This document shows, in pieces, positions 1 through 37,342 of a stretch of 37,342 nt of DNA (its first letter is position 1; every line of letters begins with the position of its first letter). The position numbers were made by a program, and so were the translations under genes. Location: assembly GCA_021297855.1 (NCBI GenBank), contig JAJTHM010000064.1, positions 1-37,342 of the forward strand, given 5' to 3'. A model generated the notes under the pieces. It saw only the letters and a list, made by a program, of their open reading frames with translations, had not been told where the DNA came from and did no database searches. The DNA comes from Sphingobacteriales bacterium. GTDB lineage: Bacteria > Bacteroidota > Bacteroidia > Chitinophagales > JADJOU01.

Positions 1-148
1 AGGTAGAGAAGTCTATCACTATACGCATAGACTGCTACCGGGTGAGAATTTGATCGACCTTGCCAATCTGCAACTAGCCAAGGGCACCTACTATCTTGAC
101 TTCCAGACAGAGTCCGTGAGTAGACAAGCCAAGATGATAGCACAATAG
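1..148 (+). CDS. C-terminal end of a T9SS type A sorting-domain protein (partial, 5' end outside window)
   Basis: Reading from base 2, an open frame of 48 codons ends at the TAG at 146-148. The peptide begins GREVYHYTHRLLPG and continues through a GTYYLDFQ segment to a basic, hydrophobic end. This matches the last part of the type A sorting domain (Por secretion tail): a 'GR.V' strand, 'I.L..L..G.Y.L' and a final strand of the form 'K.i'. Such tails direct secretion through the T9SS and are cleaved at the cell surface. Nothing of the mature protein is visible, so its function is unknown. A strong terminator follows about 40 bases later. The tail resembles in kind, but is not a copy of, those of the two type A proteins at the right end of the window. 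Confidence 0.75.
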   Translation, partial: GREVYHYTHRLLPGENLIDLANLQLAKGTYYLDFQTESVSRQAKMIAQ

Positions 149-188
149 GTCGTAAATTGAATTAACCCAATTTTTACTTTAAAATATT

Positions 189-227
189 AGAGGTGATTGT
201 AGTTTTCAACAATCACCTCTTTTTTTA
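189..227 (+). terminator. Rho-independent terminator of the left-edge T9SS gene
   Basis: Perfect 12-bp stem (AGAGGTGATTGT at 189-200 against ACAATCACCTCT at 209-220) with an 8-base loop, followed by a run of seven T residues. It separates the left-edge gene from the purL transcription unit. Confidence 0.9.
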
Positions 228-258
228 TTATTCTGATCCAAAGTTTCTGATTTCTTCT

Positions 259-266
259 TAATTTTG
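259..266 (+). promoter_or_regulatory. Candidate -7 box (TAATTTTG) for purL
   Basis: Exact match to the Bacteroidota -7 consensus TAnnTTTG in the gap between the upstream terminator and purL. A start point a few bases downstream would give a leader of roughly 75-80 nt. No clear TTG -33 element is seen at the usual distance, so confidence is moderate. Confidence 0.45.
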
Positions 267-350
267 CTCTGTAATTGATTTGTCCTATGCCAATCTTAGT
301 AAGATGCTTTATAACTCAATACTTAACACTCATAATTTATAACTAAAATA

Positions 351-2567
351 ATGTCTTTAGCTCCAGAAACCATAGATGCGGGAACCAAACTCGGTTTGAC
401 CATAGACGAAATACAACTGATAACGGATAAATTAAACAGAGAGCCAAATTTTACGGAATTATGTATATTCTCCGTCATGTGGAGTGAGCATTGCAGTTAT
501 AAAAACTCAATAAAGTGGCTAAAAACATTGCCGCGCGATGGGGAAAACATGCTTGTAAAAGCAGGTGAAGAAAACGCTGGAGTCGTCGATATTGGCGGTG
601 GAATTGGTTGCGTATTTAAAATAGAAAGCCATAATCATCCATCAGCTATAGAGCCCTATCAAGGCGCTGCGACAGGAGTAGGAGGTATCCATAGAGACAT
701 ATTTACTATGGGAGCACGTCCTATCGCTGCGCTGAATTCGCTAAGATTCGGGGATTTAAATGATGCGAAGACGAAGTGGCTCTTATCAGGAGTGGTCAAG
801 GGTATTGGTGATTATGGCAATTGTTTTGGTGTGCCTACGGTGGCAGGAGAGACTTTTTTTGATTCAGCATATGAAGGCAATCCACTGGTCAATGCGATGT
901 CTGTAGGCGTTATAGATGTAAATCATATTATATCCGCCACAGCAGCAGGAATAGGCAATCCAGTATTCATCGTAGGTTCTGATACTGGAAAAGATGGAAT
1001 AGGAGGCGCATCCTTTGCATCAAAAGATATATCAGAAGATAGTGCAGAAGATTTGCCAGCAGTGCAGGTTGGGGATCCATTTCAAGAGAAATTATTATTG
1101 GAAGCCAGTTTGGAGCTTGCCATGACAGGAACTATCGTGGGAATGCAAGATATGGGAGCGGCTGGTATTACGTGTTCGACCTCCGAGATGAGTGCCAAAG
1201 GCGAGGTAGGTATGAATATATGGCTGGATAAAGTCCCAACAAGACAGAAAAATATGCAACCATTTGAAATTTTACTTTCAGAAAGTCAAGAGCGCATGCT
1301 TGTGGTATTAGAGAAAGGCAAAGAAAAAGCCGCTCTAGATATATTTGAAAAATGGGATTTAAATTGTGTGCAGATAGGTGAAGTCACTGGTGATGGTATT
1401 TTAAATTACTACATGGGAAATGAGCTTGTAGCCCAATTGCCTGCATATGAATTAGTGCTTGGCGGCGGAGCTCCTCAATACGATAGAGAATTCAAAGAGC
1501 CAACCTATTATTCAGAATACAAAAAATTCAATATCACCCAAGTTGCCGAACCATTGGATTATATACAAACGCTAAAAAATCTAACCGCTCAGCCGAATAT
1601 TGCTTCTAAGCGATGGGTTTATAATCAATATGATAGTATGGTTGGAGTAAATAATACCAATACCAATCAACCTTCGGATGCCGCAGTCACAAGAATCGTT
1701 GGTACGAATAAGGCTATCGTTTCTACAGTAGATTGTAATGCACGGTACGTAAATAATGATCCTTATCAAGGGGCTATGATAGCCGTATCGGAGGCAGCGA
1801 GAAACATCATATGCAGTGGGGGAGAGCCCTTGGCAATTACCAATTGTTTAAATTTTGGCAATCCACAAAAACCTGAAGTTTATTGGCAGTTTGTAGAAGC
1901 CATAAAAGGAATGGGAGAAGCCTGCAGACAGCACAATACGCCTGTCACAGGAGGAAATGTGAGTTTTTACAATCAAAATGAAAAAGGCCCTGTTTTTCCT
2001 ACTCCAACGATAGGTATGGTAGGCCGTATGGAGGATTTAGGTTTGAAAACGGGATTAGGATTTAAGGAAAGTGGACATGTGGTTTATCTTCTAGGAAAAT
2101 CACAAAATGATTTGGCGGCGAGCGAGTATTTAGCGAATGTTGTAGGCATAAAAGCCAGCCCCGCACCTTATTTCAATATGGACGAAGAAAAATTACTGCT
2201 TAAGGCCATCTATCAGCTCATTCGCAAAGGAATCTTGGCTTCCTGTCATGATGTAGCGGATGGTGGATTAGTTACTTCTTTGTTAGAATCTGCTTATGTT
2301 TCCAATATAGGTTTTGAAATTTCTACGGATAGAAGCATAAGAAAAGATTCCTTTTTATTTGGAGAAGCGCAGGGAAGAGCTATTGTTTCCATTATTCCAG
2401 ATCATTCAAGTGAATTAGAATCATTCTGTACTTCTATGAATTTATCTTTCTCAAAACTAGGAGAAGTCAAAGGCTCCAATGTAGTCATCGATGGTATTGA
2501 TTTCGGCACTGTAGAAGGGTATAAAACAATTCATTTGAATTCGATTCATGATCGATTAGCCTCTTAA
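351..2567 (+). CDS. purL: Phosphoribosylformylglycinamidine synthase subunit PurL (small form)
   Basis: Catalyses the ATP-dependent conversion of FGAR to FGAM in de novo purine synthesis, using ammonia delivered by the glutaminase PurQ, with PurS as bridging subunit. At 738 aa this is the small PurL, not the ~1200-1300 aa fused form. Visible family motifs: MWSEHCSYKNS near residues 43-53 with the conserved His47; the HNHPSAIEPYQGAATGVGG ATP/substrate loop at 94-112; a DMGAAGITCSTSEMSAKGE segment in the first half; and the second-half repeats NCLNFGNP, TGGNVSFYN and SCHDVADGGL. The ATG start follows an AT-rich leader and a -7 box. A NUDIX gene begins 11 bases after the stop, suggesting co-transcription. 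purQ and purS are not in this window and must lie elsewhere. Confidence 0.97.
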   Translation: MSLAPETIDAGTKLGLTIDEIQLITDKLNREPNFTELCIFSVMWSEHCSYKNSIKWLKTLPRDGENMLVKAGEENAGVVDIGGGIGCVFKIESHNHPSAIEPYQGAATGVGGIHRDIFTMGARPIAALNSLRFGDLNDAKTKWLLSGVVKGIGDYGNCFGVPTVAGETFFDSAYEGNPLVNAMSVGVIDVNHIISATAAGIGNPVFIVGSDTGKDGIGGASFASKDISEDSAEDLPAVQVGDPFQEKLLLEASLELAMTGTIVGMQDMGAAGITCSTSEMSAKGEVGMNIWLDKVPTRQKNMQPFEILLSESQERMLVVLEKGKEKAALDIFEKWDLNCVQIGEVTGDGILNYYMGNELVAQLPAYELVLGGGAPQYDREFKEPTYYSEYKKFNITQVAEPLDYIQTLKNLTAQPNIASKRWVYNQYDSMVGVNNTNTNQPSDAAVTRIVGTNKAIVSTVDCNARYVNNDPYQGAMIAVSEAARNIICSGGEPLAITNCLNFGNPQKPEVYWQFVEAIKGMGEACRQHNTPVTGGNVSFYNQNEKGPVFPTPTIGMVGRMEDLGLKTGLGFKESGHVVYLLGKSQNDLAASEYLANVVGIKASPAPYFNMDEEKLLLKAIYQLIRKGILASCHDVADGGLVTSLLESAYVSNIGFEISTDRSIRKDSFLFGEAQGRAIVSIIPDHSSELESFCTSMNLSFSKLGEVKGSNVVIDGIDFGTVEGYKTIHLNSIHDRLAS

Positions 2568-2578
2568 AATACTAAATT

Positions 2579-3157
2579 TTGAAATCAAATGATTTCCAAG
2601 CGCTATTAGAAAATCTTTCTGCCATTGGTAGAAACGGTTTGTTTTATACGAAAGATTCTTATGATAAAGAACGTTTTCAAAAAATACTTGATTTAGTAGA
2701 ACAAGCCTATTTTCAAATAGGAGATATCCAAGAAATTGCTTCAAAACAGTTTAAAAAGCTGGACTTTATCACTCCGAAAGTGGGAGTTAATTTAGCGATT
2801 GTAGAAGAAGATAATTTGTTGATAGCCAAACGAAAAGATGATGGACTTTGGGAATTGCTTGGTGGCTGGGCTGAAGTCGGAGAAACAGTGGTGGAGTGCA
2901 TTCAGAGAGAAATTCTGGAAGAATTGAATCTAAGAGTATCTGCTATAAAGGTTCTCGATGTGTTTTGTCGAACGCCAAAAGAAACTGGCGAATCGATCAC
3001 TTCTTATCATATATTATATCAAGGACAAATTCTGGAAGGGGAGTTTAAAGAATCTATAGAAACTTCTGACATTAGGTGGATTAAAAAAGCAGATATTTTT
3101 AAAATTCAGTGGCATAGAGACCATATGAATTTTGCTTTAACGGCATTAAATGTTTAA
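2579..3157 (+). CDS. NUDIX hydrolase with NUDIX_N-type N-terminal domain
   Basis: A 192-aa protein that probably hydrolyses a nucleoside diphosphate linked to another moiety (ADP-ribose-like substrates are common in this subfamily). The NUDIX box spans residues 96-118: G96-x5-E102-x7-R110-E-I-L-E114-E115-x-N-L. All catalytic Glu/Arg positions are kept, but Asn replaces the usual Gly near the end. The first ~60 residues (…IGRNGLFYTKDSYDKERFQ…) fit the helical N-terminal domain of this type, which supports the TTG start at 2579. No ATG is available in frame, and a stop lies two codons upstream. It sits 11 bases after purL and 11 bases before the next gene, so all three are probably one transcript. 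The exact substrate is not deducible. Confidence 0.85.
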   Translation: MKSNDFQALLENLSAIGRNGLFYTKDSYDKERFQKILDLVEQAYFQIGDIQEIASKQFKKLDFITPKVGVNLAIVEEDNLLIAKRKDDGLWELLGGWAEVGETVVECIQREILEELNLRVSAIKVLDVFCRTPKETGESITSYHILYQGQILEGEFKESIETSDIRWIKKADIFKIQWHRDHMNFALTALNV

Positions 3158-3168
3158 ATTTAGATGAA

Positions 3169-3612
3169 ATGATAAAAACAGAAGAACATAAGAAAATAGC
3201 CATTCAATGTTTCAATGCAATATGGAAAATCCTAGATAAAACTAATCCAACAAAAGAAGAAGAATTAGAAGCTATCCGTTTAGCACATACTTCTACATGG
3301 CACTGGTATCAATGCGGACAGCCAGTTAATTTTCAGCGCGGGGAGTGGATATGCAGCCGTGTTTATGTTCATTTTAATCATTTAGAAGAATCTTTGTACC
3401 ATGCTAAACTTTGTTATGAGTTAACTATAGAGCATAATCTGACAGACTTTGATTTGAGCTATGGTTATGAATGTCTAGCAAGAGTGTATAAAAAGATGAA
3501 TGATACAGAAAATTTTCAAAAATATCTTCAACTACTGAAAGAGTCACTCACACAAATCAAAGAAGAAGAGGATAGAAAATTAGTAGAGTCAGATATGTCA
3601 AGTATATTCTGA
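3169..3612 (+). CDS. Conserved hypothetical protein, helical (TPR-like)
   Basis: A 147-aa soluble protein without signal peptide or membrane segments. The pattern AHTSTWHWYQCG…RGEWICSRVYVHFNHLEESLYHAKLCYEL…FDLSYGYECLARVYKKMND resembles a widespread uncharacterised family with TPR-like helical hairpins. Tryptophan, histidine and arginine residues in the WHW and RGEW segments look like the conserved core. It lies 11 bases downstream of the NUDIX gene, probably in the purL operon. Its stop codon is one base from the stop of the convergent Mpo1-like gene. I do not know its function; confidence refers to its being a real gene. Confidence 0.7.
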   Translation: MIKTEEHKKIAIQCFNAIWKILDKTNPTKEEELEAIRLAHTSTWHWYQCGQPVNFQRGEWICSRVYVHFNHLEESLYHAKLCYELTIEHNLTDFDLSYGYECLARVYKKMNDTENFQKYLQLLKESLTQIKEEEDRKLVESDMSSIF

Positions 3613-3613
3613 T

Positions 3614-4084
3614 TTATGGAATCAATTTTGGTTTCCTCCTTGGATAGACCACCCAAATTGGTCCTATCAATAAAAACTGTAAATCTTTTAAAAACGAGGG
3701 TTTTTTACCTTCGATTTTATGCCCAATAAACTGTCCTATCCATGCCAGAACAAAGATGATAGATGAATAGCGAAGCATGGCATTATCGGAAAAATAAAAC
3801 CACATCATCCATGCGATAAAAGCAAATAATGCTAAAAGGAATCCAAATAGGAGAAACCCAATTCCTACCCTAAAGCTCAATCTAAAGTAGAAAATTAAGG
3901 CAAGAAGATAAACAACATTTGCCCAATTGAGATACATAGACTTCGCTAGGGGGAAATGCAAACTAAACAGAATAAAATAAATACTTATGAAGATAAGCGG
4001 AACACATAGTTTATGAATCAAAATATTGGTTTTATTCTGATGACTTTCGCCGTATTCCTCTAGCCAATTTTGCAGTGACTTCAT
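3614..4084 (-). CDS. Mpo1-like (YGL010w/DUF962) membrane protein
   Basis: A 156-aa membrane protein of the Mpo1-like family. Its yeast member is an iron-dependent dioxygenase that shortens 2-hydroxy fatty acids by one carbon (alpha-oxidation). Seen here: the N-terminal ESHQNKTNILIHKLCVP signature with His15 and His24; about four hydrophobic helices between residues 27 and 117; and the QFIGHKIEGKKPSFLKDLQF loop with His122 before a final hydrophobic stretch. The histidines match those expected to bind iron. Bacterial members are mostly untested, so enzymatic activity is inferred. The gene converges on the purL-operon tail with a one-base gap. It starts 12 bases downstream of the metallo-hydrolase stop on the same strand, so the two may be co-transcribed. 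Confidence 0.85.
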   Translation of the reverse strand: MKSLQNWLEEYGESHQNKTNILIHKLCVPLIFISIYFILFSLHFPLAKSMYLNWANVVYLLALIFYFRLSFRVGIGFLLFGFLLALFAFIAWMMWFYFSDNAMLRYSSIIFVLAWIGQFIGHKIEGKKPSFLKDLQFLLIGPIWVVYPRRKPKLIP

Positions 4085-4096
4085 AAAATTAATAGA

Positions 4097-4933
4097 TTAA
4101 AGGTCTGAGATTTTTACCAACTGATCTAAAACGACTCTACCATGTTCATTTTTCTTCAAACTTCCTAATTCATGCAAAGGATCATGTTCAAAGAAAATAA
4201 AACCATTTTTCGATAGCACTTTTTGATACAATTTTTCTCTCTCACAGAGGGTTTCCAATGGTCTAATATCATATGCCATGACAAAAGGCATGGGAATATG
4301 ATACGAGGAGGGCATGAGATCGGCAGCAAAAATTATCGTCTTTCCGTTGTAATCAATATACGGAATGGCCATCGCTTCTGTGTGTCCATAGACAAAATCG
4401 AACTCAATTCTCCAGTTTTTAAAGCTATCTTCTTGAAGAAAAGAGAGCTGGCCACTTTCCTGAATAGGCAGGATATTTTCTTTTAAAAAAGAGGCTTTTT
4501 CTCGATCATTTGGTGTTAGCGCCCAGTCTAAGTGGTCTTTATGGGTCCAATAGCGTGCATTGTTAAATTGAGGGATGAGTTTGTCTTCATTTCTATATAT
4601 AGCACCACCGCAGTGATCAAAGTGCAGATGTGTGAGTATTACATCTGTTATATCTGCGATTGAGTAGCCTTTAGACTGAATTGAGGATATCAAATTCCCT
4701 TCTCCATGTGGGTGAAAATGCGAGCGAAACTTTTCATCTTGCTTATTCCCCATTCCAGTGTCAATAAGAATGAGTTTATTCCCACTTTCTATGAGCATGC
4801 ATCTCATGGCCCATGTGCAGAGGTTGTTGGTGTCAGGAGGATTCAGTTTAGACCACATAGTCTTGGGAACAACGCCAAACATTGCACCGCCATCTAGTTT
4901 AAACAACCCAGCATCTATTGAATGTATTTGCAT
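4097..4933 (-). CDS. MBL-fold metallo-hydrolase
   Basis: A 278-aa cytoplasmic metallo-beta-lactamase-fold hydrolase. Zinc ligands are visible: the HLHFDH motif (His102, His104, Asp106, His107), His184 (YGHTEAM), Asp205 (AADLMPSS) and a C-terminal HDP/H motif (FFEHDPLHE). The overall form resembles the AHL-lactonase/glyoxalase-II-like branch, but the substrate cannot be read from sequence. An in-frame ATG exists upstream at 4960, giving nine extra residues (MYICGNIKL). It overlaps the predicted -7 box (4950-4957) and so would lie upstream of the transcript. The start at 4933 (MQIHSIDAGLFKLDGG) is therefore chosen. It is transcribed divergently from the LptF/LptG permease. Confidence 0.88.
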   Translation of the reverse strand: MQIHSIDAGLFKLDGGAMFGVVPKTMWSKLNPPDTNNLCTWAMRCMLIESGNKLILIDTGMGNKQDEKFRSHFHPHGEGNLISSIQSKGYSIADITDVILTHLHFDHCGGAIYRNEDKLIPQFNNARYWTHKDHLDWALTPNDREKASFLKENILPIQESGQLSFLQEDSFKNWRIEFDFVYGHTEAMAIPYIDYNGKTIIFAADLMPSSYHIPMPFVMAYDIRPLETLCEREKLYQKVLSKNGFIFFEHDPLHELGSLKKNEHGRVVLDQLVKISDL

Positions 4934-4949
4934 TAATTTGATATTTCCA

Positions 4950-4980
4950 CAAATATACATATCCTTGAATATTCTACAAA
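4950..4980 (-). promoter_or_regulatory. Promoter of the MBL-fold hydrolase (-33 TTTG, -7 TATATTTG)
   Basis: On the minus strand, TTTG at 4980-4977 is followed after 19 bases by TATATTTG at 4957-4950. This fits the Bacteroidota -33/-7 pattern. It predicts a transcript starting about ten bases before the ATG at 4933 and excludes the upstream ATG. Confidence 0.6.
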
Positions 4981-4998
4981 TTCTATATGTTTATCACA

Positions 4999-5006
4999 TA
5001 TCTTTG
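4999..5006 (+). promoter_or_regulatory. -7 box (TATCTTTG) of the LptF/LptG permease gene
   Basis: Exact TAnnTTTG match 16 bases before the ATG at 5023. The upstream in-frame ATG at 4987 lies before this box and so would not be transcribed. The same core plus the next base (TATCTTTGC) recurs in front of tRNA-Glu. Confidence 0.55.
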
Positions 5007-5022
5007 CACTTCTATTACTTCT

Positions 5023-6099
5023 ATGATAAAAGTCATTGATCGATATATAATTAAACAATTTTTCGGGGGATTCATTTTCGCCCTGATACTCATTGTATCT
5101 GTCGCTATGACCATAGATCTCGGTGAGAAAATGAGTAATTTTGTACAATCTAATCTCACATTCTACCAAGTTTTCATAGGGTATTATTTATATTTCATTC
5201 CTTATTTGGTTGGGCTTCTCGGTCCTTATTTTGTCTTTATCACGGTTATTTATTTTACCTCTAGACTGTCCAGCAGATCTGAAATTATAGCCATGTTGAA
5301 TAGTGGTATGAGTTTTAAGAGGCTTTTATACCCTTATATTATAACTAGCGCACTTTTGGCTATTGGATTTTGGGTGGCTATTAATTACGTGATTCCACAT
5401 TCTGATGTAAAAAGACTAGCATTTGAAAATAAGTATATCGTCCGTGAACCTCAATCTTCGCAGGTACATATTCATAAGCGGCTGGATGATTCGACCTATT
5501 TTTATTTGAGAGTATATGATAATCTAGCCAAAACCGCCTACAATGTTACTTTAGAAAAAATTATAAATAGTCAATTAAAGGAAAAAGTGATGGCAGATAA
5601 AGCGGTATATGATACCTTGACGAAATCTTGGACTTTTGACAAGCTTTTTGTCCGGAGTTTTCAGGATGGAAATGAAAAAATTGAAATAATCGAATCAAAG
5701 AAATACCCAATAAAACTGGACCCAACTCTGCTCATTAAGCGTTGGACGCATATTCAGGAACTAAACCGTACAGAATTGAAGCAATTAATAGATCAGCTGA
5801 AGCTACAAGGTTCCGACTCTAAAGCCTATGAAATAGAGTATCATAAGCGAACATCTAAGTGTTTCGGGGTAATTTTATTAACCATTGTGGGCGTCATTTT
5901 AGCATCCAAAAAAGTCCGAGGGGGTATCGGAATGCACCTGATGCTTGGTTTAGCTTTAGGTTCTGTGTACGAAGTTATTGTTAAATTTTCAGATTCCTTC
6001 GCTATCAAGGCAAGTCTTGGAGCGCATTCTGCTGCCTGGCTACCCAACTTTCTCTATTTGATATTAGCTATCCTGCTTTGGAAAAAAATCCAAGAATAA
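5023..6099 (+). CDS. LptF/LptG family permease (YjgP/YjgQ)
   Basis: A 358-aa inner-membrane permease subunit of the LPS exporter LptB2FG, which extracts LPS from the inner membrane and passes it to the Lpt bridge. The N-terminus MIKVIDRYIIKQFFGGFIFA is the classic start of this family, followed by hydrophobic helices at about 15-32, 55-80 and 100-125. A periplasmic beta-jellyroll region follows (about 130-275). The end has further helices around GVILLTIVGVILASKKVRGG and a final pair. The start at 5023 is preferred to the ATG at 4987 because a -7 box lies between them. F and G cannot be told apart here. OstA-like and MlaD-like envelope genes lie further right but not in the same operon. Confidence 0.92.
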   Translation: MIKVIDRYIIKQFFGGFIFALILIVSVAMTIDLGEKMSNFVQSNLTFYQVFIGYYLYFIPYLVGLLGPYFVFITVIYFTSRLSSRSEIIAMLNSGMSFKRLLYPYIITSALLAIGFWVAINYVIPHSDVKRLAFENKYIVREPQSSQVHIHKRLDDSTYFYLRVYDNLAKTAYNVTLEKIINSQLKEKVMADKAVYDTLTKSWTFDKLFVRSFQDGNEKIEIIESKKYPIKLDPTLLIKRWTHIQELNRTELKQLIDQLKLQGSDSKAYEIEYHKRTSKCFGVILLTIVGVILASKKVRGGIGMHLMLGLALGSVYEVIVKFSDSFAIKASLGAHSAAWLPNFLYLILAILLWKKIQE

Positions 6100-6101
6100 T
6101 A

Positions 6102-6130
6102 TTGGCATTAAAATAATTTTATTATCTTTG
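6102..6130 (+). promoter_or_regulatory. Promoter of tRNA-Glu (-33 TTG, -7 TATCTTTG)
   Basis: TTG at 6102-6104, an 18-base spacer, then TATCTTTG at 6123-6130, about 20 bases before the mature tRNA 5' end. This is the best complete match to the Bacteroidota promoter in the window. Confidence 0.75.
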
Positions 6131-6150
6131 CACTCGCAATTTTCGCAAAA

Positions 6151-6225
6151 GCACCGTTCGTCTATCGGTTAGGACTTCAGGTTTTCATCCTGGCAAGAGG
6201 AGTTCGACTCTCCTACGGTGTACCA
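6151..6225 (+). tRNA. tRNA-Glu (anticodon TTC)
   Basis: A full cloverleaf can be drawn. The acceptor stem GCACCGT (6151-6157) pairs with ACGGTGT (6215-6221), with a G·U at the end. The anticodon stem TCAGG/CCTGG encloses loop TTTTCAT with anticodon TTC at 6184-6186. The T stem AGGAG/CTCCT encloses loop TTCGACT (6203-6209). The discriminator is A6222, followed by an encoded CCA (6223-6225). It reads GAA/GAG codons. A promoter lies just upstream and a terminator starts at the CCA. The 3' part from 6195 is repeated about 600 bases downstream. Confidence 0.97.
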
Positions 6226-6252
6226 AAGCCCTCTTTTTGAGGGCTTTTTTTA
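6225..6252 (+). terminator. Terminator of tRNA-Glu
   Basis: Nine-bp stem AAAGCCCTC (6225-6233) with GAGGGCTTT (6239-6247), a T5 loop, followed by a T run. An almost identical copy is found at 6855-6882. Confidence 0.9.
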
Positions 6253-6259
6253 TATATTT

Positions 6260-6472
6260 ATGATTACAGTCTATGTCTTAATTAGTTTGATGGATGGTGC
6301 TATTTATGTAGGAATGGTAAAGGATATAGAAAATAGACTACGCGAACATAATCAAGGAAAAAATCGATACACCAAGGGTCATATTCCATGGAAAATTATT
6401 TATACAGAAATATTTCCAAATTGGACAGAAGCAAGGGTTCGAGAAAAATATTTTATAGGATATCTTATTTAA
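6260..6472 (+). CDS. Small GIY-YIG nuclease-domain protein, possibly shortened at the C-terminus
   Basis: A 70-aa protein consisting only of a GIY-YIG fold. VYVL (4-7) and IYVG (15-18) stand for the GIY and YIG motifs. Arg26 in ENRLREHNQGK and Glu62 in ARVREKY match the catalytic Arg and Glu. The segment NRYTKGHIPWKIIYTE is typical of the small UvrC-like or UPF0213-like stand-alone members common in Bacteroidota. Those usually continue after REKYLK with a Ser-Gly-rich helix to 80-100 aa; here the frame ends at FIGYLI and stop, so the tail is missing or altered. The ATG at 6260 lies right after the tRNA terminator. It lies between the tRNA-Glu gene and the repeated tRNA 3' end. Nuclease activity is inferred. 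Confidence 0.75.
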   Translation: MITVYVLISLMDGAIYVGMVKDIENRLREHNQGKNRYTKGHIPWKIIYTEIFPNWTEARVREKYFIGYLI

Positions 6473-6544
6473 TTCGCAAACCCCTATGAATATTAGCTTT
6501 CCTCAATGAGCCTCCAATAAGAACTCGTTAAAATTACGACTGAA

Positions 6545-6597
6545 AAGCGCAGAAAATTTTAGTCGAGGTACGAGACAATTAAAATTTTCCGCTTTGA
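6545..6597. repeat. Imperfect inverted repeat around AAAATTTT cores
   Basis: AAAGCGCAGAAAATTTTA at 6545-6562 is matched in inverted orientation by TAAAATTTTCCGCTTT ending near 6595, with about a 17-base loop (the left arm carries two bases not matched exactly). It could fold as a long hairpin. I believe similar blocks recur in Bacteroidota genomes, but that is from memory and unchecked. Confidence 0.6.
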
Positions 6598-6642
6598 GGA
6601 AGATAATTTTAGAGTTTGTTTGGGAGCTCTTGACTTTTTTTG

Positions 6643-6672
6643 TTACTTTTTTGGGTCAAGCCAAAAAAGTAA
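6643..6672. repeat. Perfect 12-bp inverted repeat (TTACTTTTTTGG)
   Basis: TTACTTTTTTGG (6643-6654), loop GTCAAG (6655-6660), CCAAAAAAGTAA (6661-6672). A similar TTGAC/GTCAA pairing extends the structure on the left. As a terminator it is weak because no T run follows on either strand. It is more likely part of a dispersed repeat. Confidence 0.7.
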
Positions 6673-6797
6673 AGAAGACTAGGATCTTTACTATATCTAG
6701 TTTTGCGAATAATCTCATAAATTCTAATATTTTAAATCTACTCTTGGCAAAAATTGGTTGAGAAAAAATGGATTTTTGTGATTTATTTATTCAAATT

Positions 6798-6881
6798 AAG
6801 AGGAGTTCCCTGCCTGACTGCGTCATGCAGACAGGGACTCTCCTACGGTGTACTAAAGCCCTCTTTTTGAGGGCTTTTTTT
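6798..6881 (+). repeat. Duplicate of tRNA-Glu 3' end plus terminator, interrupted by a palindrome
   Basis: Bases 6798-6808 equal 6195-6205 and bases 6836-6881 equal 6206-6251 with a single change (C6224 to T6854, turning CCA into CTA). That is 56 of 57 matching positions. The two parts are split by 27 extra bases at 6809-6835. The copy holds the T arm, 3' acceptor strand and terminator, but no 5' half of a tRNA, so it cannot make one. Direct repeats of a tRNA 3' end are the usual trace of site-specific integration at the tRNA, or of unequal recombination in a former tandem pair. Confidence 0.9.
6809..6835. repeat. 27-base palindrome inserted in the T-loop of the tRNA-Glu remnant
   Basis: Ends CCTGCCTG and CAGACAGG pair with one mismatch, and inner TG/CA pairs close a short loop. 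It falls between C6205 and G6206 of the original sequence, in the middle of the TTCGACT loop. Flanking bases extend the pairing (TCCCTG with CAGGGA). No target-site duplication is visible. Confidence 0.8.
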
Positions 6882-6882
6882 G
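6855..6882 (+). terminator. Second copy of the tRNA-Glu terminator
   Basis: AAAGCCCTC, T5 loop, GAGGGCTTT and a T run, identical to the terminator at 6225-6252. No nearby upstream transcript is known apart from possible read-through from the GIY-YIG gene, which it could end. Confidence 0.75.
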
Positions 6883-6941
6883 TATAAGGGAAATTTTTAT
6901 TATGCTAGTACGCTTCCTTACCACAAAACTATGTGCAGATT

Positions 6942-6971
6942 CCTGCATTCTGACGCTTAGGTCAGCACAGG
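6942..6971. repeat. Palindrome with CCTG…CTGAC…GTCAG…CAGG arms
   Basis: CCTG (6942-6945) pairs with CAGG (6968-6971), and CTGAC (6950-6954) with GTCAG (6961-6965), around the loop GCTTAG. The end motifs match those of the palindrome inside the tRNA remnant, suggesting one REP-like family. Confidence 0.6.
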
Positions 6972-7030
6972 TTCGTTGGAATGACGAGGTCTCTGACCAT
7001 TAGCGTCCGCCTCTGGTGGATGAAGCGCAG

Positions 7031-7073
7031 CCCTGTTTGTCAACAGACAAGCCTGTCTGTCGACTAGGCAGGG
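7031..7073. repeat. Compound palindrome with CCCTG…CAGGG ends
   Basis: Outer CCCTG (7031-7035) and CAGGG (7069-7073) enclose two alternative hairpins. One is ACAGACA (7043-7049) with TGTCTGT (7054-7060). The other is CCTGTCT…GGCAGG over 7052-7072. End motifs are shared with the palindromes at 6809 and 6942. Confidence 0.6.
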
Positions 7074-7215
7074 GAATTCAGGAATCTATTTTATTAGTGG
7101 TAAATATGCGCATTAGCAGAATTTTTATTAAGAGAATTTAATAACTCCTGACCTATATACCCCAATAATCAAAAGTTTGAGAAAGATCAGAAATTCTTTA
7201 AATAGGATCCTCCAA

Positions 7216-7818
7216 CTATTGAATCATTTTTTTCAATTTATCTATACTGATTCTTGCTTCACGAATTGCAAATGCATTGACAAGCCATTTTGGAATTTTA
7301 CCTTTCGGATCAGCCGACGCATAATACTCCATATGGATATCGCCAGAGCGTGTTTTTTTAAACTGCCAAGAAGTATTAGCTTGCGTAATTCGTATAACTT
7401 TTGATTTAAATGAAGCTATTTTACTATCAGCTGCGCTGCTTACAAGTGAGTAAGTGGTATCGGTAGAATGTATAGTGACTTTGGAAATAATATCTCTATC
7501 AGAAATAGTTAGGGGCATTTTGAAGTAAAAATATTGATAGCTAGAGTGTGCATCCAATTGTTTCAATAGTCTTGCTTCTGTGCAGCTATTAAATAACTTT
7601 TTATTCGTTTCTATATTATTCAGTGCTAGCACCAATTTTTTAAAATTGCCTTTAAATTTATGAACAATTTTGATCTCCTTAATGTCAGAAATATCGGACT
7701 CTCTAACTAAGACTTGATAATCAAGTTCATTTATTTTCGTCTCCCATTCATTGGATTTTTTGTTTTCTGGGGAGTAAAAAACTAAAGACACTAGGAGTAT
7801 AGAAAAGGTTTTTAGCAA
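7216..7818 (-). CDS. START-domain (SRPBCC) protein with N-terminal signal sequence; start disturbed
   Basis: A 200-aa protein with a hydrophobic N-terminus (LKTFSILLVSLVFYS) followed by a START-like lipid-binding fold. Segments of the form ISDIKEIKIVHKFKG, a MPLTISDRDIISKVTIH strand near the middle, a SWQFKKTRSGDIHMEYYASADPKGKIPKWLVN strand-turn-helix and a C-terminal amphipathic helix are characteristic. It probably binds a hydrophobic ligand in the periplasm or at a membrane. The first canonical start in frame is TTG at 7818. A good ATG at 7861, 28 bases below a promoter-like -33/-7 pair, is one base out of frame; losing one A would give MNIIKKPSNLNSILLLKTFS, a better signal peptide. The gene may carry a frameshift or a sequencing error. 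Confidence 0.75.
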   Translation of the reverse strand: MLKTFSILLVSLVFYSPENKKSNEWETKINELDYQVLVRESDISDIKEIKIVHKFKGNFKKLVLALNNIETNKKLFNSCTEARLLKQLDAHSSYQYFYFKMPLTISDRDIISKVTIHSTDTTYSLVSSAADSKIASFKSKVIRITQANTSWQFKKTRSGDIHMEYYASADPKGKIPKWLVNAFAIREARISIDKLKKMIQ

Positions 7819-7896
7819 TAGAATAGAATTTAAATTACTCGGTTTCTTTAATAATATTCATGTACGGCATTTAGATAGGATTCCTTATAGATGATG

Positions 7897-7929
7897 CAAA
7901 TATGTGTTTACTAAATCTCTATATTCAAA
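7897..7929 (-). promoter_or_regulatory. Candidate promoter for the START-domain gene
   Basis: On the minus strand, TTTG (7929-7926), a 21-base spacer, then CATATTTG (7904-7897). This is one mismatch from TAnnTTTG. Its predicted transcript would begin shortly before the out-of-frame ATG at 7861. Confidence 0.4.
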
Positions 7930-7933
7930 CAGC

Positions 7934-8170
7934 CTATGAGGATATCTCATTTTGGTTTTTATTTTGATTATGCTTGTGAAGCATATATAGGCTGAATATT
8001 AAAACCAGAGGAATTATCATAAGAAATATAATGGCATAGTTTATCCAGTTAGCAGCTGTAGAGCCTCGTTCTAGAGATTGTTCTGCGCCAGCTTTGCACA
8101 TAGCGCACTGGCTATACATAGCTAATTGACAGGTTAGAAATAAAGATAAAAATAATAGTTTTTTATACAT
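7934..8170 (-). CDS. Small membrane protein with signal peptide and CxxC motif
   Basis: A 78-aa protein. A signal peptide (MYKKLLFLSLFLTCQLAMYS) precedes QCAMCKAGAEQSLERGS, then comes one transmembrane helix (about residues 44-63, NYAIIFLMIIPLVLIFSLYML) and a short, Asn/Lys-rich tail. The Cys-x-x-Cys right after the cleavage site and the single helix match a family of small, uncharacterised membrane proteins found across Bacteroidota. The two cysteines could be a redox or metal-binding pair, but no function is known. It sits between the START-domain gene and an aminotransferase, all on the minus strand. Confidence 0.75.
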   Translation of the reverse strand: MYKKLLFLSLFLTCQLAMYSQCAMCKAGAEQSLERGSTAANWINYAIIFLMIIPLVLIFSLYMLHKHNQNKNQNEISS

Positions 8171-8210
8171 AGAATCAAATGGTAGAATATATCACAAATA
8201 AGAAAGTCTC

Positions 8211-9422
8211 TTAATTGTTAGTTGTCAATTGTTCACTAGCATACTGTTCCAATCCCTTCTCTAGGCACTCAGCAGCCTCTTTGATTTCAGCCGATTCTAA
8301 CACATAGGCTATTCTGACTTCCGATTTTCCTAAATCCTTTGTAGCATAGAATCCCCCTGCTGGCGCCATCATGACGGTAGAGCCATTATGCGAAAATTTC
8401 TCCAGCATCCACTGGCAGAAATGGTCCGTATCTTTGACTGGCAATTGTGCCATGGCGTAGAAAGCACCTCCTGGCATAGGGCATTTTACACCATCTATTT
8501 TGTTTAGCAATTCGACCAATAAATTTCTCCTCGAAATATACTCCTTATTCACCCCTTCAAAATAGGAAGCTGGGGTTTCCAGCGCAGCCTCTGCAGCCAC
8601 TTCACTATAGGTAGGACTGCTCAATCTAGCTTGCGCAAATTTTAAAACAGTCGCTAAAACATCTTTATTTTTGGTAATCAATGCACCTAATCGCGCGCCA
8701 CAGGCGGAGTAGCGCTTGGATATACTATCTACGACGATAGCATGCTGAGCCAGCTCAGGCATAGATAGAATGGATGTATGCTTTTTCCCATCATAAACAA
8801 ACTCTCTATACACTTCATCGGCAAACAAGAATAAATCATGCTTTAATACGATGGCCTTCAATTGTTCTAACTCTTCTATTGAATACAAATAACCAGTGGG
8901 ATTGTTAGGATTGCAGATGAGTATGGCTTTGGTTTTGGAGGTAATATTCTTTTCAAATTCATCGATACTCGGTAGAGCAAATCCATTGTGGATAGAAGAA
9001 GTAATAGGAACGACTTTGATATTTCCTGCTGTGGCGAATCCATTGTAATTGGCATAGAAAGGTTCTGGAATGATAATTTCATCCCCTGGATCCATCGTAG
9101 CCATAAAGCCGAATAGCAGTGCCTCGCTGCCTCCTGTAGTTTCTATAATTTCATCCGCTGCGATATTTGCACCTACAGATTTGTAATAATCGACCAATTT
9201 GAGTCTATACTTTTCACTTCCCTCACTATTGAGATAAGATAGGACTTTATAATCAAAGTTTTTGATGGCATCTCTCACTACCAGCGGAGTTTCTATATCA
9301 GGTTGCCCTATGTTGAGATGAATAACTTTCACTCCACGCTTTTTCGCTTCGGTAGCGAATGGAACTAATTTTCTGATTGGGCTGGGTGGCATGAGCTCAC
9401 CTTTCTTACTTATTTTTGGCAT
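8211..9422 (-). CDS. PLP-dependent class I/II aminotransferase (aspartate aminotransferase-like)
   Basis: A 403-aa fold-type I aminotransferase, of usual length. Seen: GGSEALLFGF at 97-106 for phosphate binding; NPNNPTG at 171-177 with Asn174 against the PLP ring; ADEVYREF at 201-208 with Asp202 and Tyr205; the Schiff-base lysine Lys236 in SISKRYSACGARLG; and Arg244. The C-terminal domain has PMPGGAFYAMA and VRIAYVLE strands, including the arginine expected to bind the substrate carboxylate. The subgroup resembles AspC/aromatic aminotransferases of the 1-gamma type, but amino-donor specificity cannot be assigned. The ATG gives MPKISKKGELMPPSPIRKL, where SPIRKL is the usual beginning of this family. 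Confidence 0.92.
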   Translation of the reverse strand: MPKISKKGELMPPSPIRKLVPFATEAKKRGVKVIHLNIGQPDIETPLVVRDAIKNFDYKVLSYLNSEGSEKYRLKLVDYYKSVGANIAADEIIETTGGSEALLFGFMATMDPGDEIIIPEPFYANYNGFATAGNIKVVPITSSIHNGFALPSIDEFEKNITSKTKAILICNPNNPTGYLYSIEELEQLKAIVLKHDLFLFADEVYREFVYDGKKHTSILSMPELAQHAIVVDSISKRYSACGARLGALITKNKDVLATVLKFAQARLSSPTYSEVAAEAALETPASYFEGVNKEYISRRNLLVELLNKIDGVKCPMPGGAFYAMAQLPVKDTDHFCQWMLEKFSHNGSTVMMAPAGGFYATKDLGKSEVRIAYVLESAEIKEAAECLEKGLEQYASEQLTTNN

Positions 9423-9492
9423 GTTGCATTAGTTTTATGGTTTAGTTAGCATGTTTTAGTACCTTTAAGTATTTTAATACTTGTGTTGACAT

Positions 9493-10011
9493 TTACCGAT
9501 TTAAAAAATACTCTTCAAATTCTCTTAGCTCATTTAATTCTAATTCCACAAATTTATTAAAAAGTTGGTCTCCTACCTGAGTTTTTATAGCTGAAATGCC
9601 CACATCTATTAGTCTTATCCCTTTTTCCGTTAAAAAAACATTGTCAAAGGCAAATCCAGAAATATGGGAAGGTCTTTTTAAATCGCGATGAGCGAATCCC
9701 GCCTTATGAAGAGCTCTCAGTTCAGATTCAAATAAATCAAAATACAATTCTCGTTTTTCAAATTCAAGCGAACGATAATCCATCGGATAAAGCCTTTCCA
9801 TGACTAAGAGCTCGGTATCGTCTGACATTAATTCTAGTCGAATAAACTTGCAGACGAGATTATTGACAGAATTTGCAAATTTCATTTTTTCTGCTTCTGA
9901 ACCTATATCCGATCTTGTGTGACCTAGAAACATTTTCCCTGCCTCCGTTTCAGAAAGAGCAATCACGGTATTGTTGTTGCCAGCTGATAGTGTTTTTGGA
10001 TAGCGTTTCAT
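9493..10011 (-). CDS. Minimal protein-kinase-like protein
   Basis: A 172-aa protein retaining the core of the eukaryotic-type kinase fold in reduced form. A loop AGNNNTVIAL stands in the glycine-loop position. Lys26 (AGKMFLG) and a helix with Glu39/Glu41 would be the beta3-Lys and alphaC-Glu. A hinge LLVMERLYPMDYRS follows. HRD at 108-110 is followed by LK112, and Asn124 (AFDNVFLT) and Asp136-Val-Gly (LIDVGIS) replace HRDLKxxN and DFG. Between Lys112 and Asn124 there are about eight extra residues (RPSHISGF), and the large C-lobe is largely absent. The activity and target are unknown; it may phosphorylate a small molecule. It lies between gcvP and the aminotransferase, 41 bases from gcvP, and may share its transcript. 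Confidence 0.7.
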   Translation of the reverse strand: MKRYPKTLSAGNNNTVIALSETEAGKMFLGHTRSDIGSEAEKMKFANSVNNLVCKFIRLELMSDDTELLVMERLYPMDYRSLEFEKRELYFDLFESELRALHKAGFAHRDLKRPSHISGFAFDNVFLTEKGIRLIDVGISAIKTQVGDQLFNKFVELELNELREFEEYFLNR

Positions 10012-10052
10012 TTTAAAAATCTAAATAGACCTAACTATTTTATTAGAGTCAG

Positions 10053-12887
10053 TTACATATAATTCTCCATTGGAAGACAGCTACACACTAAATTTCTATC
10101 ACCGTAACTATTGTCCACTCTGCTGACGCTTATCCAGAATTTACTATTCTTTATACTTTCCAGAGGATAGAGCGCTTTTTCACGACTGTAGGGGAAATTC
10201 CATTCCCCGCACAAGGCTTCCTCAGCGGTATGGGGAGCATTTTTCAACGGGTTATTGTCTTTTGGATAGGTTCCTTTTTCTATTTCAGCGATTTCTCCTC
10301 TGATAGCTATTAAAGCATCTATTAATCTATCTATTTCTTTTTTATCTTCACTCTCTGTTGGTTCTATCATCAGGGTGCCTGCTACAGGGAAGGAGACCGT
10401 TGGCGCGTGCAATCCATAATCCATCAATCGCTTAGCTACATCTTCTACTTCTACACCTAGGGTATGCTTAAATGGCCTGAAATCTATAATTAATTCATGG
10501 GCTACACGTCCGTTTTCCCCAGTATATAGTATCTCATAATGCTTTTCCAATTTAGTTTTAATGTAGTTGGCATTTAGTATGGCATATTCCGTAGCTTGTC
10601 TCAGTCCCTCAGAACCCAGCATTTTGATATAGGCATAGGATATCAAGCAAATACTTGCAGAACCATATGGTGCACCTGAAATAGTCTGTGTCGCTTTGTC
10701 ACCACCAGTTTTCACGATAGGGTGGGTAGGAAGATAAGGAGCCAAATGACTTGCCACACAAATAGGACCTACGCCTGGACCACCACCGCCATGCGGGATA
10801 GCAAAGGTTTTATGTAAATTTAAATGACATACATCCGCTCCAATAAATCCTGGACTGGTGATACCTACTTGCGCATTCATATTGGCGCCATCCATATAAA
10901 CTTGACCACCATTATCATGAATGATTTTACAGACTTCCATAATACTTTCTTCGAAAATACCATGGGTAGATGGGTAAGTAACCATCAAAGCGCACAAATT
11001 ATCTTTGTGTTCTTCCGCCTTGGCTTTCAAGTCGTCGAGGTTGATATTTCCATTTTCATCCGAAGGAGACACGATTACTTGAAGCCCTGCGAGTACTGCA
11101 CTAGCTGGGTTTGTACCATGTGCCGAACTCGGTATGATACAAATATTTCTATGACCTTGTCCTATCGATTTTTGATAATCACGAATAACCATCAATCCTG
11201 CATACTCGCCCTGAGCACCAGAATTTGGCTGTAGGGAAGTAGCTGCAAAGCCCGTGATATGGGCTAGATCTTTTTCTAAGGTATGGAGCATTTCATAATA
11301 ACCCTCGGCTTGCTCTCGCGGAGCAAATGGGTGTATAGAGCTGAAGTATTCCCAACTCAACGGCATGAGTTCTGTAGCCGCATTGAGCTTCATAGTGCAA
11401 CTACCCAATGGAATCATAGATTTTGTAAGCGATAAATCTTTATCCTCAAGTCCCTTAATGTAGCGCATCATTTTCGTTTCGCTATGATGCGTATTGAATA
11501 TGGGGTGGGTTAGAATAGCGGACTCTCTGGCGAAAAGGCTATCAATTTTTACTTCGGTGTATCCTTTTGTAGATTTTTTACCAGTAAATTCTTCAAATAC
11601 ATGGATGATTTGCTGTAAATTTTGAATAGAAGTATTTTCATTAATGGAAATACGAACGGTATCTCCTTCAAAATAAAAATTCATTTCATTTTTTTCTGCA
11701 AGAGATCTTAGCTTTTTACTATCATTTACCTTGATTGAAAGCGTGTCGAAAATAGCAGATGCATTCAAGCTTTCCAATCCCAAATCGGTTAAGGAGTGCT
11801 TTAACCAACTAGCCAGTGAATGTATTTTAGTAGCTATTTCACGTAAATTATTTGGACCGTGATAGATGGCATACATAGCGGCCATGTTGGCTAACAAGGC
11901 TTGAGCTGTACAAATATTGGACGTCGCTTTTTCTCTTCGAATATGTTGTTCTCTAGTTTGAAGAGCCATTCGCATGGCATTCTTGCCTCTTCTGTCTTTG
12001 GAAACACCTATGATTCTTCCTGGAATACTGCGTTTAAATTCGTCGGTGGTAGCAAAAAATGCTGCATATGGACCTCCAAAACCAATTGGTACACCAAAAC
12101 GCTGTGAACTACCAATAGCACAGTCTGCACCCATTTCGCCCGGAGATTTCACCAAGGTCAATGACATGATATCAGCTGCGACGGCCGTGTATATACCTTT
12201 CGTTTTTAATTCGCTAATCTTATGGGTATAATCTACTAAGTCACCATTGAGTCTTGGATTCTGAACTAAAACTCCAAAATGATTTTCATTGAATGCATGC
12301 TTAAATACATCTCCTTCTTCGATTTCTATTCCTAATAATTCTGCTTTCGATTTTATGACAGCCTTGGTCTGCGGAAACACGGAATCATCGATAAAAAATA
12401 TATTAGAATCATTGCCAGATTTATTCTTACCTGCATGAAACATCGTCATGACTTCCCCGCCTGCAGTAGATTCATCTAGAAGAGAAGCATTCGCTATGGG
12501 CAGTCCTGTCAAATCAATAATCATAGTTTGATAGTTCAGAAGAGACTCCAAACGACCTTGTGAAATTTCAGCTTGATAGGGTGTATATTGAGTATACCAC
12601 CCTGGATTCTCAAAGATATTTCTCAAAATGACAGAAGGGGTCACCGTATCATTATACCCCATGCCTATATAGGATTTGAATGGCTTATTTTTCTTGCCAA
12701 TTTCTTTGATATGTCCCAAGTATTCTTGTTCCGTCATGGCCTCTCCTATCTGCAGAAGTTTTGGATTGATGAGTTTGGCTGGAACGGTCTCTGAAATCAG
12801 TTCATTGAGGCTAGTTACTTTTATTTCTTCAAGAAGTTCATTCAATTCTTTCGGAGAAATACCTATGTGACGTTGTGCAAATTTCAT
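10053..12887 (-). CDS. gcvP: Glycine dehydrogenase (aminomethyl-transferring), P-protein of the glycine cleavage system
   Basis: A 944-aa, single-chain P-protein, the PLP enzyme that decarboxylates glycine and passes the aminomethyl group to the lipoyl arm of GcvH. The N-terminal half begins FAQRHIGI and has YTPYQAEISQGRLESLLNYQ and GFGGPYAAFFA. The C-terminal half has SMIPLGSCTMKLN, LQPNSGAQGEYAGL, SAHGTNPASA and the PLP lysine Lys693 in LNLHKTFAIPHGGGGPG, with the glycine-rich loop after it. Length and order are usual; both halves are fused, as in most Gram-negatives. A promoter-like -33/-7 pair sits upstream. gcvT and gcvH are not in the window. The short ORFs on the opposite strand are shadows. 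Confidence 0.98.
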   Translation of the reverse strand: MKFAQRHIGISPKELNELLEEIKVTSLNELISETVPAKLINPKLLQIGEAMTEQEYLGHIKEIGKKNKPFKSYIGMGYNDTVTPSVILRNIFENPGWYTQYTPYQAEISQGRLESLLNYQTMIIDLTGLPIANASLLDESTAGGEVMTMFHAGKNKSGNDSNIFFIDDSVFPQTKAVIKSKAELLGIEIEEGDVFKHAFNENHFGVLVQNPRLNGDLVDYTHKISELKTKGIYTAVAADIMSLTLVKSPGEMGADCAIGSSQRFGVPIGFGGPYAAFFATTDEFKRSIPGRIIGVSKDRRGKNAMRMALQTREQHIRREKATSNICTAQALLANMAAMYAIYHGPNNLREIATKIHSLASWLKHSLTDLGLESLNASAIFDTLSIKVNDSKKLRSLAEKNEMNFYFEGDTVRISINENTSIQNLQQIIHVFEEFTGKKSTKGYTEVKIDSLFARESAILTHPIFNTHHSETKMMRYIKGLEDKDLSLTKSMIPLGSCTMKLNAATELMPLSWEYFSSIHPFAPREQAEGYYEMLHTLEKDLAHITGFAATSLQPNSGAQGEYAGLMVIRDYQKSIGQGHRNICIIPSSAHGTNPASAVLAGLQVIVSPSDENGNINLDDLKAKAEEHKDNLCALMVTYPSTHGIFEESIMEVCKIIHDNGGQVYMDGANMNAQVGITSPGFIGADVCHLNLHKTFAIPHGGGGPGVGPICVASHLAPYLPTHPIVKTGGDKATQTISGAPYGSASICLISYAYIKMLGSEGLRQATEYAILNANYIKTKLEKHYEILYTGENGRVAHELIIDFRPFKHTLGVEVEDVAKRLMDYGLHAPTVSFPVAGTLMIEPTESEDKKEIDRLIDALIAIRGEIAEIEKGTYPKDNNPLKNAPHTAEEALCGEWNFPYSREKALYPLESIKNSKFWISVSRVDNSYGDRNLVCSCLPMENYM

Positions 12888-12925
12888 ACGGTTGAATATA
12901 AAGATTTAATGATTTAACAATAAAG

Positions 12926-12959
12926 CAAATGTACAGGAAAATTTTTATCTAAAACCAAA
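12926..12959 (-). promoter_or_regulatory. Promoter of gcvP (-33 TTTG, -7 TACATTTG)
   Basis: On the minus strand, TTTG (12959-12956), a 22-base spacer, then TACATTTG (12933-12926), an exact TAnnTTTG match. The predicted start point near 12919 gives a leader of about 30 nt. No glycine-riboswitch-like structure is apparent in so short a leader. Confidence 0.55.
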
Positions 12960-13107
12960 GGGTCAATCAAAGGTTTGTTAATTTATTTGAAGCCATTTAA
13001 TTATATAAATTAGCCCTACAAAGCATGTAAATATCAGAATTAGACCAAATTAACATGATTTAGACATCAACTCTTTAATTTTTTTTAAGAGAAAACGTTT
13101 TTTTTTG

Positions 13108-13115
13108 TATCTTTA
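13108..13115 (+). promoter_or_regulatory. Near-consensus -7 box (TATCTTTA) upstream of the T9SS type B operon
   Basis: One mismatch from TAnnTTTG. It lies 33 bases before a short ORF at 13141 and about 115 bases before the large gene at 13230. This is the best candidate in the 342-base divergent gap between gcvP and the operon. Confidence 0.35.
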
Positions 13116-13140
13116 CGCATCAAATATGTCATGTAATTTT

Positions 13141-13233
13141 ATGAAATTGCAACAAAATTCTATACTAAAACTAGCGAGCCCTTCTCGCAACACTAAAACG
13201 CATTCCGTTAACCTTAAAAACTATGACCGATGA
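13141..13233 (+). CDS. Possible 30-codon leader ORF overlapping the start of the T9SS cargo gene
   Basis: ATG at 13141 opens a frame starting MKLQQNSILKLASPSRNTKT and ending …KNYDR with TGA at 13231-13233. Its stop overlaps the ATG of the 1943-aa gene as ATGA (13230-13233), the arrangement used for translational coupling. The peptide is basic and has no known motif. There is no other evidence that it is translated; a 30-codon frame can arise by chance. If real, it might couple ribosome loading to the large gene. Confidence 0.3.
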   Translation: MKLQQNSILKLASPSRNTKTHSVNLKNYDR

Positions 13234-16200
13234 AAAAAATCAATTTTAAACTTCTTATCTGGCTCTTCTGCCTTGGCTCGCTTTCTGAAGCTGCTGCTAT
13301 GGGTGGCGGTGGTAATGGATGGGTTCCAGGACCACGTAAAACTTCTTTATTTTTGGCAGGAGCTGAGTTGAAAATTCGCCCGCTCAATGTAGCGCCCAAA
13401 TTGAATCCATCCATCCGCGATACGGTGGAGATACTTCTGATTTACTATCGAGACTGTGAAGCGAATCCAGGGACTAGCTATACCTTCCCAACCGTGACAG
13501 ATACCATGGTAGGCATGTTGTATAGCAAATCGAAGTGCGAATATCTGAAGTTTGCTTGCTGGTTTAGGGCTGATTTGTCCGATAAATACTCTACGCCAAT
13601 TTGTCCATATAACAATTTTGATACGAAGTGTGAAAGTCCCAGTTCTGCTCGAATTGGTTACCGTACCGAGGTATTTACCGATACAGTCGTCTTACCAGTC
13701 AATGCAGATGACTGGGTAATAGGAATGATGTATAGTAATGATGCCAATGTTAACTTAATGGACTGGTATACGAGGAAGTATGGTGGCCCTAACTCTAGAC
13801 AATGCGCACTGGTACAGATTCAACCACCTCCTTTAGGTTTTAATGTACCCAGAGGAATGATGCCACCCAGCCCGTTTTCGGTGAGGGTAGCTGGTTTGAA
13901 TACCACGGCATTTGGCAATGATCCCACTGAATCTTATTTTTATATCGAAGCGGAATATAGTAATGCCCTGCCCTGTGGTACATTTGAAGGAACAATTCCT
14001 CCAATACCCAAGTACTGCGCGAATACAACACCTAACTCGGCTGGTACCCCTTTTATATTTATCTGTGAGGGAAGACAGAGATTATTCGATCTCGGATACT
14101 ACGATGATGATGCACATGATTTAGCCTTCGAGAAATCCACCCCGATGAAGGCGGCTTGTTTTGGAGACCCTGTTTGTGGTCAGCCCGATCGAACTATTGA
14201 ATATATAACCTTTGCAGGTGTATACAATGAGGCTAATCCGCTCGGTTCAGCATCTACTTATGACATGGATCCTACTACCGGGGTCATCGATATTACTATG
14301 AATCCACCCGGTGCTCCGAAAACGGGCGTCGGTAGATATAAGGCAGCAGTCAAAATAACCGAGACTGTTCCTGGTACATCGCCTCCTGTCTTTGCTGGCA
14401 GAGTCTATCGCGATTATACCATCACCGTGATAGCAGATGAGGAGTGTGATGCCAATAACTCGATTACCGAAGCATCCTATTTTATACCTAATTCTGCTCA
14501 TAATTTTTTAAATAGTGCAGTTGTGCCTGGTCAGTCCACACTCATTGAAGCCTGTGCGGGCACGAATATGCGGTTTTCTGTAAAGGCATTTTCCGTATCC
14601 GATCTAAACAATGCGGCACTGGTTATAACCGGTGAATTAAATCCGACTATGTTAGCTTCCGGAGCATTCATCAGTTCTACTTATAAAAACAACACTTTTC
14701 CGTTGTTTGATACCGCAGTAGGAACACTCAACTGGAATATTCCTGCGAATACGCATCCAGGCACCTATCCTGTTATTTTTCAGATACGGGACTGTGTGAA
14801 TGGATATATTCTTAGTAGGTCGGTGGTATATAGAATTCGGGTCAATAAGAAGAATCGAATCGATTGGTCTTATTTAAATTTTGTACCTAAAACGAGTCGA
14901 CCCGTCTTCTCATTGAATTCGACGTCAAAGAGAGCCTATCATTGTGGCTCCCCCTTGCCTTTGGTTGTCAACGCTGTGAATCTTGAACCTAATGTCGTAG
15001 TCAATTGGCGCCTTTTTAAAGGAAATTCAACAACTACAGGGACATTAGAAGATTCTTATACACCAGATGCTAGCTGGGGACCGATACCAAGTGATCCGAC
15101 AGCTGGTTATGTTGTGGAAATGGTTTCCAACCAATACTGTAACAATAGAGATACGCTGCAATTGATAAGCAAACCACCTATCAGTCCAGCCTTGACCTTA
15201 AATATTCCAGACAGTTGTTTTGGAACCAAAGGAAAGTTGGAGGTGACAGGTCTTTCGGGAAGCGCCATGCTCACGAGCCTTTTTGATTGGCAATCCTTAG
15301 ATGCAGAATATGACCTGACCCCTAGTTTTCTATCCAATACGGCAGATATAAAACTTGCCAAAAAAGATAATACCTATATATGCTATGTAATTTCGCAGGA
15401 TACGTGTATTTATCCTATAAGTGTTGAGGTACCTATGAATGGTATCAAACCAAGAGGCTTCTTTGTGACGGATAGACAGTATGTCTGTCCTTTAGACACA
15501 ATTGGTATATTTAAAGTTTTGCTCACTACTTCTATATGTAGTCCTAGGGTCGATTTTTCCAAAGAAAAACCAGGTACTAGTAAGAATTTTGACTATCCAG
15601 GTACTCAGTCCAATACCAACCCAACGCCAAAAATATTTACAGCTACAGCTAGTATCGACAGGGGTAGAACTGCTATTCTATACAAAGGTTCAGAATTATG
15701 TGTCAAAGGGATGAAGCCAGGAATTGTTAAAGAGATTGCATTTTATATCGATGGGGTAAACGACCCGAATATATACAACAATGTGGAAATATGGATGAAG
15801 TGTACAGATCGATTCGATTTACAAAATGGTATATTTGAAGACACACTCACCATGCGAAAAATGTTTTCGACCTCCAGTAAGCTTCTTTCCGTTGGTTGGA
15901 ATCAATTCGATATAGCCGATTTTGTATGGGATGGTTCGTCTAATTTGTATTTTGAAGTATGGACGACATGTAATAAGCCCTGTAACAATCCAGTGGCAAC
16001 CTCACCAGCTTTTATGGATAACTTGACCAACTATGTTTCAATTATCGGCAAGTATGGAATTAGCCAAGGAACTTTTGAGGCAGCGCCTACAGTCACATCC
16101 AACTCAAGACATAATATACGTTTCTTCTATTCTGAATTATTAGAAAATATTAGCTTGAACTGGAACCAGAATCCAGCTACTTTGATTTCAAGAACGGGTG

Positions 16201-19061
16201 GTCAAGGAAATACAGAAGAAGAGCCAAAAATTGTCACCCAGGTTCCTCTGACCTATACTATCCGTATGACCAATGATAAATGTAAAGATTCTACGACTGT
16301 TTTCGCTCACATAGATACCAACTATAAAGTGAATGTTACCCCGAAATTGGCTACAAAATGCCCTGGAGATACAGTGCATATTACTACAGAGCGTCGCCCG
16401 ATTCAACCAATCCCATTAGTGCTCAATTGTGGTCCAATTCGAACTGGTGCAGAGTGTGGAAATAATAATGGTCATAGTTTAGCGGGAAATGATATAAGAG
16501 ACTCCTGCAGAGTGAGAGATTCTTTGTTCTATCCAACAATTGGAAATGTTACCTCTACGGTTGGCTCTGTTTTACATTCTCCATTCGGAGGGGCAGGGGC
16601 AGGAATTGGAACTTTGGTAACGGATAAGCGATTACAGATTTTGATTCCTTATTCAGAATTGCGATTCAATAACAATATGAGGGCGGGGTATATTAGAGAA
16701 GTCGCTTTTGAAATAGTAGAAGCGTTTGTCAATACGAACAAGTTGTTAAACTTTGCTATTCGTATGAAGTGTGCGCCCAATTCTCAAGATTCTTTCACAA
16801 ATGCAAATTTTGAATCTTTAGCAACCTTTGAAGAAGTATATTACAAAGATGAATTATCCACCGTCTTTGGTAGAAATAGTTTTGTTCTTCAAAAACCCTA
16901 TGCTTGGGATGGGAAATCAAGTTTGATAATCGATATTTGTTTTGACAACTTCAATGGCTATGATTATCGTTCAGAAAGGGTAAGAGCTACTACCCAGACG
17001 AAGAGACGCTGTCTTTATCAATCAGCAAGAACATTTGGGACTTCTCCGGAACAGTTCGGCTGTACTTACTTAACAGGTACCCTAGATTTCATAAGACCTA
17101 ATGTAGAGTTTGTCATGTGTAAGCCAACGAGAACTCCTCCGCCGATACCAAGAGAAATTCTATGGGCACCTAAAGAATTTATTAGTAATACCCAAATAAC
17201 GAATCCTATCATATACAATAGGTTTTCCACCAAGTACTATACTATTCTAGACTATGTAGATACGACCTATGGACAAAATAAGGTGGTGTGCAGAGTACGT
17301 GATACCATGAACTCAAAGGTAGATAGACCGTCTGTGAGTTTTGATCCTCCTGTAGCTGTAGCCTGTCAAGGCAAATCGATAACAGTATCTGCGGGTGTCG
17401 TAGGAATGAATCAAAATCTATATACCTATGAATGGGATACCACTGAATATGGCAAAGTGAAGGCAGACTACACGAGTCCTATACAAATTATAACCCCTCC
17501 TAATCCAGGTTATCACTATGTAAAAGTGCGCAGTGCCAATAACCCAAATTGCTATAATAGCGATAGTCTTTGGGTAGATATACAAAAACTGAAAACAATG
17601 CCTGACTTAGGTGCTGCGGCACTTATCTGTCCGGGAGATTCGGTTTTATTGTCGATTCCAAATAATGTGGGGTATAAAAAACCTCGCTGGCGATTTGGAG
17701 GTCAGATTATTGATACTGGCTATAGCCTCAAAGTAGCTAATCCTGGCGCCTACAGTATGGTGATAGATTCTGGAGCATGTACCAATACCTCTTTGGATAA
17801 GTTAATTATTCTTCGTAAGAAGGACACGGCTACCCTAGAAAATAAGCTGGCTACGATTTGTGAAGGAGACTCCGCATTGATTATGTATTCTCAAAGTGAT
17901 GGTGTAGCTAATCCGATTTGGAATACAGGCTCTACAACTCCCTACATAAAGGTAAATCAGGGGGGAATTTATTTCTTAGTAAATCCAAGAGATCAATATG
18001 GTTGTCTAATGCATATGAGAGATACGGCTACCGTATTGGTTATAGACAATCCTGATTTCAAACTTATAGACGATACGATATGTATGAGCAATAATCAGAT
18101 GATTACTCTCCAGCCAATACCTTTTGATCCGAAGGCGACATACACTTGGTACCCAGATGGTAGAAAACTTACCTCTCTGAATGTTTATACCCCAGGATTA
18201 TATAGAGTGGTTCGTGAGATTAATGGCTGTAAGAAGGAAGCAACCGCATTTGTGGTTAGTGATACTGCAGGTAGAATAGCTTTAGGTAAAAATCAGGCAA
18301 TCTGTTGTGATGAGGTTATAACTCTCGATGCCAATCCAGAAGGACGCCAATACAAAGGCTATGTTTGGAGCACGGGTGAACGCAGTCAGGTTATATATAC
18401 CAAACCAAATGTATCTGGGCTATACGTGATAGAGGCTATTAAACCCAATGGCTGCAAAGACACTGGATCTATTTTTATAGACTCTAAGTGTGGTCAGGTG
18501 CGAGCTAAACCGGAAAAAGAGGTCATTCACATTGGTCAAGAGAATAAAATCTTTGGAGAACACATCGCTATCAATGCGACGAGTATTCAGTATAAATGGA
18601 TACCTAGTTCTGATACCATAAATAAAATGAGGTTTAAAGATAGTCTGAGTCCAATAGCAATAGCGCGTGACACAGGTGATATCGAATATATATTGGTTAT
18701 GACAGTGACCGATACGAATTATATGCCTCCAAAAGAGCCATGTGTAGAGAATGAAGTTGTCCGATTTAAGACTTTGAAGAACCAAATGGATACGGTCAAT
18801 ATATTTACTCCGGATGGAGATGGAATAAATGATTATTTTTACCCGCGAATTCAAGGAGTCGTAGAATTTAATGAAGTTAAAATTTATAATAGATATGGAC
18901 AATTGCTGCATGATGATCCGAAAAATCCATGGGATGGAAAATTCAATGGGTCCTACCAGCCTGTGGGAGTCTATGTCGCCTTCATCTCTTATGATTTATA
19001 TGAAGCCAGAAAAGATAAACAAACAAAATACGATAAAATTATAGTGACACTGGTCAGGTGA
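13230..19061 (+). CDS. Very large secreted protein with T9SS type B (gliding motility-associated, CHU_C) sorting domain
   Basis: A 1943-aa protein exported by Sec (signal peptide MKKINFKLLIWLFCLGSLSEA) and then by T9SS. The last ~90 residues (from about 1855) are a type B sorting domain: VNIFTPDGDGINDYFYPRI…VKIYNRYGQLLHD…PWDGKFNGSYQPVGVYVAFISYD. The N-terminal part has YYRDCEANPG and other cysteine-containing segments typical of gliding-associated adhesin-like proteins. The middle holds Ig/PKD-like strands and two related ~135-residue modules (about 789-925 and 1108-1245) with a GxxREIAFxI…NxxIxMKC…F…WDGxSxL pattern. No catalytic motif is seen, so a structural or adhesive surface role is inferred. 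It overlaps the next gene by one base. Confidence 0.9.
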   Translation: MKKINFKLLIWLFCLGSLSEAAAMGGGGNGWVPGPRKTSLFLAGAELKIRPLNVAPKLNPSIRDTVEILLIYYRDCEANPGTSYTFPTVTDTMVGMLYSKSKCEYLKFACWFRADLSDKYSTPICPYNNFDTKCESPSSARIGYRTEVFTDTVVLPVNADDWVIGMMYSNDANVNLMDWYTRKYGGPNSRQCALVQIQPPPLGFNVPRGMMPPSPFSVRVAGLNTTAFGNDPTESYFYIEAEYSNALPCGTFEGTIPPIPKYCANTTPNSAGTPFIFICEGRQRLFDLGYYDDDAHDLAFEKSTPMKAACFGDPVCGQPDRTIEYITFAGVYNEANPLGSASTYDMDPTTGVIDITMNPPGAPKTGVGRYKAAVKITETVPGTSPPVFAGRVYRDYTITVIADEECDANNSITEASYFIPNSAHNFLNSAVVPGQSTLIEACAGTNMRFSVKAFSVSDLNNAALVITGELNPTMLASGAFISSTYKNNTFPLFDTAVGTLNWNIPANTHPGTYPVIFQIRDCVNGYILSRSVVYRIRVNKKNRIDWSYLNFVPKTSRPVFSLNSTSKRAYHCGSPLPLVVNAVNLEPNVVVNWRLFKGNSTTTGTLEDSYTPDASWGPIPSDPTAGYVVEMVSNQYCNNRDTLQLISKPPISPALTLNIPDSCFGTKGKLEVTGLSGSAMLTSLFDWQSLDAEYDLTPSFLSNTADIKLAKKDNTYICYVISQDTCIYPISVEVPMNGIKPRGFFVTDRQYVCPLDTIGIFKVLLTTSICSPRVDFSKEKPGTSKNFDYPGTQSNTNPTPKIFTATASIDRGRTAILYKGSELCVKGMKPGIVKEIAFYIDGVNDPNIYNNVEIWMKCTDRFDLQNGIFEDTLTMRKMFSTSSKLLSVGWNQFDIADFVWDGSSNLYFEVWTTCNKPCNNPVATSPAFMDNLTNYVSIIGKYGISQGTFEAAPTVTSNSRHNIRFFYSELLENISLNWNQNPATLISRTGGQGNTEEEPKIVTQVPLTYTIRMTNDKCKDSTTVFAHIDTNYKVNVTPKLATKCPGDTVHITTERRPIQPIPLVLNCGPIRTGAECGNNNGHSLAGNDIRDSCRVRDSLFYPTIGNVTSTVGSVLHSPFGGAGAGIGTLVTDKRLQILIPYSELRFNNNMRAGYIREVAFEIVEAFVNTNKLLNFAIRMKCAPNSQDSFTNANFESLATFEEVYYKDELSTVFGRNSFVLQKPYAWDGKSSLIIDICFDNFNGYDYRSERVRATTQTKRRCLYQSARTFGTSPEQFGCTYLTGTLDFIRPNVEFVMCKPTRTPPPIPREILWAPKEFISNTQITNPIIYNRFSTKYYTILDYVDTTYGQNKVVCRVRDTMNSKVDRPSVSFDPPVAVACQGKSITVSAGVVGMNQNLYTYEWDTTEYGKVKADYTSPIQIITPPNPGYHYVKVRSANNPNCYNSDSLWVDIQKLKTMPDLGAAALICPGDSVLLSIPNNVGYKKPRWRFGGQIIDTGYSLKVANPGAYSMVIDSGACTNTSLDKLIILRKKDTATLENKLATICEGDSALIMYSQSDGVANPIWNTGSTTPYIKVNQGGIYFLVNPRDQYGCLMHMRDTATVLVIDNPDFKLIDDTICMSNNQMITLQPIPFDPKATYTWYPDGRKLTSLNVYTPGLYRVVREINGCKKEATAFVVSDTAGRIALGKNQAICCDEVITLDANPEGRQYKGYVWSTGERSQVIYTKPNVSGLYVIEAIKPNGCKDTGSIFIDSKCGQVRAKPEKEVIHIGQENKIFGEHIAINATSIQYKWIPSSDTINKMRFKDSLSPIAIARDTGDIEYILVMTVTDTNYMPPKEPCVENEVVRFKTLKNQMDTVNIFTPDGDGINDYFYPRIQGVVEFNEVKIYNRYGQLLHDDPKNPWDGKFNGSYQPVGVYVAFISYDLYEARKDKQTKYDKIIVTLVR

Positions 19062-20083
19062 TGAGTAAGAAATTTTATTGGAGTTTAATTATAATTTGGG
19101 GATGGAGCATATCAATGCTTCATTCCCAAAATAATTTACATTATAGCCAATTCTATAATGCACCTATGTTTTTAAATCCTGCTTTGACAGGTCAAATCGG
19201 CGAGGATTTATTTAGATTGAATGCCCATGCGAGAAATCAGTGGTCTGGTCTGTCAGGTGCTGATGGTAAGTTTCTGTATGAAACAAGATCTGGGGGAGTG
19301 GATCTTTCACTATTTAAAAAGAGATTTGGCGTAGGAATTTATATTCTTCAAGATGTAGCAGGTGGTGGAATATTTTCCACAATTCAAGGAAATCTTGCTC
19401 TGTCCTATTCTTTCATAATGGGGGATAACACGCTTAGCTTTGGTGCTCAAGGGCTGTATAATACTACCCAATTAGACCCATCTGATCCACGTTGGGGTAG
19501 TATGGGGGGGCAGTTTTTAGAGTCAAGTAGATCCTATATGGACTGTAATTTCGGGGCCAATTTTAAATGGGATTTATATTTTCTCACCGCGAATTTAGGT
19601 CTTGCAGCCAATAATTTGTTGGAAGCGCCTCAAAGGTTTACCAAGACAGGCGCTCTAGGACTTCAAGTGCCAAGATCATATAAAACCTACGCACTCCTAG
19701 ATTTTGATATGACAGAACGAATGAAGCTTCTTCCAGGATTTTATGGGTCATTTCAAGCAGTTTCAACAAATTTTGTCATGGGGAGTAATTTTTCTTATAA
19801 AATCCTCAAAGGAGGTACCTATGGCAATAGTTTAATTTTAGGTTTATGGCTTAGAACCAATGATGGTAATTTAGAATCCGTTATCCCGACATTCGGTATG
19901 AAAATGAATAAATTACAGGTCATGATGTCTTATGATGCGCATGTTTCCATTTCTAAAGGGGGTAATTCTAAGTATTTAGATGGAATTACTAACAGTTTAG
20001 AAATAAGTATTATATTTACAGGCAAACCAAAAGTTGCTCCTCCTTTGCTGGAGGATGACTTTATTCTGAACCCTAGATATTAA
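19061..20083 (+). CDS. PorP/SprF family T9SS outer-membrane protein
   Basis: A 340-aa outer-membrane beta-barrel protein of the PorP/SprF family. Its members are dedicated partners of type B cargo, handling surface attachment or passage through T9SS. The N-terminus has a signal sequence (KKFYWSLIIIWGWSISMLHS) followed by the family signature NNLHYSQFYNAPMFLNPALTG and RLNAHARNQW. The rest alternates amphipathic strands with Gly/Asn-rich turns (FGVGIYILQDVAGGG, LSFGAQGLYN) and ends with aromatic C-terminal strands. The ATG at 19061 overlaps the cargo gene stop as TGATG. A GTG one codon earlier (19058) is possible but less likely. The overlap indicates translational coupling with the cargo. Confidence 0.92.
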   Translation: MSKKFYWSLIIIWGWSISMLHSQNNLHYSQFYNAPMFLNPALTGQIGEDLFRLNAHARNQWSGLSGADGKFLYETRSGGVDLSLFKKRFGVGIYILQDVAGGGIFSTIQGNLALSYSFIMGDNTLSFGAQGLYNTTQLDPSDPRWGSMGGQFLESSRSYMDCNFGANFKWDLYFLTANLGLAANNLLEAPQRFTKTGALGLQVPRSYKTYALLDFDMTERMKLLPGFYGSFQAVSTNFVMGSNFSYKILKGGTYGNSLILGLWLRTNDGNLESVIPTFGMKMNKLQVMMSYDAHVSISKGGNSKYLDGITNSLEISIIFTGKPKVAPPLLEDDFILNPRY

Positions 20084-20109
20084 ACCTATATATTAACTAT
20101 AACTGAATT

Positions 20110-22272
20110 ATGCATCTTATCCAAAGAATAGTCTTATTTATAGCTCTATTCAGTATTGTATTTCAAGGCTCGGCGCAAAATAGGACCAGTCCTGCTGCCA
20201 AGAATCCCGATAAGTCAAAGCCAAATCAATTAAATCAGGATTTGGTCAAATATAAAAATTTATCTTATGGGAAAATGCTTCGATATGCAACCATGTTAGA
20301 GAATGATGGAAGCTACGTAAACGCTGTCGAATATTATAAGATGGCTCATGCGAAAAAGCCTACAAATAAATGCGTATTGCAAAAGCTTTCTGAACTTAAT
20401 TTTAAGTTGAGAGATTATGTAGCAGCAGAAGAATACACGAGAAAACTTTTAGACTTAGATAAAAAGTATGATAAGGATGCTGATATCCGTCTAGCACTTT
20501 GTATGAAGGCTAATATGAAATACAAAGAAGCATTGGACGAACTGAATTACGTGCGTGCGAATAAGAAGTCCACCTTATCTATGAATATAGTGGAAAATGA
20601 AATTAAGGGTGCGGAACTGGCCATAGAAACTAGGAATCTTAAGGATCCAAAAATTACAGTAGATAATGTGAAGCAAATCAACGGCTATCTTCAAGAGTAC
20701 GCTCCACAGCCACTTAAGAATGACAACTTGATTTATTCCTCTCTGATTTCTGACACAGCCTTGAATGTAACAAGGCTAAAGTACGAAGGCAAAGACTATA
20801 CTTCAAAAATTGTGTTTACAAAACTCGATAAGGATAAAAATATTTTTGCTAGACCAGAATTACTTCCTCAAGAAATTAATAAGCCCGAGGTTCATATCGG
20901 CAATGGATACATTGACGAAGCGGGAAAAAATATTTATTACACCCAATGTTCTGAAGATAGAAAACTCAACATGAAGTGTAAACTGTGGATGGCTGAAAAG
21001 AAAGACGGCATCTGGGTTCCAACTGAATTAACAAGGCTAAACGAGAAAGGAACCACAAATACTCAACCTGTAATTTATGATGATGGATCAGGAACGAAGT
21101 ACTTACTATTTGTCAGTGATAGACCCAATGGAAAAGGGGGCATGGATATTTGGGCATCTAAGATAAATGATGGAGCCGCAATAGGAGAAAAAACGTCAAC
21201 AAAAACTACTTCAAAATCAGCTAAAGGTGGGTCTGGAAGATTTTCGGACCCAGTAAACTTAACTCAAGTTAATACCTTTGGAGACGAGGTTACCCCTTAT
21301 TATCACAAGAAGGATAAAACATTATATTTTTCTTCTAACGGATACCCAAGCGTAGGAGGGCACGATATCTTTAAAGTAAGTGGCACAGTAGGCAAATGGG
21401 ACAAAGTGATCAACCTAAAGTTCCCAATAAACTCTTCCGTGGATGATTTATACTTCAAATTAGACGATAATGACGAGGGTTATTTTGTATCTAATAGAAG
21501 TGGCTCCAAGTCCCCAAGAGGTTATACATGCTGCGATGATATCTGGAGTTTAAGAAAAGCGGAATATAATATTTGGGTTAAGGGCATCTATGTATCATCG
21601 GCAGATATTGACACGAAAAAACCATTAAATGGAGTCGATGCGTTAATGATTGATAAAGATGGCAAACTAGTCATCCGCACTGTGACGGAAAAGGATAGTC
21701 ATTTTACGGTGAAACTCAATGCAGGACAAACGTATAGAATTAATGGAGTGAAAGAAGGATTTTACCCCGGTATAGATTCTTTCTCCACACCAAAAGTTTT
21801 ATTCAAAAATGATACGATATACAAAACTTTCTATCTAGATCCAATTGAGAAAAAAAGATACGTTGTGGAAAATGTATATTATGCATTTGACAAGTCTGTA
21901 GTGAGACCAGAATATTATTCTATTTTGGATAGTGTAATTTCGCTGATGAAAATTTTCCCAAATGTATTTTTAAAGATAGATGGTCATACGGATGCTAGAG
22001 GTACAGAAGTATATAACCAAGCACTCTCTGAAAGAAGATGTAAAGCCGCTGCAGAGTATTTGCTTGAAAAGGGACTCGAGCCGGAGCGAATTATCATGAG
22101 AGGCTACAGCGAATTGGTTCCGATAGCTCCAAATACTACCCCTTCTGGGGAGGATGATCCTGCTGGTAGAGCAAAAAATAGACGTGTTGAGTTTAAACTT
22201 TTGACTCCAAGTGGTAGAGATCCAAAATATGATATAGACTATAGAGTCAATGTACCTTTTGGTATTGAGTAG
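20110..22272 (+). CDS. OmpA-family protein with TPR-like and PD40 repeats (T9SS-associated type)
   Basis: A 720-aa envelope protein. Order: a signal peptide (1-22, ending QGSAQ); helical TPR-like repeats around residues 50-150 (YVNAVEYYKMAHAKKPTNK); a PD40/WD40-like beta-propeller about 195-460 (LLFVSDRPNGKGGMDIWASK, LYFSSNGYPSVGGHDIFKV, GYFVSNRSGS); a carboxypeptidase-regulatory-like domain about 490-590; and an OmpA C-terminal peptidoglycan-binding domain from about 595 (YYAFDKSVVRPEYYSIL, KIDGHTDARG…YNQALSERR, GRAKNRRVEF). The same layout is seen in PorE-like and SprF-linked OmpA proteins that tie T9SS parts to peptidoglycan. It starts 26 bases after the PorP/SprF gene, completing a three-gene module. 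Confidence 0.93.
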   Translation: MHLIQRIVLFIALFSIVFQGSAQNRTSPAAKNPDKSKPNQLNQDLVKYKNLSYGKMLRYATMLENDGSYVNAVEYYKMAHAKKPTNKCVLQKLSELNFKLRDYVAAEEYTRKLLDLDKKYDKDADIRLALCMKANMKYKEALDELNYVRANKKSTLSMNIVENEIKGAELAIETRNLKDPKITVDNVKQINGYLQEYAPQPLKNDNLIYSSLISDTALNVTRLKYEGKDYTSKIVFTKLDKDKNIFARPELLPQEINKPEVHIGNGYIDEAGKNIYYTQCSEDRKLNMKCKLWMAEKKDGIWVPTELTRLNEKGTTNTQPVIYDDGSGTKYLLFVSDRPNGKGGMDIWASKINDGAAIGEKTSTKTTSKSAKGGSGRFSDPVNLTQVNTFGDEVTPYYHKKDKTLYFSSNGYPSVGGHDIFKVSGTVGKWDKVINLKFPINSSVDDLYFKLDDNDEGYFVSNRSGSKSPRGYTCCDDIWSLRKAEYNIWVKGIYVSSADIDTKKPLNGVDALMIDKDGKLVIRTVTEKDSHFTVKLNAGQTYRINGVKEGFYPGIDSFSTPKVLFKNDTIYKTFYLDPIEKKRYVVENVYYAFDKSVVRPEYYSILDSVISLMKIFPNVFLKIDGHTDARGTEVYNQALSERRCKAAAEYLLEKGLEPERIIMRGYSELVPIAPNTTPSGEDDPAGRAKNRRVEFKLLTPSGRDPKYDIDYRVNVPFGIE

Positions 22273-22311
22273 TTTTTTATCTTTAGTTCAGAATAGTTAT
22301 GACTTTACCTG

Positions 22312-22328
22312 CGTTTATTTTAAACGCA
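22312..22328. terminator. Short hairpin after the OmpA gene (weak terminator candidate)
   Basis: GCGTTTA (22312-22318), loop TTT, TAAACGC (22322-22328), a perfect 7-bp stem 40 bases after the stop codon. No T run follows, so it may be a weak terminator or an RNA-end structure. Confidence 0.35.
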
Positions 22329-22343
22329 CAAGACAATTAGTAT

Positions 22344-22351
22344 TAGTTTTG
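22344..22351 (+). promoter_or_regulatory. -7 box (TAGTTTTG) upstream of the MlaD-like gene
   Basis: Exact TAnnTTTG match about 55 bases before the GTG start at 22407. No good -33 TTG is seen at the usual spacing. Confidence 0.4.
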
Positions 22352-22406
22352 TACTCAATTACATTGTACTGGAGAGCATCAATTATCTCAAATTAATTTA
22401 AATATC

Positions 22407-23336
22407 GTGGCATTAAATAAGGATATCAAAGTCGCACTGCTTACCATAGTATCGATTACAGCTTTTATCGTAGCCTACTTGTTTATGAAAGGGACATTGC
22501 TGACTAGTGGTGACCCCAAGTATGTAGCCATTTTTAGCAATGTAGATAAAGTAAAAAAATCAGATCGGGTATATTTAAGTGGAGTTAATATCGGAACGGT
22601 AGATAAGATAGAGTTTGTCGATTTGGCTAGACCAGAAGAGGTTCGAGTAATATTTACCGCAGACAAGAGTTTGAAAATACCAAAAGATTCTAAAATTCAA
22701 ATCACCAGCACCAGTATTATGGGAAATATGGGTTTGATTTTGCGTATGGGAAATTCGAAAGACGTTTTAAAAGAAATGGAAGCCATTGAAGGATTGCCTG
22801 AGAATGGGTTATTGAATTCAGTAGGCCCTTTGGCCAAATCCGCTGATTCATTATTGGTCAATGTAAATACTTTGTTTGATAGAAATAAAAGCGAGAATAT
22901 TTATTTGACAGTAAATCATATAAACAATACGCTGGTGACACTCAATACCACCATCGCCAATATGAGTAAATTGATCGAGAGCAATCAAAAACCTATCAAC
23001 CAAACTATGGTAAACTTCGAGCGTATTTCGCTCAATCTAGCTAAAAAACAAGATGATATAAACGCGACTATTAATAATATTCGAGATATATCGAGCAAAG
23101 CGAATCAAGCGGATATTGCCAGTATGATGCAAAACCTGAGCAAGTCAGTCAATGAGTTGAATACCATTTTAACAGATTTAAATCAAGGCCAAGGAAGTCT
23201 AGGTAAATTAATGAAAGACCCAGTACTGTATAATAATCTTAATACTACGGTCAATAATGCTAATGAGTTGCTGATAGACTTCAAAGCAAATCCTAAACGA
23301 TATGTTGGTTTCTCCATATTTGGAGGTAAGAAGTAA
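22407..23336 (+). CDS. MlaD family (MCE-domain) protein
   Basis: A 309-aa membrane-anchored substrate-binding protein of an MCE transport system, which moves phospholipids between the membranes with an MlaE/MlaF ABC transporter. It has an N-terminal signal anchor (IKVALLTIVSITAFIVAYLFMKG, 7-29) and an MCE domain about 37-115 (KYVAIFSNVDKVKKSDRVYLSGVNIGTV…). A long helical, coiled-coil-prone region with repeating Asn/Thr/Ile spacing follows (150-280), probably forming a channel-like bundle. It starts with GTG; no ATG is available in frame at the N-terminus. The OstA-like gene begins five bases after its stop, linking the two as an envelope-lipid unit. The mlaE and mlaF partners are not in the window. 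Confidence 0.9.
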   Translation: MALNKDIKVALLTIVSITAFIVAYLFMKGTLLTSGDPKYVAIFSNVDKVKKSDRVYLSGVNIGTVDKIEFVDLARPEEVRVIFTADKSLKIPKDSKIQITSTSIMGNMGLILRMGNSKDVLKEMEAIEGLPENGLLNSVGPLAKSADSLLVNVNTLFDRNKSENIYLTVNHINNTLVTLNTTIANMSKLIESNQKPINQTMVNFERISLNLAKKQDDINATINNIRDISSKANQADIASMMQNLSKSVNELNTILTDLNQGQGSLGKLMKDPVLYNNLNTTVNNANELLIDFKANPKRYVGFSIFGGKK

Positions 23337-23341
23337 ATATT

Positions 23342-24847
23342 ATGAAGACCAAGTGTCTTAATTATCTAATATTTTGTTGGCTAATATCGCTATCCTGGGA
23401 ATGTGTTTCTCAAGAGAAGTATGAGGTTGAAATCCTTCCTCCTACTGCCCAAGGAGTTATGGAGACCATAAATGGGGAGACTATAAAAATACTTGTAGGG
23501 AATGTCAAACTGCGGCATAAGTTGAACTTTATCGATTGTGACTCTGCGGTGATTTATCCGAATAATAATATCGATGCTTTTGGACATGTATTCATTCGAA
23601 AAAAGAATGGAGCTCATGCCTATGGCGATATGCTAAATTATCTCAGTTTACAAAAACTAGCTATTCTAAGAGGCAATGTCATCCTGCTTGATAAAAAGTC
23701 TAAACTCTATGCGGAAGATATTACCTATGATTTAAATAACGATGTAGGTCAATATTTAACTGGGGGAAAAATGATCAACGGAGAATCCGAGATAACTTCG
23801 CAGACAGGCACGTTCTATACCAAGGACGACTTAGTCCTATTTAGACAGAATGTTCGGGTAAACCACCCAAAATACAAGCTGGAGTCTGATTCACTCATGT
23901 ACAATACCAAATTGAAACGAAGTATTTTCAAAACAAGCACCAAAATAGTCAATGATAGTGGGTATATATGGTGTAATTCTGGTTGGCATGATGAAGAAAA
24001 GAATCAATCTAGCTTTGGCAGAGGAACTTACATCTACAATCCACCGAGCTGGTTACTGACGGATTCCATTTTCTATGACAAAAAACAAGGAAAAAGTTAT
24101 ATCTACAAAACGTTTGAGTACCATGATACAGCTGCCAAGACCCACCTATTTGGGGATTCGGCCTACATGTATAATGACAACAAGGATATAATAGCCTATA
24201 ATAGACCGGTATTGATATTAGAATCTACTGATAACAAGCCTACGTTTATTCGGGGCGATATTTTAATTAATCAGACGCTTGATAAAAATCAGAAAATGAT
24301 GAAGTTCTTGAGAAATGTGCGTCTTTATAATTCAGATTTTCAAGCAGTCGCCGATACTATGATATATAAAACAGTGGATTCTTCCATTTTTATGAAGGAT
24401 AGTGCTTATGTATGGCAAGAGGAAAGTCAGTTATCGGGACTTAAGCTATACATTTATTTAAATAATAAGAAGCCAAAACGCATCAATGTATATGGCAACT
24501 CCTTTATGGCTCAACAAGAGCAGGCAATAGGGCATTTCAACCAAGTGAGTAGTGATTCAAGCCATTTTTTCTTCAAAGACGGAAAGATGGATTATTTATA
24601 TGCCTTTGGGAATACTAAATCCATTTATTACGGAAAAGAGGATGGGAAGGGCTATCTAGGACTCAATAATAGTGAGAGCTATAGCCTAAAAATGATTTAT
24701 GACACCAGTAAGCCTAAAGAAGTAATTTTTTATGACAATCCAAAAGCTGTTTTTTATCCGGTAAAAGAAATTACTGAATCTAACCGATTTTTAGGTAGTT
24801 TTGTGTGGAAATCTGCCATAAGGCCTAGATCAAAAGATGATTTATAA
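23342..24847 (+). CDS. OstA/LptA-like periplasmic protein
   Basis: A 501-aa secreted protein with a signal peptide (ending SWECVSQ) and a series of OstA-fold beta-jellyroll repeats. Each repeat has the motif 'I…G.v.l…….i.cDsa.y…n…A.G.v.i' (for example GNVKLRHKLNFIDCDSAVIYP, FGHVFIRKKNGAHAYGDML, RQNVRVNHPKYKLESDSLMYN). LptA and the LptD N-terminus use this fold to carry LPS across the periplasm. The protein is much longer than E. coli LptA (~185 aa) and lacks the LptD barrel, as in other Bacteroidota OstA-like proteins. It is five bases downstream of the MlaD gene. A role in LPS or lipid transport is inferred from fold and neighbours. Confidence 0.88.
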   Translation: MKTKCLNYLIFCWLISLSWECVSQEKYEVEILPPTAQGVMETINGETIKILVGNVKLRHKLNFIDCDSAVIYPNNNIDAFGHVFIRKKNGAHAYGDMLNYLSLQKLAILRGNVILLDKKSKLYAEDITYDLNNDVGQYLTGGKMINGESEITSQTGTFYTKDDLVLFRQNVRVNHPKYKLESDSLMYNTKLKRSIFKTSTKIVNDSGYIWCNSGWHDEEKNQSSFGRGTYIYNPPSWLLTDSIFYDKKQGKSYIYKTFEYHDTAAKTHLFGDSAYMYNDNKDIIAYNRPVLILESTDNKPTFIRGDILINQTLDKNQKMMKFLRNVRLYNSDFQAVADTMIYKTVDSSIFMKDSAYVWQEESQLSGLKLYIYLNNKKPKRINVYGNSFMAQQEQAIGHFNQVSSDSSHFFFKDGKMDYLYAFGNTKSIYYGKEDGKGYLGLNNSESYSLKMIYDTSKPKEVIFYDNPKAVFYPVKEITESNRFLGSFVWKSAIRPRSKDDL

Positions 24848-24852
24848 TCCCT

Positions 24853-25014
24853 ATGATAAAAATTAAATTAATTGTGTGTATTCTTACTCTAGCACTAATG
24901 TCTTTAGCAGGGTGCAGCGTATTTAAAAAAGGTTGCAATTGCCCGAAAGCTAAAACCTCTTTTCATCAAGAAAATGACAAGCCCAGTCGATATGACATCA
25001 CTTACCGCGCGTGA
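24853..25014 (+). CDS. Small lipoprotein (53 aa)
   Basis: A 53-codon gene five bases after the OstA-like stop, ending in TGA at 25012-25014. The N-terminus MIKIKLIVCILTLALMSLAGC has a basic start, a hydrophobic core and the lipobox LAGC, with Cys21 as lipidation site. The mature part (SVFKKGCNCPKAKTS…) has a Cys-x-Cys-Pro segment and a short polar tail. Its end overlaps the start of the korB-like gene by 41 bases, or by 23 if that gene starts at 24992. Tiny Cys-rich lipoproteins of this type occur in many Bacteroidota, but I know no function. The lipobox and tight spacing make a real gene likely. Confidence 0.7.
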   Translation: MIKIKLIVCILTLALMSLAGCSVFKKGCNCPKAKTSFHQENDKPSRYDITYRA

Positions 25015-25966
25015 TTTTAGCAATCAGAATGAAGTAAAATGGTGCCCCGGATGTGGGGATCACGCCATTCTGAAGCATTTTCAATCTGCTCTAGCCAAGT
25101 CAGGGATTACGCCAGAAGAAACCGTGGTCGTATCCGGAATTGGCTGTGCTTCTCGACTTCCATATTATATGAATACGTATGGTTTTCATACCATTCACGG
25201 GCGGGCTATGCCTATAGCCACAGGAATCAAACTCGCCAAGCCAGCTGCGAATGTCTGGGTAATAACCGGTGATGGAGATGCCTTGTCTATTGGGGGAAAC
25301 CATTATCTTCACCTGTTCCGTCGAGATATTGATTTGAGTATATTATTATTCAATAATCATATCTACGGGTTGACCAAAGGGCAGTATTCTCCAACTTCAG
25401 AGTTAGGACAGTTTTCTAAATCCTCTCCTTCTGGCAATGAGGAAGTGGCTTTAAATGCACTGAATCTAGCTTTGAATACGGGTGCGGGATTCGTCTGTAG
25501 AACGTTTGACCGCGATGCCGCTTTCATTCAGTCATATATGGTCGAAGCCCAGGCCCATAGAGGTGCAGCTTTAATAGAAATTTTGCAAAATTGCCCCATA
25601 TTCAATGATGGAGTATTCGATGCCGTGATTGAAAAAAAGAATCAGGCAGAAAAAATCATCCGTTTACAGCACGGAGAGCCTATTCTATTTGGTGAAAACA
25701 AGGAATGGACCCTAATAGTCGAGGATTTTGAAGTAAAAAAAGCGCTAGCTTCTAGTATTCCAGAATCTCAATGGTGGATTCATGATGAATTGTCAAAATC
25801 AAAGGCTCATTTCTTGAGTCAACTGGGACATGGAGCCTATTTTGATATGCCTGTAGCTATGGGAGTTATATACCGCAAGTCTCAGAATAAGGCTGAAAAG
25901 AAGTATTCTGACTATAATTCCACCTTAGAACGGCTCATAAATCAAGGGAAAATCAAAGAAATGTAA
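24974..25966 (+). CDS. korB: 2-oxoacid:ferredoxin oxidoreductase, beta subunit (KorB-type)
   Basis: A 330-aa ThDP-binding beta subunit of a 2-oxoglutarate/2-oxoacid:ferredoxin oxidoreductase, which forms acyl-CoA, CO2 and reduced ferredoxin with an alpha/gamma subunit. It shows WCPGCGDHAIL (Cys24, Cys27), SGIGCASR (Cys58) and LQNCPIFNDGVFDAV for iron-sulfur binding. TGDGDALSIGGNHYLHLFRR (99-118) and NNHIYGLTKGQYSPTS bind ThDP/Mg. The length is usual. An in-frame ATG at 24992 (MTSLTARDF) is an equally plausible start, since KorB proteins often begin M-x-x-LTAKDF. The alpha subunit gene, normally just upstream, is absent here; its place is taken by the lipoprotein gene, which it overlaps. Confidence 0.9.
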   Translation: MTSPVDMTSLTARDFSNQNEVKWCPGCGDHAILKHFQSALAKSGITPEETVVVSGIGCASRLPYYMNTYGFHTIHGRAMPIATGIKLAKPAANVWVITGDGDALSIGGNHYLHLFRRDIDLSILLFNNHIYGLTKGQYSPTSELGQFSKSSPSGNEEVALNALNLALNTGAGFVCRTFDRDAAFIQSYMVEAQAHRGAALIEILQNCPIFNDGVFDAVIEKKNQAEKIIRLQHGEPILFGENKEWTLIVEDFEVKKALASSIPESQWWIHDELSKSKAHFLSQLGHGAYFDMPVAMGVIYRKSQNKAEKKYSDYNSTLERLINQGKIKEM

Positions 25967-25995
25967 AAAAAAACTAGCTATTTTTAAAAAAACTA

Positions 25996-26003
25996 TAACT
26001 TTG
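25996..26003 (+). promoter_or_regulatory. -7 box (TAACTTTG) of the OmpA/TSP3 gene
   Basis: Exact TAnnTTTG match 28 bases before the ATG at 26031. It overlaps an in-frame upstream TTG (26001) and so rules that start out. Confidence 0.5.
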
Positions 26004-26030
26004 TGCTCGTCGAAAAAAATCTATATTTAT

Positions 26031-27707
26031 ATGAATAAAAATGTATTGCTTTTAGTTCTTGTTTTCATAGGCTTATCCATAAGCGCACAAGAGAAAAAAA
26101 CAGAAACTACTGCACCGGTAGAAGCAGCTCCAGCGCCAAAGAAGAAGATGGCATCCTCTAATTCCAATTCAAATCCATGGGAAGTGGGTATTTCTGGTGG
26201 TTTGAATTATGTATGGGGCGATGTAAGCTCTCGAGTAAAATTAGATCTTAATAATTCTACTTTCGGACTTCACATTAGAAAAGCGCTTTCTAATAGTTTT
26301 TCATGGAGATGGCAGTATAACTATGGTACAGCTACCATGGCTAGCTTTAGACCACACTTTACAGCTGTTCCTAATGGTTGGTCCACCAATCCTAACGTGA
26401 ATACTTGGTTCGTTTCGTCTCAAATGTACTCTCACTCCTTGTCTTGGGATCAGGTTTTGACTATAGGTAATGGCGGAATGAAAAAAATGAATCCAAAATG
26501 GACGGTAGATCTTTTTGTAGGTCCTGCAATTTTTGCATATAGAACGAAGCTAGATCGAAGAGATAACAACAATAATGAATATAACTGGGCTGCCTTAGAA
26601 AATATTTATAATGCCAATATTTCGTCTAGTTCTGTGACTGGTGACCAAAGAGCCAAAAGATTGGTGAGCGAGGCTATGGATAATACCATGGATGGCAAAT
26701 ATGAAACTGTCGGGAATAACAATGGTGATAAAGCAAATATGGGTGGCTTTGTTATTGTACCTGCTGCAGCATTTGGAGGTAGCATTAATAGAAAACTAAC
26801 AAACAGATTTAGCGCTTCCTTAGAGCATAGAATGTTTTACGTATTTGATGATTATCTAGATGGGGAGCGTTTTGCTAACTTTTCTACGAATGCTTCGTAC
26901 AGTCAAATGAATGATATCGTTCATCAGACGACATTGAAGTTGAACTACAACATAGGCAAAGGAACTCAAGCTCCATTGTATTGGAGAAATCCGAATGAAG
27001 AGCTTCAGAAAAAGCTAGCTGAAATGAATCCGAGAAAAGAAATCAACGCAGCTTTTGCGGATGATGACGGAGATGGCGTTCCTAATATATTAGATCAAGA
27101 GCCTGCTTCTAGAGAAGGATGTCCTGTAGATACAAAAGGAGTCATGCTAGATAGTGACAAGGATGGATTAGTAGATTGTGATGATAAAGAGCCTTATTCT
27201 CCAGCTGGGTATCCGGTAGATAACCAAGGTGTGGCTAAAGTTCCACCTCCAGCATGTTGTGCTGAGCTAGAAAAGAAAGCAGTGCAGCCTGTCAAGCCAG
27301 CGGCAAAACCAGCAGGTGACTGTGTTGAGACCACATTGCCATCTATTACTTTTGAAAAAGATAAGTATGGTATGAGTTCAAATAATGCTGTTGCTCTTCA
27401 AAGTATAGGCGAGAGAATGCAGAAATGTCCAGATATGAAATTGGTAGTCAATGGCATCAATGATAAAAATAATAAAAATGGAAAGTACAATGAGCAATTA
27501 TCTTATAACAGAGCTATGGAAGTTACAAGTTATTTGGAAGAGCGTTTTGGTGTCTCTAGAGATAGATTTATCGTTCGATATAATTTGGAAGGAACAGGAG
27601 ATCAAGATGCTGATAGAGCAGTTATGTTCAGAAATGCTCAGGAAGGAGAGTCAGGTGCTAGTAACCCACCTTCACCACATCCAGGTTTGAAAGCTGGTAA
27701 GAAGTAA
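26031..27707 (+). CDS. OmpA-family outer membrane protein with thrombospondin type 3 repeats
   Basis: A 558-aa envelope protein. It has a signal peptide (MNKNVLLLVLVFIGLSISAQ), then an Ala/Pro/Lys linker and a beta-barrel region of ~300 residues (WEVGISGGLNYVWGDVSS…; YVFDDYLDGERFANF). Two Asp-rich TSP3-type calcium-binding repeats follow (DDDGDGVPNILDQEP, DSDKDGLVDCDDKEP), then a Pro/Lys/Ala linker with CC and a C-terminal OmpA-like domain (SITFEKDKYGMSSNNAVALQSIGERM…LSYNRAMEVTSYLEERFGV). The OmpA domain is somewhat divergent, since NGINDKN stands where GHTD is usual, so peptidoglycan binding is less sure. The start at 26031 is fixed by the promoter box upstream. It is a single gene closed by a strong terminator. 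Confidence 0.88.
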   Translation: MNKNVLLLVLVFIGLSISAQEKKTETTAPVEAAPAPKKKMASSNSNSNPWEVGISGGLNYVWGDVSSRVKLDLNNSTFGLHIRKALSNSFSWRWQYNYGTATMASFRPHFTAVPNGWSTNPNVNTWFVSSQMYSHSLSWDQVLTIGNGGMKKMNPKWTVDLFVGPAIFAYRTKLDRRDNNNNEYNWAALENIYNANISSSSVTGDQRAKRLVSEAMDNTMDGKYETVGNNNGDKANMGGFVIVPAAAFGGSINRKLTNRFSASLEHRMFYVFDDYLDGERFANFSTNASYSQMNDIVHQTTLKLNYNIGKGTQAPLYWRNPNEELQKKLAEMNPRKEINAAFADDDGDGVPNILDQEPASREGCPVDTKGVMLDSDKDGLVDCDDKEPYSPAGYPVDNQGVAKVPPPACCAELEKKAVQPVKPAAKPAGDCVETTLPSITFEKDKYGMSSNNAVALQSIGERMQKCPDMKLVVNGINDKNNKNGKYNEQLSYNRAMEVTSYLEERFGVSRDRFIVRYNLEGTGDQDADRAVMFRNAQEGESGASNPPSPHPGLKAGKK

Positions 27708-27733
27708 TTAATAGCTTTTAATTATAATTTTTA

Positions 27734-27767
27734 AATAGCTCCGAACAATTCGGAGCTATTTTTTTTA
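27734..27767 (+). terminator. Terminator of the OmpA/TSP3 gene
   Basis: Perfect 12-bp stem AATAGCTCCGAA (27734-27745), loop CAA, TTCGGAGCTATT (27749-27760), then a T run to 27766. Confidence 0.93.
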
Positions 27768-27774
27768 TTCACCC

Positions 27775-27782
27775 TATTTTTG
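27775..27782 (+). promoter_or_regulatory. -7 box (TATTTTTG) immediately upstream of metG
   Basis: Exact TAnnTTTG match ending only seven bases before the metG ATG at 27790. It predicts a leaderless or nearly leaderless transcript. No clear -33 TTG is seen at the right distance, so chance occurrence in a T-rich stretch is possible. Confidence 0.35.
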
Positions 27783-27789
27783 CTAATGA

Positions 27790-29826
27790 ATGAAGGAAAT
27801 AAAAAGATATACCGTTACAGCTGCTTTGCCCTATGTTAATGGTCCAAAGCATATTGGTCATTTAGCTGGAGCCTATCTGCCAGCAGATATCTATGCACGT
27901 TATCTCAGATTACAAAAAAGAGATGTGGTGTTTATCTGTGGGAGCGACGAATTGGGAACAGCTATAACTATGCAGGCTCTGAAGGAAAAAGTCACCCCAA
28001 GAGAATTGGTAGACAAGTACCATGTCCTATCAAAAGAATGTTTTTCTAAACTAGGTATTTCTTTTGATATTTATTACAGAACGACAGAGAAATTGCATTT
28101 TGAAACTGCACAGAATTTCTTCTTAGATTTTTATAAAAAGGGACTCTTTGAAGAGCGGATTTCCGAACAGTATTACGACGAAGAAACGAAAAACTTTTTA
28201 GCGGACAGATATATCCAAGGAACTTGTCCCAACTGTAGTAGTGAAAGAGCTTTTGGAGATCAATGTGAAAGTTGTGGTAAATCGCTAGACCCAACAGATT
28301 TAATTAATCCAATTTCCGTTGTGACAGGAAATAAACCCGTATTTAGAGAAACAAAAAATTGGTATTTCAAATTAGGCGATTATGAAAATTGGCTCAAAGA
28401 ATGGCTTGTAGATGGGAAGAAAGGACAATGGAAAGCCAATACCTATGGACAAGCAAAAAGCTGGATAGATGCAGGGCTCCAGGCTCGGTCTATGACTCGA
28501 GATGGCGATTGGGGGGTCCCAGTACCTCTTGACAATGCGAAGGGAAAAATATTGTATGTATGGTTTGATGCACCGATAGGTTATATTTCAGCGACCAAGC
28601 AATGGGCATTGGATAATAAAAAAAATTGGGAGCCTTATTGGAAAAGTCAGGATACCAAGTTAGTTCACTTTGTGGGTAAAGATAACATTGTTTTTCATTG
28701 TATTATTTTCCCAATCATGCTCAAGGCTTCTGGCGATTATATTTTGCCTGAAGATGTTCCAGCCAATGAGTTTCTAAACCTTGAGGGTCAGAAAATGAGT
28801 ACGAGCCGACGATGGAGTTTGGAGATGTTTGAATATCTGGAAGCCCTCCCAGATAAAGTAGATGAACTGCGCTATGCGTTGATTTCAAATTTGCCAGAAA
28901 ATAAGGATGCAGACTTCTCATGGAAAGATTATCAACTTAAAGTAAACTCCGAATTAGTTGCTATCATCGGTAATTTGGTGAATCGAATTTTTGTTCTCAC
29001 GCATAAATTTTATGATGGGAAAGTTCCTCAGGCATCAGATTGCAGTGAACTTAAAGAGTTTATACTGGAAAGAAAGGATAAGGTCGCTTCGGCGATTGAA
29101 AACTACTCTTTTCGTGAAGCGCTTGTAGAGGTTTTTTTATTGGCGCGCCATGGAAATAAAATACTCACGGAGAAGGAACCATGGAAAGTTGTAAAAAATG
29201 ACCCCAAAGAGGCTGGAATCGTCTTGTATGATTGTTTTCAAATCATCGCAAATTTCGCCATCTTAATAGAACCGTTTCTACCCAAAACGGCCAGAATACT
29301 CTGGGATAAGTTGAATATGACAGGAGAAATGAGTTGGGAGAGAATTGGAGAAACGAATCTAGTACCAGCAGGTCAAGAGGTTCAGGAATCCTTTTACTTA
29401 TTTTCAAAAATGGAAGATGAGGTGATACAAAAACAAATAGATTATTTATATCAAAAAACACACAAGGATATGCCAGAGGAAGCGCAGGTGGAAGTCAAAG
29501 AAAACCTAATTAGTTTTGATGATTTTTCAAAAATGGAAATAAAAATTGGAACTATTCTTGCAGCCGAAAGAGTCGAGGGTACTGATAAACTGATGAAACT
29601 CTCCGTCGATTTAGGAAGCGAAGTGCGAACTATTGTATCTGGAATCGCTCATGTGTTTAGTGTCGACGAGGTGGTAAATAAACGAGTGCAAGTGTTGGCT
29701 AATTTGGCCCCACGAAAAATAAAAGGTATCGAAAGCAAGGGTATGATTCTCTTCGCTGATCACGGAGAAGGACTGGCATTTGTCTCTCCAGTAGGCGATG
29801 TGCCGAATGGCGCAGGAGTGAAGTAA
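27790..29826 (+). CDS. metG: Methionine--tRNA ligase with C-terminal tRNA-binding domain
   Basis: A 678-aa class I aminoacyl-tRNA synthetase charging tRNA-Met. HIGH is at 21-24 (KHIGHLAGAY). The zinc-binding knuckle has Cys146, Cys149, Cys159 and Cys162 (CPNC…CESC), and the KMSKS loop appears as KMSTS at 335-339. An anticodon-binding helical domain follows. The last ~110 residues (from about 570, FSKMEIKIGTILAAERVEGTDKL…LAPRKIKGIESKGMILFA) are the EMAPII/Trbp111-type tRNA-binding domain that gives dimerisation in many bacteria. The length is usual for this two-domain form. The ATG lies seven bases after a -7 box; the upstream ATG at 27786 is out of frame. Confidence 0.98.
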   Translation: MKEIKRYTVTAALPYVNGPKHIGHLAGAYLPADIYARYLRLQKRDVVFICGSDELGTAITMQALKEKVTPRELVDKYHVLSKECFSKLGISFDIYYRTTEKLHFETAQNFFLDFYKKGLFEERISEQYYDEETKNFLADRYIQGTCPNCSSERAFGDQCESCGKSLDPTDLINPISVVTGNKPVFRETKNWYFKLGDYENWLKEWLVDGKKGQWKANTYGQAKSWIDAGLQARSMTRDGDWGVPVPLDNAKGKILYVWFDAPIGYISATKQWALDNKKNWEPYWKSQDTKLVHFVGKDNIVFHCIIFPIMLKASGDYILPEDVPANEFLNLEGQKMSTSRRWSLEMFEYLEALPDKVDELRYALISNLPENKDADFSWKDYQLKVNSELVAIIGNLVNRIFVLTHKFYDGKVPQASDCSELKEFILERKDKVASAIENYSFREALVEVFLLARHGNKILTEKEPWKVVKNDPKEAGIVLYDCFQIIANFAILIEPFLPKTARILWDKLNMTGEMSWERIGETNLVPAGQEVQESFYLFSKMEDEVIQKQIDYLYQKTHKDMPEEAQVEVKENLISFDDFSKMEIKIGTILAAERVEGTDKLMKLSVDLGSEVRTIVSGIAHVFSVDEVVNKRVQVLANLAPRKIKGIESKGMILFADHGEGLAFVSPVGDVPNGAGVK

Positions 29827-30096
29827 TGCATTTTATAATTTGGCGATGAATCAATTTGAAAATTTCGCATTTGAACTTGCTTTGGCTTGCCGAGCATAAT
29901 CATTTATTTAGATTGGTAATAACCCTATCTCGAAACATATTTTAATATAATTTGGCAGTATTTGACATAGTTCTGGCGTGGATTCTTAGTTATTTATTTT
30001 ACCTTCGTATTGCTTTTCTGAAATATAGATGAACTTAACTCGTTATGTATCTCGTGAAAGTAAATAAGTAAAACCGAAAAGAATACAATTAAAGAC

Positions 30097-32868
30097 ATGA
30101 CTAAAACAAAATTTACATTTTTTATACTGATGCTTCTTGGGGGGGAGATTTTCAGTCAGTTTACTTATCAGACTTATGTATATGACAATTTGACGAATAA
30201 ACCTATTCAAGGGGCTACATGCATACTATTTAATAAGTCAAACAGAAAAATGCTGGGCTATGCAAGAACGAATGGTCTAGGGGAATTGAAGATAGAAGCG
30301 GATAGCATGAAGGACACCTTAATTGTAAGAATTTTCCATAAAAAATATGTGGATTATAGTTCGGAGATAGTGTACAACAAAGCGGCACGATATAGAGATT
30401 CTGCTGCGTTGATTCCATTAAGTAAAGTGTTACAGACGGTTTTGATTACAGCGAATAAGGCCATTACCATGAATGGAGATACCGTGACCTATATAGCGGA
30501 TAGCTTCAAACTGCCTGCTGGAGCAAGTACGGAAGATTTATTGAAGAGATTGCCAGGAATTCAAATATCCAAAGATGGAACTATCAAGGCTCAGGGGAAG
30601 AAAGTAGAGCGCGTTTTGGTGGATGGCGATGACTTTTTTGGTGAGGATGCATCAGTAGCTACTAAAAATATTGATGCAGCTATGGTAGATAAAGTAGAGG
30701 TCATAGATGCAGCTACACGAAAGTCAGACGCAACAGGATCCGATGAAGATAAAGTGAAAATTATTAATCTAAAACTAAAGGATGATGCCAAAAAAGGATA
30801 TTTTGGTAAAGTGGAACAGGGGTATAGCAATACGAATCGCTATAACAGTGCGGCTATGGCGAATGTATTTAGACAAAATACGAAACTAGCGGGGTTCTTT
30901 GGTGCAGATAATATGCGTGCACGAATGAACTGGCAAGATATGCGCGATATGGGCATAGATAATCAAAGTTGGGTCTATGACGAAGATTTAGATGCATGGA
31001 TAGATAAAGGGGGTGATGGAGGAACAGGAAATACCCTTCAGGTAATCCCGCAGAATATTAAAGCAGGAGGAAACCTCAATCAAAAGTTTAGCGATGGTAG
31101 TGGAGTGCTAAAGGCTAGATTCAATCACAATCAAAGTAATTTTAATGGCGATCAATCGAACAAGAGTTCCTCATTTTTCAACGAAGCCTACCAAGATGTA
31201 GAAAATATAAATTATATCAATGCTAAGAATATAAAAAACTCCGCTTTGGTATCTATAGATAAGACAATAGATACTTTGCAGAAAATTCATGTTGGATTTT
31301 CTGCGAATGTCTCTCAGTACAATGGATTCAATAGAACGAATAATACGATTTACTTCGATTCGGCATTGGTCAATAAGTCTATACGAGAAAATCCTTTTGA
31401 CAATCGAACAGAGTCTTATAGTGTGGTAGGGGAATATGAAAGAAAATTCTCAAAAAAAGGAAGATTATTTGGACTGCAAATAGACTACTCTACCAAGCTC
31501 AATAATGGAGATAGATTTAGTATTATGAATGGCTGGACTTATAAAAATTCTAAAGACTCCACTCAGCAGAGTCAAGATCAGCAGACCCAACTATTAAATA
31601 AGAATAATAACCTTAAGCTATCTGCTAGTTATGTAGAGCCCTTATTTATCAAAGGATTTTATGCCGAATTCGGCTTGAATTATGTTCTAGGTCGAAATAC
31701 CTCCTTCTTCAATACATTTAGTAAAAATGCCTTGACAAATGAATATAGTCAAGCAATCCCAAATCTTAGCAACAACTATTTCTACAATGTGAATGCATGG
31801 AGTGAGCAAATAAAATTAAATTATAAAAGCAAAAAATTTGACTGGTATGTAGGGGCCAAGTTTCATCAGGTTTCTATGAGTCAAGAGCATTTAGATTCGG
31901 GAGAGATTTCATTGGCTAGAGATTTCAATTATATATTGCCATCTGCCAATATTGCCTGGAAGTACAAGCGAAATAGTAGTTTGTCGATAGGATTTCGCAA
32001 AAGCGTAGTGGCGCCAAGAATTAGTCAACTGCAGCCATTTACAGACAATTCCAACCCACAGTATGTTATTACAGGGAATCCGAATTTATCCCCTGTGGAG
32101 AATTACTCATTTAGTTTAAAAAACAACTTTTGGTATCCGATTTCCCAAACGAATCTTTGGGCAAATGTTACATTTAAACATACCGCCAATGATATCGTTG
32201 ATTCGACCATTATCTCTGAAAATGGATCTGTTCAGAATTTTTTCACCCAAGTGGGAGGAAATAACAATATTAATTTCAATGTTTGGTATGGGTTCTTTTT
32301 TAAACCCCTTAAAATACAGATAGATCCAGGATTTTGGATGAGTTTTAACAATCGAAATAATTATTTTAATTCACGACTGATAAGAACGAATACGATTAAT
32401 TCAGGTTTCTATTTGGAAATGAGTAAGAGTATTGATAGTTTATTACAATCTAGTTTATCATTTAATTTAGATTGGAATCAAGCGCGTTCCGATAATCCAA
32501 ATTTTCAAAATACCAACAATATTACCTATTCCATCGGTACAAAACAAGAATTGACCCTACCCTTACAGTTTAAGATTATAGGAGAGTTAGATTTTCAAAT
32601 CTTGCCGAGCAATGCTGCTTTTGCTGAGAATCAAACCTTCACTCTATTCAATGCCAGTCTAGAGAAGAGCTTCTTAAATGAAAATGCTTTGACACTTCGA
32701 TTTTCTGCCTATGATATCCTTGGACAGAATCGATCGGTATGGCGAAATTTTTATCAAAATACGAGAAGTGAAACGATTAACCAAGCACTCACGCGCTATT
32801 TTATGCTGACTGCGGTATATAAATTTAGAAATAAGCGAAAACAAACAAGCAATGAATCAGATTTTTAA
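30097..32868 (+). CDS. Outer membrane beta-barrel protein with carboxypeptidase-regulatory-like domain (TonB-dependent-receptor-like)
   Basis: A 923-aa outer-membrane protein. It has a signal peptide (MTKTKFTFFILMLLGGEIFS) and a CarboxypepD_reg-like Ig domain at about 22-105 (VYDNLTNKPIQGATCILFNK…). A plug-like segment follows at 120-230 (GDTVTYIADSFKLPAGASTEDLLKRLPGIQIS…VLVDGDDFFGED). The remainder is a large beta-barrel of the OMP_b-brl_3 type with many aromatic-ended strands. No TonB box is evident, and the plug is of the type found in barrel proteins paired with GLPGLI-family proteins. The substrate is unknown. It overlaps the next gene by 17 bases in another frame, showing close coupling. 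Confidence 0.88.
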   Translation: MTKTKFTFFILMLLGGEIFSQFTYQTYVYDNLTNKPIQGATCILFNKSNRKMLGYARTNGLGELKIEADSMKDTLIVRIFHKKYVDYSSEIVYNKAARYRDSAALIPLSKVLQTVLITANKAITMNGDTVTYIADSFKLPAGASTEDLLKRLPGIQISKDGTIKAQGKKVERVLVDGDDFFGEDASVATKNIDAAMVDKVEVIDAATRKSDATGSDEDKVKIINLKLKDDAKKGYFGKVEQGYSNTNRYNSAAMANVFRQNTKLAGFFGADNMRARMNWQDMRDMGIDNQSWVYDEDLDAWIDKGGDGGTGNTLQVIPQNIKAGGNLNQKFSDGSGVLKARFNHNQSNFNGDQSNKSSSFFNEAYQDVENINYINAKNIKNSALVSIDKTIDTLQKIHVGFSANVSQYNGFNRTNNTIYFDSALVNKSIRENPFDNRTESYSVVGEYERKFSKKGRLFGLQIDYSTKLNNGDRFSIMNGWTYKNSKDSTQQSQDQQTQLLNKNNNLKLSASYVEPLFIKGFYAEFGLNYVLGRNTSFFNTFSKNALTNEYSQAIPNLSNNYFYNVNAWSEQIKLNYKSKKFDWYVGAKFHQVSMSQEHLDSGEISLARDFNYILPSANIAWKYKRNSSLSIGFRKSVVAPRISQLQPFTDNSNPQYVITGNPNLSPVENYSFSLKNNFWYPISQTNLWANVTFKHTANDIVDSTIISENGSVQNFFTQVGGNNNINFNVWYGFFFKPLKIQIDPGFWMSFNNRNNYFNSRLIRTNTINSGFYLEMSKSIDSLLQSSLSFNLDWNQARSDNPNFQNTNNITYSIGTKQELTLPLQFKIIGELDFQILPSNAAFAENQTFTLFNASLEKSFLNENALTLRFSAYDILGQNRSVWRNFYQNTRSETINQALTRYFMLTAVYKFRNKRKQTSNESDF

Positions 32869-33574
32869 ATCCGTATTACTAGGGCTATTTCTTTTAACTG
32901 GACTATATGGTCAGGCTCAGTTTATCAAGAACTATACGGTGACCTACGAGAAAAAAATCAATATGGCTAAGTTATCCAAATGGTGGCGCAGTAGCGACAA
33001 AGAGGGTAAATTTTGGAAAGACAACTTCACCTTAAAAACGAATTCTATCTATTCGAGCTACGAGCGCGTAGAAAAAGATATCACCGAAGAATCCAACTGG
33101 GTGTGGGGACATGTATCCTATAGTCAAACGTTTATGGATATCGCCAATGGCAAGCAAACTAGTCAGAAAGAGGTGAGTGAAAAAACATTTCTCGTGCAGG
33201 ATTCTATTCCAAAACTACAATGGCATATCCACGATGAAGTGCGAATGATAGCAGGCTATTCCTGCCGAAAAGCGATGGCTAAGTTTAAAGATAGTGTAGT
33301 CATTGTGGCTTATTTCACGGAGCAACTCTATGCTCCCATAGGTCCTGAATCCGTCACCGGTTTGCCCGGCACTATTCTAGGTATGGTCATTCCTATGTTT
33401 GAAACTACTTGGTTAGCTACCTCCGTGGTATCTCATGAAACCAATCCACTTGTTACGATTCCCGCTCCCAAAAAAGGGGATAAAACCGACCTCAAAGCAT
33501 TAGAAGATATACTTAAGAGAACCTATAAGGATTACGATAATGCGTATAAGCTAGTGTTAAGGATATTGTTGTAA
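32852..33574 (+). CDS. GLPGLI family protein
   Basis: A 240-aa secreted protein with signal peptide (MNQIFKSVLLGLFLLTGLYGQAQ) and the family hallmark GLPGTILGM near residue 170 (canonical GLPGLI). Features common to the family are present: the N-terminal NYTVTYEKKI strand, the W-x-I segment before IAGYSCRKAMAKF (a conserved Cys) and VVIVAYFTEQLYAPIGPESVTG. Members are periplasmic proteins of unknown role, usually encoded beside a TonB-receptor-like barrel, as here. The start overlaps the barrel gene by 17 bases, so the two are probably translated together. The downstream 171 bases carry no gene. Confidence 0.9.
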   Translation: MNQIFKSVLLGLFLLTGLYGQAQFIKNYTVTYEKKINMAKLSKWWRSSDKEGKFWKDNFTLKTNSIYSSYERVEKDITEESNWVWGHVSYSQTFMDIANGKQTSQKEVSEKTFLVQDSIPKLQWHIHDEVRMIAGYSCRKAMAKFKDSVVIVAYFTEQLYAPIGPESVTGLPGTILGMVIPMFETTWLATSVVSHETNPLVTIPAPKKGDKTDLKALEDILKRTYKDYDNAYKLVLRILL

Positions 33575-33745
33575 GCATCCGTAGACTTGATAATATTTTA
33601 TAGATATTTTCAGATTTGTAGATTGACCGTTCTAACCAATATTCAATATGCGGAACTTGTTTAACTCTTAATGTAATAAAACCCCTACCTAGCTACTTAG
33701 AGCTAATACTAGAAACTGCAATGCAATGACCATAAGGGGCTACTT

Positions 33746-35341
33746 TTATCTGGAAATCATCACCTTCTCAGTCTTTATTACACTTCCCATTTTATCTCTC
33801 AACTGAAATAAATAAATGCCTTCGGACAAATCTCTCATATCTAGCCTAAGACCATCCTTTGACACCTCTATACTAGGAAAAACCTGCTGCCCTAGCAGAT
33901 TATACAGCTCCACTAAACTTCCTACTGCCCACTTTTGACTGCTCACTTCGACGTAGTCGATAGCGGGATTTGGATAGACTTTTAAATCTAGCGTCTCAGT
34001 CTCCGTTATAGCACTACCAGCACAGGTATCTGCACCGAGATTATAGTTTGGATAGTATGGTACTCCACCTACAAATACTCTTAATGTAACAGCATGTTGT
34101 TTGAAATTACAAGCTAATCCTTTTCTATCAGGAAATTCAATCTCATGTAATGCCATAGCTGTTATACTATTACCCAAATAAATCTTGCCATTTGGTGCTA
34201 ATTGAGCAGTAGAAAAAGTAGTAGGTGAACCAAAGGTATCTCTAAAGCCATCATACGTTGCAACCCTTACCCAATCATTCTTTAGATTAGTTCCATTTAA
34301 ATCAAATTGATAAACTCTTTCTCCACTATAATTCGTATAGATAAATTGATTGTTGGGTGAAAAAATAATATCTAAAGGTTGATATTTATTCTGCAAAGGT
34401 GCATCACCAAAAGGATATTCTACTTGACGCGGATTTGAAAATAAACCCTTGCATCTATCAAAGTTAAATACTTCTATTCCTTTATAGCTGATTCTAGCAT
34501 ATTGCTTGCCATCACTGCTATATCTATGTCCATAGCATAAGTCTTTATTATCTATATCTCTCATATCTGATATCCAGCCTATGCATTGTTTATGACTGAA
34601 TTTTATTCCCTGATTATCTAGTTTAAAGAATAAGTAACAGTTCGTATCTTGGTAACCACGTGCAGTGATCCACCAGTCTCTTCCATTGGCATGTTTACAT
34701 GCAGAAATAACGTGAGAAAAATCTCCGCTTAGAAGATTTTGTTCTTTAACTATCATTTTTCCTTTGCCATTATTCAAACTCATATCTATAAGAGAATATA
34801 CTACTTTATGAAATCTTAACCATTTCGTTTGAGCTAGATTATCATAATTCATAATTGAAGAAATGAGATAATATTGATTTTTATTTGAAGGATTTGGAAT
34901 TGAAATTAGGCTACCTGCATAAGAACCAATAAGATAGTCTTCGTAGTACCCATTATCAACGGTAGTCCAGTAGGAGCTATAATTTAAACTATCTCCATTC
35001 TCGACCAAAAGATGCTGACTATTAAAGACCTTAGAGCCATTAGAATAAAACAATAAATTTCCATTTAAATCGCAAGTATTAACGACATTCCATGTTAATC
35101 CTAAACTTTTAGAATATCTATTGATTGTTAATGGGTTTGTAAATTTAATTAGGTTTGCCCCAAAAAATTTATTTGAACCAGTATCAGGTTTACTTGCAGT
35201 CATTCCCACATCTTGCACCCCTACAATCCATGTGTGGTTTTCGTTTTGTGAATATAATATGTTAAGACATAAAAAAAGCAATTTCACGGAAATAAATTTC
35301 CGTGAAATTGCTTTTTGTCTAATTGAAAATTGACAAATCAT
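33746..35341 (-). CDS. T9SS type A sorting-domain protein, beta-propeller-like
   Basis: A 531-aa (maximum) secreted protein. The N-terminal region after a hydrophobic segment (VKLLFLCLNILYSQN) has propeller-like strands (LLFYSNGSKVFNSQHLL, YYLISSIMNYDN, DIIFSPNNQFIYTNYSG) with no catalytic motif seen. The last ~75 residues are a type A sorting domain (LKVYPNPAIDYVEV…LVELYNLLGQQVF…LDMRDLSEGIYLFQL…EKVMISR). The longest frame starts at ATG 35341, three bases after the upstream stop. Its codons ~9-23 fall inside a perfect 21-bp terminator-like hairpin, so the true start may be GTG 35287 or TTG 35281, which still leave a signal peptide. The gene tail faces the GLPGLI gene. Confidence 0.85.
   Translation of the reverse strand: MICQFSIRQKAISRKFISVKLLFLCLNILYSQNENHTWIVGVQDVGMTASKPDTGSNKFFGANLIKFTNPLTINRYSKSLGLTWNVVNTCDLNGNLLFYSNGSKVFNSQHLLVENGDSLNYSSYWTTVDNGYYEDYLIGSYAGSLISIPNPSNKNQYYLISSIMNYDNLAQTKWLRFHKVVYSLIDMSLNNGKGKMIVKEQNLLSGDFSHVISACKHANGRDWWITARGYQDTNCYLFFKLDNQGIKFSHKQCIGWISDMRDIDNKDLCYGHRYSSDGKQYARISYKGIEVFNFDRCKGLFSNPRQVEYPFGDAPLQNKYQPLDIIFSPNNQFIYTNYSGERVYQFDLNGTNLKNDWVRVATYDGFRDTFGSPTTFSTAQLAPNGKIYLGNSITAMALHEIEFPDRKGLACNFKQHAVTLRVFVGGVPYYPNYNLGADTCAGSAITETETLDLKVYPNPAIDYVEVSSQKWAVGSLVELYNLLGQQVFPSIEVSKDGLRLDMRDLSEGIYLFQLRDKMGSVIKTEKVMISR
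35268..35316 (-). terminator. Perfect 21-bp hairpin between two T9SS cargo genes (bidirectional terminator)
   Basis: Arms at 35273-35293 and 35296-35316 are exact reverse complements (GCAATTTCACGGAAAT core flanked by A5/T5) around a two-base AA loop. On the minus strand the stem is followed by T residues, fitting a terminator for the gene ending at 35345. It also works on the plus strand. It overlaps the beginning of the downstream ORF. Confidence 0.85.
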
Positions 35342-35344
35342 ATA

Positions 35345-37342
35345 TTACTTTACAACTTGAAGTTTACCATCAAATATACCTAAATTATTATGAATCACCT
35401 TAACTAAGTAGATGCCATTTATCCAATTGCTTGATTTTAATTCATATCTCTTGGAATCTAATGTAAGAGTTTCTGAAAATACTTGTCGTCCTTGTATATC
35501 TGAAACCATAATAGTCAAGGGTTCTAAAGGCATACTAGAGAACTCTAAACAAGTTATATCTTTAGTTGGATTCGGTGCAAGGGTACAAGTAATCTGAGGC
35601 TTGGTTTTCGGCTGTTTGGTCGATTTATATTCCATGCCAGAGGCGTTACAAATTATAGCATCGTCATAGAAGATGGTATCTTCGTAGAGTCTCATAATAG
35701 CACGGCTTCGATAAACTGCATCAGGTTCTAGTAGAGGGCATAGCTGAGCAAGCAGTCGGAAGCTGTCTATCTGCAATGAGTCTAGCTGCCGCTGGCCTCT
35801 GCCTATGGTGCGGTAGTAGAGGTTGAGAAAGCGTTTCTTAAGCCTAGAAGAGGTGTCTATGGCTTCCAATTCGCTAAGCATCTGAAGGAGTGTATCGCAC
35901 TGGAGCTGAAGCCTCGTAAAGGCTAGGGCATGATATTCATCTAGTTGCGTGCGGATAGGGCCTATCTGGTCTAGAAGCAGAGCCATGCTGCTGTCGATAG
36001 TGCTACGCAGCGTATCGGGCATATTATCTATAAGGGTATCTTCATAGCTGGCACGAATAGAATCGTAGTAGCTGAGTAGCCGCTCTAGGCTATCTCGCAG
36101 ATAACCAGCCGCAGCTAGAAGGCTAGAATCGGCCGAGCTGAGCGTCCCATAGCCAAGTTCTTTCTGCTCTATCTGGTAGAAAGCACCGATACTGCCAGTA
36201 TCGAGCTGATGGATAAAGGCGAGTTCATCACTGGTATCAGGCAATATGTCTTCAATGGGTTTGAGTTCTTCGTAGAGTTCAGCTTCGTTCTGATAGATCA
36301 GCGGGGTTTCGTAACTCTCAAAAGCTAACCCACCCTGTAGAATAATGCCGTCTAGACCACTGCCTGTCCAGTTTGACACTCCGCTACCCGAGCCACTGCT
36401 GCCACTGCCATTACCTATAGCACCTGTACAGGCATCGTTGTCTCCACTACCTAATCTAATAATGAAGTTTGCACTACTAGATGGCGGTATAAATTTATTA
36501 GCGATTCCTAATCCAATCCTAAGTCTTGAAATACTGGGAATCTGTGAGTTTTCCGCAGCCAGTCCTCCCGAATAGCTTCCTAGCCAAGTATTACCAGTAT
36601 TGAGTTGTGGCTTGAGTGTAGAGCGGTTGTCGAGTTTGAGTCCATTGGTATGGTTGTAGAATTTATTGCGCTGCATATTGGTATTGGCGCAGGTACCTGT
36701 GAAGCGCATACCCGTGCGGAGGTTCATCATACTATTGCATCGCAGGGTGTCCTGAGACATATTCATATAGATACCTACTGGGAAGAGCCCTACAGGGCTC
36801 GCCGAAGTATTGACTATGGAGCGCGCATTAGAGGTAGATGCTATCAGGTTATTCGTAGCATCCGTATTTTCACTATTGGTTAGGTTGATACCGCCTAGAC
36901 TGACAGAAGGAGCATTGAGGTTGATCGTATTCGCATTGACTATAGGCTGATTGGTAAATAAGCCAGTTCTTAAAATAGTTCTCTTCACATTGTTGAGAAG
37001 CATACCATAGCCCATTCTACCATTCATAAGTATTGTACTGTTTGCTATTTTCGTTCTATTAAAGTTGCCTACAGCGAATAAGGGCACCTTGCCCCCGCTA
37101 TACCATAGTTCTATCCCTGTCGATAAGTTCGTATTGCCTGTTACATTGATTAGGTTGTTTTCATAGCAGAAGCCTGGAGCGAAAGCTAGATTTGTAGATA
37201 CTCCTGGCAAGAAATAAATACCTCTATGACTAGCTTGTATATTCGTATTTTTAATTTGACTGGCATTGGCTGAGATAGAGTTCACCCCTTCGAATACATT
37301 GGTCATCTTGGTTTCATTCATAGGATAGAGGGTTACATTTCC
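35345..37342 (-). CDS. T9SS type A sorting-domain protein with beta-helix-like repeats (partial, 5' end outside window)
   Basis: The frame is open to the right edge (seven further codons beyond the ATG at 37321), so the N-terminus lies outside the window. Within 665 visible residues, the first ~300 are Asn/Thr/Ser-rich repeats (NTNIQASHRGIYFLPG, NNVKRTILRTGLF, ANTINLNAPSVSLGGINL), as expected of a right-handed parallel beta-helix. A Gly/Ser-rich linker (GNGSGSSGSGSG) follows. A long, acidic, Leu-rich helical region spans about 340-560 (counted from ATG 37321). A type A sorting domain begins at about 576 (LAPNPTKDITCLEF…VSDIQGRQVFSETL…WINGIYLVKV…GKLQVVK). A surface or secreted protein of unknown role. 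Confidence 0.85.
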   Translation of the reverse strand, partial: GNVTLYPMNETKMTNVFEGVNSISANASQIKNTNIQASHRGIYFLPGVSTNLAFAPGFCYENNLINVTGNTNLSTGIELWYSGGKVPLFAVGNFNRTKIANSTILMNGRMGYGMLLNNVKRTILRTGLFTNQPIVNANTINLNAPSVSLGGINLTNSENTDATNNLIASTSNARSIVNTSASPVGLFPVGIYMNMSQDTLRCNSMMNLRTGMRFTGTCANTNMQRNKFYNHTNGLKLDNRSTLKPQLNTGNTWLGSYSGGLAAENSQIPSISRLRIGLGIANKFIPPSSSANFIIRLGSGDNDACTGAIGNGSGSSGSGSGVSNWTGSGLDGIILQGGLAFESYETPLIYQNEAELYEELKPIEDILPDTSDELAFIHQLDTGSIGAFYQIEQKELGYGTLSSADSSLLAAAGYLRDSLERLLSYYDSIRASYEDTLIDNMPDTLRSTIDSSMALLLDQIGPIRTQLDEYHALAFTRLQLQCDTLLQMLSELEAIDTSSRLKKRFLNLYYRTIGRGQRQLDSLQIDSFRLLAQLCPLLEPDAVYRSRAIMRLYEDTIFYDDAIICNASGMEYKSTKQPKTKPQITCTLAPNPTKDITCLEFSSMPLEPLTIMVSDIQGRQVFSETLTLDSKRYELKSSNWINGIYLVKVIHNNLGIFDGKLQVVK

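Follow-up and report, generated by a model that had tools for sequence, protein, structure and literature searches.

A probable broken copy of a tRNA-targeting homing element with a small GIY-YIG nuclease gene at a Bacteroidota tRNA-Glu locus

In WHO elements, described at FBA1 in Torulaspora and Lachancea yeasts, a nuclease gene separates an intact essential gene from its own displaced end; every homing event substitutes a new end, and gene-and-fragment arrays build up and later degenerate (PMC7282813). The authors of that work propose that, once FBA1 has been cut, the WHO-bearing allele serves as repair template with the downstream FBA1 fragment as the second homology arm, and that clusters arise by repeated homing (PMC7282813). 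The accessible part of a study of Glomus and Allomyces mitochondria describes mobile endonuclease ORFs that bring a replacement gene end (atp6, atp9, cox2 and nad3); the native end of the gene stays on the downstream side, and in one case, atp9, the enzyme is of the GIY-YIG type (PMC3630166). The T-even phage enzyme SegB, also of the GIY-YIG type, is presented in the accessible part of its report as enriched near tRNAs and as driving the tandem amplification of tRNA and nuclease (PMC13096335). The closest solved sequences and folds to the nuclease studied here are the small UPF0213 GIY-YIG proteins (1zg2 and 1ywl) and SLX1, although tRNA linkage has not been reported for them. Short repeated hairpins inserted in other sequences are represented by the REP/RAYT palindromes and the Rickettsia palindromic elements.

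The window, by which we mean the whole analyzed stretch of 37,342 nucleotides, probably contains a broken copy of a tRNA-targeting homing element. WHO is the closest worked-out case, and we suggest that the same logic operates at bacterial tRNA genes. Compared with WHO, the target is a bacterial tRNA gene, the nuclease is a lone GIY-YIG domain of about 80 amino acids and not an intein-like HO protein, the displaced fragments bear a hairpin, and the 5′ end appears to be replaceable as well as the 3′ end. The ORFs of Glomus and Allomyces differ in being mitochondrial, in using protein genes and in being single events, and neither hairpins nor tRNA-specific lineages are described in the part of that account available (PMC3630166). 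Likewise, SegB belongs to phages, and the available part of its report describes neither displaced hairpin-bearing tRNA fragments nor lineages of one nuclease for one tRNA (PMC13096335). In contrast to the REP/RAYT and Rickettsia palindromes, the hairpins found here are mostly within tRNA fragments and differ by tRNA identity.

At the window locus, ARAGORN reports a single tRNA, the intact tRNA-Glu(TTC) at 6151..6225 (+), the putative target and host gene of the element. Its terminator, AAAGCCCTC/GAGGGCTTT with a T run, is at 6225..6251 (+) and would have arrived with the element. A preliminary description had claimed that the tRNA-Glu 3′ end and terminator are duplicated, which was reproduced exactly: 6195-6251 and 6798-6881 show 1 mismatch in 57 positions once a 27-nt insert is taken out, and the sole mismatch changes CCA to CTA in the second copy. 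The repeat search of the window gave a 51-nt direct repeat with 96% identity (6206-6256 and 6836-6886). According to the sequence and this search, the second copy has only the 3′ part of the tRNA, a displaced fragment of T arm and acceptor at 6798..6854 (+), followed by its own terminator at 6855..6881 (+). The fragment is interrupted in the T loop, between C56 and R57, by the 27-nt palindromic hairpin CCTGCCTGACTGCGTCATGCAGACAGG (6809..6835, +).

The two copies enclose the gene of a small GIY-YIG protein, as had been described (PF01541, E 2.2e-15). The 5′ part of this ORF (6260..6472, +) carries the catalytic Y, G, R, H and E and belongs to the Glu clade; it is natural sequence to approximately 6451, then runs into a MITE-like dispersed repeat (6452..6732, with no strand assigned) and stops. 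Beyond the repeat, 6737..6781 (+) reads STLGKNWLRKNGFL followed by a stop, the expected nuclease C-terminus when compared with KSTAGKNWLRSQGFL in the relative L080 (also L079). The nuclease gene is therefore split and the window element is broken, in agreement with the remnant that was among the earlier readings. The MITE-like repeat is about 280 bp long, has imperfect terminal inverted repeats of about 25-34 bp (the inverted repeat 6456-6480/6702-6726), aligns with copies at contigs C105, C122 and C106, and makes up most of the DNA separating the nuclease from the second tRNA-Glu copy; it explains the inverted repeats previously remarked upon there. No integrase ORF is present in 6252-6797, as also stated before. 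The copy of the MITE-like repeat on C105 has an additional palindrome, TCCCGAAACTTCGGGA. Immediately 3′ of the second terminator, 6895-7129 is another dispersed repeat of about 235 bp with imperfect terminal inverted repeats, found at about 20 further places in the genome with identities of up to 97%.

The nuclease is a single GIY-YIG domain of about 80 amino acids, most of the proteins having 75-110, and Y16, G18, R26, H30 and E62 are invariant across 44 aligned sequences. The AlphaFold model is confident (pLDDT 95.9), and its structural neighbors, UPF0213 1zg2, SLX1 and I-TevI, have the GIY-YIG nuclease fold. These proteins contain no separate DNA-binding domain, such as that of I-TevI, beyond GIY-YIG, and nothing like an HO/intein-like protein with a zinc finger; with its single small domain, the nuclease is therefore not a member of the WHO family and would only work like one. 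Some of the genes overlap tRNA sequence. In upstream-type elements the stop codon of the nuclease lies within the tRNA gene in 9 of 13 cases, often as a TAG ending at tRNA position 23, and in Asn-group nucleases (L123, L121, L165 and L117) the coding sequence of the C-terminus, LAQLVRVPHVRD, lies in the displaced tRNA copy together with the hairpin of that copy.

The host genome, G000 (3.1 Mb in 134 contigs), has nine GIY-YIG places. At tRNA-Val(TAC), tRNA-Met and tRNA-Leu(CAA), the nuclease sits between the intact tRNA and its partial copy. The order is reversed at tRNA-Leu(CAA), on another contig, where a 5′ half copy with two palindromes is followed by the nuclease and then by the intact tRNA; two tRNA-Leu-type units stand in tandem on contig C82. 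Hairpin-bearing partial copies without an adjoining nuclease occur for Ser, Val(GAC), Gln, His, Ala, Phe, Met, Pro and Ile, and such fragments may be remnants. A search of the genome gave 32 occurrences of the palindrome CCTGYCTG-N-CAGRCAGG and 0 of the reversed control; in 21 of 27 distinct contexts the palindrome is flanked by tRNA sequence.

In each of the three congeners that have the region, the site syntenic to this tRNA-Glu is empty and reads lptG, tRNA-Glu and one terminator, with neither a nuclease nor a second tRNA copy. The same kind of block also adjoins many other tRNAs, and both observations support the mobility put forward in the preliminary description. At tRNA-Leu(CAA) the element is intact in G000, reduced to a decayed nuclease and 5′ half in G001 and to a remnant in G002, and the site is empty in G003; tRNA-Asn is occupied in three congeners and unoccupied in G000. 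The most informative locus is tRNA-Val(TAC). In G003 and G001 the tRNA is followed by one terminator, AAGTCATCTCTTTTGAGATGA. In G000 a terminator of this type stands after the displaced fragment (94% and 96% identity), while the terminator of the intact tRNA-Val is unrelated to the native ones and 95% identical to that of congener G002, which carries the same element. Thus the displaced end is the native end of the recipient and the intact gene has the end of the element; tRNA-Val is the one clear case of such a replacement. The step is not visible at the window locus because its two terminators are nearly identical.

To place these loci in a wider frame, we collected 118 distinct short GIY-YIG genes from 60 relatives within the order and named contigs, a sample of best-scoring and listed matches and not a random draw. 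A tRNA lies within 100 bp of 56 of them and within 700 bp of 70, and the gene is co-oriented with the tRNA in 70/70. In the nuclease tree, which is based on 62 columns and leaves many branches poorly resolved, 70 of 74 evaluable members of one clade have a tRNA within 700 bp, compared with none of the 29 members of the sister clade. Of the four members that lack a nearby tRNA in the first clade, two sit further along a tandem array as later units. The clade that is never near a tRNA may be the counterpart of the UPF0213/SLX1 proteins. The amino acid identity of the tRNA changes 21 times on the tree versus 40.6 on average in 300 shuffles, none of which needed fewer than 35 changes, and the upstream or downstream side changes 15 times versus 14.4, without clustering; the lineages therefore hold their tRNA and switch sides. 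The window nuclease falls in the Glu group, alongside Chryseobacterium and Chitinophagaceae, and the Leu nuclease copies of the host genome branch inside the same group, probably reflecting a switch of target.

Bracketing was examined by searching the far side of the nuclease for a same-strand copy of each tRNA, the query being extended by at most 50 bp of flanking sequence. A far-side copy of the same tRNA was found in 42/51 cases of the first set (31/37 with the nuclease downstream, 11/14 upstream), versus 24/408 for other tRNAs, and in 37/44 of a second, phylum-wide set that left out loci known to repeat the first (30/33 downstream, 7/11 upstream), versus 16/352. When the sets are pooled, the arrangement known from WHO, a nuclease gene between an intact target and its displaced end, is present at 79 of 95 tRNA-adjacent genes, and other tRNAs as query gave 40/760. 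The type of copy mostly follows the side, a 3′ part with the nuclease downstream and a 5′ part with it upstream. Regardless of nuclease, 18 of 92 tRNAs of four congeners have a partial copy within 600 bp by a more stringent search that used the tRNA body alone at E 1e-4; tRNA fragments are thus common even without a present nuclease, yet much rarer than beside one.

In the displaced copies a hairpin often occupies the T, D or anticodon loop, or the anticodon arm is replaced. Four stem classes were distinguished, and 46/79 displaced copies showed one of them versus 43/950 background windows. The class of a hairpin depends on the identity of the tRNA (mutual information 0.779 versus a shuffled mean of 0.362, maximum 0.57 of 2000). 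These statistics overstate significance because related sequences are non-independent and the classes were picked after viewing the list. The hairpins of the lineages are TGGCGCC for Pro, TCCGCC for Met, TCCCGA for Asp/Val/Ala/Gly and CCTGCCTG for Arg/Leu/Glu/Phe, and the Pro hairpin is common to contigs labeled Chloroflexota, Ignavibacteriota and Bacteroidota. It is a tentative possibility that the hairpin is a working part co-evolving with nuclease and tRNA, in which a structure-specific GIY-YIG enzyme recognizes the folded arms of the tRNA gene and the lineage-specific hairpin marks self or end; the ground for a structure-specific enzyme is the fold near SLX1.

Profile members are present in 157 of 247 Bacteroidota genomes (E ≤1e-10). 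Phylum-wide, 75 of 91 genes (50 loci) are within 700 bp of a tRNA, every one co-oriented, and most of the remainder are later array units or at contig ends. As in WHO, there are tandem clusters and decay, the latter in the tRNA-Leu series described above and the former at the array loci L289, L291, L290 and L294. In the one-contig genome G289, tRNA-Leu(CAG) is followed by five 450-bp units and tRNA-Arg(CCT) is preceded by three, and G223 has five units of about 365 bp after tRNA-Met; arrays in one-contig genomes are not artefacts of draft assembly. Members beside tRNAs were also found on single MAG contigs labeled Chloroflexota, Ignavibacteriota and Gottesmanbacteria, for which binning errors are possible. 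A phage origin was considered and rejected: phage matches are weak (≤46% identity), with no tRNA beside the two inspected. No family member was found in viral contigs, and plasmid records gave two weak matches.

The family consists of very small elements, each with a nuclease gene for about 80 amino acids between an intact tRNA and a hairpin-disabled fragment of that tRNA, and we suggest that they are selfish DNA that spreads by cutting tRNA genes and by self-templated repair. The unit, a GIY-YIG endonuclease gene with a piece of tRNA, would encode an enzyme that cuts the element-free allele of one tRNA gene. Repair of the break from the element-bearing copy would use two homology arms, namely the intact tRNA and the displaced fragment. 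In this way the recipient would gain the nuclease gene and a replacement tRNA end, either the 3′ end with terminator or the promoter with 5′ end, and its own end would be pushed to the far side to become the displaced fragment. The hairpin, which breaks up the tRNA loops of this fragment, probably blocks cutting or tRNA function. Tandem arrays would result from repeated rounds or from recombination, with copies decaying afterwards. The fragment boundaries do not point to one cut site, since they lie in the T loop, the D loop or the anticodon arm depending on the lineage. Resistant alleles were also considered: T-loop base changes at Glu and Lys would fit them, but Val does not.

The arrangement could also be a tandem duplication or unequal crossover of the tRNA with one copy decaying, in which the nuclease hitch-hikes or amplifies its surroundings without homing, like SegB of phage T6. 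This is unlikely in our judgment, but the tandem arrays of near-identical units fit it, SegB-dependent segmental amplification of tRNA and nuclease is already described in the accessible part of PMC13096335, and the unequal crossover proposed in the preliminary description is compatible with the window locus taken alone since both of its ends are nearly identical. However, plain tandem duplication cannot produce the arrangement at tRNA-Val in the same genome, with a foreign terminator on the intact tRNA and the native one displaced, and it leaves unexplained the strict order of a nuclease between copies and the nuclease lineages that track tRNA identity across families and phyla. A decayed pair of intact tandem tRNA-Glu genes is even harder to maintain, and we consider it extremely improbable: a related nuclease in Chryseobacterium (L078) does have two tRNA-Glu genes in its vicinity, but a single tRNA-Glu is present at the syntenic site in 3/3 congeners, none with two intact genes, and the second copy in the window is the 3′ part alone.

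tRNA 3′ ends are classic integrase targets, and a direct repeat does bracket the DNA here, so that a remnant of a prophage- or ICE-type element with attL/attR repeats and a lost integrase was an early candidate. It now appears highly implausible. The window block has no integrase, the units examined (about 300 to 630 bp) all contain a GIY-YIG gene, and it is with this gene itself that the association lies. Moreover, instead of a fixed att core, the far-side copies have boundaries that range over tRNA positions 4 to 73, many reach well into the tRNA, and some are the 5′ end with its promoter; the attL/attR interpretation was not supported. A toxin-immunity pair, in which the nuclease attacks the tRNA as RNA and the adjoining tRNA copy is a resistant form, is very improbable. 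The pairing of nuclease lineage with tRNA identity would agree with it, as would the tRNA alleles, which differ at some occupied loci (Lys, Asn and Glu). Against it, the intact tRNA-Val is identical between occupied and empty congeners, the structural neighbors are SLX1, I-TevI and UPF0213, and to our knowledge GIY-YIG enzymes of known activity act on DNA.

The homing-element family proposed here is likely undescribed; in the literature searched, which excluded bioRxiv and most subscription journals, we found no description of the nuclease/tRNA-fragment arrangement. If the interpretation is right, these widespread bacterial elements would be among the smallest known homing elements (about 350 bp with one gene for about 80 amino acids), living on tRNA genes whose ends and flanks they keep rewriting, and they would be a bacterial counterpart to the WHO elements of yeasts, one for which a handful of proteins and synthetic tRNA genes would suffice as a test system. 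They would account for unusual tRNA pseudo-copies in Bacteroidota assemblies, and for contig breaks caused by repeats there, and would be a source of many small nucleases specific for tRNA genes. They also pose the question of how an 80-amino-acid domain reads one tRNA gene among some forty.

Several other features of these genomes involve tRNA or GIY-YIG genes. Downstream of tRNA-Ser(TGA) in the host genome (L040 and L041, on C25 and C109) are at least eight units of about 138 bp without a nuclease, each consisting of the T arm, whose loop contains a palindrome, the 3′ end and the terminator of this tRNA. A GIY-YIG gene on C134 (L004:1460-1760) is flanked by an apparent inverted repeat, CCCCGTTACAAATTTT / AAAATTTGTAACGGGG, and apparently lies within a transposase-like gene; its 3.2-kb locus contains no tRNA. 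The tRNA-Glu of G003 and, in similar form, of G001 (L184 and L185) and the tRNA-Leu of G000 (L007) have a common downstream sequence, AACCCTCGAAACTCAATGTTTTCGGGGGTTTTTGC ... TTTTGTCCCCCTAATGTCCCC, which resembles the end of an integrated element using several tRNAs. In G002, ten ARAGORN tRNA genes are densely clustered at C21:27500-31500 (L230), like some phage or mobile tRNA arrays.

Follow-up and report, generated by a model that had tools for sequence, protein, structure and literature searches.

The window analysed here, a stretch of 37,342 nucleotides, is one whole contig of a 3.1-Mb genome assembled in 134 contigs. Read 5' to 3', it carries an intact tRNA-Glu gene, a terminator-like hairpin, an open reading frame for a small GIY-YIG nuclease and a remnant of the 3' part of tRNA-Glu plugged by a palindrome (Table 1). 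A census of this genome, in which 150 of 218 first-look candidates were scored, rows with a score of 30 were dropped as flanks of neighbouring tRNAs matching themselves, and 30 distinct tRNAs were retained, gave 30 tRNA matches over the cut-off and no tRNA-Glu besides the intact gene. The remnant begins 573 nt past the end of the intact tRNA, and a near-identical copy of the terminator-like hairpin lies behind it. The listed open reading frame that holds the nuclease gene spans 6218-6472 and has GTG as its start codon. When Rfam was applied to the window at gathering cut-offs, only the intact tRNA was called, and the remnant was not.

Table 1. Features of the tRNA-Glu locus, in window coordinates
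Feature	Position	Strand	Basis
Intact tRNA-Glu (TTC)	6151..6225	+	ARAGORN; Rfam RF00005, 48.9 bits
Terminator-like hairpin behind intact tRNA-Glu	6225..6251	+	GC-rich inverted repeat, then T run
Small GIY-YIG nuclease gene	6260..6472	+	70 aa from ATG at 6260; Pfam PF01541, 3.7e-15
tRNA-Glu remnant, 5' part (AAGAGGAGTTC; T-stem 5' strand and TTC)	6798..6808	+	Identical to tRNA-Glu 6195-6205
27-nt palindrome CCTGCCTGACTGCGTCATGCAGACAGG in the T-loop between C56 and G57	6809..6835	no strand	Genome pattern search, 27-mer comparison
tRNA-Glu remnant, 3' part with terminator copy (GACTCTCC...)	6836..6886	+	96% identical to 6206-6256

A palindrome does split the T-loop of the tRNA-Glu copy. The preliminary description had located a 27-nt palindrome exactly there, and comparison of 6798-6886 with tRNA-Glu at 6195-6256 confirms it, the copied TTCGACT loop being divided exactly between C and G (TTC^GA). 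Its statement that the insert came without a target duplication also holds, as none was seen here, and a tRNA-Ile copy on contig C59 (TTC^AAAT), again with no target duplication, defines the ends of the insert as CCTG...CAGG. In folding of positions 6795-6880, T-arm and insert form one hairpin (z-score -4.3 as RNA and -5.9 as DNA, with 0 of 200 shuffles as stable), values that include the terminator hairpin and do not describe the insert alone. In the congeners G001, G002 and G003, the 900 nt next to the same LptF-tRNA-Glu junction contain no second 3' copy and no palindrome of this kind; these congeners are free of the module, which was either gained in the window's lineage or lost in the others.

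A search of the genome for the 27-mer and its variants, which had been set as a check, ruled out that the sequence is unique and identified a dispersed repeat. The superfamily pattern (CCTG...CAGG type, CCTGNCTGN{4,34}CAGNCAGG) returned 32 rows, or 31 distinct places since the window copy matches twice, versus 0 for the reversed pattern, a difference that places this palindrome family beyond chance. Read in context, 21 of the 31 lie at the T-loop position C56^R57 of tRNA remnants, five at other positions of tRNA pseudogenes (one Ala, three Leu, one Gln) and five outside tRNAs (four in a dispersed repeat, on C40, C104, C106 and C119, and one at C71), so that a link of the copies to hairpin tips, which had been set as a second check, does exist. 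The T-loop places are on C25 (six), C61 (four), C109, C83 and C125 (two each) and C35, C46, C54, C59 and C82 (one each), and belong to remnants of Ser, Val, His, Gln, Glu, Phe and Ile tRNAs, plus one T-arm of an unassigned tRNA on C54, the contig where the window's exact 27-mer recurs. Many of the 21 are members of tandem arrays and not independent, the independent tRNA loci being eight. Remnants plugged by the family flank 8 of the 30 distinct tRNAs, namely Ile, Phe, Ala, Val(GAC), His, Gln, Ser(TGA) and Glu; other palindromes occupy remnants of two Met tRNAs, Val(TAC) and His, and in the same census the remnants beside the Pro and Asn tRNAs showed no insert.

The neighbourhood of the plugged remnant is itself repetitive. 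A dispersed repeat of about 185 bp at 6918-7103, with inverted ends (TTACCAC...GTGGTAA, AGATTCCTG...CAGGAATCT), contains two nested palindromes of the CCTG/CAGG type (at about 7032-7072), and parts of this element surround the copies on C40, C104, C106 and C119 and also follow the C125 array. A second dispersed repeat, of about 145-220 bp, occupies 6513-6737 between the GIY-YIG gene and the plugged remnant; it includes the inverted repeat TTACTTTTTTGG/CCAAAAAAGTAA and is 75-90% identical to sequences elsewhere in all four congeners searched.

The hairpin itself is well preserved across genomes. Sixteen 27-mers, picked by their length of 27 nt (11 of 23 T-loop inserts, from 11 named genomes, and five from the window's own genome), lie 0-5 nt from the consensus CCTGCCTGCGTGACGCAGTCAGGCAGG once oriented, and 5 of the 16 are inverted. 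Their outer eight pairs are nearly invariant except for a change from C-G to T-G at pair 5, so that covariation neither supports nor opposes a selected structure. With a looser T-loop pattern, 20 places were found outside the window's own genome among 149 genomes of the order, 12 of them in remnants with an intact cognate tRNA at a distance of 35-395 nt and 8 without a tRNA; the same pattern reversed gave five hits in total over the 149 genomes, so that part of the 8 tRNA-less places are likely due to chance.

In the case of the nuclease gene, the window protein keeps the columns that are invariant in an alignment of six members (Y5, Y16, G18, R26 and E62, which we take to be catalytic), and its C-terminus is shorter than that of the other five. 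Pfam identified the GIY-YIG catalytic domain, with conserved motifs, and nothing else in the protein. Four of the six aligned members match TIGR01453, far below the cut-off in the one member inspected, and among the NCBIfam matches listed no name stood above the cut-off. The open frames of 17 translated relatives measure 76-123 aa, with the catalytic domain as the only domain found; known homing endonucleases carry extra DNA-binding parts. Six of the nine GIY-YIG matches in this genome are in or at tRNA modules: the window's, one at tRNA-Met (C100), one at tRNA-Val (C32) and three in a tRNA-Leu pseudogene array (two on C82, one on C23). Another, on C59, is separated from tRNA-Ile by about 940 nt and has the opposite orientation, and no tRNA was found in about 3.2 kb around the remaining two, on C134 and C111 (a 617-aa frame).

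A close relative of this nuclease is encoded in 48 of the 149 genomes of the order, the window's own included, and genomes of named species contain at least 513 confirmed relatives, from which the best 80 were used; the query was built from tRNA-linked members, and the sample therefore speaks for that subfamily only. In 71 of these 80 loci a tRNA lies within 500 nt of the GIY-YIG gene, always on the same strand, compared with 1 of 132 control positions 1,800 nt away; the other 9 of the 80, some of which are cut by contig ends, have none within that distance. tRNA-linked relatives were also seen in metagenome-assembled genomes (MAGs) labelled Nitrospirae, Yanofskybacteria, Saganbacteria and Falkowbacteria (L201, L203, L205 and L210). 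Among phages, weak relatives were present in only eight records (36.5% identity, Rhizobium phages).

A second, partial copy of the tRNA lies across the GIY-YIG gene in 64 of the 71 tRNA-linked loci (among the best 80 of at least 513), as judged by a local alignment of the tRNA to the far side of the gene scoring more than 1.15 times the best of 20 shuffles; the other seven showed no clear second copy. Two arrangements recur. In 3' modules, such as the window's, the tRNA is followed by the GIY-YIG gene and by a 3' remnant plugged at the T-loop position C56^R57, while in 5' modules a 5' remnant, which often includes some of the promoter-side flank, precedes the GIY-YIG gene and the intact tRNA, and the plug of this remnant sits where the D-loop ends on its 3' side (about A21^G22; numbering was assigned from the stems). 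The same architecture is found on tRNA-Leu in G143, a MAG of the same order but another family (JAIUNV010000002.1, isolate CHIT1), and plugged modules occur in isolates as well as in MAGs (loci L166, L171, L185, L193 and L226).

At 52 of the 71 loci a family-type insert lies inside a tRNA copy, and at 19 there is none. Inserts of at least 15 nt number 92 in all, of which 59 are family-type and inside tRNA copies: 26 at the 3' edge of the D-loop (GGATA^GAGC, GGTTA^GAGC and similar), 19 in the T-loop at TTC^R, five near the anticodon loop, five at position 9^10 and four elsewhere, with T and D labels that use flanking letters together with alignment position and are therefore partly circular. 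By the rule applied, under which a family member starts with CC (or close) and ends with GG or GG plus one base, the other 17 inserts within copies and all 16 inserts in aligned flanks are not family-type; the rule lets through a few non-palindromes (the 53-nt insert of L211, for one) and passes over six true ones, as six of the 17 clearly belong to the family and occupy the T or D site. Eleven of the 23 T-loop inserts are exactly 27 nt long, and the others range from 20 to 116 nt, some of them being hairpins in series.

Insertion at the apex of an existing hairpin, as the preliminary description had it, is accurate for the T-loop site, which is near the apex, but not for the remaining family copies, since the D, 9^10 and anticodon sites are located at borders of stem and unpaired DNA. 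Family-type inserts are rare inside stems, the acceptor stem of the Leu pseudogenes on C82 being among the exceptions. A dead copy should tolerate stem inserts, and their scarcity points to insertion guided by structure or site and not to tolerance alone. The suggestion of a structure-guided mechanism therefore survives in a slightly wider form: the inserts, which occupy loops of hairpins derived from tRNAs, are clean and specific in position, and this makes guidance by structure or by site likely.

The two mechanisms that had been proposed for such insertion, namely REP-associated transposases and replication slippage, did not fare as well. Transposition of a REP-like element into hairpin tips by a RAYT/TnpAREP (Y1) protein seems to us very unlikely, although a search for Y1/RAYT genes did reveal six Y1_Tnp matches in the window's genome, two of them TnpAREP-like as judged from the motif, and REPs are hairpins of similar size according to the part of PMC6006769 available. 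In addition, the Y1 gene on C85 has a palindrome-bearing dispersed repeat about 627 nt upstream; this palindrome, the nearest around the six matches (two of which are near contig ends), is found by a loose rule laxer than the fixed rule, which does not count it, and we see in these matches no link to the hairpin family. By the fixed rule, in fact, a palindrome was present at 0 of 30 fetched TnpAREP-like loci, anywhere in 2.1-3.5 kb. The insert feet mostly read TTC^CCTG and CAGG^GA, or TA^CCTG and CAGG^GA, and the tetranucleotide GT[AG]G (or CGTC), the tag given in the available parts of PMC6006769 and PMC3733652, was not found at the foot of the family hairpins. Tallied by genome, tRNA-linked T-loop palindromes occur in eight (G000, G003, G044, G050, G056, G096, G108 and G143), of which three encode a TnpAREP-like gene (E<=1e-20) versus 63 of 149 overall, and seven have any Y1 match versus 112 of 149; the exception in the latter case is G003, which has the palindrome without a Y1 match and lacks the TnpAREP-like gene and the GIY-YIG relative as well. 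The loci around the genome's own Y1 genes, the co-occurrence across genomes and the 30 TnpAREP-like loci all speak against Y1 as the mover. As for replication slippage or template switching at the T-arm, by which the palindrome would have been made on the spot, insertion at the dyad centre and extension of the stem do resemble a hairpin-primed event, but the same 27-mer sits at tRNA-Glu and on C54 of one genome, and near-identical versions occur in eleven other genomes, in other tRNAs and in both orientations. A 27-mer common to different tRNAs and genomes refutes slippage as the source of the sequence, and we assign this explanation next to no probability. At the level of sequence comparison, what emerges is a hairpin dispersed in both orientations, at preferred sites and within a recurrent module architecture, with no link to Y1 genes. 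The gene that does accompany the palindromes is the GIY-YIG one, which the preliminary description had left out of account.

Two further explanations address why the hairpins sit where they do. The plugged remnants might be selected RNA or DNA structures, for instance mRNA 3' ends, decoys or barriers to recombination between tRNA copies, so that the sites would reflect selection and not insertion preference. In the arrays read, the halves of the T-stem are still matched around the plug and the terminators are retained, and the conservation of the 27-mer across genomes would fit this idea, which we nonetheless regard as improbable because many remnants retain only half a tRNA, several unrelated hairpins serve, and the tandem arrays vary in copy number. 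It is also possible, though we find it less likely than not, that the family consists of REP- or MITE-like hairpins, autonomous or otherwise mobilised, that enter single-stranded loops at replication forks, with the tRNA remnants collecting them only as dispensable, strongly folding DNA and the GIY-YIG gene as an independent passenger of tRNA sites. Such a view agrees with the plugged arrays that lack a GIY-YIG gene, with the occurrence of further palindrome families in these loops and with the copies nested in a non-tRNA dispersed repeat. It accounts less well for the concentration of 45 of the 59 family-type inserts at one T-loop point and one D-loop edge, for the presence of a fixed-rule palindrome within 400 nt of 45 of the best 80 GIY-YIG genes (of at least 513), when neither the 132 control windows nor the 30 Y1 loci had one, and for the occurrence of a GIY-YIG relative in 7 of the 8 palindrome genomes versus 48 of 149 overall, counts that are uncorrected for kinship.

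The reading that we favour, with a probability of roughly 0.55, is that a mobile hairpin family (CCTG...CAGG) plugs the loops of duplicated, nonfunctional tRNA copies and is tied to a GIY-YIG homing-endonuclease-like module. The GIY-YIG protein would act as a free-standing homing endonuclease that breaks tRNA genes, and repair of the break would duplicate part of the tRNA, as happens with SegB in phage T6. A hairpin could then be captured at a break in the spare tRNA copy, and this plug would abolish both the tRNA function of the spare copy and its use as a cleavage site; the tRNA would go on working from the other copy. We infer that the nuclease drives both dispersal and choice of site. In its fullest version, which we offer only tentatively, the proposal is of a hitherto undescribed class of bacterial mobile module that parasitises tRNA genes, in which a minimal GIY-YIG nuclease would cut at fixed loop positions, duplication of the disrupted part of the tRNA would preserve a working tRNA for the host, and a portable hairpin would seal the spare copy at the T- or D-loop cut site, leaving plugged arrays across the Bacteroidota. 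What speaks most strongly against the nuclease as the only agent is the arrays with no intervening GIY-YIG gene: none lies between tRNA and remnant in the plugged arrays of Ser, Phe, Val-GAC, His and Gln, and G003 has a plugged tRNA-His remnant with no GIY-YIG match at E<=1e-8. On this evidence the nuclease may be a neighbour and not the agent, and GIY-YIG genes and palindromes could have nothing more in common than a preference for tRNA loci; alternatively, G003 may have lost the agent. Also counting against the favoured reading are the loci among the best 80 that lack a nearby tRNA (9 of 80), a clear second copy (7 of 71) or a family-type insert (19 of 71), the GIY-YIG matches on C134, C111 and C59, the short frames with a catalytic domain alone, the unrelated palindromes in tRNA loops and the 5 of 31 places outside tRNAs.

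If this reading of a hairpin family tied to a nuclease module is correct, a short hairpin would mark a repeated, position-exact event in the tRNA genes of many Bacteroidota, often with a small candidate enzyme adjacent. It would join the spread of palindromes without a nearby Y1 gene with the life of selfish nucleases beside essential tRNA genes, it would provide an origin for tRNA-pseudogene arrays such as those of this genome, and C56^G57 and A21^G22 would become defined candidate cut sites. The combination of these parts with preferred tRNA-loop sites appears to be new, even though the parts have known cousins in tRNA-linked homing endonucleases, dispersed palindromes and organelle hairpin elements; the module is not described among the matching open-access titles and abstract beginnings listed. 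Integration of islands into tRNA genes duplicates tRNA 3' ends as att sites, and the window resembles this in that the 3' end of the intact tRNA recurs, together with the terminator, as a direct repeat further downstream (51 nt, 96%). The segment bounded by the repeats, however, spans roughly 0.6 kb and contains no integrase, the GIY-YIG frame being its only listed open reading frame of at least 80 aa; unlike islands, moreover, 5' modules duplicate the promoter side, and the module's repeat is interrupted by a hairpin.

The closest parallel for the nuclease is SegB, a GIY-YIG homing endonuclease encoded next to phage tRNA genes, which is essential for the tandem amplification of tRNA-Tyr together with segB in phage T6, according to the available part of PMC13096335. 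As in the T-even phages described there, the nuclease gene lies beside tRNA genes, and in 71 of the best 80 loci (of at least 513) our candidate adjoins its putative target. The module genes differ in being short and on bacterial contigs, and in being typically flanked by one intact and one partial copy of the same tRNA, the partial copy often plugged by a hairpin; homing would here be a presumed activity. The hairpins share with REP elements of the RAYT/TnpAREP type their nature as short dispersed bacterial palindromes, about 20-40 nt in the available part of PMC3733652, and depart from them in the missing GT[AG]G tag, in the lack of a Y1 neighbour (0 of 30 loci) and in their location mainly in tRNA loops. 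They are also reminiscent of organelle hairpin elements, such as double-hairpin elements and the RHE of sponge mitochondria, mobile-looking hairpins in non-coding DNA and in tolerated places of structural RNA genes, which differ in sequence and for which the part of the source available (PMC2800124) gives neither a linked nuclease nor a fixed tRNA-loop site.

Hairpins unrelated to the family were also encountered in tRNA loops. TCCCGAT..ATCGGGA (20 places in the genome) and TGCTGAC..GTCAGCA or TGCCGAC..GTCGGCA lie in anticodon, D- and T-loops of tRNA pseudogenes beside intact tRNAs, and unrelated loop palindromes were located at G000:C59 495-719, C100 75919-76520 and C32 26500-26900 (L061, L055 and L052, respectively). 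In other genomes of the order, a hairpin of the TCCCGA..TCGGGA type replaces the anticodon or variable region of remnants of tRNA-Asp (L130 and L119, where the T-arm is intact) and tRNA-Ser (L133), which indicates that the module can make use of another hairpin. Finally, a 3' flank beginning AACCCTCGAAACTCAATGTTTTCGGGGGTTTTTGC is very similar behind tRNA-Glu (L094 in G003, L100 in G001) and, in the window's own genome, behind tRNA-Leu(CAA) (L054, G000:C23), as if one integrative element had used different tRNAs.
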